Source of the DNA: Oscillibacter sp.
Lineage (GTDB): Bacteria > Bacillota > Clostridia > Oscillospirales > Oscillospiraceae
DNA: 64,000 nt
Assembly (NCBI GenBank): GCA_022791875.1
Contig: JAAVZX010000077.1
Span: forward strand, 62,001-126,000
Reading direction: 5' to 3'
Below the pieces are notes generated by a model, which saw only the letters and a program-made list of their open reading frames with translations, was not told the DNA's origin and searched no databases. Shown in pieces: positions 1 to 64,000 of this stretch. Both the position numbers and the translations under genes were made by a program. Position 1 is the first letter of the stretch. Each line of letters opens with the position of its first letter.

Positions 1-426
1 ACCTTCTTTGTGAACCAGGCGGTCCTCCGCGTCATGATTCCCAACCGTTCCGGCAAAATCGTCAACATGTGTTCCCAGGCGGGCAAGTACGGCTTCCCCA
101 CCAACGTGGCCTACACCACCTCCAAGTTCGGCGTCACCGGCATGACCCAGTCCATCGCCATGTACGCCGCCCCCTACAACATCAACGTCAACTGCGTCTG
201 CCCCGGCATCGTCCGCACCAACATCTGGGAACGCGCCCTCGACGACATCCGCCGCCAGGGCGGCGACGCCGAAGCCTACTTCGAGTCCCGCCTCCAGGGC
301 ATCCCCCTCAAGCGCGCCCAAACCATGGAAGACATCGCCCACATGTTCCTCTACCTCTCCTCCTCCTACGCCGACAACATGACCGGCCAGGCCATCAACA
401 TCACCGGCGGGCGCGTCATGCACTAA
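1..426 (+). CDS. SDR family oxidoreductase, C-terminal part (5' end outside window)
   Basis: Open frame from window edge; SDR motif YTTSKFG (YxxxK) and C-terminal INITGG. Confidence 0.85.
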   Translation, partial: TFFVNQAVLRVMIPNRSGKIVNMCSQAGKYGFPTNVAYTTSKFGVTGMTQSIAMYAAPYNINVNCVCPGIVRTNIWERALDDIRRQGGDAEAYFESRLQGIPLKRAQTMEDIAHMFLYLSSSYADNMTGQAINITGGRVMH

Positions 427-439
427 GGTGCCTGCCAGA

Positions 440-550
440 CCCCGCGGGGGGACGGGGGGCCTCCGGCGGCCAGGGGCTTTGCCCCTGGACCCCACCAGGG
501 AGGCACGCGCCTCCCTGGACCCTGGCAGATCAGTCCCTTTTTGTGGGACT
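440..550. repeat. GC-rich intergenic palindromic repeat, module A copy 1
   Basis: gggggcctccggcggccaggggctttgcccctggaccccaccagggaggcacgcgcctccctggaccctggcagatcagtccctttttgtg; near-identical copies at ~20957, ~32922 and inverted ~19066; contains two hairpins (470-488, ~495-518). Confidence 0.85.
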
Positions 551-610
551 GGCTGTTGATGTGCTGCCTGCTGTTTAATTACTTTTTTGCTTGAAAGGAG
601 CTTCTATCCT

Positions 611-1423
611 ATGACTAATGCTGAAATTATGAATAAATTCTCTTTGGAGGGCAAGACCGCTCTTGTTACTGGAGGGTGCTACGGAATCGGCTTTGCGATC
701 GCTCACGCCCTCCACGCTGCCGGTGCCGCGGTCGCCTTCTGCGCCACCAGCGACACCTCCGTGGAAAAGGCCCTGGCCGCTTACCATGCCGAGGGCATGG
801 ACGACGTGAAGGGCTACGTCTGCGACGTGACCAAGGAAGCCGAGGTCAAGGACCTCATCGCCAAGGTTGAGAAGGACTTCGCCCCCGTCGACATCCTCGT
901 CAACAACGCCGGAATCATCAAGCGCATCCCCATGTGCGACATGACTGTGGAGGACTTCGAGCGCGTGGTCCAGGTGGACCTGACGGCCCCCTTCATCGTC
1001 TCCAAGGCGGTCCTCCCCGGCATGATCGACCGCGGACACGGCAAGATCATCAACGTCTGCTCCATCCTCAGCGAGCTGGGCCGCGAAACCGTCGCCGCCT
1101 ACACCGCAGCTAAAGGCGGCTTGAAGCTCCTGACGCAGAACATCTGCTCCGAGTTCGGCGGCAAGAACATCCAGTGCAACGGCATCGGCCCCGGCTACAT
1201 TGCCACCCAGCAGACCGCCCCCCTCCGGGAGCGCCAGCCCGACGGCTCCCGCCACCCCTTCGACCAGTTCATCGTAGGCCGCACACCGGCAGGCCGCTGG
1301 GGCGAGGCGGAAGACCTGATGGGCCCCGCAATCTTCCTGGCCTCCGACGCCTCCAACTTCGTCAACGGACACGTTCTCTACGTAGACGGCGGCGTCCTGG
1401 CCTACATCGGCAAACAGCCCTGA
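611..1423 (+). CDS. SDR family oxidoreductase (gluconate 5-dehydrogenase / KduD-like)
   Basis: Rossmann TGGCYGIG, NNAG, YTAAKGG motifs; AAAGGAG upstream of ATG 611 (ORF track starts in-frame at 587). Confidence 0.85.
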   Translation: MTNAEIMNKFSLEGKTALVTGGCYGIGFAIAHALHAAGAAVAFCATSDTSVEKALAAYHAEGMDDVKGYVCDVTKEAEVKDLIAKVEKDFAPVDILVNNAGIIKRIPMCDMTVEDFERVVQVDLTAPFIVSKAVLPGMIDRGHGKIINVCSILSELGRETVAAYTAAKGGLKLLTQNICSEFGGKNIQCNGIGPGYIATQQTAPLRERQPDGSRHPFDQFIVGRTPAGRWGEAEDLMGPAIFLASDASNFVNGHVLYVDGGVLAYIGKQP

Positions 1424-1488
1424 GTAGGGGCCGGGCTCTGTCCCGGCCCGTTCCCCCGCAAGCCTTTGCAGCACTGTGAAAAAAGCAG

Positions 1489-1519
1489 CGGCCCGCTCCC
1501 CAAAGAGCGGGCCGTTTTT
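1489..1519 (+). terminator. intrinsic terminator downstream of SDR gene
   Basis: cggcccgctc-cccaaa-gagcgggccg followed by ttttt. Confidence 0.8.
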
Positions 1520-1538
1520 CAGATCATGGCACAGCGCG

Positions 1539-2582
1539 TCAGCACAACCTCCGGATGCTCCCCCGCAGCTCCGGCGTCACCTCCGGGATGACATAATCAT
1601 GCACCTCCACGCTTTCCCGCTCCACCAGCTCAATCAAGCGGCTCACCGTCAGCTTGGCCACCCGCTCACAGGAGGTCCCGATCACCGACAGCGGCGGCGT
1701 GGTATAGAGGGCGTAGTCCGTGTCGTCGATCCCCAGCAGGGAGATGTCCTCCGGAATCCGCAGGCCCATGTCCCGGATGGCCTCGAAGGTGCCCATGAGC
1801 ATGGTGGCGGAGCTGGCGCACAGGGCCGTGGGCAGGCTGTCCGCGTTCCGCTGGAGGACCCGCCGCGTGGCGTTGTACCCCCCCTGGCGGCGGTTGAACG
1901 CGCCGTATTCCAGGTAGCGGCTCCGGTCGAAGGGAATCCCGGCGGCGGCCAAGGCCGTCTCGAAGCCCTCCAGGCGGTCCTGGACGGTGAGCTTGTTGGG
2001 CTCCCCGGTCACGAACGCGATGTTCCGGTGTCCTTGCCGCAGAAGCTCCTCCGCCGCCATCTGGCCGCATCGGAAATTGTCGTAATTGACGGAGATCATG
2101 TTAGGGGACGGACTGCGCCGGATCTGGTTGTAGAGCACCAGTTTGTGCTCCTGAGCGGCCAGGCGGTCCAGCACGTCCTGCTCCAGGTGGTCCCCCACCA
2201 GGATGCCGCCGGAAATACTGCGGCTCTGGAAGAGGCGGTCGATATCGCTCATATTTTTCTCGCTGATGATGGTGGTCATGAGGTTGTACTCCCGCCGGTT
2301 GGCCACGTCGATGGCGAAGGCAATGTAGTCGTAGAAGAACTGGGAGCGGGAGATGGTGTACTCGTCGCCGGAGGCGTTCAGGTCGATGATAAAGAGGCAG
2401 AGAATCCGGTTTTTCATGCCCACCAGGTTCCGCGCGGCGGAATCGGGGAAGTAGTGGTTCTCCCGGATCACCCGCTCCACCTTCTGCCGCGTCTTCGCGG
2501 AGACGCCGGGGTGCCCGTTCAGCACCCGGGACACGGTGGTGCGGGACACATTGGCCAAACGTGCGATTTCGGTACTGTCCAT
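1539..2582 (-). CDS. LacI family transcriptional regulator
   Basis: N-terminal HTH STEIARLANVSRTTVSRVLNGHPGVSAKTRQKV plus periplasmic-binding-like effector domain. Confidence 0.92.
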   Translation of the reverse strand: MDSTEIARLANVSRTTVSRVLNGHPGVSAKTRQKVERVIRENHYFPDSAARNLVGMKNRILCLFIIDLNASGDEYTISRSQFFYDYIAFAIDVANRREYNLMTTIISEKNMSDIDRLFQSRSISGGILVGDHLEQDVLDRLAAQEHKLVLYNQIRRSPSPNMISVNYDNFRCGQMAAEELLRQGHRNIAFVTGEPNKLTVQDRLEGFETALAAAGIPFDRSRYLEYGAFNRRQGGYNATRRVLQRNADSLPTALCASSATMLMGTFEAIRDMGLRIPEDISLLGIDDTDYALYTTPPLSVIGTSCERVAKLTVSRLIELVERESVEVHDYVIPEVTPELRGSIRRLC

Positions 2583-2717
2583 GAAAAGTTTCCCTTCTGT
2601 AGAATCCGGTTCTATTGACAGGGATTTTCTCCTGCTTACAGATAAAAGATAGCATAAATCCGAACCTTTTACAAGCCTTTTTTCACAAAGACTCCTACAG
2701 CTCCCGTTAAGAACAGC

Positions 2718-3212
2718 TTACAGGACGCACGCCCCCACGCATACCATCTCCGCGAACCGGGCAAAGGACGGCGCAGTCTCCGTCGTTTCTTCAAATTCCG
2801 GTTCGGCCCCATGAACGATCACACCATCTGACATACGAATTGCATAATATTCGTATCCGCTGGCAACAGAAAGACAGATTGGCAAATGGCCATCCCAAAA
2901 CCTTACGACTGCGCTCTTCCATTCTGCATCGTTTTCGTCAACAGCCGCCTGTAAACTCATTAGCTCAAACTCGTTCCATCTGAACACATCATCACCTTGT
3001 CTGACGAAATCATCTGCACACAGAAACCACACGGTTTTATCCGGGCTTACACAGTCTGAAAAGCTGTTTATGAACATTACCCATTCATCTGGTATGTTGC
3101 TGTACCGGTTGCTGATACACGCAGGCAGACTGCAAGGGCTGACATTCCGCCGCGATATAGTCCAGCCCTTTTTCCGCAGGGCATCATAAATGCGGTTGAT
3201 TAAATCTTCCAC
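2718..3212 (-). CDS. hypothetical protein
   Basis: 164 aa ORF, no competing ORF with better support; family (SMI1/KNR4-like?) uncertain. Confidence 0.55.
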   Translation of the reverse strand: MEDLINRIYDALRKKGWTISRRNVSPCSLPACISNRYSNIPDEWVMFINSFSDCVSPDKTVWFLCADDFVRQGDDVFRWNEFELMSLQAAVDENDAEWKSAVVRFWDGHLPICLSVASGYEYYAIRMSDGVIVHGAEPEFEETTETAPSFARFAEMVCVGACVL

Positions 3213-3431
3213 GTCTTCATCCCCTCTGAATATCCTGAAATCTGCTGAACAGAATTATAGCAAACAGCAGGCGTTCCTTCAAGACCGCAGCAGGGCTCGC
3301 CCCCGCCCAAAACTAGCACAAACAGTCGAAAAACTGCCGTTTTTGTTGAAAACGCACAAGAGGCACCGCAATAATTTGGCGGTAAATTATGGATCATGTC
3401 ACATATGGGATATTGTCTTTATTTTCCACAT

Positions 3432-3452
3432 CTGTTAACATTATGTTAACAG
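3432..3452. promoter_or_regulatory. 21-bp near-perfect palindrome, candidate operator in divergent intergenic region
   Basis: ctgttaacattatgttaacag; symmetric except for the central base, contains two GTTAAC boxes. Confidence 0.5.
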
Positions 3453-3522
3453 GAAGCCTGCGGACCGCTTCACCGTGCGGACCGCCCGCACGGCCTGCAC
3501 AAAAGAAGGGGGAAGACGCAGG

Positions 3523-4779
3523 ATGGAAAGCACAGTGGATTTTGACTTCTGGGGCACGACGCTGCAAAAATACAAGGGCACAGCGGAACACGTGGAGGTG
3601 CCGGAGGGCACCGAGATCATACGGGGGACCTACGTTTTCGTAGGCTGTCCCGACTTGAAGAGCATCACCTTCCCCTCCAGCGTCACGGAGATCCGCTCCG
3701 CCCTCGCCTACCACGTCTCCCCCATTTCGGACTGCCGGAATCTGGAGAAAATTACCCTCATGGGCCGGCACGTCAAGCTGGGCAACCGCATCTTCGGCAT
3801 GGGCGGCTACAGCGGACCCAACCGGGTCCTCCGCCACCTCCCCGTGATCATCTGCGCGCCCAACATGCTCCTCCGGGAGCTGAAATCCGAGTACAAGGTG
3901 GGCGCGGTCCTGGGCTACGCGCAGCTCCGCCGGGACAAGGTGGACATGCCCAGCGAGGTGGAGGAGCAGTACATGAAGTACATCCGCTGTCAGAGGAAAA
4001 CCATCTTTGACGTGGCCGTCCGCTTCCCGCCCCTTCTGGAGATTATGCTGGAGGAGCAAATCATCCTCCGCTCCGACTTCGACGAGGTCTGGGACCTGGC
4101 CCGCCGGGAGCGGAACCCGGAAGTCACCAGGATGCTCCAGAGCTACCGCGGGCGCTTCGCCAGGCTCACCACCAAGGAGCGTCAGGCGCGCAAGGCCCAG
4201 GCCACCCTGGAGGCCGAGGCCAAGGAGAGCGGCCTCTACACCGCCGCCCTGGCTGAAAAGCTCTGGCGCTTCGAGGAGCTCCCCGACGGCGGACTCCGCC
4301 TCCTGGAGTACATCGGACGGGAGAAGGAGATCAGGACGCCCCAGAAGATCAGCCGCCAGCCCGTGGTGGAGATCGGCCCCCGGGCCTTCCGGAACAAGCG
4401 GGCCGTGTCCATCGAGATCCGCAAGGGCATCCGGATTCTCCGGAGCCGCGCCTTTGAGGGGTGCAGGGCCTTGGAGGAGGTCATTCTGCCCCAGGGGCTT
4501 CAGATGGTGGAGGACGACGTGTTTGAAGGGTGCAGGAACCTGCGGGCCGTCGTGTTCCCAAGAGGCATGAAGTGGCTGCGCCACAACTCCTTCAAGGGCT
4601 GTGAGAATCTCGAAAAGGTCGTCTTCCCCGCCCGGGTGAAGCACTACGGCTGCTTCGGCGAGGAGCACCCTGACATCCTCGATTTCACCGGCTGCGGCAA
4701 AGTGACCCTCTGCGCCTCCGCCGGGAGCTACATCGAAGCCTATGCCAAGCACCACAATATTCCCTTCGAGCCAATCTGA
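3523..4779 (+). CDS. BspA-like leucine-rich-repeat (LRR_5) protein
   Basis: Repeats such as IGPRAFRNKRAVSIEIRKGIRILRSRAFEGCRALEEVILPQGLQMVEDDVFEGCRNLRAVVFP; likely ATG 3523 inside ORF 3475-4779. Confidence 0.8.
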   Translation: MESTVDFDFWGTTLQKYKGTAEHVEVPEGTEIIRGTYVFVGCPDLKSITFPSSVTEIRSALAYHVSPISDCRNLEKITLMGRHVKLGNRIFGMGGYSGPNRVLRHLPVIICAPNMLLRELKSEYKVGAVLGYAQLRRDKVDMPSEVEEQYMKYIRCQRKTIFDVAVRFPPLLEIMLEEQIILRSDFDEVWDLARRERNPEVTRMLQSYRGRFARLTTKERQARKAQATLEAEAKESGLYTAALAEKLWRFEELPDGGLRLLEYIGREKEIRTPQKISRQPVVEIGPRAFRNKRAVSIEIRKGIRILRSRAFEGCRALEEVILPQGLQMVEDDVFEGCRNLRAVVFPRGMKWLRHNSFKGCENLEKVVFPARVKHYGCFGEEHPDILDFTGCGKVTLCASAGSYIEAYAKHHNIPFEPI

Positions 4780-4785
4780 ACGCAC

Positions 4786-4819
4786 AAGAACCGGATGGAC
4801 CGCGCCATCCGGTTCTTTT
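4786..4819. terminator. bidirectional-type terminator between convergent genes
   Basis: aagaaccggatgg-accgcg-ccatccggttctttt. Confidence 0.8.
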
Positions 4820-4821
4820 CG

Positions 4822-5676
4822 TCACGTTACCGCCTGCAACGCCTCCGTCAAGCGGGCGAAGTCCTCCAGCGTCAGCCGTTCCCCCCGGACCCCCGCCGGG
4901 AGCCCGCAGGCCGAAACGGCCTCCTCCGCCGCCGCCTTCCCCAGCTCCGGGAACGCGGCGGCAAGGCTGTTCACCAGCGTTTTCCGCCGCAGTAAGAACG
5001 CCCCCCGGACCACCCGGAAAAACAGCGCCTCATCTCCAACTTCCACCGCGGGCCGCGTCCGCCGCACACAGCGCAACACCGCCGAATGCACCTTCGGCGG
5101 CGGCAGGAACTTCTCGCGGGGCACGTCCAGCACCACCGCCGTCTCCATGTGGTACTGCAAAAAGGCGGTAAAGGCCCCGCCGTCCCCGGAGCCCTGGGGC
5201 GCGGCCAGACGCCGGGCCACCTCCCGCTGGAGCAGCACCGTCACCGTCCGGAACGCCGCCGTCTCCACCAGCTTCGTCAGCACGGGCGTGGTGATGTTGT
5301 AGGGCAGATTCGCGCAGACGATGGGCGTCAGGCCGGAAAATTTCTCCGCCGCCAGGGCCTCCAGATCCAGCTTCAAGACGTCGCCGTGGACGATCTCAAC
5401 GTTGGAGTACGGCACCGACTCCGCCAGCACCGGCAGCAGCGCCCCGTCCAGCTCCACCGACACCACCTTCCCCGCCCGCCGGGCCAGCTCCGCTGTCAGG
5501 CACCCCGCCCCCGGGCCGATCTCCAGCACGCCGCAGGTCCCATCGGCCTCGGACGCATCGGCGATATCCGCGGGGACCTGGGGGTCGATGAGGAAATTCT
5601 GGCCCATGGATTTGGAGAAATGGAAGCCGTGCCGGGCCAGCAGGCCCCGCAGTTCAACCGGGTCGCAGAGATTCAT
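4822..5676 (-). CDS. rsmA: 16S rRNA (adenine(1518)-N(6)/adenine(1519)-N(6))-dimethyltransferase
   Basis: SMGQNFLID, VLEIGPGAGCLTAEL, NLPYNITTPVL motifs. Confidence 0.93.
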   Translation of the reverse strand: MNLCDPVELRGLLARHGFHFSKSMGQNFLIDPQVPADIADASEADGTCGVLEIGPGAGCLTAELARRAGKVVSVELDGALLPVLAESVPYSNVEIVHGDVLKLDLEALAAEKFSGLTPIVCANLPYNITTPVLTKLVETAAFRTVTVLLQREVARRLAAPQGSGDGGAFTAFLQYHMETAVVLDVPREKFLPPPKVHSAVLRCVRRTRPAVEVGDEALFFRVVRGAFLLRRKTLVNSLAAAFPELGKAAAEEAVSACGLPAGVRGERLTLEDFARLTEALQAVT

Positions 5677-5742
5677 GGCAAAATCCGCCTTTCGTTCCGT
5701 TTGCTACACAGTATACCAGAAATGGCGGTTTTTGCAAGACGC

Positions 5743-6114
5743 TTATTGCTCGGATTTCCCCCGCGGCCACACCAGCCCCACACCGGACAGCAGCAGGTAG
5801 ACCCCGAAGGGCTTCCGCAGGATTTCCACATCCACCGCGTTGGAGATCCACGCCCCCGCCAGGGCCGCGATCAGCGCCGCGGGCACCGCCGTTTTCAGTG
5901 TCGGCTTGTCCAGATAGCCGTTTTTCGTGTGGCACACCAGGGCGCTGAATGCGGCGGGCAGGAAGAAGAGCAGGTTGATTCCCTGGGCGGTCCGCTGGTC
6001 CACGCCCAGAAACAAGGTCATGATCAGGAGCAGCAGGGTCCCCCCGCCCACGCCCCAGGCGGAGATGACGCTGGCCCCCAGGCCGCACAGAAACGGCAGC
6101 ACCCAGTCCGTCAC
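5743..6114 (-). CDS. TSUP (TauE/SafE) family permease, half-size
   Basis: VTDWVLPFLCGLGASVISAWGVGGGTLLLLIMTLFLG; GTG 6114 overlaps the upstream stop (GTGA). Confidence 0.75.
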   Translation of the reverse strand: MTDWVLPFLCGLGASVISAWGVGGGTLLLLIMTLFLGVDQRTAQGINLLFFLPAAFSALVCHTKNGYLDKPTLKTAVPAALIAALAGAWISNAVDVEILRKPFGVYLLLSGVGLVWPRGKSEQ

Positions 6115-6467
6115 AGCAGATACTTCACCCCCGCATAGAAAAGGAATCCGGCAAAGAGCCATTTCAGGAGCTTCACGGGAATTTTCCCGTACAGCTTCCC
6201 GCCGATCCACCCGCCCGGCAGGCCCCCCGCCAGATACGGCAGGGCCGTCCAGAGGGACACGCCGCCGCGAAAGAGATACACTCCGGCGGACACCAGGCAG
6301 ACGGGGAAGATGACCCCCACGCAGGTGGCGTACAGCTTCCTCTGGGGCAGGTTCCCGAACCGTGAGACGATGGGCAGGAAGACCATCCCGCCGCCGCCCC
6401 CGAACATGCCGTTGGCGAACCCCGCCAGGCCCCCCGCCGCCAAAGGCGCAATTTTTTCGCGCTTCAT
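6111..6467 (-). CDS. TSUP (TauE/SafE) family permease, half-size
   Basis: GGLAGFANGMFGGGGGMVFLPIV motif; hydrophobic. Confidence 0.75.
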   Translation of the reverse strand: MKREKIAPLAAGGLAGFANGMFGGGGGMVFLPIVSRFGNLPQRKLYATCVGVIFPVCLVSAGVYLFRGGVSLWTALPYLAGGLPGGWIGGKLYGKIPVKLLKWLFAGFLFYAGVKYLL

Positions 6468-6575
6468 ACCGCACCCAGCCTCCGATTCAAAAATGTACCC
6501 CTCCGCCCAAAGGCCCCAAGCGGCCCCAGCGCGGAGGGCGAGAGGCCCAAGCCTCTCACAACGGAGAAAGGGAAC

Positions 6576-6767
6576 TTACTTCATCTGGAAGCTCTGGCAG
6601 TCCGTGCACTCAACCATGGTGGGATTGGCCTCGTGAGTGCCCACCTGAATGGTGGTCAGGCCGCAGTACTGCGTATCCTGGCAGTGGTTCGCGCAGTTGT
6701 TGACGGTGCATTTAATGCTCTGGTTCGGCGTGCAAGCGCAGCCGCCGTTGGTGCAATCCTTAGTCAT
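6576..6767 (-). CDS. DUF1540 domain-containing Cys-rich protein
   Basis: MTKDCTNGGCACTPNQSIKCTVNNCANHC...CTDCQSF; GGAGGG upstream of ATG 6767. Confidence 0.8.
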   Translation of the reverse strand: MTKDCTNGGCACTPNQSIKCTVNNCANHCQDTQYCGLTTIQVGTHEANPTMVECTDCQSFQMK

Positions 6768-6866
6768 AAAAGGACCCTCCCGCATCAAAATTTTTGGCCT
6801 ATCGCCGATGCTATTGTGTGCGGACGGGCGGAATCTATGTACTGGGAAATTGTGCATGTTTTTTGT

Positions 6867-7020
6867 GCCTCCGGCGGGTTACTTTTTCTCGAGAGAAAAA
6901 GTAACCAAAAAGAGCTTTCATACCGCTCTATGCCCTGGTGGGTGTTAAGGTCTGTCACACGGTAACGAAGCGTAAGCGAGTGGGACCTTCCATGTCAATG
7001 GAAGGTCCCACACATTTTTA
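6867..7020. repeat. intergenic palindromic repeat, modules B+C copy 1
   Basis: cctccggcgggttactttttctcgagagaaaaagtaac ... cacacggtaacgaagcg ... gtgggaccttccatgtcaatggaaggtcccacacattttt. Confidence 0.8.
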
Positions 7021-7073
7021 TGAAATTCCGAATTGTCTTTCTTTCGTGGCTATTCTTTCACGATATACACATC

Positions 7074-7187
7074 TGTAGGGGCGGACCTCTGTGTCCGCCC
7101 TTCCCCCGCGCCCTGGCAATTGCGTTGGATGGCAACCGTAGGGGCCGCCGCCCTCGGCGGCCCTTCCCCCGCGACCACACGCTTGCG
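7074..7187. repeat. GTAGGGGCSGxx...GxCCGCCC palindromic repeat, module D, two tandem copies
   Basis: gtaggggcggacctctgtgtccgccc and gtaggggccgccgccctcggcggccc. Confidence 0.75.
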
Positions 7188-7220
7188 GAGGTGATTCCCT
7201 ACCACCACAAGGCCCTGATG

Positions 7221-8312
7221 TTAATCCATATACGCAGGCAAAAACGCCCCCGCCCCCGTATACTCCGCGATCATCTGCATCTCCGAATAAGTCTTCTCAT
7301 TCAGCGACACACCCTCCCGCAGCACGCGCTCCCGCGCCTCAGCGGCCTTCTCGCCGTGGATGAAGATACGCTCCGCGCCCTCGGCCTTATCCGACTCCCG
7401 CACCTCTTCCAGATACTTTGTCAGCGCGTCCTTAATCGCCTGCTTATCGCCGAACATCCCGTAATCCACCGCGATAAAGCACTGCGCAATATTGGACCGC
7501 CCCGGCGTCTTGTAAATATAATTCGACGTAGTGCCGCCGGAGAGAATCGCCGTGCAGATCTCGCACAGCATCGCGAATCCATACCCCTTATAGCCCGAGG
7601 TCGCCTCCCCGGAGCCGCCCAGAGGCAGAATGCCGCCGCCCGTCTTCCCGATGATATTTTTCAGCACCCGATCCGGGTCCGTGCTGTCGTGCCCCTTCTC
7701 GTCCAGCGCCCAGCCCGCAGGCAAACCGCTGCCCCGCTTCGCGTAGACCTCCAGCTTTCCCCGCGGCACGACGGTAGTAGCCGCGTCGAAGGAGAACGGA
7801 ATCGGGTCCGCGGGCATGGCGAACGCAATCGGGTTCGTCCCCAGCATGGCCTGACGGCCGAACGTGGGCACCAGAATGGCCTCCGTGTTGGTCATGCAGA
7901 TGCCGATCAGGTCTTCTTTCGCTGCCATTTTGGAGTAGTACCCGGCAATGCCGTAGTGGTTGGAGTTGCGCACGGTAATCATGCCGAAGCCGTGGGCCTT
8001 GGCCTTTTCGATGGCCATATTCATGGCCCAGACGCCCAAAGTCTGGCCCATGCAGTCGTTGCCCTCCACGACGGCGGACAGCGGCGTCTCGAAGACCACC
8101 TCCGGCTTCGCCCCCAGCTTCACCAGGCCCCCGGTGATCTCCTGGTGGTAGCGGATCAGGCGCTGGATGCCGTGGGACTCGATGCCCGAGAGGTCTGCGG
8201 CCAGAAGGACCTCCGTGATCTGGCGGGCCTCCTCGTCGGAAAATTTGTAGCCCTTGAAGACCTCCTGGCAGAACTTCTCAAGCTCCTGGTACGACACATG
8301 ATGATACTGCAT
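7221..8312 (-). CDS. Ldh family oxidoreductase (malate/L-lactate/ureidoglycolate dehydrogenase type)
   Basis: GIESHGIQRL, NSNHYGIAGYY, LGTNPIAFAMP, GYKGYG motifs. Confidence 0.9.
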   Translation of the reverse strand: MQYHHVSYQELEKFCQEVFKGYKFSDEEARQITEVLLAADLSGIESHGIQRLIRYHQEITGGLVKLGAKPEVVFETPLSAVVEGNDCMGQTLGVWAMNMAIEKAKAHGFGMITVRNSNHYGIAGYYSKMAAKEDLIGICMTNTEAILVPTFGRQAMLGTNPIAFAMPADPIPFSFDAATTVVPRGKLEVYAKRGSGLPAGWALDEKGHDSTDPDRVLKNIIGKTGGGILPLGGSGEATSGYKGYGFAMLCEICTAILSGGTTSNYIYKTPGRSNIAQCFIAVDYGMFGDKQAIKDALTKYLEEVRESDKAEGAERIFIHGEKAAEARERVLREGVSLNEKTYSEMQMIAEYTGAGAFLPAYMD

Positions 8313-8490
8313 AAAAATTTCCTTCCCTTTCTGTCGGCGTTTTTTTGGTACGATACCTTTTATTATACCGCGTTTATTCCCCTCCCGTCAATGCACCGCA
8401 ATGCTGAATCAGGCCCATATTTTTACGGAAATTCCACAAAGCCCTTCCGGGGGCTATGGATTTATTTTCGTGAAAATATGCAAAACGGGC

Positions 8491-8519
8491 TTGAAAAGGT
8501 ATGACGTATGATGTATACT
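8491..8519 (+). promoter_or_regulatory. sigma-A type promoter for dgoD-like gene
   Basis: TTGAAA (8491-8496) - 17 nt - TATACT (8514-8519). Confidence 0.65.
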
Positions 8520-8590
8520 GGAACCATCTGGGAGCGTTTTCACGCTCATTGGCGGCATAAATTTTTTGAACTGGTTGAGAAAGGATGGGC

Positions 8591-9745
8591 ATGGCTATGA
8601 AAATCACGAACCTGAATCTTTATCTGGTGCGTCCCCGCTGGTGCTTCCTGGAGATGGAGACGGACGAGGGCGTTACCGGCTGGGGCGAACCGGTCCTGGA
8701 GGGCCACTGCGACGCCGTTAAAGCCTGCGTCGAGGAGATGAAGCCCTACCTCATCGGGCAGGACCCCGCCCGCATTGAGGACCTCTGGTCCACCATCTAC
8801 CGCGCGGGCTTCTACCGCGGCGGCGGCGTCCTCATGAGCGCCATCGCGGGCATTGATCAGGCCCTGTGGGACATCAAGGGCAAGGTCTTCGGCGCGCCCG
8901 TTTACCAGCTCATGGGCGGCAAGTGCCGCGACTCCATCAGGGTCTATTCCTGGATTGGCGGCGACCGCCCCTCCGACGTCGGCAAGGCCGCGAAGGAGCG
9001 CATGGACGCGGGTTTCACCGCCGTGAAGATGAACGCCACGGAAGAGCTGCAATTTATCGACAGCTACGCCAAAATCGACCAGGTTCTGGAGCGCGTTGCC
9101 TCCATCCGGGAAGCCTGCGGCAAGTATTTCGGCATTGCAGTGGACTTCCACGGCCGCGTACACAAGCCCATGGCGAAGCTCCTGGCGAAGAAGCTGGAGC
9201 AGTTCGACCCCATGTTCATCGAGGAGCCGGTTCTCTGCGAGAATATGGAGGACTTCCCGGAGATTGCCGCCGCCTGCAACGTCCCCATCGCCACCGGCGA
9301 ACGTCTTTTCACCCGCTGGGACTTCAAGCGCCTCCTGCAAACCGGCGGCGTAGACATCATCCAGCCCGACCTCTCCCACGCCGGCGGCCTGACGGAGGTC
9401 AAGAAGATTGCCTCTATGGCGGAAGCCTACGACGTAGCCCTGGCCCCCCACTGCCCCCTGGGCCCCATCGCCCTCTCCGCCTGCCTGAATGTGGACGCCA
9501 CCTGCTACAACGCCGCCATCCAGGAGCAGAGCATCGGCATCCACTACAACGTCGGCAAGAGCGTCCTGGACTACGTAAAGAACCAGTCCGACTTCGCCTT
9601 CGTAGACGGCTACGTCCAAATGCCCCAACTCCCCGGCCTTGGCGTCGACGTAAACAAGGACCTTGTCCTCGAAGAAGCCAAAACCCCGCACACATGGAAA
9701 AACCCCGTCTGGCGGCACAAGGACGGCTCTGTGGCCGAGTGGTAA
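8591..9745 (+). CDS. dgoD: D-galactonate dehydratase (enolase superfamily)
   Basis: [62 protein letters not shown] strongly resemble DgoD; start choice uncertain (8585/8591/8597). Confidence 0.87.
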
Positions 9746-9776
9746 ACGTGGTGCCTACCTACCCAGCCGGGCTTCC

Positions 9777-9925
9777 GGCCTCCGGCGGCTTACTTTTCTT
9801 GAAAGAAAAGTAAGCAAAAGAACTTTAATACCGCTCTACACATTGGCAGTTGCGAAAGCCTGTCACACGGTAACGTGGTGCGGTGCAGGTGGGTCCTTCC
9901 ACGGAAGGACCCACAGATTTTTTAT
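9777..9925. repeat. intergenic palindromic repeat, modules B+C copy 2
   Basis: ggcctccggcggcttacttttcttgaaagaaaagtaagc ... cacacggtaacgtggtgc ... gtgggtccttccacggaaggacccacagattttt. Confidence 0.8.
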
Positions 9926-9944
9926 AACCATCCTCTAAAATGCA

Positions 9945-10045
9945 CCGTAGGGGACGCCGCCCTCGGCGTCCCGTCCTTCGCGCCCACCCTGTTTGCCTGA
10001 CATGCACCCCCGTAGGGGCGGGCCTCCGCGCCCGCCCATCCTCCG
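9945..10045. repeat. module D palindromic repeat, two copies
   Basis: gtaggggacgccgccctcggcgtcccg and gtaggggcgggcctccgcgcccgccc. Confidence 0.7.
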
Positions 10046-10157
10046 CGCCCCTGGCAATTGCAATGGATCGCTTTGACAGCCAAAACCGTCCATGCTATAA
10101 TTAACTTAGAAAATCACTATTTATGTATCGGGAGGACAGAAGGGAGGGTGCAATACA

Positions 10158-10598
10158 ATGCACGAAGAAGACCGCACAAACTACGCCTACTGGAAGCGCC
10201 CGTGGCACAAATGGATCGTTTTTGCGGCGGCTCTTATACAGCTCTGGCCTTTGTGGCAGAACATCCGGGAATATCACAGCATTTCCAACATGGGAATTCT
10301 CAGCGCCTCCGAATGGACAACCTATGCGCTGCAAAAAAATTGGCAGTGCGCCCTTAACGGATTTCTTTTTACCATGCTTTTGGGATGCTTTCTAATCGGT
10401 TTCTTTGTCCGAACCCAAAGAGAATCCAACTTAGCCAACGGTCTGCTTCTCCTGCTCCTGTCCCTCGCATGGGGCGCTGCAGGCATTGTGCTGCACCTGC
10501 TCTCGTCCCCCGGCAAAGCGCTGCAATGGTCCTTCATCCTGCTCATCGGCCTTGGAGGCGCCGTCTACAGCTTATCAAGTTATCGTAAAAACCATTAA
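10158..10598 (+). CDS. hypothetical membrane protein
   Basis: 146 aa with several hydrophobic segments (GFLFTMLLGCFLIGFFV, LLLLLSLAWGAAGIVLHLL). Confidence 0.65.
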   Translation: MHEEDRTNYAYWKRPWHKWIVFAAALIQLWPLWQNIREYHSISNMGILSASEWTTYALQKNWQCALNGFLFTMLLGCFLIGFFVRTQRESNLANGLLLLLLSLAWGAAGIVLHLLSSPGKALQWSFILLIGLGGAVYSLSSYRKNH

Positions 10599-10613
10599 AT
10601 ACAGACAGAGAGG

Positions 10614-11426
10614 ATGCCGCCTGTGATTACGCTGCACCTGAACGACGAGATCATCAAGAGCCTCAGCGGCCCCGAGCTGGAAATCCTCAAATACGCCTAC
10701 GAGCACACCGAGGATGTCCTGGGCATGAGCATCCAGCAGGTGGCGGCGGGGGTGGCCTACTCCCCCACCACCGTCCTGCGCTTCTGCAAGAAGCTGGGCT
10801 ACTCCGGCTTCGCGGAGTTCAAGTACGTCCTCCGGGCCCAGACCCGGGAGAAGGACACCCCCGTCTCCACCCGCTCCGGCCGCGCCTTCACCGCCGGTAT
10901 GATGCTGGACGCCCTCAGCGCCAACCTCCAGGCCACGTCGAAGCTGATCCGGGAGGAACAGCTTCTTCAAACGTTCCAATATTTAGAAAGCGGATGCCCT
11001 ATCTACCTGTGGTCCCCCGGGGGCCTGACATCGGTGGCGGTGGAGTATTTCGAGAAGCTCCTTCTGTCCATCGGGCGGCAGGAGGTGTACCTGGTGGAGT
11101 CGGTGAAAATGTTTGAGCAAATCCTGAAAAGCCTCACCCAGAAACCCCTGCTGATCCTGATCAGCACCTCCGGCAAGTACCCCACCACCATCCGCCTGGG
11201 AAAGCTGGGGCGCGTGAACGGGATACCGATCCTGGCCATCTCGCCCTATGCCAACAACGACGTTGCCGACTCGGCGGACATCAGCTTCCGTTTCTTCGCC
11301 ACCCAGCGGGAAAACCTGGGCGCGGAGTTCACCTCCCGCCTCCCCATCTTTTTCGTGATCAACATGATTATCCAGTGCTACCTGCGCTGGCGCGGGGAGG
11401 GCGAGAGCGATGCTTCCACTGTTTGA
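10614..11426 (+). CDS. MurR/RpiR family transcriptional regulator
   Basis: N-terminal HTH VLGMSIQQVAAGVAYSPTTVLRFCKKLGYSGFAEFKY and SIS-type C-terminal domain. Confidence 0.85.
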   Translation: MPPVITLHLNDEIIKSLSGPELEILKYAYEHTEDVLGMSIQQVAAGVAYSPTTVLRFCKKLGYSGFAEFKYVLRAQTREKDTPVSTRSGRAFTAGMMLDALSANLQATSKLIREEQLLQTFQYLESGCPIYLWSPGGLTSVAVEYFEKLLLSIGRQEVYLVESVKMFEQILKSLTQKPLLILISTSGKYPTTIRLGKLGRVNGIPILAISPYANNDVADSADISFRFFATQRENLGAEFTSRLPIFFVINMIIQCYLRWRGEGESDASTV

Positions 11427-12180
11427 AAAGGCCCGCGGCCTGCGCCTCACGGAGACGGAAACGTCCATTCTCCAATGGCTGGAGGCCCACCCGGCGGAGG
11501 CCGCGCGGATGAACCTGAGCGCCCTGTGCGCGGAGCTGTACACCTCCAACGCCACCATCGTCCGCTTCTGCCAGAAGCTGGGCCTCAGCGGCTTCAACGA
11601 CTTCAAGTACCAGCTCCGCCGGGAGCTCCAGCAGAGCGAGGCCAGCTTTTTCTACGCCGATACCTATGTGGACCGCGCCATTGCGCGTCTCGAGGACACC
11701 GTGGCCTCCCTGGACCTCCGGCAGCTGGAGGAAATCACGGAACTGCTGACCTCTGGCCGTCCCCTGTACATCTACGGCACCAACCTGAGCGCCCTCCCCG
11801 CGCGGTATCTGCAAATCGTGCTGAACTCCCTGGACTACCCGTCGATTCTGATTGAATGGCGGAATCTGCTGAATGGCCTGGTTTCCAATATGCGGGAGGA
11901 CGCGATCCTCCTGGTGATCAGCGCAAAGGGGAACGCGGAGCGGTATTTGCAGGCGTTTCAGGAGGCGCGGAAGCGGGGGCTGACCACGATTCTGCTGACC
12001 TGTTCCGCGGAGTCGCCGCTGATTCCGTACGGCACGATTGCGGTTTGTACCAGCGACCAGCGGGAGGAATTCAATAATACGGACGTGAACCCGCGCCTGG
12101 GCTTCTTCACGGTGATCCAGATCCTGATCGAGCTGGCGGCGGAGAAGAAAAAGCCCGGCGGGGATACGAAAAAAGTGTGA
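11410..12180 (+). CDS. MurR/RpiR family transcriptional regulator
   Basis: MNLSALCAELYTSNATIVRFCQKLGLSGFNDFKYQLRREL; overlaps previous gene by 17 bp. Confidence 0.87.
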   Translation: MLPLFEKARGLRLTETETSILQWLEAHPAEAARMNLSALCAELYTSNATIVRFCQKLGLSGFNDFKYQLRRELQQSEASFFYADTYVDRAIARLEDTVASLDLRQLEEITELLTSGRPLYIYGTNLSALPARYLQIVLNSLDYPSILIEWRNLLNGLVSNMREDAILLVISAKGNAERYLQAFQEARKRGLTTILLTCSAESPLIPYGTIAVCTSDQREEFNNTDVNPRLGFFTVIQILIELAAEKKKPGGDTKKV

Positions 12181-12193
12181 GGGGGTACGTACT

Positions 12194-12613
12194 GTGCAGG
12201 AACGGGAGAGCGTGATTCGCCTCTGGTTCGAGATGTGGCTTCAAGGGAAGGACCTGGGGATCGACGAGATTTTCACAGAGGATGCCGTTTACATTGAAAG
12301 CTGGGGGCCGGAATACGCGGGCCGCAAGGCGGTGAAGCACTGGTTTACGGAATGGAACGGACGGGGCCGGGTTGCCGTGTGGGAAATCAGGCAGTTTTTT
12401 CACAAGGGGAGCCAGACCGTTGTGGAATGGTACTTCAAAGACCAAATGAACGACGGCACGGCGGAGGAATTCGACGGAATGACGCTCGTTGAATGGACAG
12501 ACGGCGGCAAAATCAAGTTCCTGAAAGAGTTCGGCTGCAACCTGAACCGCTACAACCCCTACCAGCACGGCGCTGCACCGCAGTTCAGGGACGAGAAAGC
12601 GAAGTGGTTCTGA
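12194..12613 (+). CDS. nuclear transport factor 2 / SnoaL-like protein
   Basis: ESVIRLWFEMWLQGKDLGIDEIFTEDAVYIESWGPEYAGRKAVKHWF. Confidence 0.65.
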   Translation: MQERESVIRLWFEMWLQGKDLGIDEIFTEDAVYIESWGPEYAGRKAVKHWFTEWNGRGRVAVWEIRQFFHKGSQTVVEWYFKDQMNDGTAEEFDGMTLVEWTDGGKIKFLKEFGCNLNRYNPYQHGAAPQFRDEKAKWF

Positions 12614-12633
12614 GGCACAGACGGAGGCACGGC

Positions 12634-12721
12634 AGGTTAAAAACATTTCACATATCCTCTTGACACGGCACAGGCCGTGTGATATATTTATAATGCAATA
12701 GGTTAAAAATATATCACACGG
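12634..12721. promoter_or_regulatory. promoter with perfect 13-bp inverted repeat operator and an additional half-site
   Basis: TTGACA 12660-12665, 17 nt, TATATT 12683-12688; gtgtgatatattt (12677-12689) / aaatatatcacac (12707-12719); related ggttaaaaacatttcaca upstream. Confidence 0.8.
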
Positions 12722-12732
12722 AGGAATGGAAT

Positions 12733-13137
12733 ATGAAATCGAAGGTCACACTCAAGGAAATCGTAGCAACCAAGATCATCTACGCCCTGCTTCTGGCCTG
12801 CTATTACTGGATGTGGGCGCGGCGGGACTGGCACGATTATTATGAAACCATCCAGAATACGGTGGTTGTATTCACAATTGTGTTTTTCCTGCTGCGGGCA
12901 GGCCGCATCCGCAAGTACAGCAAGGAAGAAAAGGACGAGCTTGCAATTCATAATTTGCTGCGTGCGGATTCCATCGGGCTAAAGGTTATGACAGCGGCCA
13001 CGATTGTGATTGCATTTGCATGTGCGGTAGGGGCCGTCAGCGGAACGGCGGCAGGCTATGCGCTGGTGGGTATGGTTTTTGCGTTAGCCGTCATCAGATT
13101 CATGATTTTTTGTATTATGGACAGTAAAGGAGTCTAG
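12733..13137 (+). CDS. small integral membrane protein (DUF2178/DUF3796-like partner of XRE regulator)
   Basis: Hydrophobic segments; followed directly by XRE gene; RBS ggagg. Confidence 0.65.
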   Translation: MKSKVTLKEIVATKIIYALLLACYYWMWARRDWHDYYETIQNTVVVFTIVFFLLRAGRIRKYSKEEKDELAIHNLLRADSIGLKVMTAATIVIAFACAVGAVSGTAAGYALVGMVFALAVIRFMIFCIMDSKGV

Positions 13138-13138
13138 T

Positions 13139-13342
13139 ATGGCCCTCAAGACGAAGGTCAAGGAGTATCGGGAAAAAGCGGGATTGAAGCAAAGCGAGCT
13201 GGCGGAGCTGGTCCACGCGCGGCGGGAGACGATTGTGCATCTGGAAAGTGGGCGGTATAACCCGTCGCTGAGGCTGGCAATGGAGATTGCCAAGGTCTTC
13301 CAGGCGACGGTGGAGGAACTGTTTGAGTTTACGGATGAGTAA
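13139..13342 (+). CDS. XRE-family HTH regulator (67 aa)
   Basis: VKEYREKAGLKQSELAELVHARRETIVHLESGRYNPSLRLAMEIAKVF. Confidence 0.9.
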   Translation: MALKTKVKEYREKAGLKQSELAELVHARRETIVHLESGRYNPSLRLAMEIAKVFQATVEELFEFTDE

Positions 13343-13352
13343 AAATGAACAT

Positions 13353-13498
13353 AAAAAACGGACTCCGTTGGAGTCCGTTTTTTACGCAGGTCCCACGTTA
13401 CCGTGTGACAGGCTTTCGCGCTTACCAGAGTATAGAGCGGTACTAAAAAGTTCTTTTTTCGGTTCCTTTTTTCTTTCAAGAAAAAAGGAACAGCCCCC
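13353..13498. repeat. modules C+B (inverted) copy 3, between convergent genes
   Basis: aacggactccgttggagtccgttttttt ... cacgttaccgtgtgaca ... ggttccttttttctttcaagaaaaaaggaac. Confidence 0.75.
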
Positions 13499-13501
13499 GC
13501 A

Positions 13502-13888
13502 TTACTCCTCGCCCATAGGCGCACCGCACTGCGGGCAGAACTTACTGTCGGACTCCGCGCCGCAGATGGGGCACTTCTTCCCAACGGGAGCGGGCTCCTC
13601 CTCGACGGCGGGTTCTTCCTTCACGGGGCGGCTGGCTTCCAGCTCGGCGATTTTCGCCTTGGAAGTGTTGACGGCCTCCACAGTCTCCTTTACGGCCTCG
13701 GGGATCTCCCCCTCGAACTCGTTCACGAACCACTCGCCGATGATGCGGTAATTCTTCTCGATCTCCCGCTGCTCTCCGGCGATGGCCACGTTAATCTTCA
13801 CCTGCTCGGCGGCGTCCTTCGTCCGGTCCGCGGCCATGCTCGCTACGTCCTTCGCCTTTTTGGTCAGTTCATCAAACGAAAATCCCAT
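13502..13888 (-). CDS. zinc-ribbon domain protein
   Basis: C-terminal CPICGAESDSKFCPQCG. Confidence 0.8.
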   Translation of the reverse strand: MGFSFDELTKKAKDVASMAADRTKDAAEQVKINVAIAGEQREIEKNYRIIGEWFVNEFEGEIPEAVKETVEAVNTSKAKIAELEASRPVKEEPAVEEEPAPVGKKCPICGAESDSKFCPQCGAPMGEE

Positions 13889-14034
13889 GATAATTCCCCT
13901 TTCATATTTTAGCCTCGCGGCCTGGTTCCTGTTTTAGGTAAACGACTCCCTGTTGGGTCTGGCCCTCCGGCTGGGCCACTATAAGGTCTAGTATAGCGCA
14001 TTTCCCCGCGGAACGCAACAAAATTTCCGTATGT

Positions 14035-15540
14035 TTACACTTCGTTTTCAATCCAGCGCCTGGCCCGCTCCACGGCCCGCCGCCACTGCCTGCAATCCTC
14101 CCTGCAAGCGGCCTCGTCCCGCTGGGGCATGAACACGAACTGGCTCCGCCGCAGGTGTTCCAACTCCTCCAGTTCGCTCCACACGCCCGCCGCCAGGCCC
14201 GCCAGCGCCGCCGCGCCGAAGGCGGTCGTCTCCACCTGGGCGGGGCGGTCCACCGGGATGCGGAGCAAATCCGCCTGGGTCTGCATCAGGATATTGCTCA
14301 CCGAGGCCCCGCCGTCCACACGCAGGACCGTCAGCGGGCAGGTTCGGTTCATCATCTCCACCAGGTCCGCCACCTGGAACGCGATGCAGTCCAGGACGGC
14401 TCGGGCGATATGGGCGCGGGTGCTCCCCCGGGTCAGGCCCACGATGGTCCCGCGGGCGTACATGTCCCAGTACGGGGCACCCAGGCCCGTGAAGGCCGGG
14501 ACCACGAACACGCCCCCCGACGACGGCACACTCTCCGCCAGGCGGTCGCACTCCGGCGCGGAGCCGATGAGTCCCAGCTCGTCCCGCAGCCACTGGATGG
14601 TGCTGCCAGCGTTGAACACGCTGCCCTCCAGGGCATACACAGTTTTTCCGCTCACGGACCAGCCCACCGACGTCACCAGGCCCTCCGGCGGTTCCGCCGC
14701 CGTCCCGCCCACGTTCATCAGGGTGAAGCAGCCGGTGCCGTAGGTATTCTTCGCCTGGCCGGGCGCGAAGCAGGCTTGACCGAACAGGGCCGCGGGCTGG
14801 TCCCCGGCGCTTCCGCAGATGGGGATGCCTGCCAGGGCCTCCAGGCCTGGAATGCCCGCCGCCACGTGCCCGAAGACCTCGCTGTTGGGCCGCGGCTCCG
14901 GCAGGAGGGACCGGGGGACCCGCAGCGCTTTGCAGAGGTCATCGTCCCAGGCCAGGGTGTGGATGTTGAAGAGCATGGTCCGGGAGGCGTTGGAGTAATC
15001 GGTTACGTGGACCTTGCCGCCGGTGAGGTTCCAGATGAGCCAGCTGTCCACGGTGCCCGCGCACAGCTCGCCCCGCTCCGCCCGCGCCCGTGCGCCCGGC
15101 ACGTTGTCCAGGAGCCATTGCAGCTTCGTGCCGGAGAAGTACGCGTCGATCAGGAGGCCCGTTTTCTCCGCCACCGCCGGACCCAGCCCCGCGGCTTTCA
15201 GCCCGTCGCAGATTCCCGCCGTCCGGCGGCACTGCCACACGATTGCGTTGCACACCGGACGCCCCGTGGCCCGCTCCCACAGCAGGGTCGTCTCCCGCTG
15301 GTTCGTGATGCCCAGGGCGGCGATCTGCTTCGGGTCGATGTGGGCCGCGTCCACGGCCTCCGCCAGGGCACGCTTTTCCGTGGCCCAGATTTCCAGCGGG
15401 TCGTGCTCCACCCACCCCGGCTGGGGGTAGATCTGGCGGAACGGGTACTGCACCCGCGCTCCGATCTCACCCGCCTGGTTGAACAGGATGGCGCGGGAAC
15501 TGGTAGTGCCCTGGTCCAGGGCGGCGATGTAGGCGTCCAT
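14035..15540 (-). CDS. glpK: glycerol kinase
   Basis: ALDQGTTSSRAILF, GITNQRETT, TGLLIDAYFSGTKLQWLLDN, LRVDGGASVSN. Confidence 0.95.
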   Translation of the reverse strand: MDAYIAALDQGTTSSRAILFNQAGEIGARVQYPFRQIYPQPGWVEHDPLEIWATEKRALAEAVDAAHIDPKQIAALGITNQRETTLLWERATGRPVCNAIVWQCRRTAGICDGLKAAGLGPAVAEKTGLLIDAYFSGTKLQWLLDNVPGARARAERGELCAGTVDSWLIWNLTGGKVHVTDYSNASRTMLFNIHTLAWDDDLCKALRVPRSLLPEPRPNSEVFGHVAAGIPGLEALAGIPICGSAGDQPAALFGQACFAPGQAKNTYGTGCFTLMNVGGTAAEPPEGLVTSVGWSVSGKTVYALEGSVFNAGSTIQWLRDELGLIGSAPECDRLAESVPSSGGVFVVPAFTGLGAPYWDMYARGTIVGLTRGSTRAHIARAVLDCIAFQVADLVEMMNRTCPLTVLRVDGGASVSNILMQTQADLLRIPVDRPAQVETTAFGAAALAGLAAGVWSELEELEHLRRSQFVFMPQRDEAACREDCRQWRRAVERARRWIENEV

Positions 15541-15604
15541 AGGCGTCTTCCTCTTTCTTTGTCAATTCAAAGCGTATATAAATGCAAAATTTTTACAGTA
15601 TGTA

Positions 15605-16468
15605 TTACACTTTTGGCGTGTTGATACCGATTTCCAGCGTCTTTTCCGCCAGGTATTCCTCCAGGCAGAGCCCGCTGTCCCGCATTTCAAGCGCCGCCTC
15701 GCGCCCCACGTAGCGGTAGTGCCATGGCTCGTAGTAGATGCCGGTGACATCTTTTTTGTCGTCGGGGTAGCGCAGGATGAAGCCGTACTCCCAGCAGTGC
15801 TCCATAAGCCACTTCTGCTCCGCGGTCTTCTCCTGCCGCCGGGTCAGCCCCTGGTAGGACGTGGCCACGATGTCCAGCGCCAGCCCCGTATGGTGCTCGC
15901 TGGTCCCCGGCACGGCCACCCAGTGCGCCGCCTCCACAGCGGCCGTTTCAGACCCGTAGCCAGCGTTCCGCAGTCGCGCGACTTTATTATTGTAGAGCCG
16001 CTTCTGCGTCCCCCGGCTTCGGTAGGCCGAGCAAATCTTAGGAGCCAGCCCTTCCCCACGGCACGCTTCAAGCATGTCCATCAAATCATCGTAAATCCGC
16101 GCGTCCACCGACATCCCGTTCGGCAAAGCCCGCAGTTCCACCTGAAAATTCTCGTCCAGCTCACACCAGGCGTTGACCAGAATCAGTTTCCAAGCCTCCC
16201 CGCTCTCCGCCCCCAGCGCCTCCGGCCCCGCCGGAGCCTTCTCCAAAACCTCCGCCGGCTCAAGTTCCTCCAACTCAAGAAACATCCGCGGATCAGCCTT
16301 TTTCAGCCCCGCCGCCCACACGCCATTCCAAAGCATCAACGGCGCCATCAGCGCCGCCCCCAACCGTTTCCAAGCACCCACAATCAAGTTCCTTTCCGCC
16401 CCCAGGGCCCGTACAAATTCACCTACCCATTGTACCGGATTCCCCCCGCAAAAACAAGCCCCCTGCAT
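15605..16468 (-). CDS. M15 family D-alanyl-D-alanine carboxypeptidase (VanY-like)
   Basis: SAYRSRGTQKRLYNNKV, GTSEHHTGLALDI, EPWHYRYVG motifs; N-terminus uncertain. Confidence 0.87.
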   Translation of the reverse strand: MQGACFCGGNPVQWVGEFVRALGAERNLIVGAWKRLGAALMAPLMLWNGVWAAGLKKADPRMFLELEELEPAEVLEKAPAGPEALGAESGEAWKLILVNAWCELDENFQVELRALPNGMSVDARIYDDLMDMLEACRGEGLAPKICSAYRSRGTQKRLYNNKVARLRNAGYGSETAAVEAAHWVAVPGTSEHHTGLALDIVATSYQGLTRRQEKTAEQKWLMEHCWEYGFILRYPDDKKDVTGIYYEPWHYRYVGREAALEMRDSGLCLEEYLAEKTLEIGINTPKV

Positions 16469-16502
16469 GAACTGTCACCCTTTTGTAAACTTTACGGTGC
16501 CC

Positions 16503-16580
16503 CGCCCGCGGGGGACGGGGGGCCTCCGGCGGCCAGGGGAAACAGTTTCCCCTGGACCCCGCTAACTGGGCCTTTTTTGT
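16503..16580. repeat. module A variant copy 2
   Basis: gggggacggggggcctccggcggccaggggaaacagtttcccctggacccc. Confidence 0.75.
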
Positions 16581-16660
16581 ACTTTCTGCTTTCCTTTTAG
16601 TTGTTTCTGTGCTATAATATTACCAATTGTAGCTCTTACCACGAAAGGAGTTGCGCTGCT

Positions 16661-18103
16661 GTGTTACGGAAAATAACTTCTTTTACCATACTTATAGCGC
16701 TTTTGGCCGCTCTGGTTCTTCCCACATCCGCCGCCGTTTCCCTGAAAACGAAAGCGGTGCCCGTTGCCGCGAAAACGGCCAACGTGCCCACCCTGGCCGT
16801 GCCGTCCCTCTGCGGCGCATTGCGGGTAAAAGGGACACACTTGACAGACCAATCCGGCACCCCCGTCCAGCTCCGGGGCGTCAGCACCCACGGGCTGGCC
16901 TGGTATCCCGCCTACGTCAACGAGGACTGCTTTCGCCAGCTCCGCCAGGAGTGGCACGCCAACGCCGTCCGCCTTGCCCTCTACACGGAGGAATACGGCG
17001 GCTACTGCTCCGGCGGCGACCGCGCCGCCCTAAATGCCCTCATCGACAAGGGAATCGCCTGCGCCGCCGCCCAAGACCTATACGTTATCGTCGACTGGCA
17101 CATCCTCTCCGACGGCGACCCCAACCGCCACCTCGACGACGCCAAGCAGTTCTTCTCCGACCTCTCCGCCCGTTACGCCGGCTGCCCCAACATCCTCTAC
17201 GAAATCTGTAACGAGCCCAACGGCGGCGTCACCTGGCCCGCGATCAAGCGCTACGCCGAAGCCGTCATCCCCGCCATCCGCGCCCACGACAAGGATTCCG
17301 TGATTCTCGTCGGCACTCCCAACTGGTCCCAGTTCGTCGATCAAGCCGCCGCGGACCCCATCACAGGCTATGATAATATTATGTATACCCTCCACTTCTA
17401 CGCCGCCACCCACACCGACGCCCTCCGCAATACCATGACCGCCGCCCTCGCCAAGGGACTCCCCATGTTCGTCTCCGAGTTCGGCATCTGTGACGCCAGT
17501 GGCAGCGGCGCGATCAACGAGCCCCAGGCCAACGCCTGGATCAACCTCCTGGACCGCAATCAGATCAGCTATATCGCCTGGAACCTCTCCAACAAGGCGG
17601 AAACCTCCGCCCTCATCCGCAGCGACTGCCAAAAGACCTCCAATTTCAAGCCAGAGGACCTAAGCGTCTCCGGCCAATGGCTTCGTAAGACCCTCACCCG
17701 CCGCCCCGAGCAAATACCCACTGTAATTCCCGGCACCGTCCCCGCCCCTGTACCCGCACCCACGCCGCCCCCCGCACCGTCAACCTCAGCAGCCCCCGCC
17801 CACAGTGCCTCCACGGTCTCCCTGCAAAACCAATGGCCCTCCAACGGCGGGACCTGCTATCAATACGCCCTCACCGTCCACAACCCCGCCGCGGCCCCAT
17901 ACAGCAGCTGGGAAGTCACCGTGACGTTCAGCACCCCCGTCACCCTCCAGGACAGCTGGAACGGCAATTACACCGTCTCCGGCAATACGCTTCGTATAAC
18001 TTCCAAGGATTATAACGGCGCGATCTCCGCAGGCGGGACCCTGGAGGGCGTGGGCTTCATCGTGAAGGGCGGCGCGGGGCTGAAAGTCGTGAGCTGCACC
18101 TAA
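16661..18103 (+). CDS. GH5 family endoglucanase with C-terminal CBM2-like domain (secreted)
   Basis: GTG 16661 with AAAGGAG; signal peptide; LYVIVDWHILSDGDPN, NILYEICNEPNG, FVSEFG catalytic motifs; Pro-rich linker then CBM2-like SWEVTVTFSTPVTLQDSWNGNYTVSGNTLRIT. Confidence 0.9.
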   Translation: MLRKITSFTILIALLAALVLPTSAAVSLKTKAVPVAAKTANVPTLAVPSLCGALRVKGTHLTDQSGTPVQLRGVSTHGLAWYPAYVNEDCFRQLRQEWHANAVRLALYTEEYGGYCSGGDRAALNALIDKGIACAAAQDLYVIVDWHILSDGDPNRHLDDAKQFFSDLSARYAGCPNILYEICNEPNGGVTWPAIKRYAEAVIPAIRAHDKDSVILVGTPNWSQFVDQAAADPITGYDNIMYTLHFYAATHTDALRNTMTAALAKGLPMFVSEFGICDASGSGAINEPQANAWINLLDRNQISYIAWNLSNKAETSALIRSDCQKTSNFKPEDLSVSGQWLRKTLTRRPEQIPTVIPGTVPAPVPAPTPPPAPSTSAAPAHSASTVSLQNQWPSNGGTCYQYALTVHNPAAAPYSSWEVTVTFSTPVTLQDSWNGNYTVSGNTLRITSKDYNGAISAGGTLEGVGFIVKGGAGLKVVSCT

Positions 18104-18130
18104 AAAGAGGCAGAAAAACGGCGGAAGCGC

Positions 18131-18158
18131 TTGCCATTTTCCAATACTTTGATATAAT
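18131..18158 (+). promoter_or_regulatory. sigma-A promoter upstream of SprA-like gene
   Basis: TTGCCA - 16 nt - TATAAT. Confidence 0.6.
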
Positions 18159-18191
18159 AGAGGTATCAGAGCACAGAACGAGGTGATTGTT

Positions 18192-18995
18192 ATGATCAAC
18201 GGAATCTCCGGCATCAGTCTGTACACCCGGTCCCCGTATTACAGCGTAGGGGCGGTCCAGCGGGCTGGCGGAGCACAGAGGACGGCCCCGGTGGAGAAGA
18301 CGGCCCCCGTTCAGGCCCCCACGCCCGCCCAGTATGCCGACGCGGCCCAGAAGACCGGCGGGGCGCAGAAAGCGGGCGGCGTATGGACAGCCCAGCGGAC
18401 GCCCTCTCCGGAAACCCCGGTCCAGCCCGTAACCCCGGTAAAGGCGCTGAACGGCGGCGAGCAGAGCACCGCAAAGCTGGGCCTCCCGGTCCAACTGGGC
18501 GCGGACCCGGCGGAAATGGCGGTACGGATGCGCATTCAGTACGTAGACCCGGAGGATTTGAAGCCTCAGCAGGTGATGAACCAGGAAGAGGAAGTCCCGC
18601 CGGAGGAGCAGCTTGGCGCGGAGGGCGCCCAGGCGGCTCTGGAGGAGGGCGAATGCCAGACCTGCAAGGAGCGCAAGTACCAGGACGAGTCTGACGACAT
18701 GGGCGTCTCCTACCAGACCCCCACAAACATTGCCCCCGATCAGGCGGCGTCCGCGGTCCGCGGCCATGAAATGGAGCACGTCTACCGCGAGCAGGCGAAA
18801 GCCGAGCGTGAAGACCGCAAGGTGATCAGCCAAAGCGTCACCATCCACACAGCGATCTGCCCCGAATGCGGCAAAGCCTACGTCTCCGGCGGCACCACCC
18901 GCACCACCACCGCCGCCAAGCAAGACACCGTCCAAGCCGCCCAGCAAGCCCAACAAGAGCAATCCCGCCGCACCCCCTTCTCCGCAGTAGCCTAA
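18192..18995 (+). CDS. putative metalloprotease, SprA-related / CJM1_0395 family
   Basis: HExxH-type GHEMEHVYREQAKAE plus C-terminal CPECGKAYVSGGTTRT. Confidence 0.75.
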   Translation: MINGISGISLYTRSPYYSVGAVQRAGGAQRTAPVEKTAPVQAPTPAQYADAAQKTGGAQKAGGVWTAQRTPSPETPVQPVTPVKALNGGEQSTAKLGLPVQLGADPAEMAVRMRIQYVDPEDLKPQQVMNQEEEVPPEEQLGAEGAQAALEEGECQTCKERKYQDESDDMGVSYQTPTNIAPDQAASAVRGHEMEHVYREQAKAEREDRKVISQSVTIHTAICPECGKAYVSGGTTRTTTAAKQDTVQAAQQAQQEQSRRTPFSAVA

Positions 18996-19002
18996 AAACG
19001 AA

Positions 19003-19035
19003 AATCCCCCAGACCACCAGGTCCGGGGGTTTTTT
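19003..19035 (+). terminator. intrinsic terminator
   Basis: aatcccccagacc-acca-ggtccgggggtttttt. Confidence 0.75.
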
Positions 19036-19065
19036 CATAAACACGCAAAGCACCCAAACAAAGCC

Positions 19066-19162
19066 CGATCTGCCAGGGTCCAGGGAGGCGCCTGCCTCCC
19101 TGGTGGGAGGCCAGAGGGCAAAGCCCTCTGGCCGCCGGAGGCCCCCCGTCCCCCCGCGGGGA
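19066..19162. repeat. module A inverted copy 3
   Basis: gatctgccagggtccagggaggcgcctgcctccctggtgggaggccagagggcaaagccctctggccgccggaggccccccgtc. Confidence 0.85.
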
Positions 19163-19180
19163 CAGCACGCACTCACAAAC

Positions 19181-20842
19181 TCAGACCGCGCCTCCGTTTT
19201 TCAGCCGGAACTTCCGCGTCTGGTCGCGCAGGATCTGCACCTGTTCAAAGAGTTCCGCGCTGACGGCGGCGGATTCTTCGCTGCTGGCGGAGTTGGTCTG
19301 GACGACGGCGGAGATCTGGCCGATGCCCTCCGTTACCTGGGCGATGGATTCCGCTTCGCCCTGGATGGCCTGGGTGATGACGCCGATGGCGTCGTTGGAC
19401 TGCATGACGAGTTCCAGGGTCTTTTTCAAGGACTCGGAAACCTCATCCACGATGTGGCTTCCGTGTTCCGTGGCCTGGACGGAGTTGTCGATGAGCTCCT
19501 TGGTGGCCTTGGCGGCCTCGTCGGAGCGGACGGAAAGGCTGCGCACCTCGTCGGCAACGACGGCGAAGCCCTTGCCGGCCGTGCCGGCCCGCGCGGCTTC
19601 CACCGCGGCGTTCAGGGCCAGGATGTTCGTCTGGAAAGCGATGTCCTCAATGGTGGCGATGATCTTGCTGATCTGCTGGGACGCCTTGGTGATGTTGGTC
19701 ATGGCGACTACCATCTCGCCCATCTGCTGGCTGCTGAGAGTCACCTGCTCGCCGGTGAGGCGGGCATTTTCTCTGGCCATGTTGGCGGAGGCCACATTGC
19801 TGGAAGCGCTCTTGGAGAGATCGTCCAGAGTGGCGTACAGCTCCTGGACGGCGCTGGCCTGCTCCGTGGCGCCCTGGGCCAGGGCCTGGGCCCCGCTGGA
19901 GAGCTGCTCCGCGTGGCCGGAAACGCTGTGCTCCGCCTGGTTGATGTGCCCGAAGGCTCTGGAAATATTGGATGTAAAAGAGGCGATGGACTCCTGGATG
20001 GACCGGAAGTCCCCGATGAACTCCACCGAGGTCCCCACGTCGAAGTTGCCGCCGGACAGCTCGCTCATAATCCGGTTGATATCCTCCACGTAGAGCGAGA
20101 TCTGGTGCATGGAGCCCTCCAGGGTCCTGGCCAGATCCCCCAGCTCGTTGTTGGCGCTGTACTCCAGATTCAGATCCAGTTTGCCCTCATGAATGGGCTT
20201 CGTCTTCTCCGTAATTTTGATGATGGGCTTAATCACGTGCCGCATGACGTACAGCACCAGGCTCACCAGGCAGATCAGCGCCAGGCCCAGACCGATGATG
20301 GACGTGGCGTGCATGATCACGATGGTTCTGGCCATCTTGGCCCGGCTGGCCTCGTTCACCTGCGTGCTCAGCTCAATCACCCGGTCCAGCTTCCCCACCA
20401 GGGTGCTGAGATTGGCCTGGATCGTCTGCTGGTAATAGTCCTGCGCCCGGGCTGGACTGCCGGACAGCATAGCCAGCACACTGCTGGCAGACTCGTGCAG
20501 CTCCCTGTGAAGGGGCTCCATCTCGTTCCGCAGGGCCAGGATTTCCGGATCGGTGGTCCCCGCCTCGCCGTAGAGCCACTGGCCCAGGACGCAGGTGGTG
20601 GGGTCCATGCTGCCAGTAAATTCCGTGCCCGCGTACAGGGCGTTGCTGAGGTTGGCGGACCAGCGGTAATGCGCCGCCTCCGCAGTCTGCGCCCGGTTCA
20701 GCACGGCGTTCGCCTGCACGCTGTTCCTCTGCGACCCCTCAATGCTCAAAATGTTCACCGTCATCACGATACTGAACAAAAGCACCGACGCCAACGCCAA
20801 AATCACCCGTATTCCAACCATTTTCTTAATGCTGCTGCGCAT
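19181..20842 (-). CDS. methyl-accepting chemotaxis protein
   Basis: HAMP region and signalling hairpin [39 protein letters not shown]. Confidence 0.95.
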
Positions 20843-20956
20843 AGCACCACTCCCTCTCTTCTCTTATCATGTATATGCTGGCTCATCCTTATAAGTATAC
20901 CATATCCCTCCAGCAAATTGCAATCCCCAGTTTTCTCCACAGTGCCTGCCATACGA

Positions 20957-21066
20957 GGGACGGGGGACGGGGGGCCTCCGGCGGCCAGAGGGCTTTGCCC
21001 TCTGGACTCCCACCAGGGAGGCGTGCGCCTCCCTGGACCCTGGCAGATCAGTCCTTTTTTGGGGGA
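20957..21066. repeat. module A copy 4
   Basis: cggggggcctccggcggccagagggctttgccctctggactcccaccagggaggcgtgcgcctccctggaccctggcagatcagtcctttttt. Confidence 0.85.
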
Positions 21067-21108
21067 TTCTGCGGGGTGGTGGGATTGTAGGTTTTTTTCT
21101 GCTCTGTG

Positions 21109-22365
21109 CTAATTGATGGGGAGGTTTGATAGGTAGCGGCGGATAACGTCGTAGGCGTGGTTTGTGGCCAGGTTCTGGATGCGGTCGCGGCGGCGCTTGC
21201 CCAGATTCAGACTGCGGCAGTGGGTGCCCTCCGGGGTCGAGAGGCCGATGTATACGATGCCTACGGGGGTGCCGCGTTCGTCGGGGTCGGGGCCTGCTGC
21301 GCCTGTGACCGATACCGCTATGTCTGCGCCGGTGATGCGGCGGGCGCCGTCGGCCATGGCGCGGGCTGTCTCCTCGGAGACCGCTCCGTGCTGGTCCAGA
21401 ATTTCCTGCGGGACGCCCAGAACCGCGTTTTTTACGCTGGTCCAGTAGCTTACCACGCCGCCGCGGTACACCTGGGACGCGCCCGGCAGGGCCGTGATGC
21501 GCTCCGCAATCTGGCCGCCGGTACAGCTCTCCGCGGTGGCAAAGGTCAGCTTCTTTTCCTTTAGCATGTTCAAACAAGCCTCCGGGAGGCCGGATACGTC
21601 CATGCCGTACACAATCGGGCCCAAAAGGGCCTTGACCTCCGCCACGACCGGGGCCAGCATGGCCTCCGCCGCCGCCTGGGTGGCGGCTTTCGCCGTGGCA
21701 CGCAGGCGGACCTCGCTGGGCTTGGCGTAGGTCGCCAGGGTGGGGTTCGTCATTTTCTCCATCTGATCCCGCAGAAGGGCCTCCACGCTGCTCTCCCCCA
21801 TACCGAAGGTCATGATGTCGTGGGAGAGAATCACCTCCTGGGACAGCCTGCGCAGATAAGGCTCCACATGGCGGCGGAGCATGGTGGTCATCTCGTGGGG
21901 CGGTCCGGGGAGCATCAGCACGTGGACCCCGCCGCTCTCAAAGGCGCAGCCGGGGGCGGTGCCCACGGGGTTGTCGAAAATCTCGCAGTCCTCGGGAAAC
22001 TCCGCCTGCTGGGCGTTGCTCTCCGGCATGGGCACGTGGAGGGCGGAGGCGTAGTAGCGCCGGATGTCCTCCAGGATGTCCGGGTGGAAGACCAGCTTTT
22101 TGCCGAAGGCGGCGCTGATGGTCTGCTTGGTGAGGTCGTCGTAGGTGGGGCCCAGGCCCCCGGTGGTGATGATGATGTCCGCCCGGCGGCGGGCAATGTC
22201 CAGGGCTTCCCGCAGGCGCTCCGGGTTGTCGCCCACGACGGTGTGCCAGAAGACGTTGACCCCCAGGCTGGAGAGGCTTTGTGAGATCGCCTGGGCGTTG
22301 GTGTTCGCGATGTTGCCCAGGAGCAGCTCGGTTCCGACGGCAATGATTTCGGCGGTGTGGGACAC
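21109..22365 (-). CDS. cinA: CinA family competence/damage-inducible protein (nicotinamide-nucleotide amidase)
   Basis: GTELLLGNIANTNAQ, ITTGGLGPTYDDLTK, FATAESCTGGQIAERIT; GTG 22365 with AAAGGGGAG. Confidence 0.92.
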   Translation of the reverse strand: MSHTAEIIAVGTELLLGNIANTNAQAISQSLSSLGVNVFWHTVVGDNPERLREALDIARRRADIIITTGGLGPTYDDLTKQTISAAFGKKLVFHPDILEDIRRYYASALHVPMPESNAQQAEFPEDCEIFDNPVGTAPGCAFESGGVHVLMLPGPPHEMTTMLRRHVEPYLRRLSQEVILSHDIMTFGMGESSVEALLRDQMEKMTNPTLATYAKPSEVRLRATAKAATQAAAEAMLAPVVAEVKALLGPIVYGMDVSGLPEACLNMLKEKKLTFATAESCTGGQIAERITALPGASQVYRGGVVSYWTSVKNAVLGVPQEILDQHGAVSEETARAMADGARRITGADIAVSVTGAAGPDPDERGTPVGIVYIGLSTPEGTHCRSLNLGKRRRDRIQNLATNHAYDVIRRYLSNLPIN

Positions 22366-22471
22366 GGAAATCTCCCCTTTTTCTATCAATTTTCAGGTGT
22401 ATGGAAGCTGTGTGGAACGGCACAGTGCGGCGCTGGGCGGACACGCAGGTCCGCCCCTACAGGGTCGTCGC

Positions 22472-23674
22472 TTACGGCTTCACCCAAATCCACTCCTCGC
22501 CCTCCAGGGACCTGGCGACCAGGGCATCCACGTCCAGCGCGGCCTCCGCCTTTCGCACGTCCTCGATGCTGGGCCGCGTGGCGGGGTGCCGGGGCGTGAA
22601 GACGGTGCAGCAGTCCTCGTAGGGCAAAATGGAGGTGTCGTAGGTGCCGATCCGCTGGGCGGTGTGGATGATCTCTACCTTGTCCATGCCGATCAGGGGC
22701 CGCAGGACGGGCAGCGTGGTCACGTCCTCGGTGACGCCCAGGGCCATCATGGTCTGGCTGGCCACCTGGCCCAGGGACTCGCCGGTGATCAGGGCCTTGG
22801 CCCCCGCCCGCCGCGCGATTGCCTCCGACAGCCGCATCATGAAGCGGCGCATGATCAGGGTAAAATATTCCTCGGGGCAGTTCCGGCGGATCTGCTCCTG
22901 GATCTCGGTGAAGGGCACGATATGGACCCGGAGGCGTCCGCAGTAAGCGGTCAGGAGCCGCGCCAGGTCCAGCACCTTGTCCTGGGCCTGCTGGGAGGTA
23001 TAGGGCGGGGAGACGAAGTGGACCATTTCAAGCTCCACCCCCCGCCGCGCCATCATCCAGGAGGAAACGGGGGAGTCCAGCCCCCCGGACAGGAGGCTGA
23101 TAGCGTGTCCACCGGTCCCCACGGGCAGTCCGCCCGCCCCGGGAACGGCGGGCGCGTGAACGTAGGCGTGCTTCTCCCGGATCTCCACGTAAACGGTCAA
23201 ATCCGGGTTGTGGACATCCACGGTCACATTCGGAAACGCCTCCGCCAGCTCGCCCCCCACGGCCTGGGACACCTGGATCGAGTTCATGGGATACGCCTTA
23301 TCGGCCCGCTTGCTCTCCACCTTAAAGCTCTTCGCGCCAGCGAAGGCGGGAGCCAGGTAGCGTTTCGCCGTCTCGACGATAGCGTCCACAGTCTTCTCGC
23401 AGGGCACCGCCCGCGCCACGCTGACGATCCCGAACACCTGCTGAGCCGCCGCGTAAGCGGCGTCCATGTCGCATGAATCAGTGGCGGGTTCAACATAGAT
23501 TGTGCTTTGCCGCACGTAAACCTGGAAGGAGCCGCAGTTTTTAAGTCTCCGCCGCACATTGGACATCAGCCGATCCTCAAAGGACCGCCGGTTCAGCCCC
23601 TTGAGCACGACCTCGCCCAATTTTAAGAGCAGCATTTCATTAGCGTTCATAGGAAATTCCTCCGATGCAGTCAA
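22472..23674 (-). CDS. thiI: tRNA uracil 4-sulfurtransferase ThiI
   Basis: LLSGGLDSPVSSWMMARRG PP-loop, THUMP-like N-terminus, ALITGESLGQVASQT; start may be the internal ATG at 23650. Confidence 0.93.
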   Translation of the reverse strand: MTASEEFPMNANEMLLLKLGEVVLKGLNRRSFEDRLMSNVRRRLKNCGSFQVYVRQSTIYVEPATDSCDMDAAYAAAQQVFGIVSVARAVPCEKTVDAIVETAKRYLAPAFAGAKSFKVESKRADKAYPMNSIQVSQAVGGELAEAFPNVTVDVHNPDLTVYVEIREKHAYVHAPAVPGAGGLPVGTGGHAISLLSGGLDSPVSSWMMARRGVELEMVHFVSPPYTSQQAQDKVLDLARLLTAYCGRLRVHIVPFTEIQEQIRRNCPEEYFTLIMRRFMMRLSEAIARRAGAKALITGESLGQVASQTMMALGVTEDVTTLPVLRPLIGMDKVEIIHTAQRIGTYDTSILPYEDCCTVFTPRHPATRPSIEDVRKAEAALDVDALVARSLEGEEWIWVKP

Positions 23675-23711
23675 TTCGCCTGATTATACCACATATGCGT
23701 GGAAAGTGAAA

Positions 23712-24045
23712 GAGAAATTTACCCGCGGGGGGCCTCCGGCGGCTTACTTTTCTTGAAAGAAAAGTAAGCAAAAGAACTTTTTAACTCGACGCGAATCTGG
23801 TGGTTGATGGGGGCTTTCTGCGCCGGAACCACGTGCCTGCGTGTGGGGCATACCTTTTCGGTATGCCCCACAATTTTCTTTCATATAAAATCTGTGGTCC
23901 TTGCCTCGTCAGAGGTAAGGACCACAAGCACTGCACCACGTCACGGTGCGGAAAGCCCCCGCGACCACCAGATTCGCGTCGAGTTAAAGCTCTTTTCGGT
24001 TCCTTTTCTCTCGAGAAAAGGAACCCGCCGGAGGCCCCCCGTTGA
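23712..24045. mobile_element. MITE-like element with ~80-bp imperfect terminal inverted repeats and two internal hairpins
   Basis: Left ggggggcctccggcggcttacttttcttgaaagaaaagtaagcaaaagaactttttaactcgacgcgaatctggtgg is mirrored on the right by caccagattcgcgtcgagttaaagctcttttcggttccttttctctcgagaaaaggaacccgccggaggcccccc. Confidence 0.7.
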
Positions 24046-24070
24046 CAACCACCGCACGATTCGCTATAAT
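24042..24070 (+). promoter_or_regulatory. perfect consensus sigma-A promoter for aroK
   Basis: TTGACA (24042-24047) - 17 nt - TATAAT (24065-24070). Confidence 0.85.
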
Positions 24071-24119
24071 GGGCCACGCTGCGATTTGCGGCTCTACATT
24101 ATGACAATAGGTGGTAACT

Positions 24120-24647
24120 ATGAAGAATATCGTGCTGATTGGGATGCCCGGGACGGGTAAGAGTGTTGTCGGGCAGGCGCTGGCGGAGCGGTTGGGGTAT
24201 ACGTTTGTGGATGTGGATGATTTGATCGTTGAGGCGGCTGGGGCGGAGACGTTGGCGGAGGTTTTGCGGGGGCGTGGGCTGAATGGGTTTTTGAGGCTGG
24301 AGGGGCAGGTCGGGGAAAGTCTGGATGTTGAGAATACGGTCATTGCTACCGGGGGGAGTATGGTGCTCTCGGAGGGGGCTATGGCGCATTTGAAGAAAAA
24401 TGGGGTCGCTATTTGGCTGGAAACGCCCTTTTCTCAGATCTCTCAGAGAATGCCGGAGGACCTTATGGACCGTGGGATTGCCGCGCCGGCTGATACGCCT
24501 CTGCGGCAAATTTACGAGGAGCGCAGGCCCCTTTACGCGCAGTATGCGGACCTTATCGTCGCCAGCCGGGACGGGGAGGACGATACCGCGCGGCAGGTTG
24601 AGGAAGTCATGCGTACGGTCGGCCTCTCTTTGGATACCGCCGTTTGA
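24120..24647 (+). CDS. aroK: shikimate kinase
   Basis: MKNIVLIGMPGTGKSVVGQALAERLGYTFVDVDDLI Walker A and shikimate kinase pattern. Confidence 0.9.
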   Translation: MKNIVLIGMPGTGKSVVGQALAERLGYTFVDVDDLIVEAAGAETLAEVLRGRGLNGFLRLEGQVGESLDVENTVIATGGSMVLSEGAMAHLKKNGVAIWLETPFSQISQRMPEDLMDRGIAAPADTPLRQIYEERRPLYAQYADLIVASRDGEDDTARQVEEVMRTVGLSLDTAV

Positions 24648-24656
24648 AAGTGGAAA

Positions 24657-24686
24657 GCCCCCAGCGCTTACGCGTTGGGGGCCTTT
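24657..24686 (+). terminator. intrinsic terminator downstream of aroK
   Basis: gcccccagcgc-ttac-gcgttgggggccttttc. Confidence 0.75.
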
Positions 24687-24695
24687 TCTGCTCTG

Positions 24696-25856
24696 TCACT
24701 CCAGAATATAGACCGTACAATTCCGCCGTCCAAACTGGATGCACTCGTTGTAGGTGTCATAATAGAGGTCAATCCGGTTGCCGCGGACGCCGGTGTCCTC
24801 CGCCACGGCGAGGCCGTAAACCACTCCGCCGCTGGCCGTAATATACATCCGCGTCCCCAGGGGGATCACCTTCCGGTCCACCGCTACGGTGCCCACCCGC
24901 ACCGCGGTGCCGCTGGCCGTCCGGGTGCCTACGCCGTCATGGCCCGTGGTGTAGGCCGTGGCCTTCATGGTCCGCACGCCGGAGTAGTTCAGAGTCGTGC
25001 CGTCTTTCAGGTACAGCGTGCCGCTGCCGTCCGCGTTTTCAGAGACATTCACAATCGGGCTTTGCCCGCTGGTGACGGCGGCTTCCGTGCCGCTGGACCC
25101 GGCGCTTCCGGCCTCCTCGCCGGACGCCGCTTCCTTGGACGTTTTCTCCACAGGGGCCCCAGCCGCCTCCGCGGCTTCCTCCGCCTCTGCTTCCGCCTCC
25201 GGCTTGGCCGCGCCATACTCGATGATTTCGTCCACGGCGGTGCTGTTCAGCTCCTCCACGAACTGCCGGGAGATTTCCTCCCCGTTGGACCAGACCACCT
25301 CATAGATGCAGGAGCGGATACCGTCCGCGCCCTTCTGGGCCACCTGCTCCGTGCCCTCGGGCAGTTCGGGATTCTCCACACGCAGGGTCTGGTGCGTGGC
25401 CTTCTCCGTGACCCGCTCGTAGAAGGAGAGGTCGGAGGACACGGTGATGGTCACGTCGCCGCTGGAGAGGTCCACGCCCACCATTTCCAGGGGGCTGGGG
25501 ACAATCTGCATCCGGTTCAGGAGCGAGGAAACGCTTTCCCGCCGCGCCACGGCGGTGACGACGCCGCCCTCGTGGTGGATGGCGACGCCCTGCCCCTCCG
25601 AAAGCATGATGTCGTAACCCCGGCTTCCGTTGGAGATATAGACCATCTGGGAGGACAGGTCCGGAGCCTCGTCCTGGGCGCTGTCGAGGATAATGGCGGC
25701 GTCATCTTCCGTGCCGGTGATGATATAAAGGGAGCCGGCCCAGCCGGTAGCCGCCAGGCTGGTGACCACCGCCGCCGCCAGGCCCGCGATCAGGGACCCG
25801 CGCCGCCGCCAGAGTGCCGCCAGCTTGTTTGATACGTGGTAGTTTTTCAATTGCAT
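24696..25856 (-). CDS. G5 / 3D domain cell-wall-associated protein (YabE/Rpf-like)
   Basis: VTAVARRESVSSLLNRM (DUF348-like), G5-like region, C-terminal 3D domain MKATAYTTGHDGVGTRTASGTAVRVGTVAVDRKVIPLGTRMYI; start uncertain (ORF extends to 25949). Confidence 0.85.
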   Translation of the reverse strand: MQLKNYHVSNKLAALWRRRGSLIAGLAAAVVTSLAATGWAGSLYIITGTEDDAAIILDSAQDEAPDLSSQMVYISNGSRGYDIMLSEGQGVAIHHEGGVVTAVARRESVSSLLNRMQIVPSPLEMVGVDLSSGDVTITVSSDLSFYERVTEKATHQTLRVENPELPEGTEQVAQKGADGIRSCIYEVVWSNGEEISRQFVEELNSTAVDEIIEYGAAKPEAEAEAEEAAEAAGAPVEKTSKEAASGEEAGSAGSSGTEAAVTSGQSPIVNVSENADGSGTLYLKDGTTLNYSGVRTMKATAYTTGHDGVGTRTASGTAVRVGTVAVDRKVIPLGTRMYITASGGVVYGLAVAEDTGVRGNRIDLYYDTYNECIQFGRRNCTVYILE

Positions 25857-26040
25857 ACCCTCCTGATAAAGGTTGTACTCGGCACGGCGCAGAGAGAATG
25901 AGGAAAAGTGAGCCGCAAAGCGGCAAACGCGCCCATGCCGTCTTCCCACCCAAGGGAGTGCTGTGCAGCCGTCCCCCAGTGCGCCGCCAGGCGCCCGGAA
26001 AACAACTTGTAACTTTTGTTACTCTCTGAAAACTGCCCAT

Positions 26041-26069
26041 AGTATACACCCGTTTCCCACTTTTGTCAA
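26041..26069 (-). promoter_or_regulatory. sigma-A promoter upstream of G5/3D gene
   Basis: Minus strand TTGACA (26064-26069) - 17 nt - TATACT (26041-26046). Confidence 0.8.
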
Positions 26070-26188
26070 GCACTGCAAGGTCCGGACGGGTCATTATCCC
26101 CACTTTTGACCCAATCAGACAAAACAAGACTGGAAGCATTTAGGGAAATAGCTACAAAGGTAACAAATCGGTAACGCTGGCGCCTGCA

Positions 26189-26345
26189 TACGGGGGGCCT
26201 CCGGCGGCTTCCTTTTCTCGAGAGAAAAGGAAGCGAAAAGAGCTTTAACTCGACGCGAATCTGGTGGGCGCGAAGGCTTGGCACACGGTAACGAAGCGTA
26301 AGCAAGTGAGACCTTCCATTACCATGGAAGGTCCCACATATTTTT
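26189..26345. repeat. modules B+C copy 5
   Basis: ggggggcctccggcggcttccttttctcgagagaaaaggaagc ... aactcgacgcgaatctggtgggcg ... gaccttccattaccatggaaggtcccacatattttt. Confidence 0.8.
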
Positions 26346-26357
26346 GTATGGCACTCC

Positions 26358-26400
26358 GTAGGGGCCGCCGCCCTCGGCGGCCCTTCCCCCGCGACTGCCA
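26358..26400. repeat. module D palindromic repeat
   Basis: gtaggggccgccgccctcggcggcccttcccccgcgac. Confidence 0.7.
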
Positions 26401-26418
26401 GACTCCGGGGAATGCACC

Positions 26419-26910
26419 TCAACACCCACAATCTCTGACGCAAAACCTGCAAACCGCCCAATTCACCAAACAAAACGCCGCAACAAAACCACTGACCCAC
26501 CAGGCATTTTCCGGCATCCCCAGCCATTCTATCACCGGAACCAGCACCACATAAGGCGAGTACACCATCGGAAAAATAACCGCCAGACTGTCCGGAAAAG
26601 ACACATGAATCACCAGCAGAAGCCCCACCGCGATCACAGAACTCCCCCAATACCTCCGCAGGGCCCGCGCCATTTCAAAACGCCCTTTCAGCAGCATAAA
26701 GCAGTCCGTCCCCAGCACAATCAGCAGATACACTCCTATCAGCACATACGACAGCGCCGGATAACTGTGTCCATAACCCTTGTCGATGCTGTTAAAAAAA
26801 TTGCTCCAGCTCAAATACAGATGCAGCGGCCCCAGGCACAGCGTCAGAATGCCCAGAACCGCCTCCGTCCGCCCCATCTTACCCTTTTCAGCCACAAACC
26901 ATCCCTCCAA
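26419..26910 (-). CDS. hypothetical membrane protein
   Basis: 163 aa with multiple hydrophobic helices. Confidence 0.65.
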   Translation of the reverse strand: MEGWFVAEKGKMGRTEAVLGILTLCLGPLHLYLSWSNFFNSIDKGYGHSYPALSYVLIGVYLLIVLGTDCFMLLKGRFEMARALRRYWGSSVIAVGLLLVIHVSFPDSLAVIFPMVYSPYVVLVPVIEWLGMPENAWWVSGFVAAFCLVNWAVCRFCVRDCGC

Positions 26911-26990
26911 ACCGCAAAAACGAGGAGCAGAGATTCCCCTCTCTGCTCCCCATTATACATTATCATTTATCCATTATCAATTATCAATTC

Positions 26991-27719
26991 TCAAAGCACC
27001 TTTTCCAGGAAGGATTTCAGGCGCTCGCTGCGGGGATGCGCGAAGAACTCCGCAGGCTCGTTCTGCTCCAGGATGTGGCCCCCGTCCATGAAGAGGACCC
27101 GGCTCCCTACCTCCCGGGCAAAGCCCATCTCGTGGGTCACCACTACCATGGTCATGCCCTCCCGGGCCAGCTCCTTCATCACGTCCAGGACTTCACCGAC
27201 CATTTCCGGGTCCAGGGCGGAGGTAGGCTCGTCGAAGAGCATCACTTTCGGCTTCATCGCCAGGGCCCGCACGATGGCGATCCGCTGCTTCTGTCCGCCG
27301 GAGAGCTGGTTGGGGTAGGCGTCCGCCTTGTCCTCCAGACCCACCCGTTTCAGGAGTACGCTGGCCTCCTCGTCGGCCTCCGCCTGGGTCATGCGCTTCG
27401 TCCGCACAGGGGCCAGGGTGATGTTCTTCCGGATGGTCATGTTGGGGAAGAGGTTGAAGTGCTGGAAGACCATGCCCATCTGCTGGCGCACGGCGTCGAT
27501 TTTCACCTTGGGGTTCGTAATCTCCGTGCCCTCGAAGGTGATGGTGCCCTTGGTGGGGGACTCCAGGAGGTTCAGACAGCGGAGGAAGGTGGACTTGCCC
27601 GACCCGGAGGGGCCGATGACCACTACTTTTTCCCCCGGAAAGATGTGCTCGGAAATGCTGTCCAGGACCAGGTGGTCCCCGAACGCCTTCGACAGGTTCT
27701 TAACGTCGATCACTTTGAC
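26991..27719 (-). CDS. amino acid ABC transporter ATP-binding protein
   Basis: [55 protein letters not shown] start 27719 overlapping the permease 3' end. Confidence 0.93.
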
Positions 27720-28434
27720 GCAGCCTCCTTTCCAGCTTGCTCTGGAGCCAGGTAAAGACGATGACAACCACTAAGTACATGGCCGCGATGCCAATCAGGG
27801 GAGGCATGTAGTCGAAGGTCCTGCCGCCGATGGTGCTGGCGTAGTAGAGCATCTCCGCGCCGCCGATGGCCTGGACCAGGGAGGTGTCCTTGAAGAGGGT
27901 GATGAACTCGTTGCCCAGGGAGGGCAGGATGCTCTTGAACGCCTGGGGGATCACAATGAGGCGCATGGTGTCGAAGTAGTTCAGGCCCAGGGAGCGGCCC
28001 GCCTCGGACTGCCCTTGATCCACGCTCATCAGCCCGCCCCGGATGATCTCCGCCACGTAGGCCCCGGAGTTCACAGCCAGGCCGATGAAGCCCACCAGAA
28101 CCTTGTTCCGCTCGGAGCGCAGAATGACGAAGTTCCAGATAAAGAGCTGCACCAGCATGGGGGTGCCGCGGATCACGGTGGTGTAGATCTGGCAGAGGAC
28201 GTTGGCAATGCCCAGGAAGAAGTTTTTCCGGCGGTCCTGGCGCTGCTGGTCGTGGGCCGTGCGGACCATGGCCACTACCAGGCCCAGAATCACGCCGAAA
28301 ATCAGCGCGATCACCGTCAGCTCCAGGGTGGTGCCCAGACCTTGCAGGTAGAGCTTCCAGCGTCCGCCCTCGATGAAGGCCCGATACAGCCGGGGGCCCA
28401 TTTCCTCCAGCCAGTTGATCATGGATTGAATCAT
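27700..28434 (-). CDS. amino acid ABC transporter permease
   Basis: [64 protein letters not shown] loop. Confidence 0.93.
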
Positions 28435-28465
28435 GGGGGGAACCTCCTCTCTCTTCTATCCGCAG

Positions 28466-28500
28466 AAAAGAAGGACGGCCCGGAAGGCCGCCCTTCTCAG
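28466..28500 (-). terminator. hairpin between solute-binding protein and permease genes (partial terminator)
   Basis: Minus strand gagaagggcggcc-ttccgg-gccgtccttcttttc. Confidence 0.6.
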
Positions 28501-28507
28501 GGGTCAC

Positions 28508-29374
28508 TTATTCCGCAGTGATATAGCTGTCCACGATGGCCTGGAAGGTGCCGTCGGCAATCAGCTCGCCCATGGCGGCGTTGACGGCGTCCAGGAGGGC
28601 GGTATTGCCCTTGGCAAAGCCGATGGCGTAGTCCTCCACGGCGAACTCGGTGTCCAGAATCTTCAAGCCCTCGTTGGCGGCGACGTAGTTCTTGGCGGGC
28701 TCGTTGTCGATGACAACCGCGTCCACCTGGTCGTTCACCAGGGCCATGACGGCCAGCGCGCCGGTGTCGAAGGCAGTCACGTGGTCCTCGCCGTAGCCGC
28801 CGTTCTCCACGCTGTCGGAGCAGTAGATGTAGCCGGTGGTGGCCTTCTGGCAGCCGATCATTTCAGCGTTGGCGAGGTCGTCCAGGGACTGAATGGGGGA
28901 GTCCTCCTTGACGATGACGACCTGGATGCCGGTGGCGTAGCTGTCGGAGAAGTCCATGACCTCCAGGCGCTCGTCGGTGATGGTGATGCCGGCCATGGCG
29001 ATGTCGCTCTGTCCGGTCTGGACGGCGGTGAGGGCGGCGTCGAAGCCCATGTCGTCCACGACCAGCTCCAGGCCCAGCTTCTTGGCGATGGCGTCGGCCA
29101 CTTCCACGTCGATGCCCTCGAAGCCGCCGGCGTCGGTGGTCATTTCATAGGGAGGGAACTCGGCGTTGGTGGACATGTGGAGCTTGCCCTCTTCGACAGT
29201 GGTGAAGGTGGGGGCGGCGGTGTCGCCGGTGTCAGAGGAACCGTCGGAGGTGTTGCCGGACTGAGCGGGCGGGGTGGTGGTGCTGCCGCTGCCGGACGGG
29301 GTTTCGCTGCCGCCGCAGGCGGCGAGGGAAAGGACCATAGCCAGGGTCAGCAGGCAGGTCAAAAACTTTTTCAT
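28508..29374 (-). CDS. amino acid ABC transporter substrate-binding lipoprotein
   Basis: Lipobox LSLAACGG; LHMSTNAEFPPYEM...GFEGIDVEVADAIAKKLG SBP_bac_3 family. Confidence 0.93.
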   Translation of the reverse strand: MKKFLTCLLTLAMVLSLAACGGSETPSGSGSTTTPPAQSGNTSDGSSDTGDTAAPTFTTVEEGKLHMSTNAEFPPYEMTTDAGGFEGIDVEVADAIAKKLGLELVVDDMGFDAALTAVQTGQSDIAMAGITITDERLEVMDFSDSYATGIQVVIVKEDSPIQSLDDLANAEMIGCQKATTGYIYCSDSVENGGYGEDHVTAFDTGALAVMALVNDQVDAVVIDNEPAKNYVAANEGLKILDTEFAVEDYAIGFAKGNTALLDAVNAAMGELIADGTFQAIVDSYITAE

Positions 29375-29674
29375 GATACAAACTTCCTTTTCCAAACAAA
29401 ATAGGTCCCGGGCCAACGGAGGGACCCGGGCAGGGGAAATCTGTCCCTGTCACGCAGATACCTTACCACGGTGATTTCTGGTTGTCAATAGTATATTTAC
29501 CAAAAATGAATAAATATTTGCTTCCCCTCCCGTATTCATGAAAAAACGGCGGCTGATCGTTGCTGTTCCAGGCCCCCACTTGTGCAACCTGCCCAACAAA
29601 AAATGAATAAAAACCTGAATATTCACTTTCAAGAACCAAGACAAAAGAATCCGCGGGGAAACAGAGTTTCCCCG

Positions 29675-29737
29675 CAGTTAAAGCTCTTTTCGCTTCCTTT
29701 TCTCTCGAGAAAAGGAAGCCGCCGGAGGCCCCCCGTA
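29675..29737. repeat. module B copy 6 (inverted, short)
   Basis: gttaaagctcttttcgcttccttttctctcgagaaaaggaagccgccggaggccccccg. Confidence 0.75.
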
Positions 29738-29746
29738 GGCAGGCAC

Positions 29747-32158
29747 CTACGATAAAGGAAAGGTCACGATAGCCGTAAACAGGTCAGCGACCGTTTCGAC
29801 GCGGAACTCGCCTCCGCAGGCTTCGGTGAAGGAGCTTGCGATGCTGAGGCCGAGGCCGGAGCCGCCGTCGGTGCGGCTGGAGTCGCCGCGGACGAAGCGG
29901 GCGGTGAAGTCTACGCCCTCGGGGAGTTCACTGCGGGAGGTGTTGCGAACGCTGGCTTCTGCTTTGCCGCCGGCGGGTTTCAGGGTCAGGTAGACGCGGC
30001 TTCCCTCCAGGGCGTAGCGGAGGGCGTTGTCGATCAGGTTCTGGAAGACGCGGTAAAGGCGCTTGCCGTCGGCGGTGATCATGACGGGGTCTTCTGGGAG
30101 GTCGACTTTGAAAGTTAAGGCGCTCTTTTGGATTTGGGCGTCCATGTCGGCTAGGGTCTGACGTAAGAGCTTTGCCAGGTCCAGGCGCTCCATCTGAATG
30201 GGAAGCTGGTCCGCCGCCGCCTTGCTGACCTCGAAGACATCCTGAACCATCGTTTTCAGGCGCTGGGCCTTTTCGTCGATGATTCTGGCGTAGTCCGCCG
30301 CGGCGGGGGAGAGGTCCTCCTGTCTGAGAAGTTCCGCATAGGAGAGAATCGACGTCAAGGGGGTCTTGAGGTCGTGGGAGACGTTGCTGACCAGCTCCAC
30401 CTTCATGCGCTCGCTCCTGGTCTGTTCCTCCAGGGCGGCTTTCATGCCTGCCTGGATGTCGTTCAGGGAATCGACGGTCTGACGCAGGTCCGTGTCCTCC
30501 GGCATCAGCAGCGGATTCGTCAGGTCCCCGGCGCGGATGGCCTCTACCTTGTCCGCCAGCCGCCCGATGTCCCGGGCCAGATTGCGGCCCTTCCAGACGC
30601 TGTAAACGGCAAAGGCCAGGGGGATGCTGAGAATCGCCAGGGGGAGCTGGATGAACAGCATTACGCCGTCTATATGGATGCTCCTGTAGCCGATCATGCG
30701 CACAAACAGCACAATCCAGTTCACGGCCTCCGCCGCCGCCAGAATGGCCAGGGCCAGCATCCCCGCCGCCCAATTCCGGCTCAGACGCTTCTCAACGGGG
30801 CGATTCAGGTCTCTTGCCCGCAGTCTGCGAAAAAGAGGGCGCAGGAGGGACCTCCGGGCCTCCTTCGGATTATATCTGTGGTCGTTGCGCACCAGCCAGA
30901 CCATCCAGAACAGGAATAGCAGCGCGGGCACGCTGGACACCGCCGCCCGCAGCAGCGGCATTCCCAAGCTGCCCCAGCCGCAGTCCCAGCTGTACCAGAC
31001 ATCCCGGAAAGAGTAGTAGAACTCGGGCAGCCAGTTCGCCTCAAACAGGAGCATGAACGCGGCGATCAGACCCAGCAGAACCCGTACCTCCGTCCACACG
31101 CGGACGGTCCAGGAGGCGATTCTGCGGTCCGCGTACACCCGCGCCTTCCGCAGGCACACCCACACCATCAGAAGCAGCACGCCGCAGGAGAACAGGAACA
31201 CCTGGGCGCGGTAGAAGTTCCGGCTCTGCTCCACGTTCCGGGCAATGTAGTACATGCTGCTGTTATAATAGGTATTGCCCGTCTGGTAGTCCACGCCGTA
31301 CCAGCGGATCGGCTCCTTCCGGATGGCCATGTGGACCTCCACGCCCTCCAGTTGATCGCTGACGGGGAAGTTGTCGTAGCCGGGGACGAACCAGAGGGAG
31401 TCCGCATCGTAAACCCCGTCGCCGTACACGTCCAGCTCCTGGCCGTCCTTGCTGATGGACACTTTCCCGTCCTTGAAGGTCAGGAAAAAGTTGTACTCCG
31501 GCGCTTTCCGCCAGCCGTTGTAGGGGACCTTCGTGTTCGTGTACGTCTTCGGCGCCGCGTCCCCCTCCTTGTTCCGCAGGATATAGTAGAGGACGTTCTT
31601 GTCATGCTGATAGTCCGCGTCCGGCTCACGTTCCTTTGCTGGCTCCGCAGGAGGCCGGGAACTGCTCTGGGCGAAGCCGTCTCCATAGTCATAGTAGGTC
31701 ACGGTGCCCGTGTCCTCCTGCATAGCGGACCTGGGCCTCTGCCAGATGAAATCCAGAATCCCCGGATTCTCCTCCGTGATGGCAGTCCCGTAGGCCGTGT
31801 CGTTCTCCGTCCAGTAGGAGGCCGTGTAGAAGTCCGGCGTGCCGCCCACCGCAATGGTCAGGAAGTCCCGGAGGTACGAGGAAACCTCCGTGTGAAAGGA
31901 GTCCGTCTCCTGCCAGTCGTCGACGAAGCGGGGGAAGGGGTCCCGCTCCCACACGATGCGGCTGAGCGCGTTCCCCGCGCTGAAAATCACCAGCGTCACC
32001 CCCAGGAAGAAGGCCAGGAAGGAGATCCACGGCTTCACCCGTCCCACGCGCTCCGCCGGTACGCCCTCCCGCAGGGACCCATCCTCCCGCTTCACCAGGG
32101 AGGCGGCGTAATACTCCCGCTCGGGCTGTCTATCCATGTCGTTCCATTTTGTATCCAA
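29747..32158 (-). CDS. sensor histidine kinase
   Basis: VELVSNVSHDLKTPLTSILSYAEL H-box, NLIDNALRYA, SGLGLSIASS; large membrane/extracytoplasmic N-terminus. Confidence 0.92.
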   Translation of the reverse strand: MDTKWNDMDRQPEREYYAASLVKREDGSLREGVPAERVGRVKPWISFLAFFLGVTLVIFSAGNALSRIVWERDPFPRFVDDWQETDSFHTEVSSYLRDFLTIAVGGTPDFYTASYWTENDTAYGTAITEENPGILDFIWQRPRSAMQEDTGTVTYYDYGDGFAQSSSRPPAEPAKEREPDADYQHDKNVLYYILRNKEGDAAPKTYTNTKVPYNGWRKAPEYNFFLTFKDGKVSISKDGQELDVYGDGVYDADSLWFVPGYDNFPVSDQLEGVEVHMAIRKEPIRWYGVDYQTGNTYYNSSMYYIARNVEQSRNFYRAQVFLFSCGVLLLMVWVCLRKARVYADRRIASWTVRVWTEVRVLLGLIAAFMLLFEANWLPEFYYSFRDVWYSWDCGWGSLGMPLLRAAVSSVPALLFLFWMVWLVRNDHRYNPKEARRSLLRPLFRRLRARDLNRPVEKRLSRNWAAGMLALAILAAAEAVNWIVLFVRMIGYRSIHIDGVMLFIQLPLAILSIPLAFAVYSVWKGRNLARDIGRLADKVEAIRAGDLTNPLLMPEDTDLRQTVDSLNDIQAGMKAALEEQTRSERMKVELVSNVSHDLKTPLTSILSYAELLRQEDLSPAAADYARIIDEKAQRLKTMVQDVFEVSKAAADQLPIQMERLDLAKLLRQTLADMDAQIQKSALTFKVDLPEDPVMITADGKRLYRVFQNLIDNALRYALEGSRVYLTLKPAGGKAEASVRNTSRSELPEGVDFTARFVRGDSSRTDGGSGLGLSIASSFTEACGGEFRVETVADLFTAIVTFPLS

Positions 32159-32831
32159 TGCCCCACACCACCTTAATATAATCTGGCTCTTTGGGGTTCA
32201 GCTCGATTTTTTCGCGAATGCGCCGGATGTGGACCATGACGGTGTTTTCGCAGGAGAACGCGTCCTCGTTCCACACGCGGCGGTAGATTTCCTCCGCGGG
32301 GAAGATGCGCCCCAGGTTCCGCATGAGAAGGTCGACGATCCGCGTCTCCGTAGGCGTGAGCTTCACCTCGTCCCCGTCGGCCCGAAGGGTCCGGCTGGCG
32401 GGGTCGTAGCTGAGACGGCCGTTGACGAGGATGCCTTGACGCGCCTCCGCGTTCACGTCCCCCAGGGACGTGTAGCGCCGCAGCTGGCTCCGCACACGGG
32501 CCACAAGCTCCTGGGGATTGTAGGGCTTCGTCACGTAGTCGTCGGCCCCCATGGACAGCCCCAGGATCTTGTCGGTGTCCTCGCTCTTCGCGGACAGCAC
32601 GATCACAGGCAGATTCCGCTTCTCGCGAATGCGAAGCAGAGCCGACAGCCCGTCCAGCCGGGGCATCATCACGTCAATGAGGATCAGCTTCACAGCAGGG
32701 TCCAGTGCCAGCTCCAAAGCCTGCATCCCATCATAGGCCCGCCGCACCAGATACCCTTCCCGCTCCAAAGCGATCGCAATCGCCCCCACAATCTCCGGAT
32801 CATCATCCACAACCAAAATACACTCGTTCAT
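32130..32831 (-). CDS. OmpR-family response regulator
   Basis: ILVVDDDPEIVGAI, LILIDVMMPRLDG, winged-helix C-terminus; start 32831 (MNECILVVDDD) preferred over 32864. Confidence 0.92.
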   Translation of the reverse strand: MNECILVVDDDPEIVGAIAIALEREGYLVRRAYDGMQALELALDPAVKLILIDVMMPRLDGLSALLRIREKRNLPVIVLSAKSEDTDKILGLSMGADDYVTKPYNPQELVARVRSQLRRYTSLGDVNAEARQGILVNGRLSYDPASRTLRADGDEVKLTPTETRIVDLLMRNLGRIFPAEEIYRRVWNEDAFSCENTVMVHIRRIREKIELNPKEPDYIKVVWGIGYKMERHG

Positions 32832-32921
32832 AACCGGCTTCCTCCCTTGAGTCAAACCCAGCATACCAAGGATTTCTTACAAACACGTCGACAAAAACCT
32901 TACAAAATTCTTACGGTTTTT

Positions 32922-33029
32922 TGTGCCTCCGGCGGGCGGGGGGCCTCCGGCGGCCAGGGGCTTTGCCCCTGGACCCCACCAGGGAGGCACGCGCCTCCCT
33001 GGACCCTGGCAAATCACTCCTTTTTTGTG
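32922..33029. repeat. module A copy 5
   Basis: gggggcctccggcggccaggggctttgcccctggaccccaccagggaggcacgcgcctccctggaccctggcaaatcactccttttttgtg. Confidence 0.85.
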
Positions 33030-33036
33030 ACCTGAA

Positions 33037-34293
33037 TCATCTCTTGAGAGGCATCGTAAATATAAAGCGGGTGCCGGACACGTCGCTTTCGGCTTTCAGC
33101 GTGCCCTTGTGCTCTGCCGCTATCGCGGAGGCAATGCTCAGTCCTAAGCCGAAGCCTGTTTGTTCTCCACGGGAGGCGTCGGCGCGGTAAAAACGTTCAA
33201 ATAGGCGCTTCAATTCCTCCGGCGGAATCGGGTCCCCTGGGTTGCTTACAACCAGACGCGCCTGCCGGTCCGTCCGCTGGAGGGACAGCGTAATCGTGCC
33301 CCCCGCCGCGCCGTACTTCACCGCGTTGTCCAGCAGAACCGACACCAGCCGCCGCAGGCGGTCCCGGTCCCCCAGCACCGTCAGCTCCGGCGCGGCGCTG
33401 TACTCCAGCGGCTTCCCCGCCTCATACGCCACCGGCTCAAAGGCCATGGCGCAGTCCTCCACAATGTCCGACAAGGATACCTCCCCGAACACCGGAGCCT
33501 GGGTCATGTTGTCCGCCCGCGCCAGCGTCAGCATTTCCTCCACCAGCGACTTCATCTGCCGCGCCTCTGACAGAATATTATCCGTCCACCGCGCCGGGCG
33601 CGCCTCCATCGGCGACGCCTCCAGCAGTTCCGCGTTGGAGAGAATCACCGTCAGCGGCGTTTTCAGCTCGTGGGACGCGTCGGAAAGAAACTGCCGCTGC
33701 TGCCGCCACGCCCGCTCCACAGGCCGCGTTGCCCACCACGCCAGGAGGATCGAAACGCCCAACAAAAGCGTGAACCCCGCCAGGGCGATCCTCAGATAGG
33801 ACCGCATCATCTCCCGCAGCATGGCCTGCTCCATGGACATGTCCACGAAGGCGATCTTCCAGTAGAGCCCGTTGTCCTGGATCAGGTAGCGCAGGCGGTA
33901 GCTTTTCACCACGCCCTCGGGCTGGTTCTGGTTCAGGCAGTCCTGTAAAATGGCGCTCAGCTCTTCCGTGTCCTCCAGGTTCCCGTAGGTCCCCCCGGTG
34001 ACATAGACGGTATAGGCCCCGTTTCCCGGCCAGACGTTGACGGTGAAATAGGGCAGAAGGACCTGGTCGCCGCCGATCTCCACGCCGAACTCCGCCGGGG
34101 CCCCGCCCCTGCGAAAGGGCTGTTCCTGGATCACTCCCCGCAGAACCTGATGGCTCAGGTCCGCGATATTGTTCTCCACAGCCGCGTACACCGCCAGCAG
34201 CACCGCCGCCAGCACCGCCGTCACCAGCAGCATACACACGCCCACAAATTTCAGCCGCAGCTTCTGGATCACGGCTCCCCGCCCCCTTCTCAA
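33037..34293 (-). CDS. sensor histidine kinase
   Basis: FLSDASHELKTPLTVILSNAELLE, SVLLDNAVKYG, TGFGLGLSIA. Confidence 0.92.
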   Translation of the reverse strand: MRRGRGAVIQKLRLKFVGVCMLLVTAVLAAVLLAVYAAVENNIADLSHQVLRGVIQEQPFRRGGAPAEFGVEIGGDQVLLPYFTVNVWPGNGAYTVYVTGGTYGNLEDTEELSAILQDCLNQNQPEGVVKSYRLRYLIQDNGLYWKIAFVDMSMEQAMLREMMRSYLRIALAGFTLLLGVSILLAWWATRPVERAWRQQRQFLSDASHELKTPLTVILSNAELLEASPMEARPARWTDNILSEARQMKSLVEEMLTLARADNMTQAPVFGEVSLSDIVEDCAMAFEPVAYEAGKPLEYSAAPELTVLGDRDRLRRLVSVLLDNAVKYGAAGGTITLSLQRTDRQARLVVSNPGDPIPPEELKRLFERFYRADASRGEQTGFGLGLSIASAIAAEHKGTLKAESDVSGTRFIFTMPLKR

Positions 34294-34404
34294 TGTGTTT
34301 TTTTCCGCCCTTCGTGGAAAATGGTTTTATCCATGTGGAAAACCATGTGGAAAACGAGGAAAAAACCGGGATTTCCCCGGCCTCTTCCCTATGCGCCGCA
34401 AGAC

Positions 34405-35085
34405 TTACCCTTCCTCCGCCTCCAGGCAGTAGCCCACCATCCGGATCGTCCGGATCTTCACCGCCGCGTGGAGATGGCTCAGCTTTTTCCGCAAAAAGGA
34501 GATATATACCTCCACATTGTTGTCCTCCGCGTCCGACTCGTAGCCCCAGACCTTCAGCAGCAGGGATTCCTTTGTAATCACCAGGTTCCGGTTCCGCATG
34601 AGCAGCTCCATGATGTCGAACTCCTTCCGGCTCAGCCGCACGGAGCGCTCCCCGCAGGAGAGGGTGAACGCGCTCTTTTCCAGCCGCAGGCCCCCGAACT
34701 CCAGGGTATCCGGATTCCGGATCTCCGGCTGGCGGCGCACCAGGGCCCGCACACAGGCCAGCAGCTCCTTGGGGTCGAAGGGCTTCGTCAGGTAGTAGTC
34801 CGCGCCGCAGTCCAATCCTTCCACCTTGTCCGAAACCTGGTCCCGGGCCGTCAGCATCAGCACGGGCACGGCGTTCCCCGCCGCCCGCAGGCGTTTCAGG
34901 ACCCCGAAGCCGTCCAGCTTCGGCAGCATCACGTCCAGCAGAACCACGTCGTAGATGCCGCTTAAAGCGTTGTCCAGCCCCGCCTCTCCGTCGTGGGACA
35001 CGTCGGCGGTGTAGCCGTTCAGCTCCATCAGGTCCTGCAAGGTCCCCGCCAGGCGCACCTCGTCCTCGATAATCAGTACACGCAC
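34405..35085 (-). CDS. OmpR-family response regulator
   Basis: VLIIEDEVRLAGTL, DVVLLDVMLPKLDG, LTKPFDPKELLA, winged helix. Confidence 0.93.
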   Translation of the reverse strand: MRVLIIEDEVRLAGTLQDLMELNGYTADVSHDGEAGLDNALSGIYDVVLLDVMLPKLDGFGVLKRLRAAGNAVPVLMLTARDQVSDKVEGLDCGADYYLTKPFDPKELLACVRALVRRQPEIRNPDTLEFGGLRLEKSAFTLSCGERSVRLSRKEFDIMELLMRNRNLVITKESLLLKVWGYESDAEDNNVEVYISFLRKKLSHLHAAVKIRTIRMVGYCLEAEEG

Positions 35086-35101
35086 AGACGCCCGCCCCCT
35101 C

Positions 35102-36193
35102 TCAGCCGATGCCGTTGCTGGCGATCTGCAAAATGCCGTCCACGCTCTCCTCCGGGACCAGGTAGACGGTGGAATCCTCTTCGCCGAGCTGGACGTAGCG
35201 CCCCGCGCCGTCAGGCTGGCTCTTGCCGATGGTAAGGGTGAACTGTCCCCCCGCGCTCTCCGTGCCGTACTCGGCCTCCAGGACCGCCAGGGGCGCGTCG
35301 AAGCCGCAGATAGCCTCCGCCTCTTCGGAGGGGCGGTAGTCCACGCAGCGGGTCATGCTCAGGCCCCGGAGGTCCGCGAGAAGCTCCAGGAGGGCGCTGT
35401 TGGTGGTCACGTTCAGGGTATCGCTGAACCAAAGGGCGGCGCTGTCCCCATCGCCCTGCTTCGCGGTGAAGGAGGCCGCGGGCACCGCCTCCGGCTCCGC
35501 CGCGCTTTCAGCCCCTTCCTCCGCAGAAGATTCTTCACCCTCTCCGGAGGCGTCCTCGGGCACCTCCGGCTGGGGGCCGTAGATGGTGAGGCTCCGTAGG
35601 TTGTTCTCCGACAGGTCCGGGAGTTCCGGGAGTTCCATCATGTTATAAATGGGTGTCTGCAAATATTGGTACAGGGTTCCGTCCATAATGTAAAGGGTGC
35701 TCTCCACGCCGTCCAGCATCAGGTAACGGCTGTTTCCGTCGGTGGTGGCCTTGCCGAAGGCGAAGGTGCGGGTGCCGGATTCGCCGCTGGTGAGGGTGAG
35801 GGTGGCTTTGGGGTTGTCCAGTTGGTACGTATCCAGGGATTCTGTATTGGAAAGGGTCTGCTGGAACTGGGGGTTGACCGCCAAGTCAGTGATAGCGGTA
35901 ATCGTGGCACTGTTCAGGGGAAAACCAGGGTCGTCGGACCAGATCCAGGCCCCCTTGTCGTCCAGGGAGAAGGTAAGGGTAGCGGACCCGTTGCTGTAGC
36001 TCAGACCGGTGAGGCCCGCAGGGTCGGTGACGGCGCTTCCGCTCACGGCGCTGCCGCCGGCTCCGCCGCTGCTTCCGACGGCGGCGGGGCGGCTCTCACG
36101 GTACCGGATGCCCAGCACCACCAGGAGTATGGCGGACAGAGCGCCCAGGATGGAGAGCAGGATGGTGATGGTTTGCTTTTCTTTCCATGTCAT
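35102..36193 (-). CDS. DUF4340 domain-containing protein
   Basis: Single N-terminal TM, ITDLAVNPQFQQTLSNTESLDTYQLDNPKATLTLT and repeated DUF4340-like pattern. Confidence 0.75.
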   Translation of the reverse strand: MTWKEKQTITILLSILGALSAILLVVLGIRYRESRPAAVGSSGGAGGSAVSGSAVTDPAGLTGLSYSNGSATLTFSLDDKGAWIWSDDPGFPLNSATITAITDLAVNPQFQQTLSNTESLDTYQLDNPKATLTLTSGESGTRTFAFGKATTDGNSRYLMLDGVESTLYIMDGTLYQYLQTPIYNMMELPELPDLSENNLRSLTIYGPQPEVPEDASGEGEESSAEEGAESAAEPEAVPAASFTAKQGDGDSAALWFSDTLNVTTNSALLELLADLRGLSMTRCVDYRPSEEAEAICGFDAPLAVLEAEYGTESAGGQFTLTIGKSQPDGAGRYVQLGEEDSTVYLVPEESVDGILQIASNGIG

Positions 36194-36441
36194 GGATTGG
36201 TTCCTCCTGTTTGGGGTAGTTGGTTGGTTTGTTTCTGTGGTCTGGCGGTCGCGAAAGACTGCCGCTACGGGGGTTTCTTAGCCAAAGTGGAAATAATCTT
36301 TTCAAAGTGCGGGAAAGCGCACAAAGCCTCCAAAAGATCCAGGTCCGCAGGAATGCGCGGGGGTTCTGTAGTCATGTGAGCCGCTCCGCTCTCACATCTC
36401 CTCGCGAAAGCAGGATGCGCCTAACCCAGCAATAAAAACCC

Positions 36442-36605
36442 CGTGGGTCCTTTCATGCCAATGGAAGGACCCACCCGCAACTGCCGCGTCACCGTGCGGT
36501 AAGCCTTAACACCCACCATTGCATAGAGCGGTATGAAAGCTCTTTTTGGTTACTTTTTCTCTCGAGAAAAAGTAACCCGCCGGAGGCCCCCCGTCCCCCC
36601 GCGGG
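36442..36605. repeat. modules C+B (inverted) copy 7
   Basis: gggtcctttcatgccaatggaaggaccca ... ggttactttttctctcgagaaaaagtaacccgccggaggccccccgtccccccgcgggg. Confidence 0.8.
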
Positions 36606-36616
36606 GCGTCCCTGCT

Positions 36617-36644
36617 ATTATAGCACATCTCCCGCCGCCGTCAA
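36617..36644 (-). promoter_or_regulatory. sigma-A promoter reading toward DUF4340 gene
   Basis: Minus strand TTGACG (36639-36644) - 16 nt - TATAAT (36617-36622). Confidence 0.6.
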
Positions 36645-37055
36645 ACAAAAAAGCTCCTCCGTCCGCACCACTCATGATAGCGAATGCAGCTGAAAGCTGT
36701 CTGAACGAAAATATTCACAATTTATTTATAGAATTGACAGATTGATTTCATTTTTTCTGGGTATCCTAGTACCATCCTCCAAAACGGAGGCACGATTTCC
36801 TCTCTTTCTGTTTCTTTTCCCTCTTCGCGGACTGGCGGCGGGCCTCATGCCTGCCGCCGGTCTGCGTCTTTTATTGCACTCTGTTTGAAATTTGTCAAAC
36901 AAACGCCTCCAATTCCAACAATTATGCTCTTGCATTCACCCACCAAACCGCATATAATTGAATCTGACCAGACATGTGAAAAAACTGGCAAACCTGAAAC
37001 CCTTGTAAATATCCGGACGGTTCCCTTCTGTCCGGTCAATATGGGAGGAAAGTAT

Positions 37056-38570
37056 ATGAGAGGCGTACACAGCGCGGTAGACGACATCCGCCGCACCGTA
37101 TTCAAAGAGGTTGCCCGCCTGGCCTACGAAGACGGCGACCTTGCCCGCGTCAACCTCATCCCCTACAAGATGATCCAGGGCGACGTGGCCCAGCACCGCT
37201 CCGACGTCTTCCTGGAGCGCGCCATCATCAAAGAGCGCATCCGCCTGGCCCTCGGCATGAGCATGATGGGCGATCAGCTCCCCATCTCCGCCACCATCAA
37301 CGAGGCCACCACCGACCAGAAATACTTCGAGCTCCCCCTGGTCAACATCATCCCCTTCGCCTGCAACGCCTGCCCCCCCAAGCAGATCCGCATCACCGAC
37401 AGCTGCCAGGGCTGCATCTCCCACCCCTGCATGAACGTCTGCCCCAAGGATGCCATCTACATGGACAAGGACAAGCACTGCCACATTGACCAGGACAAGT
37501 GCATCAAGTGCGGCAAGTGCTTCAACCAGTGCCCCTACCGCGCCATCTCCAAGATCGAGCGCCCCTGCGCCGCCGCCTGCGGCATGGACGCCATCGAGTC
37601 CGACGAGCTGGGCCGCGCCAAGATCAACTACGACAAGTGCGTCTCCTGCGGCATGTGCCTCGTGAACTGCCCCTTCGGCGCCATCGCCGACAAGAGCCAG
37701 ATCTACCAGGTCATCACCGCCATCAAGCGCAATGAGGAAGTCATCGCCTGTGTGGCCCCCGCTTTCGTGGGCCAGTTCGGCAAGGACGCCACCCCCGCCA
37801 AGCTGAAAGCCGCCATGAGCATCCTGGGCTTTTCCGACGTGGTGGAAGTCGCCATCGGCGCGGACCTGTGTACCGTGGAGGAGGCCAAGGACTTCCTGGA
37901 GGAAGTGCCTGCCAAGCAGCCCTGGATGGGCACCAGCTGCTGCCCCGCCTGGAGCGTCATGGCCAAGAAGCTCTACCCCGAGTTCGCGGACTATATCTCC
38001 ATGGCCCTCACCCCCATGGTCATCACCGCCCGCATGGTCAAGAAGGACCACCCCAACGCCCGCATCGTCTTCATCGGGCCCTGCTCCGCCAAGAAGCTGG
38101 AGGCCAACCGCCGCACCGTCCGCTCCGACGTGGACTTCGTTCTCACATTTGAGGAGCTCCAGGGCATCTTCGACGCCCGCGACATCGACTTCAGCAAGCT
38201 GGAAGCCAACCCCGAGGACGAAATGGACGAGGGCACCGGCATGGGCCGCGGCTTCGCCGTGGGCGGAGGCGTCGCCGCCGCCGTCGTCGAGGCCATCAAG
38301 CACATCGACCCCGACCGCGAAATCAAAATCGAGTACGGCGACGGCCTCAAAAACTGCCGCAAAATGCTCGCCATGGCAAAGGCCGGCAAACGCGACGGCT
38401 ACCTCCTGGAAGGCATGGGCTGCCCCGGCGGCTGCGTCGCCGGCGCCGGAACCATCCGGCCTGTCAAGGAGAGCACTATGACCGTCGAAAAGTTCAAAAA
38501 CGAGGCTTCCGAAATGAGCTGTACGGCCAGTCCCTATCTCCATCGGCTGGAGGACGTCGAGGAGCGGTAA
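37056..38570 (+). CDS. monomeric [FeFe] hydrogenase, group-B-like
   Basis: Multiple [4Fe-4S] CxxCxxC ligands; H-cluster motifs TSCCPAW, IGPCSAKKLEA, EGMGCPGGCVAGAG; start 37056 with GGGAGGA upstream. Confidence 0.9.
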   Translation: MRGVHSAVDDIRRTVFKEVARLAYEDGDLARVNLIPYKMIQGDVAQHRSDVFLERAIIKERIRLALGMSMMGDQLPISATINEATTDQKYFELPLVNIIPFACNACPPKQIRITDSCQGCISHPCMNVCPKDAIYMDKDKHCHIDQDKCIKCGKCFNQCPYRAISKIERPCAAACGMDAIESDELGRAKINYDKCVSCGMCLVNCPFGAIADKSQIYQVITAIKRNEEVIACVAPAFVGQFGKDATPAKLKAAMSILGFSDVVEVAIGADLCTVEEAKDFLEEVPAKQPWMGTSCCPAWSVMAKKLYPEFADYISMALTPMVITARMVKKDHPNARIVFIGPCSAKKLEANRRTVRSDVDFVLTFEELQGIFDARDIDFSKLEANPEDEMDEGTGMGRGFAVGGGVAAAVVEAIKHIDPDREIKIEYGDGLKNCRKMLAMAKAGKRDGYLLEGMGCPGGCVAGAGTIRPVKESTMTVEKFKNEASEMSCTASPYLHRLEDVEER

Positions 38571-38718
38571 TGTTCCTTTTTTCTTGAAAGAAAAAAGGAA
38601 CCGAAAAAAGAACTTTTTAACTCGACGCGAATCCGGTGGGCGTTGGAGACTGTGCGTGGTAACGTAGTGCTGAGCATGTGGTCCTTACCTCGATCGAGGT
38701 AAGGACCACAGGATTTTA
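38571..38718. repeat. modules B+C copy 8
   Basis: gttccttttttcttgaaagaaaaaaggaaccg ... aactcgacgcgaatccggtgggcg ... tgtggtccttacctcgatcgaggtaaggaccaca. Confidence 0.8.
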
Positions 38719-38744
38719 TACTTTTGTTGGGAGGTTGTGGGGAT

Positions 38745-39437
38745 ATGCAGGAGTTTTCCATGCGCGTGATCGCGCGGATTCACAGCGATTTCGCCGCTAA
38801 ATTCGGCGTACCGCGCCAAAGCGGACTCGTCGACGCGCTGGAGGCCAATATCATCTTTGAGCCGGAGTTCCGGAACCCTGACGCCCTCCGCGGACTCGAC
38901 GGGTTCTCTCACCTTTGGCTGCTCTGGATTTTTGACCAGGCCGTGCGCGCCCAGTGGTCCCCTACCGTCCGCCCGCCCCGCCTTGGCGGCAACACACGCC
39001 TCGGCGTCTTCGCTACGCGCTCCCCATTCCGCCCGAACCCCATCGCCCTCTCCGCCGTCGCCCTGGCGGGCGTCGAGCTTGCCTCTGACCGCGGCCCCAT
39101 CCTCCACGTCCGCGGCGCGGACCTTGTGGACGGCACCCCCATCCTCGACATCAAGCCCTACCTCCCCTACGCCGACTGCCTCCCCCATGCCTCCGGAGGC
39201 TTCGCCTCCGCCCCCGCCGGGGAGACGCTCGGCGTTGACATTCCCCCTGACCTCCTGGAGCGGGTGCCCCCCAACCGCCGGGACGCCCTTCGCGGCGTCC
39301 TCGCCCTGGACCCGCGGCCCCATTACCACGAGGACCCGGAGCGGGTCTACGGCTTCGGCTTCGCCGGGCTGGAGGTCCGCTTCACCGTCTCCGGGTCCCT
39401 CCTGACAGTCCGGGAAATCCTGCCTGGAAAAGGCTGA
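38745..39437 (+). CDS. trmO: tRNA (N6-threonylcarbamoyladenosine(37)-N6)-methyltransferase TrmO
   Basis: ARIHSDFAAKFGVPRQSG, LDGFSHLWLLWIFDQ, RSPFRPNPIALSAVAL. Confidence 0.92.
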   Translation: MQEFSMRVIARIHSDFAAKFGVPRQSGLVDALEANIIFEPEFRNPDALRGLDGFSHLWLLWIFDQAVRAQWSPTVRPPRLGGNTRLGVFATRSPFRPNPIALSAVALAGVELASDRGPILHVRGADLVDGTPILDIKPYLPYADCLPHASGGFASAPAGETLGVDIPPDLLERVPPNRRDALRGVLALDPRPHYHEDPERVYGFGFAGLEVRFTVSGSLLTVREILPGKG

Positions 39438-39448
39438 TTTCACGCGAA

Positions 39449-39483
39449 AAAGTCCCCTGTTCTCATGGAACAGAGGACTTTTT
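39449..39483. terminator. terminator between convergent genes
   Basis: aaaaagtcccctgttct-catg-gaacagaggactttttt. Confidence 0.8.
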
Positions 39484-39500
39484 TCACGCAATACGGTTCC

Positions 39501-39707
39501 TTACTCGTACAGCTCTTCGTCGGCGTAGTCATCGTACTCGGAGCGGAAACGGTGGCTCAGACGGTTCTTGATCCCGCAGTACCCCACGCTCAGATCATGC
39601 CAGCCCCCGATCAGCAGGCAGACAAACGCCGCAAACGCCAGGCTCGCCCCGATAATTTTCATCACCATACTTGCCGTTTTGCTCATGCTAGTCTCCTCCC
39701 ATTTCAA
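39501..39707 (-). CDS. small membrane protein
   Basis: 68 aa, hydrophobic N-terminal half; GGGAGGAG upstream. Confidence 0.6.
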   Translation of the reverse strand: MKWEETSMSKTASMVMKIIGASLAFAAFVCLLIGGWHDLSVGYCGIKNRLSHRFRSEYDDYADEELYE

Positions 39708-39800
39708 GTGTTACAGAACCAACAGTTCTATCATACACTCTTTTCTCCGCTTTTACAAGCCTTTTCTTGGATTCTCTTCAGAATCCTGGAATCCGCGCCC

Positions 39801-40154
39801 CTAGCCGCCGTAGATATCCTCCACGTCCATCCGGTCCCCCAGAAGGAAGGGCAGAAAGCGCCCCATCAGCGGCACATAAGCCGCCGCCAGCAGCAGCGAC
39901 GCGATCCACGCCGCCCCACGCTTCTTCCGTCCCGGCACCGCCAGGCCGATCAGCGCCCCGATGGCCCCGATGCAAAGACCCGCGAAGGTCAGATCCCGCC
40001 AGGTGCTTCGCCGCAGCCAGCGCCGCGCCGCCTCTCTCACTCGATTCATCTCTCCTGCCTCCTTCTTCTGTTGCGCCCCGTACACACAGGGCCCTATGCA
40101 AACCGCGCCCGTTTCATCCGCCGCCTCCCCCTTCCCAAACGCAGCGGCTTCCAC
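39801..40154 (-). CDS. hypothetical membrane protein
   Basis: Hydrophobic helices; start uncertain (internal ATG 40050 has a better RBS). Confidence 0.5.
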   Translation of the reverse strand: MEAAAFGKGEAADETGAVCIGPCVYGAQQKKEAGEMNRVREAARRWLRRSTWRDLTFAGLCIGAIGALIGLAVPGRKKRGAAWIASLLLAAAYVPLMGRFLPFLLGDRMDVEDIYGG

Positions 40155-40305
40155 GCATTCTATTCGGGAGCCGGGTGGAAAAGAACGGGGCGCGCGGGGG
40201 GAAAAGCGGGGAAAAAAGCCGCAGGCGTCACAGGCGCCCGCGGCTCTTACGCAGCAGGAAGCCGCGCCCGATGCGGGGCCTCTCGGGGCCCCTCCGGGTG
40301 TGGCG

Positions 40306-40482
40306 TCAGGCGTAGGTGTCGATGAACTGGCCCAAGCTCTGGGTGGGGGGAAGCATTTCCAGCATTTCCTCCGCGGCCAGCTCCTGGGTATCCATCACCT
40401 TTTTCGCCATGCTCATGGCATACTCCACAGAAAACTGTGCGGCGCTCATACTCATGGAAGCGCTCGCGATGGCATCCATCAT
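40306..40482 (-). CDS. YjfB family putative motility protein (58 aa; absent from ORF track)
   Basis: MMDAIASASMSMSAAQFSVEYAMSMAKKVMDTQELAAEEMLEMLPPTQSLGQFIDTYA; ggagga RBS; next to csrA. Confidence 0.8.
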   Translation of the reverse strand: MMDAIASASMSMSAAQFSVEYAMSMAKKVMDTQELAAEEMLEMLPPTQSLGQFIDTYA

Positions 40483-40550
40483 GGTTCCGTCCTCCTTCTC
40501 TCAATCATTCCTCCTCCGCCCGCACCATGAGGACGCGGGCGGACAGCGGA

Positions 40551-40790
40551 TCAGGGTTTTTTCCTGGCGCGGGAGGCCAGCAGATCCAGCAGCTCCGCGG
40601 GCGCGGCCTCCTCCACGGCGGAATCCCGGTTCGCCGCCGTGGCGTCCACCAGCTCGCTGCGCAGGATCGGCACCTCCTGGGGCGCCGAGATGGCAAGGCG
40701 CACCCGGCCCCCCTCGATGGAAACCACCGACACGGAGATATCCTCTCCGATCACCAGGGACTCGCCGGGCTTGCGCTGTAAAATCAGCAA
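40551..40790 (-). CDS. csrA: carbon storage regulator CsrA (TTG start, C-terminal extension)
   Basis: MLILQRKPGESLVIGEDISVSVVSIEGGRVRLAISAPQEVPILRSEL; GGGAGGAGG upstream of TTG 40790; start lies inside the fliW 3' end. Confidence 0.92.
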   Translation of the reverse strand: MLILQRKPGESLVIGEDISVSVVSIEGGRVRLAISAPQEVPILRSELVDATAANRDSAVEEAAPAELLDLLASRARKKP

Positions 40791-41251
40791 GGCGCGGCCT
40801 CCTCCCTCTGGCCAAATTCCTCCAGCGGATGACGCATTTCGTAGACCTCCATGATAATCTGGCGGGCCTCCCGCGTCTCCGGATGGATGACCAAGGGGCA
40901 GCGCAGGTTCACCGTGCTGGACGACACGGGGTTCTTCACGGCGCACAGCACATAGAAGCCCAAGGCTCCCGCGTCCTCCACGCCGAACTGCTCCAGCTCC
41001 GCCTTCTGGAGCACCGGCGCGTAGTCCGGCATCAGACTGAACGCGTCCATCACCACGAAGGCCAGGGCCGGGGTGGCGGTGCTCTGGAGGCACAGCAGGT
41101 TCCCCCCGCTTCCGTCGAAGGGCAGCAGCAGGAAGCTGTGCTCCTCCTCGAAGCCGAATATGCCGCCGGGGAAGCGGATCACCTCATCTGCCTCGTACTC
41201 AATCTCTCCAAAGTATTTGGTCTGGAGCTTCAAAGCGGAACCTCCTGTCAT
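40784..41251 (-). CDS. fliW: flagellar assembly factor FliW
   Basis: LQTKYFGEIEYEADEVIRFPGGIFGFEEEHSFLLL. Confidence 0.92.
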   Translation of the reverse strand: MTGGSALKLQTKYFGEIEYEADEVIRFPGGIFGFEEEHSFLLLPFDGSGGNLLCLQSTATPALAFVVMDAFSLMPDYAPVLQKAELEQFGVEDAGALGFYVLCAVKNPVSSSTVNLRCPLVIHPETREARQIIMEVYEMRHPLEEFGQREEAAPC

Positions 41252-41856
41252 GCCTGCACGTCCACCGGCTCGTAATCAGGATCGGCGGAGGGGGGCACGT
41301 ACAGCGGCCCGCCCACGTACTTGATAATCACTTCCGGCTTCTGCTTCACGGAGATCTCGATGTCTCCCGGGATGAACTCGAACTTCGTCTTGTTCACCCG
41401 CCAGTCGAAGTTTAGTTTATCCATTTCGTAGCGGATATTCATCTCGCCGGGGTCCCAGGTGATCTCAGGCGCGGCCTTGGGGATGAAGTCCAGGCCGGGC
41501 TGGGAGAACATCTGGGTGCTGATGGCGGTCTGGGACAGCTGGGCCTGGACGTCCTCGCCGATCTGGGCTTTCAGGTACAGCTCCCCCTCCTGGGCAAAGG
41601 AGGCCGTGGCCTTATACGCCGCCTGCTTCCCCTTGTCGGCCCCCTGCTCGATGGCCTGGGTGGGGGTGGGGACGATGGAGCTGCGCATTTCAAAGGTGTC
41701 GATGTTCAGTTGGATGGCGCGGCTTTTAATGCTCAGACCGCCCTTGTCCCGGGACACCTCCAGCTCTGCGGTGCCCCGGGTGTATTCCAGCTGTGCGCGG
41801 GACGTTTTCATCTCAATTTCGATGGGGACTCTGGTAATTTCAAGCAGTTGTTCCAT
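41248..41856 (-). CDS. DUF6470 family (YviE-like) flagellar-cluster protein
   Basis: LLEITRVPIEIEMKTSRAQLEYTRGTAELEVSRDKGGLSIKS; position between flgL and fliW. Confidence 0.75.
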   Translation of the reverse strand: MEQLLEITRVPIEIEMKTSRAQLEYTRGTAELEVSRDKGGLSIKSRAIQLNIDTFEMRSSIVPTPTQAIEQGADKGKQAAYKATASFAQEGELYLKAQIGEDVQAQLSQTAISTQMFSQPGLDFIPKAAPEITWDPGEMNIRYEMDKLNFDWRVNKTKFEFIPGDIEISVKQKPEVIIKYVGGPLYVPPSADPDYEPVDVQA

Positions 41857-41901
41857 AAATCATAGCGCTCTCCTTTCTGAAAAATTCACCTCAAAGCTCC
41901 C

Positions 41902-43470
41902 TCAGAAGCTCATATAGTCCATCAGGCTCTGGGACAGGATGCTGTTGCCCACTTTCAGCGCGGTGTCGTAGCAATACTTCGCGAACATGAGGTCGGAGAT
42001 GGCCGCCGCGGGGTCCACGTCCTCCATGCCCAGGAACTGGTCCTGGAGGGAGTCGCAGTTGTCGATCAGCAGCTCGCCGTTGTCCTTGAGGAAGCTGGTC
42101 TGGGTGTCCAGCTCCACGTAGCGCTGCTTCACCAGGGCGGAGCTGTCCTCGAACTTCTTGGCCAGGATGTTGAACTCCGCCTCGTCCTTATCGCTGGCGA
42201 ACTCGCCGTCTTCGGGGTCGCAGGCCAGGAGGATCTCGCTGAGCCGGTTCATGACGGAGGCCATGTTCTCCGGGATGTCGAAGACGTATTTCTCCCCGTT
42301 GGGATCGTCGTCATTCACGGGGACCTCTACCTTCTTGGTGCCGTAGCCGCCCAGGTAGTAGGTGCCCTGGAGGGCCACGTCGAAGACGCTGGAGGATACC
42401 ACTTTCCCGTCCTTCTCCTCGTAGCCCAGGCCGAGATCGAGGTACTTCTTCTCGTCGTAGTTGTAGTAATCCAGCTTTGCCAGCTCATCCGGGTCCTTGG
42501 TGTCCACGGGGATGCCCCGGTAGCAGAGGACTTCGCTGGCCTCGCTCTTGGTGTTGGTAAAGGTGCCGTCGGGCTTGACGTACTGCTTGTCGGAACCTTC
42601 AATGTACTTATCGTTTTCCTTCGGCCCCCACTTCACCAAGTCTGGATTATCAGCCGGCTTAAAGTTTTCGTCTCCGATCTTCCCGCCGCCTGCGGCGTAA
42701 TATTTGCCGTACTCCGGCTCATTCTGCCTCTCCAGAGCTTCTTCAAGCGCAGTTTCAAACGGCTCCAAATCGTCTCCGGTAAGACCTTGATTATTCACAG
42801 CATCGTCATAAGCCTGCTGAGCGGCGATGATCTGCTGGTCAATCTTAAAGGTTGTATCCTGATCAAAGCTCTTGTTTTCCATCGCCACTTCGGCAGCTTC
42901 GTCCACATTGTTGGTCAGCTTATCGTTAGCCGTCACATACTGGAACGCGTGCGCGTGCTCCGGATTCGTCGGATCAGGCTCCGCAACGAAGTCCGGATTC
43001 TCCCTGGGCTTCCAGGTGAAAGGCACGTGAAGGGTATCGGCCCCGGAGAAGATATAGTTCTCGCTGTAGCGCCCGTTCATGGTCTGAATAATGCTCTTGG
43101 ACTTGGCGGCCATGGACTGGCCCAGGGCGTTGCGGGCGGAGGCGTCCGCGCCGTTGAGGCCGCGGAGGATGCTCATGAAGCCGTTGTCGTCGGTGATGGT
43201 GTCGATATCCTTCTCCACGCTGTCCAGGGCGGACCAGGCTTGATCGTACTTGTGGATGGCGGCGTCGTTGGCCTCGTACTGGCTGGAGGTGCGCAGGTAG
43301 GACCAGCGGAGCTGGAAGGCCCGGGCCGCCCGGGCCGGGTCCTCCGCGAAGCTGGTGAACTGGCGGTGGGTAATGACCCGGTTCATGGTCTGGTTCATGG
43401 TGTAGGTGGACCGGTTCAGATTGTAACGGTAGCCTTTCAGGGAGCCTACCGTGGTCATGCGGCTGATCAT
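41902..43470 (-). CDS. flgL: flagellar hook-associated protein FlgL (HAP3) with large central insertion
   Basis: N-term MISRMTTVGSLKGYRYNLNRSTYTMNQTMNRVITHRQFTSFAEDPARAAR; C-terminal flagellin-like helix; 522 aa. Confidence 0.88.
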   Translation of the reverse strand: MISRMTTVGSLKGYRYNLNRSTYTMNQTMNRVITHRQFTSFAEDPARAARAFQLRWSYLRTSSQYEANDAAIHKYDQAWSALDSVEKDIDTITDDNGFMSILRGLNGADASARNALGQSMAAKSKSIIQTMNGRYSENYIFSGADTLHVPFTWKPRENPDFVAEPDPTNPEHAHAFQYVTANDKLTNNVDEAAEVAMENKSFDQDTTFKIDQQIIAAQQAYDDAVNNQGLTGDDLEPFETALEEALERQNEPEYGKYYAAGGGKIGDENFKPADNPDLVKWGPKENDKYIEGSDKQYVKPDGTFTNTKSEASEVLCYRGIPVDTKDPDELAKLDYYNYDEKKYLDLGLGYEEKDGKVVSSSVFDVALQGTYYLGGYGTKKVEVPVNDDDPNGEKYVFDIPENMASVMNRLSEILLACDPEDGEFASDKDEAEFNILAKKFEDSSALVKQRYVELDTQTSFLKDNGELLIDNCDSLQDQFLGMEDVDPAAAISDLMFAKYCYDTALKVGNSILSQSLMDYMSF

Positions 43471-43485
43471 TGTGTTCCCTCCCTA

Positions 43486-46008
43486 TCAGGTCGTCAGGCC
43501 CGTGCCGTTCACCAGCTTGTCGAGGACGGAGTCCAGGGTGGTCATCAGGCGGCAGGCGGCGTTGTAGGACTTGGCATACATCATCAGATTCATGGCCTCG
43601 TCGTTGAAGTCCACGGAGGACACGGAGTCCCGCTGGGTGTCCAGGTCGACGGAGGTCTTGTAGTAGGTGTTCAGCAGGTCGGTGGTCTTCTTCTGGTCAT
43701 CGCCCAGGACGGTGCCGATGTTGTTCCACATCTCCCCGAAGGTGCCGTTGAACATGGTGTCCCCGTTGGCCTGGTCGCAGGAGGTGAGGTCCGTGGGGCT
43801 GTAGTCCATCTTCGTGTGGAACAGGCCCTCCAGGTGCAGCACGTTCTCGCTGTCGCCGGAGGCGGGCTCCACCTCGCCCATAGCGCAGGTGAAGGAGCGG
43901 ACGATCTTGTCGCCCTTGGACCAGGAGTAGGCGATGGAGATGTTGGAGGCTGTGATATCGGTGTCGTCGTCGCTGTCGCCGTGGTTGCTGAGGAGGTTTC
44001 CGCCGTCGAAGATGCCCTTGACTGCATCTTCGTCCACCTTGACGCTTCCGTCGGGTTGGTAGGTTTCTCCGCCCAGGTATGCCTTGACCAAGTCGGACTT
44101 TGAGATATCGACGCCGGACTGGTTGGTGGCCTCGAGGGCGTCCTTTACCTCCTGGGGCAGGGCGTCCCACACCTTGGGATCGTCGTAATCGACGTACTTG
44201 TTCAGGGCATATTCGGCCTTCTCAAAAATCGGGTTTCCACCACCGTCCACAGCCGGGTTTCCGTTCTCGTCCTTAGCCTGGACCGGATTTCCGTCCTTAT
44301 CTCTCACCACATATTCAATGGTAATAAGCGCACTGGCAGGCCGGCCGCTCTCGTTCATGACCGGATCTCCATTCGCGTCCACTACAGGGGTGATATAGTT
44401 GCCGTCTGGATCGGTGCGGTAGCCCTGGTTGGCCTCGTTGAGCACCGTGGCGATCTGGTTGGCCAGCAGGTCCAGGGAGCGTTGGTAGTAGGGGATGCCC
44501 CGCTTGGTGGCGGCTTTCTCGTCCACGTTGGCGATTACGTCCAGGTCGGTGAACTCGCCGTTTTCCGTCAGCAGTTCCCGCTCCGCCTGGAGCGCGCCGA
44601 TCATGTCGTTGTCGTCCAGATGCACGTCTCCGGAGGGGGTCTTGGTGTAGACGCGCTTGAAGTACGCGTTGGGGGCATTGGGGTCCTTCACGTCCGGGTC
44701 CCGGCCATAGACGGTGATGGTGATCACGCCGGTGTCCTTATCCGTCTCCTGGGTGGTGCCGCCGGTGTCCTTGACGGCGTCGCTGTACTCCTTCTGCGTC
44801 AGGGGCGTCGTCTTCACAGATGTATAGTAGAAGAGGTTATCCCGGCAGTCCCGCAGCTCGGAGACGGTCATGTCGAAGTCGGGGTTGTTGACCAGGCGGG
44901 CCTCATCCGGGTCCTTGGTAGGCTTTCCGTCGGCGGACAGGTAGGGAAGGTAATCGGGGTTCTCCACGGGGACCCACAGGGCATCGTTAGCATCTGTAAC
45001 AACCTCGTTTTTGTCGTTTACCATCTCGCCATTCTCATTCAGCTTTGGTGTCGTCTGCGCCTCAGAGGCACGGGCCGTAGGATTGCCGAACTGATCCAGA
45101 TACGGCAGACTGGTGGGGTCCTTATAGTCCGGGTCCCGCTTCTGGGGCACCTGGTCGATAGAGATCTGGGCCCCGAAGATGCCGTCAATCAAAGTGGTGC
45201 TGTCCGTCTTCACGGAGGGGTCCGGGTTGGCGTCGCCCAGCTTAATGACGCACTTCTCCACCCACTCGCCGCCGCCGATGTCCTCCGGCTCGTACTTCAC
45301 GTCGATCTGCATGTACTCCGACAGCTGGTCAATCAGCAGATTCCGCTCGTCCCGGAGCTCCAGGGCCTTATGGCCGTGGATCTCGCTGTTGCGGATTGAC
45401 TCGTTCAGGTCCCGGATGCCGGTGAGGATGGAGTTTACCGTCTTCACGTCCTGGACCAGGCCCTTCTCCACGTTGTTGTAGTGCTCCTCCAGCTTGGCGG
45501 CGTAAGAGTTCAGCTTCTGGCACAGGGACTCCACGGCGGAGCGGACCTGGATGTCGAACTCCTGGTGGCCCGTCTCGGTGGTGAGGCGCTCCAGGGCGCT
45601 GGCGATGTTCTCAATCTGTGCGCCGATGATGCCGAAGTGCTCGCCCTCGGTCTGCTCGCCCTTGGCGACCTCGTCCAGGATGGTGGCGATGCCCTGCAAA
45701 CCGCCCAGCTTCGTGTCCTGGTAGCCCACCTTAGCCTGCTCGCTGCGGAAGCGGATGTCCAGGTAGGGGTCCCGGATCTGGGAGACGCCGCTGGCCAGCA
45801 CGCCCTGGCCGATGCGCAGGTCGTACTTGGCCGTGTAGCGGTCCGCGCCGCCGATGTAGAGGCTCTCCTGGTCCAGGCGCTGCCGGGTGTAGCCGGGGGT
45901 GTTGATATTTGAAATATTGTTGCCCGTTACCGTCAGTCCGCTCTGGGCCGCGTAAATGGCCAGGCGGGCCTGGGTAAAGGAACCAAACGTACCGATGCCC
46001 ATAGTCAA
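43486..46008 (-). CDS. flgK: flagellar hook-associated protein FlgK (HAP1) with large insertions
   Basis: FTQARLAIYAAQSGLTVTGNNISNINTPGYTRQRLDQESL; C-term SVDFNDEAMNLMMYAKSYNAACRLMTTLDSVLDKLVNG; 840 aa. Confidence 0.92.
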   Translation of the reverse strand: MTMGIGTFGSFTQARLAIYAAQSGLTVTGNNISNINTPGYTRQRLDQESLYIGGADRYTAKYDLRIGQGVLASGVSQIRDPYLDIRFRSEQAKVGYQDTKLGGLQGIATILDEVAKGEQTEGEHFGIIGAQIENIASALERLTTETGHQEFDIQVRSAVESLCQKLNSYAAKLEEHYNNVEKGLVQDVKTVNSILTGIRDLNESIRNSEIHGHKALELRDERNLLIDQLSEYMQIDVKYEPEDIGGGEWVEKCVIKLGDANPDPSVKTDSTTLIDGIFGAQISIDQVPQKRDPDYKDPTSLPYLDQFGNPTARASEAQTTPKLNENGEMVNDKNEVVTDANDALWVPVENPDYLPYLSADGKPTKDPDEARLVNNPDFDMTVSELRDCRDNLFYYTSVKTTPLTQKEYSDAVKDTGGTTQETDKDTGVITITVYGRDPDVKDPNAPNAYFKRVYTKTPSGDVHLDDNDMIGALQAERELLTENGEFTDLDVIANVDEKAATKRGIPYYQRSLDLLANQIATVLNEANQGYRTDPDGNYITPVVDANGDPVMNESGRPASALITIEYVVRDKDGNPVQAKDENGNPAVDGGGNPIFEKAEYALNKYVDYDDPKVWDALPQEVKDALEATNQSGVDISKSDLVKAYLGGETYQPDGSVKVDEDAVKGIFDGGNLLSNHGDSDDDTDITASNISIAYSWSKGDKIVRSFTCAMGEVEPASGDSENVLHLEGLFHTKMDYSPTDLTSCDQANGDTMFNGTFGEMWNNIGTVLGDDQKKTTDLLNTYYKTSVDLDTQRDSVSSVDFNDEAMNLMMYAKSYNAACRLMTTLDSVLDKLVNGTGLTT

Positions 46009-46032
46009 TCTTCTCCTTTAATCTGGCGCAGC

Positions 46033-46530
46033 TCAGGCGCGGAAATCAGTTCTCATGGATTGGGGGGGCTGGGGGGACGGCGCGGGGGGGGCGTAGCCGG
46101 GCCCCGCCGCCTCCTGGGGCTCCTTCGGACCGCCCATGCCGGCGATGACGGACTCCACCTCGTAAAGGTTCTGCTCCAGCTTCGTCCGCGCGGCCTTGGC
46201 GCTCTCCTGATAGATCTGGTACTCGTCCTGCAAAGCGGCCACGGCCTTCTGGGCGCTCTCCCGGAGCTCCAGGGGGTAGCGGGCGGGCAGCTGGCTCAGG
46301 GGCACTTCCTTCATGCCCATCTCCCCCAGCAGCCGTTCCTTGCTCTGCTCCAGCCCTCTGAACGAGAGGGCCAGGGCCTGCTCCCGCTTGAGGACCTCGT
46401 CCAGGGCCACCAGGTCATCGTTCTGGGCGGCCTCGATCTTCCGCTTTGCCAGGGCGGACAGCTCTTCCACGTTGGAGCGCAGGGTGTCCAGCAGTTCCAG
46501 ATAGGAATTGTATACGTTGTCCATGCTCAA
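46033..46530 (-). CDS. flgN: flagellar export chaperone FlgN family
   Basis: Helical 165 aa protein between flgM and flgK. Confidence 0.75.
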   Translation of the reverse strand: MSMDNVYNSYLELLDTLRSNVEELSALAKRKIEAAQNDDLVALDEVLKREQALALSFRGLEQSKERLLGEMGMKEVPLSQLPARYPLELRESAQKAVAALQDEYQIYQESAKAARTKLEQNLYEVESVIAGMGGPKEPQEAAGPGYAPPAPSPQPPQSMRTDFRA

Positions 46531-46835
46531 TCCTCCACAAGGAACAGAATCCGCCCCGCGATGGCCATGGGGTCCGGTGTGTAGGCCCCGGCGGAAACCT
46601 CCTGCCGGAGGGCCTGGATGTCGCCGGTGGTGGTGGCGGTCCGCACCTCATGAGACAGGCGACTGACCGTGTCCATCCGGGCCGAGCCCTCCCCCGCCAG
46701 GAGGGAGGAAAATGTGGCGGAGTCATAGTTGGGTCCCACGGAAGTGGGAGCGGCGGCGCCGCGCTTCTGAATGGGGTAATACGTTTTTGTCCGGCTGACA
46801 GAGGAAATGCCGCCGGAACCGGAAGAAGTCAGCAC
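46527..46835 (-). CDS. flgM: anti-sigma-28 factor FlgM
   Basis: MDTVSRLSHEVRTATTTGDIQALRQEVSAGAYTPDPMAIAGRIL. Confidence 0.85.
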   Translation of the reverse strand: MLTSSGSGGISSVSRTKTYYPIQKRGAAAPTSVGPNYDSATFSSLLAGEGSARMDTVSRLSHEVRTATTTGDIQALRQEVSAGAYTPDPMAIAGRILFLVED

Positions 46836-46969
46836 AATGTCTCACCATCCTTTGCCTGTTTCCCGCCCCCTCTGCTTCCCCGCAGGCGGACGCAATGGTC
46901 CGGACGTACACAGGGGAGGGCGCGGGCGCTGTCACAATACAGCCTGCGTTTACAACCTATTTAATATTC

Positions 46970-46996
46970 ATATCGGCAAAACAGCCGAAAAGTTAA
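46970..46996 (-). promoter_or_regulatory. sigma-28 (SigD)-type promoter for flgM operon
   Basis: Minus strand TTAA (46993-46996) - 15 nt - GCCGATAT (46970-46977). Confidence 0.75.
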
Positions 46997-47071
46997 GAAC
47001 GCCTTTGGAGAATTTTCTCATTCTATCGAGAATCCTGCCGCCGGAGGCCCTTCCTGCCTGCCAGCAGAAGG

Positions 47072-47101
47072 GCGGGAGCGGACCAATCCGTCCGCTCCCG
47101 C
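47072..47101. terminator. strong hairpin downstream of cheB
   Basis: gcgggagcggac-caatcc-gtccgctcccgc, perfect 12-bp stem; no strong T-tract. Confidence 0.45.
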
Positions 47102-47149
47102 CGCAAAAATGCGCAGAAAGTCCGTGCATAAGATGGAAAAAATTCCCGT

Positions 47150-48220
47150 TTACTTCAAGCTGTTCAGGTGCCGGATCAGCACGCCCGCGATGCTCTCACA
47201 GGACGCCTGGGTACACACGGCCCCGATGTTCTGGGCCACCATGGGCATTCCGTAGACCACGCAGGACTCCTTATCCTGCCCGATGGTGTACGCCCCCTTT
47301 TTGCGCATGGCGAGAAGGCCCGCCGCGCCGTCCTGGCCCATGCCGGTCATGATGATCCCCACCATCTTGCAGCGCACCGCCTCCGACATAGACTGGAACA
47401 TGGCGTCCACGGAGGGCCGGTGCCCACTGACCCGCTCCCCGGGCATACAGGACACGGTGTACTTGTTGTTCCCGATCCGCACCACCCGGCACTGGAGGTC
47501 CGCAGGGGCAACCAGGGCCAGCCCCCGGTGGAGCTCGTCGCCGCTCTTGGCCTCCCGCACCTCCATCTTGCACAGCCGGTTCAGCCGTTCCGCATACATC
47601 TTCGTGAAGCCCGGGGGCATGTGCTGCACGATGACCATGCCGGGGATGTCCGCCGGGAGGCGCTTCATGACCTCCAGGGTGGCCTCGGTGCCGCCGGTGG
47701 AGGCCCCCAGGCCGATCAGCACGTTGTCCATGGCCGGAGAGGCCCCCAGGGGGGGCAGGGTCCCGCCCCCCAGGGGGGACGCGGCCCCGCCGGCAGCGGC
47801 CCGTGCCGCCGGGGAGGCGGAGCGGACCTTCGCCATGGAGGCGATGATGATTTTCTGGGACAGGGCGGTGATGAAGGCCTCCCGGCTGTCCCGGGCCTCG
47901 GGCTTGCGCACGAAGTCCACGGCCCCGGCGCTCAGGGCGTCGAAGACTTTCAGGTTCAGGGAGGACACCAGGATCACCGGCACCGGGTTGGCGGGGATGT
48001 ACTCCTTCAGAAAGTCAATGCCGCTCTGGCCCGGCATCTCCACGTCCATGGTCACCACGTCCGGCTTTAACTGCTGGATCTTGCCGCGGGCGTCCAGGGT
48101 GTTGATGGCGTAGCCGATGATTTCAATGCGGGGATGGGTTGAGAGGCCGTTCATAATCATGCTGCGGGCCAGGGCGGAGTCGTCCACCACCAGCACGCGG
48201 ATTTTAGTTCCAGACACCAT
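47150..48220 (-). CDS. cheB: chemotaxis protein-glutamate methylesterase CheB
   Basis: RVLVVDDSALARSMI receiver; GLGASTGGTEATLEVMKRLPADIPGMVIVQHMPPGFT catalytic domain; start 48220 vs 48262/48286 uncertain. Confidence 0.93.
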   Translation of the reverse strand: MVSGTKIRVLVVDDSALARSMIMNGLSTHPRIEIIGYAINTLDARGKIQQLKPDVVTMDVEMPGQSGIDFLKEYIPANPVPVILVSSLNLKVFDALSAGAVDFVRKPEARDSREAFITALSQKIIIASMAKVRSASPAARAAAGGAASPLGGGTLPPLGASPAMDNVLIGLGASTGGTEATLEVMKRLPADIPGMVIVQHMPPGFTKMYAERLNRLCKMEVREAKSGDELHRGLALVAPADLQCRVVRIGNNKYTVSCMPGERVSGHRPSVDAMFQSMSEAVRCKMVGIIMTGMGQDGAAGLLAMRKKGAYTIGQDKESCVVYGMPMVAQNIGAVCTQASCESIAGVLIRHLNSLK

Positions 48221-48349
48221 ACGAAGGGAGTCCACCTCCGGTTTCCATATTTCCTGAATCATGCCGGTCTGCCCCCGCGCCCCCACAGGCCGGACCCCAG
48301 GGGCCCGGTCTTCCGGAAACAGGGAGACAGACGGAACGGTTCTGCACGT

Positions 48350-49192
48350 TTACTTCTGGAAGGTCGCCGTCGCCAGACGGCGGTAGGGGGAGTTCTGGCT
48401 CAGGTTTTCCGAGTAGCTGATCAGCAGGTAGCCCCCCGGGACGGTGGCGTCGTAGAAGCGGCGGACCAGGGCGTCCTTGGTGGGCTGGTCGAAGTAGATC
48501 ATCACGTTGCGGCAGAAGATCACGTCGAACTTCCGGCGGAACCTGATGGGGTCCATGAGGTTGAAGGTCTTGAAAATCACGTTGTTCCGCACCTCCGGGG
48601 TGACGGCGTGGGTGCCGTCGGGGCGGGCGGTGAAGTATTTGCGCTTCCACTCCTGGGGAATGGTGTCCGGGAGGGTGTAGATCCCCTTCTGGGCCTTGGC
48701 CAGGGCCTGGGCGGAGATGTCGGTGGCCAGGAGCTTCGTGTCCCACTGCTTCGCCTGGGGGCCTAAGTAGTCGTAGAGGAGCATGGTGAGGTTGTAGGGC
48801 TCCTCGCCGCTGGAGCAGCCGGCGCTCCAGATGGCCAGGCTCTTGTCCCGCTGGTGGCGGTGCACGATCTCCGGGATGATGTTCTTCGTGAAGTAGTCCA
48901 GGTGCTCCTGCTCCCGCATGAAGAAGGTGTAGTTGGTGGTCAGCTTGTTCAGGATCAGGGTGATCTCGTCGTTCTCCTTCTTCTCCAGGACGTGGTTGAC
49001 GAAGTCGGAAAAGCTGGTGTAGCCCAGCTTCCGGATGGCTGGGGAGAGCCGGCCCGTGACCAGCTGCCGCTTCTGGGTGAGGTCGATGCCGTAGGTGGAC
49101 TGCATGAACTGGGCCATGCGCTTGAAGTCCTTCTCGGAGATCGTCATGGGGGAAAAGGCGCCCCCGGTCTCGTTATTTTTATCCATATTCAA
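48350..49192 (-). CDS. cheR: chemotaxis protein methyltransferase CheR
   Basis: AIWSAGCSSGEEPYNLTMLL, FDVIFCRNVMIYFD. Confidence 0.95.
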   Translation of the reverse strand: MNMDKNNETGGAFSPMTISEKDFKRMAQFMQSTYGIDLTQKRQLVTGRLSPAIRKLGYTSFSDFVNHVLEKKENDEITLILNKLTTNYTFFMREQEHLDYFTKNIIPEIVHRHQRDKSLAIWSAGCSSGEEPYNLTMLLYDYLGPQAKQWDTKLLATDISAQALAKAQKGIYTLPDTIPQEWKRKYFTARPDGTHAVTPEVRNNVIFKTFNLMDPIRFRRKFDVIFCRNVMIYFDQPTKDALVRRFYDATVPGGYLLISYSENLSQNSPYRRLATATFQK

Positions 49193-49220
49193 AACTCAAC
49201 TCGTTTTCCAGAATCTTCCC

Positions 49221-49700
49221 TCACGGCGCCAGAAGCTGCTCGCAGTCCAGCACCAGCATGGTGCCCAGCCCGTCGGGCAGGGTGCACATGCCGGAGACCA
49301 GCTTCTGGGCGCTCTGGGCGGGGATGGGCATGATGCTCTCGTCGGGAATGTCCAGCATCAGCTCCACCGCGTCCACCAGGATGCCCAGGTGGTTGTTGTT
49401 GTAGTTCAGCACCACCAGGAGGCTGTTTTCCAGAGACTCCTTCCCCAGCCGGAGGCGGATGTCCATCATGGGGATGATCTGGCCCCGCATATTGAAGATG
49501 CCGCAGATATAGGAGGGCATCATGGGCAGGTAAGTGACCGTATATCCGTTCAGGATTTCCACCGCATACTCGGCGTCCAGGCCGATCCGCAGGTCATCCA
49601 CCACGAAAATGAGGTACTTCCGGCTGCTGACGATCTCCTCCTGCACCTCAGGGGCCTCGTCCTCGCGCTGGAACAAAACATCTTCCTTCATTGCGTTCAT
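49221..49700 (-). CDS. cheW: chemotaxis protein CheW
   Basis: KYLIFVVDDLRIGLDAEYAVEILNGYTVTYLPMMPSYICGIFNMRGQIIPMMDIRLRLG. Confidence 0.95.
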   Translation of the reverse strand: MNAMKEDVLFQREDEAPEVQEEIVSSRKYLIFVVDDLRIGLDAEYAVEILNGYTVTYLPMMPSYICGIFNMRGQIIPMMDIRLRLGKESLENSLLVVLNYNNNHLGILVDAVELMLDIPDESIMPIPAQSAQKLVSGMCTLPDGLGTMLVLDCEQLLAP

Positions 49701-49720
49701 AGGCTTCCTCCTTTTCCGGA

Positions 49721-51814
49721 TCACACGATGTGGGCCGCGGTGTACAGGCCCTTGGCGTCCAGGATGATGCTGATGCTGCCGTCGCCCAGGATGCTGCACC
49801 CGGTGATGCCGTAGTTCTTGATGTCAAAGTTGTTGACGTAGGCGGGGAAGGGCTTCACCACGATCTGGTGCTCGCCCAGCAGCTCGTCGACGAAGAGGGC
49901 GTAGGAGATGTCCCCGGACTCCAGCCACATCAGAATGCCGTTTTCCACGTCCTCCTCGCCGCCGGGAAGGTTGTATAACTCCCGGGCGCGGATCACGGGG
50001 TAGTAGCTGTCCATGAGCTTGACCATCTCCCCGTTTACGGAGTCGTGGAGGATGTCTTTATTGGTCACCTTCACACTGGAGCGGACGTCCTTGATGGGGA
50101 TGGTGAAGATGGAGTCGCCCACGGAGACCTCCATGCCGTCCATGATGGCCATGGTGAGGGGGATGCGCATGATGGTGGTCATGCCTTTGCCCTGCTCGCT
50201 GGTGATGGACACGGTGCCGCCAAGGCTCTCCACGCCGCTCTTCACCACGTCCATGCCCACGCCGCGGCCGGAGAACTCCGTCACCTGGGCGTTGGTGGAG
50301 AAGCCGGGGGCCATGAGGAAGTTCAGGATCTCCTTGTGGGAATACTCGATGTCAGGGGAGGCGATGCCGTTGCGGATGGCCTTGGCCAGGACGGCCTCGT
50401 CGTTGACCCCCGCGCCGTCGTCGGAGATCTGGATGATGACCTCGCTGCCGGTGTCCTGGGCGGAGAGAAGGATCTCGCCCACGGGGTCCTTCCCGGCGTC
50501 GATCCGGTCCTGGACGTTCTCTTCAATACCGTGGTCCATGGAGTTGCGGACCATGTGCATGATGGGGTCGCCGATGGAGTCCACGATGGTCTTGTCCACC
50601 TCGGTGTTCTCCCCCACCAGGGTCAGCTTCACCTGCTTGTTCAGCTTCTTGCACATATCCCGGACAATCCGGTTCATCTTCTGGAAGGTGTTGGACACGG
50701 GGATCATCCGCAGGGACATGGACACGTCCTGGAGCTCGTCGGTGAGCTTGCGCAGCTCCCGGGCGGACTTGTGGAACAGGTCCAGGTGCATCCCCTTCAA
50801 ATCCGGGGACCCCGTCACCATGGCCTCGGTGATGACGATCTCCCCTACAATGGCAGAGAGGGCGTCCAGCTTGCTGAGGTTCACGCTGATGAGGCTCTCC
50901 TTCTGGTGCTGCTGGGCGTTGGCCCCGGCGGCAGCGGCGGGGGGCGCGGCGGGCGCCGCCTTCGGCGCGGGAGTGACCGCGGCGGCGGAGACGGCGGCTT
51001 CCTTCTCCGCGGGGGCCGGCGGCGGGGGCGGAGCCACGTAGTCGTGAGGCTGGTAGGAGCGGACGGACCCGGCGCTCTGGACGGCGGCGATGGCCGTCTC
51101 CCGGGCCTCGGGGTGGCGGAACATCAGGAGGAAGCCGTTTTCGATGATGGTCTCGGCGGTGGAGGCGTCCTGCTCCACGGCGGCGGGCTCATACAGGAAG
51201 TCGGAGTCGGCGCAGAAGCTCTGCATGGCCGTCACCAGCATGTAGGCCCGCAGGTTTTCCATGCCGCAGCCGTCGTCGAAGAAGACCCGGAGCTGGTAGG
51301 GGAAGTCCGGATTGCCCTCGGACGCCTGGGCGGGGGCGGCCTCGGAGCCGCCTCCGGCGGGGGCCGCGGCGGGCGGGGCGGCGGGGGCCGCCTCCTCGGC
51401 GGGCTCCTCTCCCTTAATTTTAGCGATCAAACTATTAATATTTGCTAAGAAACTGTCGACATCCTTATTAAGGGGCTGTTCTGCCTCCACCTTTTCCATC
51501 TCTTCCCGGAAGTAGTCCACGGAGTGGAGCATCAGGTCGAACAGGGCGGGGCGGTTCGCCTCGGACACCACATCCATCGTGTTCTCCCGGATGATGAAGA
51601 ACAGGTCCTCGATGCGGTGGGAAACCCGCGCCAGCGTATCAAACTCCATCATGGCCGAAGAGCCCTTGATGGTGTGCATGATGCGGAAAATTTCATTCAC
51701 GTTGTCCTGTGAGAACGTATTCTCCTTTTCTGCGTCCAGGACAATCGTTTCCAACTGCTCCAGAAGCGTGTTGGTTTCATAGATATACATATCCAGAATG
51801 TCGTTGCTGCTCAC
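49721..51814 (-). CDS. cheA: chemotaxis histidine kinase CheA
   Basis: Hpt FRIMHTIKGSSAMM; MVRNSMDHGIE; GRGVGMDVVKSGVESLGG; CheW-like C-terminus. Confidence 0.96.
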   Translation of the reverse strand: MSSNDILDMYIYETNTLLEQLETIVLDAEKENTFSQDNVNEIFRIMHTIKGSSAMMEFDTLARVSHRIEDLFFIIRENTMDVVSEANRPALFDLMLHSVDYFREEMEKVEAEQPLNKDVDSFLANINSLIAKIKGEEPAEEAAPAAPPAAAPAGGGSEAAPAQASEGNPDFPYQLRVFFDDGCGMENLRAYMLVTAMQSFCADSDFLYEPAAVEQDASTAETIIENGFLLMFRHPEARETAIAAVQSAGSVRSYQPHDYVAPPPPPAPAEKEAAVSAAAVTPAPKAAPAAPPAAAAGANAQQHQKESLISVNLSKLDALSAIVGEIVITEAMVTGSPDLKGMHLDLFHKSARELRKLTDELQDVSMSLRMIPVSNTFQKMNRIVRDMCKKLNKQVKLTLVGENTEVDKTIVDSIGDPIMHMVRNSMDHGIEENVQDRIDAGKDPVGEILLSAQDTGSEVIIQISDDGAGVNDEAVLAKAIRNGIASPDIEYSHKEILNFLMAPGFSTNAQVTEFSGRGVGMDVVKSGVESLGGTVSITSEQGKGMTTIMRIPLTMAIMDGMEVSVGDSIFTIPIKDVRSSVKVTNKDILHDSVNGEMVKLMDSYYPVIRARELYNLPGGEEDVENGILMWLESGDISYALFVDELLGEHQIVVKPFPAYVNNFDIKNYGITGCSILGDGSISIILDAKGLYTAAHIV

Positions 51815-51901
51815 AAAAACACCACCTCATTCAGTCTTTCTAATAACTATCGACCCGTTGTGATAAAAAAATAAGTAGCGCACACAAGTTTTTTCTGCGA
51901 G

Positions 51902-53359
51902 GTGTCAAGAATGCCCGATTTACTAGGCGCAACCAACCCAGTCCCCGGCTATGACAAAGCAAACGTCAGCCGAAACGTCACGGTGACGCAGGACACCGCC
52001 AGCAACCCCCAGATACAAAACGTCCCGGACCCCTCCCGGGTCTCCCGGGCCGACGGACGCACGGAGCAGCAGGACTCCAACCTCCAGGGCGACGGCCGCG
52101 TCCGCTACGACTCCAATTTCCAGACCTTCCTCCAGCGCCTGAAGGACACCCCCACCATGGTGGAGAGCCTGGTCCGCATGTTCAGCGGGCGGGAGAGCAC
52201 CGTGGTCCTCTCCGGGATGAGCGGCGGCATCGCCGAGGAGATGGCTCAGGTGCTGGAGATGCTGCGCATGGACGAGGCCCAGCTGCTGGACTTCCTCATG
52301 GGGCAGTTCAAGGCCGGGAGCCGCTTCGGCGGGGCCCTCTTCGCCCTCCTCCGCAGCGCCTACAGCCGCGCCGCCTCCGAGGGCGTCCGGGCCGACATCC
52401 TCCAGTTCCTTAAAAACTACGTGGACTTCGACTCCACCGCCCACATCGAGGGCAGCATCCTCCGGGACCTGGGCACCATGGCCGACGCCATCCCCGCCAG
52501 CTGGGCCGAGAAGCTCCGGGACCTCACCGCCCAGCTCAAAAACGGCATGGCCGCGGGAGACCGCGCCGCCTGCCTCCAGCTCCTTCAAAGGGAGATTTTT
52601 CCCTATATGTCCTCCTACGTGGAGCGGACCCACGACATGGGCCTCCCCAGGGCCCTCCTGACCATGCTGGCCCTGAACACCGCCCGCTATGAGAACGGCT
52701 CCGAATCAAAGCTCATGGAGAGCTTCCACCAGCTCAGCGGCTACGGCACCCTCCGGGAACAGCTGGGGGGCATTGACGGGCAGTCTCTTCTGATGCTTCT
52801 CAGAAGCGGGAAGATGCCGGAGAACGCCCGGGCCGTCCAGTTCGCGGACCATCTGGCCGCCGCCGCGGCCAGGGCCCTCCGGGGGGAGGGCAGCGCCGAG
52901 GTCCAGCAGGCCTTCCAGAACCTGCTCAACGCCATGCTCATCAACGAGAGCGTGTATATGCCCGTGAACCACTACCTCCTGCCCCTGGAGTGGAACGGAC
53001 GGATGCTCTTCTCCGAGCTGTGGGTGGACCCCAACGCCGAGGACGAGCAGAACCGGGGCCGGGACGGGAAGCGGGGGGGAACCTCCATGCGCTTCCTCTT
53101 TAAGATCGACGTCCAGTCCCTGGGCATGATGGACATCATTCTCACCACACAGGACAAGGACGTGGACATCCAGATCGCCTGCCCCGAGAAGCTCACCCCC
53201 TTCTCCCGGCAGATTGAGGAGGCCGTGTCCGGCATCCTGGTGAAAAACGAGCTGAACCCCTCCCGGGTCCTGGTGCGGCGGATGGAACGCCCCGTGACCC
53301 TGACAGAGGTGTTCCCCAAAATCTACGAAGGGAAGAACAGTGTCAATGTCAAGATCTGA
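51902..53359 (+). CDS. FliK/YlqG-like flagellar-associated protein
   Basis: C-terminal LGMMDIILTTQDKDVDIQIACPEKLTPFSRQIEEAVSGILVKNEL resembles hook-length-control C domain; adjacent FlhB-C homologue. Confidence 0.6.
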   Translation: MSRMPDLLGATNPVPGYDKANVSRNVTVTQDTASNPQIQNVPDPSRVSRADGRTEQQDSNLQGDGRVRYDSNFQTFLQRLKDTPTMVESLVRMFSGRESTVVLSGMSGGIAEEMAQVLEMLRMDEAQLLDFLMGQFKAGSRFGGALFALLRSAYSRAASEGVRADILQFLKNYVDFDSTAHIEGSILRDLGTMADAIPASWAEKLRDLTAQLKNGMAAGDRAACLQLLQREIFPYMSSYVERTHDMGLPRALLTMLALNTARYENGSESKLMESFHQLSGYGTLREQLGGIDGQSLLMLLRSGKMPENARAVQFADHLAAAAARALRGEGSAEVQQAFQNLLNAMLINESVYMPVNHYLLPLEWNGRMLFSELWVDPNAEDEQNRGRDGKRGGTSMRFLFKIDVQSLGMMDIILTTQDKDVDIQIACPEKLTPFSRQIEEAVSGILVKNELNPSRVLVRRMERPVTLTEVFPKIYEGKNSVNVKI

Positions 53360-53666
53360 CGGAACGCGGGCCAAGAAGGCCGTGGCCCTGCAATACGGGC
53401 CCGGGGACGCCGCCCCCGTGATCGTGGCCTCCGGCATGGGCTACATGGCGGAGAAAATCGTGGAGACCGCTGCGGACTGCGGCGTTCCCATATACGAGGA
53501 CAACTCCCTGTCCACCATCCTGACCCAGCTCCAGCTGGGGCAGGAGATCCCCGAGAGCCTGTATCAGGCCATCGTGGAAATCTACGTGTACTTCCTGCAC
53601 TTCGACCTCTCGGGGCGGCAGCAGCAGGAGGCCGCGAATCACACGCAAGGAGAGGTGACATCATGA
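53340..53666 (+). CDS. EscU/YscU/FlhB C-terminal domain protein (YlqH-like export switch)
   Basis: KKAVALQYGPGDAAPVIVASGMGYMAEKIVETAADCGVPIYEDNSLSTIL; lacks TM domain and NPTH site. Confidence 0.85.
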   Translation: MSMSRSDGTRAKKAVALQYGPGDAAPVIVASGMGYMAEKIVETAADCGVPIYEDNSLSTILTQLQLGQEIPESLYQAIVEIYVYFLHFDLSGRQQQEAANHTQGEVTS

Positions 53667-54283
53667 CAGCAGGCAGACAGGAGGGCCGGGTGTACATGCT
53701 CCTGGACAGCGGGAACAACCCCCTGGCCAAGGGGAGCCTCGAAAACGCCCTCACTGATCCCAACCTCCGGGTGGAGGTCCTGGACAACAAAGCCGACGAG
53801 GTGGCCGAGCACGCCATCATCAACCTCGTGGCCATGCGGAGCGCAGACCAGTCCTTCCAGTGCCAGATGCTCCGGCAGCGGGGGGACACCGTGATCCTCA
53901 AGATCATTTCCAAGCTGGACCGGAACGTGCGGCGGAACCTCCGGGTCCCCGTGAAGTTCGACAGCTTTCTCTATCCCATCACAGGCCGGTGGCGGGGCCG
54001 CAGGGCCGTCCAGACCACGGACCTCAGCAGCGGCGGCGTCGCCTTCCGGGGCGCCCCGGGCCTGGAGATGAACGAGGAGATGGAGGTGATCGTCCCCGCT
54101 ATGGAAGGGCCCCTGATCCTGCGCTGCGAGATTCTCCGCATCCAGGATCTGGAGGACGGAAACGTCTTTTACGCTACGAAGTTCGTGGACCTCTGCGAGG
54201 ACGAGGAGGTCGCCGTGCGGGAGGCCGTGTTCTTCCTCCAGTTGGAGAACCGGGACCTGCACACCGCAGAAACAGGGAGGTAA
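53663..54283 (+). CDS. PilZ domain protein (YcgR/YpfB-like)
   Basis: RNVRRNLRVPVKF (RxxxR) and TTDLSSGGVAF (DxSxxG); ATGA overlap with previous gene. Confidence 0.8.
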   Translation: MTAGRQEGRVYMLLDSGNNPLAKGSLENALTDPNLRVEVLDNKADEVAEHAIINLVAMRSADQSFQCQMLRQRGDTVILKIISKLDRNVRRNLRVPVKFDSFLYPITGRWRGRRAVQTTDLSSGGVAFRGAPGLEMNEEMEVIVPAMEGPLILRCEILRIQDLEDGNVFYATKFVDLCEDEEVAVREAVFFLQLENRDLHTAETGR

Positions 54284-54291
54284 AATCAATC

Positions 54292-57200
54292 ATGACAACG
54301 GCACAGAAAAAAACGGCAGTCCAGCGGCTGGGGGCGGCGCTCCTTTCCTTCGCCATGCTTCTCAGCCTCTTCTGGATGACGGAACGGCCCGCCAAGGCCG
54401 CGGACTGGATGGAGCCCTATCTCGACCAGGTGGTGGAGTGGGGCGTCATGCGGGGGGACGCTACAGGCAACCTCAACGCGGACCGCCAAATCACCCGCGC
54501 CGAGTTCGTCACCCTCATCAACCGGGCCTTCGGCTACACCGAGGCGGGGCCCAACCCCTTCACCGACGTCCTCGAAAGCGACTGGTTCGCCGAGGACATC
54601 GCCATCGCCCACCAGGCGGGCTACTTCAACGGCACCTCCCCCACCACCGCCGCGCCCTATAACCTGGTGACCCGGGAGCAGGCCGCGGCCCTCCTGGGGC
54701 GGAGCCTCCGCCTCCAGGGCACCACCGGCTCCGCCTCCAGCTTCACCGACGGCAACGAGATCGGCACCTGGAGCCGGGGGCTGGTCCAGCAGGCCGCGGA
54801 CATGGGCATCATCCAGGGCTACCCCGACGGCAGCTTCCGCCCCGACGCCCTCATCACCCGGGGGCAGGTGGCCTGCTTCCTGGTCCGGGCCCTGGGCACC
54901 CTGGTCAACGAGCCGGGAGAGCAGACCTCCGGCGGCGTCTACGGCAACCTCACCATCAACACCGCCGGCGTCAAGCTCAAGGACACCACCATCACCGGGA
55001 ACCTCTACCTCACCGGCGGCGTGGGCCTGGGGAACGTGGAGCTGGAGAACGTGACCGTGCTGGGCGAAATCGTCCTCTGCGGGGCCGGCGAGGCCGAGCG
55101 GGGCGAGAACAGCGTGGTCCTGCGGAACGTCACCGCCGACTCCATGGTCATCGACAGCCTCACGGACCAGTTCCTCTCCGTCCGGGCCGAGGGCCTTACC
55201 GACATCGGGAACACCACCGTCCGCACCGGCTCCTACTTAGAGGACGTCACCGACGACGGCCTGGGCCTCAAGGTCATCACCCTGGACGGCGCCAGCGGCA
55301 CCCAGCTCCAGGTGGCGGGCAACATCAAGGAGATCGTAAACCTCACGCCCAACTCCAACCTCCAGATCGCCCAGGGCGTGGCGGGCACTGTCACCATGGA
55401 CGAGAAGGCCACCGGCGGGCGGCTCAACATCGACGGCAGCGCCAGCATCCGGGACCTGAACCTGGACACCGCCACCCCCGTCACCGGCACCGGCAGCATC
55501 AGCCACGTGAACGTCAACGCCGCCGGGTCCAACATCGCCATGCTTCCGGACACCATCTATGTCCGCCCCGGCATCAACTCCAACATCAACCGCACCGACA
55601 TGGACACCACCGCCGCGGCGGAGTCCTCCGAGGACCCCCGGCTCCTGTCCGGCTATCCCTTCATCAACAACGTGGCCCCCACCTCCGCCCAGGCCATTTT
55701 CAGCACCAACAAGGCGGGGACCATCTACTGGGTCCTCTCCACCCTGACGGACGGCTCCATGGGCGAGAACGAGCTGCTCAACCCCTCGGCCTACGCCTCC
55801 CGCATCCTCCGCAGCGGCACCATCAGCGCCGCCGCCTCCAAGACGGAGTACACCGCCCGCCTCACCGGACTCACCCGGGACGGGTCCTACTACGTCTCCG
55901 CCATGCTGGTGGACAACCGCGGGCGGCACAGCCCCGTGAAGGTGGCCGCCTTCACCACCCCCGACGACACCACACCCGCCTTCGCCTCCGGCTATCCCAC
56001 CACCATCATGACTGAGGACGAGGACGGCGAGCAGGTGGTCCAGGTCATGACCATGCCCACCAAGGACTGCCAGATGTACTACGCGCTGCTGCCCAACAAC
56101 GCCGCCGCGCCCTCCACCGCCGACCTCAAGGCGGGGGCCGTCACGGGGAACCTGGGCTACGGCGTGGTGGACGTGAAGAAGAACACGCCCCTGCTGGTGC
56201 CCAAGGTGAATACCTCCTACCTCCAGGAGCAGACCACCTACAACCTGTACCTGTGGCTCAACGACGCTGACAATGGCAAGAGCTCCGCCATCCGGCGGCT
56301 CCAGGTGACCACCCTGGACAAGACGCCGCCCACCATCACCCACCTGACCCATGTGGAGTCCGCCGCCAGGTCCGCTACCTTTACCGTGGCGCTGGATGAG
56401 CCGGGGACCTTGTATTGGGCGGTGGTCAAGGCCAACAACCGCTTCTACGCCCTCAACGAGAGCGGCCAGTCTCCCACGCCGGAGGAGCTGGTGGCCAAGA
56501 TCCAGATTGAGAACGGCACCAACGCCGTCCGCAGCGGGCGGGTCAACGTGGCCAGAGCCGCCACCGACGTGCGCTTCAACATCACCGGCCTGGAGGCCCA
56601 GACCCATTACGACCTCTACTACGTGGCCAAAGACCGGGCCGGGAACTACAACATCTACACCGAAAACCTGACGCCTCCCATGGAGTTCAGCACCCTGGAC
56701 AACGAGCCGCCCACGGTGGTCCAGGAGTTCACCCACGACGGCACCGACGAGGGCCAGAAAATCTCCACCCCCTATCCGGACACGGATATCAACCTGGTCT
56801 TCTCCGAGTCCGTCCAGGGCATTGAGTACATCAACGGCGTGGCCCATAAGGACGTCTTCCTGGACCTGTACACCGCCGTGGACCGCGCCCCCGACGGCTC
56901 CGAGGCCGAGCGGGAGGCCCAGGTCAAGCTGGGGCAGGCCCTGCGGAAGTACATCACCCTCAACTACCGGCCCGCCAGCGGCCAGCCCGTCCCCGTGAAC
57001 GTGAAGGGGGACCAGGACGTGGGGGACAACTGGGTCATCGACTACAGCAAGGCCATCGTCCGGCCCGACCCGGAGGGCACGGGGGAGCTGATCATCTCCT
57101 TCCCCACCGATAAGGACAATCCGGAGAACGGCGCGCTGAAACTGGGTAGCGGCGTGACCTACTACTTCACCCTGACCGGCATCGCCGACACCTCCCCCGC

Positions 57201-59307
57201 CATGAATGCCATGAAGGGCACCCGGGGCGTGGTGACGCTGCCCAACTTCACCACCATCGACGCGCAGCTGGTCTTCTCCGGCGGCTCCTCCTCCGGAAAC
57301 GGCATCACCTTTGACATGAACTTCCGCCTTACCCCCGTGACCACCCAGAACTCCAGCAGCGACACCCTCTGGGACATGATTTTCTGGTCCAACGCCACGG
57401 TGGCTTTCGAGATGTACTACCGGGATCTGCCCAACGGGAACTGGACCAAGATCACCGCACCGGATCGGGAGGAAATGCGCATCAGCACCACCACCCAGCA
57501 TCCCACTACGGGCCTGAGCTTCTCCAAGTTCCTCAAGACGGCGGAGGGGGCGGCGGATATCAACTTCGACCAGCTCCGCTCCTTCCAGAACGACCGGGAA
57601 TACGGCATTGTCATTACGGAGTGGAACGGTACCCGGGACCGGGGCACCTGGAGCGGCGAAACCTCCCTTACGATTACGCCTGTAGCCGGGGATTACACCG
57701 CCCTGACGAACCTGGCCAACAAGACCCTCTCCCGCAGCAGCTACGCGGAGCACCAGAAGGGGATCTACGCGGTGAAGGAAATCGGCGTGCCCAAGGAGTA
57801 TACCGTCTCCAAGCCCCACGAGGACACCCAGCCGCCTACCTTCGTCGAGCAGACGCCCACCATCGTCCCCGGCGACACCGGCGTGGAGATCAACTTCATG
57901 GTCAGCCGGAACAACTGCAAGTATTACTGCGTGATCACGAAGGTGGGCAACCTCTCTACCACCTTGAAGGGCAGCAATGGCGGTCAGGATATTTCCATCG
58001 ACAAGACCAACTGGGACCGTCTTCCCGAAAGCGGCAAGGAAATTATGGACCTCAAGGACGGCAACCTCCGCTATCCCTCCAAGTCCAGCATGACCGACGG
58101 TTCCATTACCGGCCCGGCCTACGTGGTCCGGGAAGGGTCCTGTGGGCGGCAGCTCCAGACCATCAGCATCCGGGATGAGCTGGAACCCGAGAGCGAATAC
58201 ATTGCCTACTTCGTCCTGCAAGGCGAATCCATGACCTCCCTCTCCGACACCTACGGCTTCCGCTTCAAGACGGAAACCGTTGTCCGGCCCGTGATCCGCG
58301 TCGGCGCGAACGCCGCCACCGCTAACGTCACCGCCGACCGGGTGGCCGATGTGCGCTATGTCCTGCTGGTGGACGGCCGTGTGCCCAGCCTGTTCCTCAC
58401 GCCTATGAAGGACAACATGGTGGAAGGCGCCGCCAACATGGACGGCTACAGTGCCCGCTATGAGAACATGACCATTCTGGAAGCCATGAGCGACTACGTG
58501 CGCCGGGGCAACAGCCAGACGGTTCTGGGCTCCGTGTTCGACCTCTTCGCCAACCAGGACATCAAGAACCAGGTGGTCAACTTCATGGACACCGCCCGAG
58601 GCGACGGCTCCAGCGTCATGCTGGTGGGCAACATGGCCCATAAGGGCAACAATGACGCCCAGTCTGTTGACTGCCAGAACAGCATGATCAAGAACAACGA
58701 CACCATGACTTATTGGTTCGTAGCCATGGGCAAGAGTCCCCAAGGCTCCGGCTACGCTTTCGCGGCGGCTCCGGACCTGTACTACCCCAACACCACCCCG
58801 CCCCAGGTCCTGTCCATCGCAACTACCATTGATGACGCTATCACCGGGAACCTCCAAGACAATCCTACGGACGCCTCCCGGATGACCTACACCGGCACTG
58901 TCACCATCACTTTCAGCACAGACCTGTACTACCTGAGCTCTTCCGGCGGTTCCCAGTATTTACAGGTGGTTGACAAATCCATTGCGGACCTCGGCACCGA
59001 TGCCCAGAGCAGAGGCTACATCAGCAGCGCGGCACTGATCACCAGCCCCAACGTCTCCGTCGAGCACCGCCAGGGCGGCTCCAACACCTCGCCGTGCAGC
59101 ACCCTGACCCTGCGTTACACAGCCTCCGGCGGCGGCGGCGCGGCCATCACCTTTGACCGCCGCCTGGCCAACAGCCGCGGCATCACGGGCAACCAGGCCC
59201 TGACGCTGACCATGACGCTGGTGCCGAACAACAACGGCATGTACGTCCCACGGTTCAGTCTGCCCACATCCCTCACTGAGTGGGGCCGTCCGTCTGTGAC
59301 GCCGTAA
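54292..59307 (+). CDS. giant SLH-domain surface protein
   Basis: Signal peptide MTTAQKKTAVQRLGAALLSFAMLLSLFWM; SLH repeats (ITRAEFVTLINRAFGY; NLVTREQAAALLGRSL; ITRGQVACFLVRALG); beta-helix-like segment; Fn3-like repeats. ORF track extends spuriously to 53860. Confidence 0.9.
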   Translation: MTTAQKKTAVQRLGAALLSFAMLLSLFWMTERPAKAADWMEPYLDQVVEWGVMRGDATGNLNADRQITRAEFVTLINRAFGYTEAGPNPFTDVLESDWFAEDIAIAHQAGYFNGTSPTTAAPYNLVTREQAAALLGRSLRLQGTTGSASSFTDGNEIGTWSRGLVQQAADMGIIQGYPDGSFRPDALITRGQVACFLVRALGTLVNEPGEQTSGGVYGNLTINTAGVKLKDTTITGNLYLTGGVGLGNVELENVTVLGEIVLCGAGEAERGENSVVLRNVTADSMVIDSLTDQFLSVRAEGLTDIGNTTVRTGSYLEDVTDDGLGLKVITLDGASGTQLQVAGNIKEIVNLTPNSNLQIAQGVAGTVTMDEKATGGRLNIDGSASIRDLNLDTATPVTGTGSISHVNVNAAGSNIAMLPDTIYVRPGINSNINRTDMDTTAAAESSEDPRLLSGYPFINNVAPTSAQAIFSTNKAGTIYWVLSTLTDGSMGENELLNPSAYASRILRSGTISAAASKTEYTARLTGLTRDGSYYVSAMLVDNRGRHSPVKVAAFTTPDDTTPAFASGYPTTIMTEDEDGEQVVQVMTMPTKDCQMYYALLPNNAAAPSTADLKAGAVTGNLGYGVVDVKKNTPLLVPKVNTSYLQEQTTYNLYLWLNDADNGKSSAIRRLQVTTLDKTPPTITHLTHVESAARSATFTVALDEPGTLYWAVVKANNRFYALNESGQSPTPEELVAKIQIENGTNAVRSGRVNVARAATDVRFNITGLEAQTHYDLYYVAKDRAGNYNIYTENLTPPMEFSTLDNEPPTVVQEFTHDGTDEGQKISTPYPDTDINLVFSESVQGIEYINGVAHKDVFLDLYTAVDRAPDGSEAEREAQVKLGQALRKYITLNYRPASGQPVPVNVKGDQDVGDNWVIDYSKAIVRPDPEGTGELIISFPTDKDNPENGALKLGSGVTYYFTLTGIADTSPAMNAMKGTRGVVTLPNFTTIDAQLVFSGGSSSGNGITFDMNFRLTPVTTQNSSSDTLWDMIFWSNATVAFEMYYRDLPNGNWTKITAPDREEMRISTTTQHPTTGLSFSKFLKTAEGAADINFDQLRSFQNDREYGIVITEWNGTRDRGTWSGETSLTITPVAGDYTALTNLANKTLSRSSYAEHQKGIYAVKEIGVPKEYTVSKPHEDTQPPTFVEQTPTIVPGDTGVEINFMVSRNNCKYYCVITKVGNLSTTLKGSNGGQDISIDKTNWDRLPESGKEIMDLKDGNLRYPSKSSMTDGSITGPAYVVREGSCGRQLQTISIRDELEPESEYIAYFVLQGESMTSLSDTYGFRFKTETVVRPVIRVGANAATANVTADRVADVRYVLLVDGRVPSLFLTPMKDNMVEGAANMDGYSARYENMTILEAMSDYVRRGNSQTVLGSVFDLFANQDIKNQVVNFMDTARGDGSSVMLVGNMAHKGNNDAQSVDCQNSMIKNNDTMTYWFVAMGKSPQGSGYAFAAAPDLYYPNTTPPQVLSIATTIDDAITGNLQDNPTDASRMTYTGTVTITFSTDLYYLSSSGGSQYLQVVDKSIADLGTDAQSRGYISSAALITSPNVSVEHRQGGSNTSPCSTLTLRYTASGGGGAAITFDRRLANSRGITGNQALTLTMTLVPNNNGMYVPRFSLPTSLTEWGRPSVTP

Positions 59308-59331
59308 GGCAGCTGATACCCTGAAACCGCA

Positions 59332-59359
59332 GGAGGGCGGGCGTTTCCGCCCGCCCTCC
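59332..59359 (+). other. perfect 12-bp-stem hairpin between two S-layer protein genes
   Basis: ggagggcgggcg-tttc-cgcccgccctcc; no T-tract. Confidence 0.75.
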
Positions 59360-59390
59360 GCCTGCTTATGGTAAAGGAGTGCGTATTTTT

Positions 59391-62300
59391 ATGAAATCCT
59401 TATTCCCGCGCCGCGCCGTGTCGCTGTTCCTGGCTCTTGTGCTGGCGTTTTCGCTGGCGGTGCCGGCTTTGGCGGACGATCCCGAGAATCCGGAGGAACC
59501 GCCTAAAGTCGTCTCATTCATTGAACTAAACCATACTACATTGAGTATGAAGGTTGGAGCTGCTGATCAAAAACTTGAGGTTTCATGGGAACCTGCTGAC
59601 GCAGTACCTCCTGTCATATCATGGAGCAGCGACGACGAAAAGATTGCCACTGTTTCAAACGATGGAACTGTACACGCGGTCGGTGAGGGCATTACAAAAA
59701 TTATAGCTAGTTCCCCCTCTCTGTCCCCCGCAGAATGCGAAGTCACCGTCGCCGCCGCAGATCCCACGCCGCCCAAGCCCACCGTCACCAGCGTCAGCAT
59801 CGAACCCAAAACGCTGGAGCTGACCATGGTGACAAGCCCCATCGGGGACCTCAAAGCCATCATCACCCCCGATACCGCCGCCTCCGCGAACCCGGTCACC
59901 TGGAGCACCTCGGCCTCCTCCATCGCCACCGTGGACGGCAATGGCCGGGTCACCGCCCGGGGCGCGGGCACCGCTACCGTCTACGCCTCTGCCGGAGACA
60001 AAATCGGTACCTGCACCGTCAAGGTCAATCCCGCCCCCTCCATCACCTTGGACCACACCTCCCTGGACCTCACCGTCACAGGCGGCGCGCAGAAGGTCAA
60101 AGCAACTTACTCTAATTACATTACAAACGTCATCTGGTTCATTTCCGACACAAGCGTTGCCACGCTGGAAGGTTCCGCCAATGGATCTGAGGTTTCTGTC
60201 CGCGGCCTGAAAGCAGGCATCGCCACCCTCACCATCCGGGACGTGAACAACGCCGCCCTCTCCGCCTCCTGCATCATCCGCGTCACCGCTCCCGATCCCG
60301 GCAAGGTCACCGCTGTGACCCTCATCGAGCCCGCCAGCCCCTACCTGGACCCCGGCGGCACCGTGGACCTGAAAGCCATCATCTCCCCCAACACCGCCAC
60401 CGCCGCCCTCTCCTGGTCCAGCAGCAGCAACGCCGTCGCAACGGTGGACTCCACAGGGCGGGTCAAGGGCGTGGCCCCCGGAACGGTCAAGATCACCGTC
60501 TCCGCCCCCGGCGGCTTCTCCGACTCCATCGACCTGGAAGTCTCCGGCGTCACCCTGGAGAAGCACACCCTCTCCCTCTTCATCAACAAATCCGAAACCC
60601 TGGTCTACCACCTCTACGGCAGCGTCAAGACCTCCCTCCCGGAGTGGCACGCCGTGAACCCCTCCATCGCCGATGCTTCCCCCGCCGGGCGGGTCACGGG
60701 CCACTTCTCCGGCTCCACGGACGTCACCATCACCGTGGGCAAGTACAAGGATTCCTGCACCGTCACCGTCTCCGAGGACCTGGCCCAGGCCATCGAGCGG
60801 GACCTGGGCACCGCGGGCTCCTACTCCTTCGCCGGGCTCCTGTCCGACCTCAACGACCGCTGCTACACCAAGACCAAGGCCGCCCTGGACTACGTCTACG
60901 GCCTTGAGGTCTCTACCGGCCAGGGCACCCTTCTCTACGGCTTCACCTCCCCCGACACCCCCGGCCACGGCGTCGGAGGCTCCGAGCGCTACTACTACCA
61001 GAACACCGGAAACGGCAAAATGCCCCTCCGGGACATCACCTTCGTGCCGAAGAACAACTTCGTGGGCACCGCCGTCATCGACTACACCGGCGTGGGCACC
61101 AACGGCGTCACCTTCATCGGCACCATCCGCATCACCGTGGCCTCCACCGGCGACGTGACCTATTCCACCGCCGCCGATCGGCCCGTCACCTTCTCCGCCG
61201 GGGACTTCTCCGCCATCTGCCTCAGCAAAACCGGCAAGGGCATCAACTATGTCACCTTCGACCAGCCCGCCGCCAGCCGGGGCACCCTCTACTATAATTA
61301 CAGCCCCACCGGCCAGTATTCCCAGAAGGTGGACGGCAACACCCGCTACTATGCATCCAGCAACCCGAACCTGAGCCTGGTCACCTTCGTCCCAGCGGAG
61401 GGCTTCGTGGGCACCGTGGACGTGACCTACCGCTGCACGGACAGCTCCGGCAGCACCTACGCGGGGCGGGTCACCATCACCGTCTACGCCCCCAGCGGGT
61501 CCGGCACGGGGGACGTGGAGTATTCCACGGGAATGAACCAGCGCTTCTCTCTGAACGCTACGGACTTCAACGACGTCTCCCGCCGCATCACCAGCACGGC
61601 CCTGGACTACATTCGCTTTGACAGCCTGCCCTCCACCAGCAACGGCATCCTGTACTACAACTACACCAGCAGCTCCAGCACCCGCGTCACCACCTCCACC
61701 AGCTATTACCGCAACAGCTCCCCCCGCATCGCCAACATCACCTTCGTCCCCGCCAGGGACTACCGGGGCACCGTCACCATTCCCTTCACAGGGCGCAACA
61801 CCTCCGGCAACACCTTCACCGCCAACCTGGTGATCCGCGTGGACGACGAGACGGGCACTGTCACCTACTCCACCCCCGCCAACCAGCCCGTTACCTTCAA
61901 CGCCACCGACTTCAACACCGCCTGCCAGCGGGCCAACGGCACCGCCCTGAACCGCGTCAGCTTCACCCTCCCCGCCTCCGGCAGCGGCACCCTCTACTAT
62001 AACTACATCAGCTCCACCTCCTCCGGAAGCCGCGTGGCCTCCAACGAGAGCTACTACCGCTCCGGAAACCCGTCCCTCTCCGGCGTCACCTTCGTGCCCG
62101 CCTCCAACTACAACGGCACCGTCACCATCCCCTTCAGCGGCTACGACGCCAACGGGGGCCGTTTCAGCGGCACCGTGGTCATCACCGTGGGCCGGGGCTA
62201 CAGCACCCAGGTGATCCGCTACAACGCCGTCACCGGCGGCTTCGTCCGCTTCGACGCCGCCGACTTCAACGACGCCTCCCGCGCCGTCACCGGGGACCCC

Positions 62301-63446
62301 CTCAACTACGTCCGCTTCGACATCCCCTCCTCCCGGAACGGCACCCTCTACTACCAGTACAACACCAGCAGCCGCACCGGAACCTCCGTCAACAGCACCA
62401 CCAGCTACTACCGTTCCGGCGGCACCCGCTCCCTGGGCGACGTCTACTTCGTGCCCAGCTCCACCGCGGGCGTCACGACCCTCCACTACACCGGCTACAC
62501 CACCCGCAGCGAGACTTACACCGGCACCGTGGAAATCACCGTCAGCGCACCCGTGGTCACCACGGTCCGCTACAGCGGCAGCGCGGCCCCCATCTACTTC
62601 CGGGCCTCCGACTTCCAGACCGCCTGCCAGGGGGCCCTGGGCACCGCCCTCTCTTACATCCGCTTCACCTCCCTCCCCTCCTCCGGCGGGCTCTACACCG
62701 GCTACGCCAACCCCGTCAGCCGGGGGACCTCCGTCGCCACAGGGACCAGCTACTACGCCAATGACATCAACCAGATTGTCTACCTCCCCAAGGCGGAGAC
62801 CCAGATGACCCTCACCATTCCCTACACCGGCTACGACGCCTCTGGGGCCAGCTACAACAGCACCGTGGAGATCACCCTCTCCAACAGCTACGCCTCCTGC
62901 CCCTTCACCGACGTGGCCTACGGCTGGGACTGGGCGAAGCCCTCCATCGAGTTCCTCCGCCAGAGCGGCATCACCACCGGCTACAGCAACAACACCTTCG
63001 GTCCCGGCCGCCAGATCAGCCGCGCGGAATTCACCCTCATGGTCTGCCGCGCCTTCCAGTTCCAGACCGGAGGCAGCGCCGCCAGCTTCCCCGACGTGCC
63101 CGCGGGCAGCGTCTACGCCGGGGCCATCGCCACGGCACGGAACCTGGGCATCGTCCAGGGCGACGGCGGGCTCTTCAAGCCCAACAACCCCATCACCCGC
63201 CAGAGCGCCATGACCATGATCTGCCGCGCCATCGAGGCTTCCGGACAAAGCCTGCCCGCCGCCTCCTCCACACTCCTCTCCGCCTTCGCCGACGGGGACC
63301 GGGTGTCCTCCTTCGCCCGCTACGCCGTGGCGGCGCTGGTCCAGATGGGCGCGGTCCGGGGCACCACCGATATGCGCATCAATCCCACCGCGGCCATCAG
63401 CCGGGCGGAAATGGCTGTTATACTCCACCGCGTCCTCACGCGGTGA
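59391..63446 (+). CDS. BIG2 Ig-like / tandem-repeat / SLH surface protein
   Basis: Signal peptide; Ig-like VTSVSIEPKTLELTM..., six ~113-aa LYYNY...YYR...FVPA..YxGTVTIPFTGY repeats; C-terminal SLH ISRAEFTLMVCRAFQF, ITRQSAMTMICRAIEA, ISRAEMAVILHRVLTR. Confidence 0.9.
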   Translation: MKSLFPRRAVSLFLALVLAFSLAVPALADDPENPEEPPKVVSFIELNHTTLSMKVGAADQKLEVSWEPADAVPPVISWSSDDEKIATVSNDGTVHAVGEGITKIIASSPSLSPAECEVTVAAADPTPPKPTVTSVSIEPKTLELTMVTSPIGDLKAIITPDTAASANPVTWSTSASSIATVDGNGRVTARGAGTATVYASAGDKIGTCTVKVNPAPSITLDHTSLDLTVTGGAQKVKATYSNYITNVIWFISDTSVATLEGSANGSEVSVRGLKAGIATLTIRDVNNAALSASCIIRVTAPDPGKVTAVTLIEPASPYLDPGGTVDLKAIISPNTATAALSWSSSSNAVATVDSTGRVKGVAPGTVKITVSAPGGFSDSIDLEVSGVTLEKHTLSLFINKSETLVYHLYGSVKTSLPEWHAVNPSIADASPAGRVTGHFSGSTDVTITVGKYKDSCTVTVSEDLAQAIERDLGTAGSYSFAGLLSDLNDRCYTKTKAALDYVYGLEVSTGQGTLLYGFTSPDTPGHGVGGSERYYYQNTGNGKMPLRDITFVPKNNFVGTAVIDYTGVGTNGVTFIGTIRITVASTGDVTYSTAADRPVTFSAGDFSAICLSKTGKGINYVTFDQPAASRGTLYYNYSPTGQYSQKVDGNTRYYASSNPNLSLVTFVPAEGFVGTVDVTYRCTDSSGSTYAGRVTITVYAPSGSGTGDVEYSTGMNQRFSLNATDFNDVSRRITSTALDYIRFDSLPSTSNGILYYNYTSSSSTRVTTSTSYYRNSSPRIANITFVPARDYRGTVTIPFTGRNTSGNTFTANLVIRVDDETGTVTYSTPANQPVTFNATDFNTACQRANGTALNRVSFTLPASGSGTLYYNYISSTSSGSRVASNESYYRSGNPSLSGVTFVPASNYNGTVTIPFSGYDANGGRFSGTVVITVGRGYSTQVIRYNAVTGGFVRFDAADFNDASRAVTGDPLNYVRFDIPSSRNGTLYYQYNTSSRTGTSVNSTTSYYRSGGTRSLGDVYFVPSSTAGVTTLHYTGYTTRSETYTGTVEITVSAPVVTTVRYSGSAAPIYFRASDFQTACQGALGTALSYIRFTSLPSSGGLYTGYANPVSRGTSVATGTSYYANDINQIVYLPKAETQMTLTIPYTGYDASGASYNSTVEITLSNSYASCPFTDVAYGWDWAKPSIEFLRQSGITTGYSNNTFGPGRQISRAEFTLMVCRAFQFQTGGSAASFPDVPAGSVYAGAIATARNLGIVQGDGGLFKPNNPITRQSAMTMICRAIEASGQSLPAASSTLLSAFADGDRVSSFARYAVAALVQMGAVRGTTDMRINPTAAISRAEMAVILHRVLTR
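60781..62890 (+). repeat. six tandem ~110-120-aa coding repeats
   Basis: Units starting about 60781, 61155, 61515, 61859, 62211, 62564 sharing YSTxxxxxVxFxAxDFxxxxxxxxGxxLxYVxFxxPxxxxGTLYYNY. Confidence 0.85.
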
Positions 63447-63463
63447 CGAAAGGGGAACGGACG

Positions 63464-64000
63464 ATGATGAATTGGTTCAAAACGCTCTTTGGCTCCCGAG
63501 TCACGGACCCGGAGGAGCCTTTGGAAAAGGAAGAGGAGCTCCAGCCGCTGGACCAGGCTTCCGCCAATATGCCGGAGCTCTACTCCGGTATGCGGGTGGA
63601 GGTCCTCTCCCCCACCAACAACCTCCTGTTTATGGGCACCCTCAAGCTCTACGGCGCGGGCGTCCTGGAGGTCCGCGGCGAAGACGGCGGACACCTCCCC
63701 ATGGCCATTTACAAGCAGGAGGTGAAGCTCCGGGGCTTCCAGAAGAACTCCCAGGCTTTCACCCTCTACGGCACCATCTGCCGCAGCTCCGCCAACTTCT
63801 GGCACATCGAAAACCTGAAAACCCTCCAAAATCGCGACAGCCGCGGCTTCTTCCGCCAGACCGCCGACGTCTCCGGCATCATCATCCCCAACTGCCGCTA
63901 CCGCGACCAGGAGCAGGTCCCCTGCACCCTCATGGACGTCAGCGCCAGCGGCACACGCATCAAAACCCGCAAGGAGTTCCCCGAAGGCGCCATGTTCCTC
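63464..64000 (+). CDS. PilZ-like (YcgR-type) protein, 3' end outside window; absent from ORF track
   Basis: Open frame MMNWFKTLFGSRVTDPEEPL...NRDSRGFFRQTADVSGIIIPNCRYRDQEQVPCTLMDVSASGTRIKTRKEFPEGAMFL; RxxxR and DxSxxG motifs. Confidence 0.75.
   Translation, partial: MMNWFKTLFGSRVTDPEEPLEKEEELQPLDQASANMPELYSGMRVEVLSPTNNLLFMGTLKLYGAGVLEVRGEDGGHLPMAIYKQEVKLRGFQKNSQAFTLYGTICRSSANFWHIENLKTLQNRDSRGFFRQTADVSGIIIPNCRYRDQEQVPCTLMDVSASGTRIKTRKEFPEGAMFL

Follow-up and report, generated by a model that had tools for sequence, protein, structure and literature searches.

A putative accessory flagellar operon of Oscillospirales combining a FliK-like protein, a solo FlhB C-domain, PilZ proteins and SLH proteins

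The window (64,000 nt; positions 62001–126000 of contig 31 of an assembly that is 84.6% complete) carries genes for large SLH proteins in a run with a lone FlhB C-terminal domain and PilZ proteins. The closest named relatives at this locus belong to Oscillibacter. Why should such genes stand together? The first-pass annotation had proposed a c-di-GMP-responsive module that may coordinate the secretion or assembly of surface-layer proteins with motility, and the question addressed here is whether the genes, their neighbours and their relatives in other genomes favour that explanation or another.

Six genes in a flagellar island

All six genes of the run were confirmed. They lie on the forward strand, divergent from cheA (nt 49721–51814, reverse strand, with CheA domains), and specify in order FliKL, a FliK-like protein of 482 aa (nt 51911–53359), a solo FlhB C-terminal domain of the FlhX/YlqH type (FlhB-C; nt 53346–53666), PilZ1 (nt 53663–54283), SLH_D (1671 aa; nt 54292–59307), the Big_2/SLH protein BIGSLH_E (1351 aa; nt 59391–63446; assigned by Pfam) and PilZ2 (nt 63464–64189), the final 189 bases of which fall outside the window, which ends at nt 64000. 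The successive junctions are −14, −4 (an ATGA overlap), 8, 83 and 17 nt. The tight co-directional run described by the first-pass annotation is thus borne out, and the six genes are presumably co-transcribed. FliKL starts at the ATG at nt 51911 (MPDLLGATNPVPGYD), a conserved start lying nine bases inside a GTG ORF that begins at nt 51902.

The run is part of a flagellar/chemotaxis island of about 45 kb. On one side lie csrA, fliW, DUF6470, flgL, flgK, flgN, flgM and cheB-R-W-A, and on the other an MCP gene, fliS, fliD, cheV/C/D-like genes, two rod genes (flgG named), a sigma-28-like gene whose identity was read from the sequence, and flhA, within which the contig ends. The DUF6470 protein (nt 41248–41856) is kept between flgL and fliW in all loci. 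A ClpB-like AAA protein with a single AAA domain follows PilZ2 (L004:14635-16044) and holds this position in most near relatives, while a lysine/alanine-rich unannotated protein and a PilM/FtsA-like ATPase, both conserved, adjoin the operon (L004:16026-19266).

The spacer between cheA and FliKL (nt 51815–51910) contains a conserved sigma-28-type −10 element on the cheA strand. The motif GYCGATA was found in 69 of 74 such spacers, compared with 1.0 expected by shuffling, and in 60 spacers it stands 13–14 nt after a TTAATT or TTATTT box. The possibility that FliKL is read from a sigma-28-type promoter was considered and rejected, as no such box occurs on that strand in the cheA/FliKL spacers and the conserved box reads toward cheA. 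An Rfam search of the window found no riboswitch or other RNA control element, and a PHROGs search gave no match.

FliKL, the solo FlhB domain and the PilZ proteins

FliKL has a TNPVPG N-terminal region, a helical middle and a C-terminal domain that may be T3S4-like. Across 41 homologues it shows 42–78% identity, and the TNPVPG region is invariant. The protein of the window matched no Pfam or NCBIfam family, including PF02120 (Flg_hook), and only three of the 41 homologues gave a weak match to PF02120 (best E = 0.023). Profile alignment (hhalign) related its C-terminus to Flg_hook-bearing YlqG-like proteins (E = 6.9e-6), which in other families are encoded just before a solo FlhB-C; FliKL gave only a weak alignment with the FliK proper of the group (E = 0.09). 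The predicted model of residues 356–460 is a beta-rich fold with one helix, and its best specific PDB match (Foldseek) was the PscP SS domain (5cuk), with a probability of 0.91 but an E-value of 0.68. Sequence searches of the PDB with FliKL and PilZ1 profiles returned matches at noise level. The FliK/YlqG-like label given in the first-pass annotation stands on weaker evidence than a Pfam or NCBIfam assignment, and likeness to true FliK is weak.

The solo FlhB gene was recognised correctly in that annotation. Its product (106 aa) scores above the PF01312 cut-off (E = 1.9e-17), covers only positions 262–334 of the 335 in that model and has no membrane part; against TIGR00789 it reached 86.1 bits (E = 1.4e-24), where the curated cut-off is 117.35. 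The NPTH autocleavage site is present in none of 79 solo homologues and is present in the full-length FlhB of relatives, a separate full-length FlhB being encoded in all 25 flagellated relatives tested. In the window's own assembly, which is broken inside flhA, flhB was not found. FliKL and FlhB-C overlap in 65 of 79 loci, by 14 nt in about 64 of them, the remainder being nearly all artefacts of ORF calling by the script, and the spacing between FlhB-C and PilZ1 is mostly −4 to +23 nt.

PilZ1 (PF07238, E = 1.4e-8), a predicted c-di-GMP receptor with an extra N-terminal domain, conserves the c-di-GMP motif RxxxR + DxSxGG among its homologues: R94, D120, S122, G124 and G125 are invariant in 37 of them and R90 is nearly so. 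PilZ2 (PF07238, E = 9e-13), a second predicted receptor, carries RxxxR and DxSxxG, as read directly in the sequence, and GGDEF proteins are encoded in the genome. A third PilZ protein with intact RxxxR and NxSxxG motifs lies on another contig, C66 (L007:9288-9974), where no flagellar neighbour was recognised. The flagellar island itself encodes, beyond the window end on contig 31, an EAL-HDOD protein whose EAL match is partial (L005:7486-8766), which is a possible further link to c-di-GMP; homologues occur at the same island in genomes G051 and G106.

SLH_D and its occurrence with flagella

SLH_D consists of a Sec-type signal, three N-terminal SLH domains, a beta-helix, Ig/FN3-like domains and a conserved C-terminal part, the domain names being read from the strands of the model, from sequence, and from PDB and Foldseek matches. 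Its SLH domains matched PF00395 at E = 8e-26. Conservation across 28 species extends along the entire protein, many residues being invariant and the length changing little. The AF2 model of residues 200–1010 (pLDDT 86) shows a beta-helix followed by Ig-like domains. Foldseek otherwise returned generic FN3/Ig arrays, and one match to a mastigoneme was given no weight. BIGSLH_E has a Sec-type signal, Big_2 and cadherin/CshA-like repeats, and three C-terminal SLH domains. Sec-like signals, called by a simple hydrophobicity rule that is rough, were found in 64 of 65 SLH_D ORFs and 61 of 62 BIGSLH_E ORFs. In some species a second SLH_D-like protein, without the SLH and beta-helix part, is encoded between the two (L092:9152-12667, L087:4773-8474).

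The gene order is kept in 80 named Oscillospirales loci, and the neighbourhood occurs in two families of the order. Counting in each case the loci with enough flank, FlhB-C was found in 79/79, PilZ1 in 76/77, an adjacent and divergent cheA in 72/76, SLH_D directly downstream in 67/75 and BIGSLH_E in 62/68. Of the second GTDB family, two genomes (G084 and G106) carry just the four-gene core. L188 and L189 look like a single locus present twice, on separate contigs of the assembly CAMNQF01, probably through duplication in assembly. Across the 80 loci the PilZ1/SLH_D gap has a median of 107 nt and in some reaches 410 nt, so that SLH_D may have its own promoter there.

Among 119 relatives, FliKL was detected in 32, with PilZ1 about 300 nt downstream wherever both lay on one contig. 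The SLH_D core (residues 200–1010, a query that leaves out the SLH domains) was found in precisely these 32 and was missing from the other 87. FlhA was detected in 29 of the 32, the three misses being only 56–76% complete. Eight more FlhA-bearing genomes, from other families, are without FliKL. Flagellated, SLH-bearing genomes of other families are without SLH_D, which is not a general need of such genomes. In 16 non-flagellated congeners (at least 90% complete) SLH proteins are present and SLH_D was not found; their matches to it cover the SLH part and little beyond (best E = 6e-29). The genome of the window contains 76 SLH domains, so one SLH neighbour alone means little, and it is the 67/75 loci and the identical 32/32 occurrence that make the association more than chance. 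Part of this agreement is owed to common ancestry. The distances of the proteins are correlated (r = 0.54–0.76), but values of this size arise from shared descent alone and were not counted as evidence.

In eight loci SLH_D does not follow directly downstream. Four of these (L182, L209, L210 and L226), which occupy three places in the FliKL tree, carry the trio of FliKL, FlhB-C and PilZ1 in genomes with no detectable SLH_D match and not even SLH domains. The genes directly after the trio are flgB-flgC-fliE-fliF-fliG in L182 and L210, and in L226 the trio lies between flagellin and fliD-fliS, genes that were identified by reading the sequences. In L219, L221, L227 and L231 SLH_D is elsewhere or just upstream, and in the last two it precedes FliKL and is still linked. 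[Clostridium] viride has the trio beside cheA and an SLH_D homologue away from the operon. As the trio goes with FlhA inside the group, and runs directly into flagellar operons where SLH_D is absent, it is flagellar. SLH_D behaves as a flagellum-dependent envelope protein and not as cargo of a type III switch, export of the SLH proteins by that route being rejected in view of their Sec-like signals and of the SLH-free carriers of the trio. Its need for both flagella and an SLH-bearing envelope argues for a wall-side role, and its occurrence suggests a partner, so far undescribed, that connects flagella with the cell surface.

Overall, it seems somewhat probable that the locus is an accessory flagellar operon with a FliK-FlhX-type switch pair, PilZ c-di-GMP receptors and, in SLH_D, a partner of the flagellum on the side of the wall. 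In this reading FliKL and the solo FlhB domain would form an extra substrate-switch pair, of the FliK-FlhX kind, for the flagellar type III export gate, and PilZ1 and PilZ2 would bind c-di-GMP in the cytoplasm and adjust flagellar export or the working of the motor. SLH_D, along with BIGSLH_E, would be exported by Sec and held on wall polymer by its SLH domains, where it may contact the flagellum of species with an SLH-bearing envelope, for example as a collar or spacer at the crossing of the surface coat. The collar is the least certain of these parts. Its boldest form, which we put forward tentatively and rather doubt, makes SLH_D a Gram-positive counterpart of the outer flagellar ring, that is, an SLH-anchored beta-helix/Ig collar that allows the flagellum to traverse the coat and rotate in it and is supplied by a c-di-GMP-responsive operon with an extra export switch.

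Motility regulons are known to include wall and surface proteins, and SLH_D and BIGSLH_E could be ordinary adhesins or coat proteins under the late flagellar regulon, co-regulated so that motile cells have a different surface and without flagellar contact. The abundance of SLH domains in the genome and the resemblance of BIGSLH_E to a repeat adhesin fit this; whole-length conservation such as that of SLH_D would, however, be unusual for an adhesin, and [C.] viride retains the protein away from the operon. We consider this explanation unlikely, though it carries appreciable weight. The slow rearrangement of an old flagellar island is a further way to keep genes together by common descent with no functional tie of SLH_D to flagella, and other island genes are indeed syntenic too. 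Yet SLH_D is missing at three positions of the tree (a count of independent losses covering the SLH-free trio carriers only), exactly where SLH proteins are absent, it stays linked after moving upstream of FliKL in L227 and L231, and no non-flagellated relative tested has it; synteny by itself is very improbable as the cause. Control of S-layer protein secretion or assembly by c-di-GMP, through PilZ and the FlhB-like switch domain, was the part of the original proposal that found no support. The tight co-directional genes, intact PilZ motifs and GGDEF proteins are what it would predict, but the SLH proteins carry Sec-like signals and the trio persists where no SLH protein was detected. It is improbable, and less likely than the reading in which the operon is flagellar and its SLH envelope protein depends on the flagellum, while the module as such is supported by the conserved neighbourhood, the PilZ motifs and the GGDEF proteins.

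Comparison with known systems

No prior description of the operon was found in the open-access literature searched, a scope that takes in few subscription papers. Little is known of how flagella traverse a coated Gram-positive envelope and are held in it, and the function of solo FlhB C-domains is not settled. In gut bacteria the operon offers a conserved candidate, an envelope protein that depends on flagella for its presence and is tied to an export switch and c-di-GMP. O. valericigenes is peritrichously flagellated and shows oscillatory motility (PMC3558957).

The FliK-FlhX pair (HP1575/YlqH type) likewise has a solo FlhB C-domain beside a FliK-type gene; it goes with a separate full-length FlhB, as in the 25 flagellated relatives tested here. 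In Nitratiruptor a flhX-fliK pair is reported to lie apart from the main cluster (PMC9321776), and HP1575 is described as a spare part for FlhB function in the title of Wand et al. 2006, as cited in PMC3040844. In the present locus, in contrast, overlapping reading frames tie the pair to a PilZ gene, an SLH gene is joined to them, and FliKL is unusual in its conservation and falls outside the FliK model of Pfam. PilZ1 and PilZ2 resemble the YcgR/MotI-type flagellar brakes in size, flagellar link and intact binding motif, but neither they nor the third PilZ protein matched the solved YcgR or MotI structures by sequence.

Among SLH proteins, SlhA of Paenibacillus alvei is needed for swarming, and its mutant still assembles flagella (PMC3776848). 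SlhA is encoded at a wall-polymer locus and has a CBM6 module and C-terminal SLH domains, whereas SLH_D is encoded in a flagellar island and has N-terminal SLH domains, a beta-helix and Ig-like domains. Sequence matches of SLH_D in the PDB were to the SLH domains of Bacillus Sap and the beta-helix region of Paenibacillus ChiW (chains 5gzt, 3pyw and 9g93). SLH_D shares with these proteins its SLH domains and beta-helix region, but differs in its link to flagella and in lacking a recognised catalytic domain.
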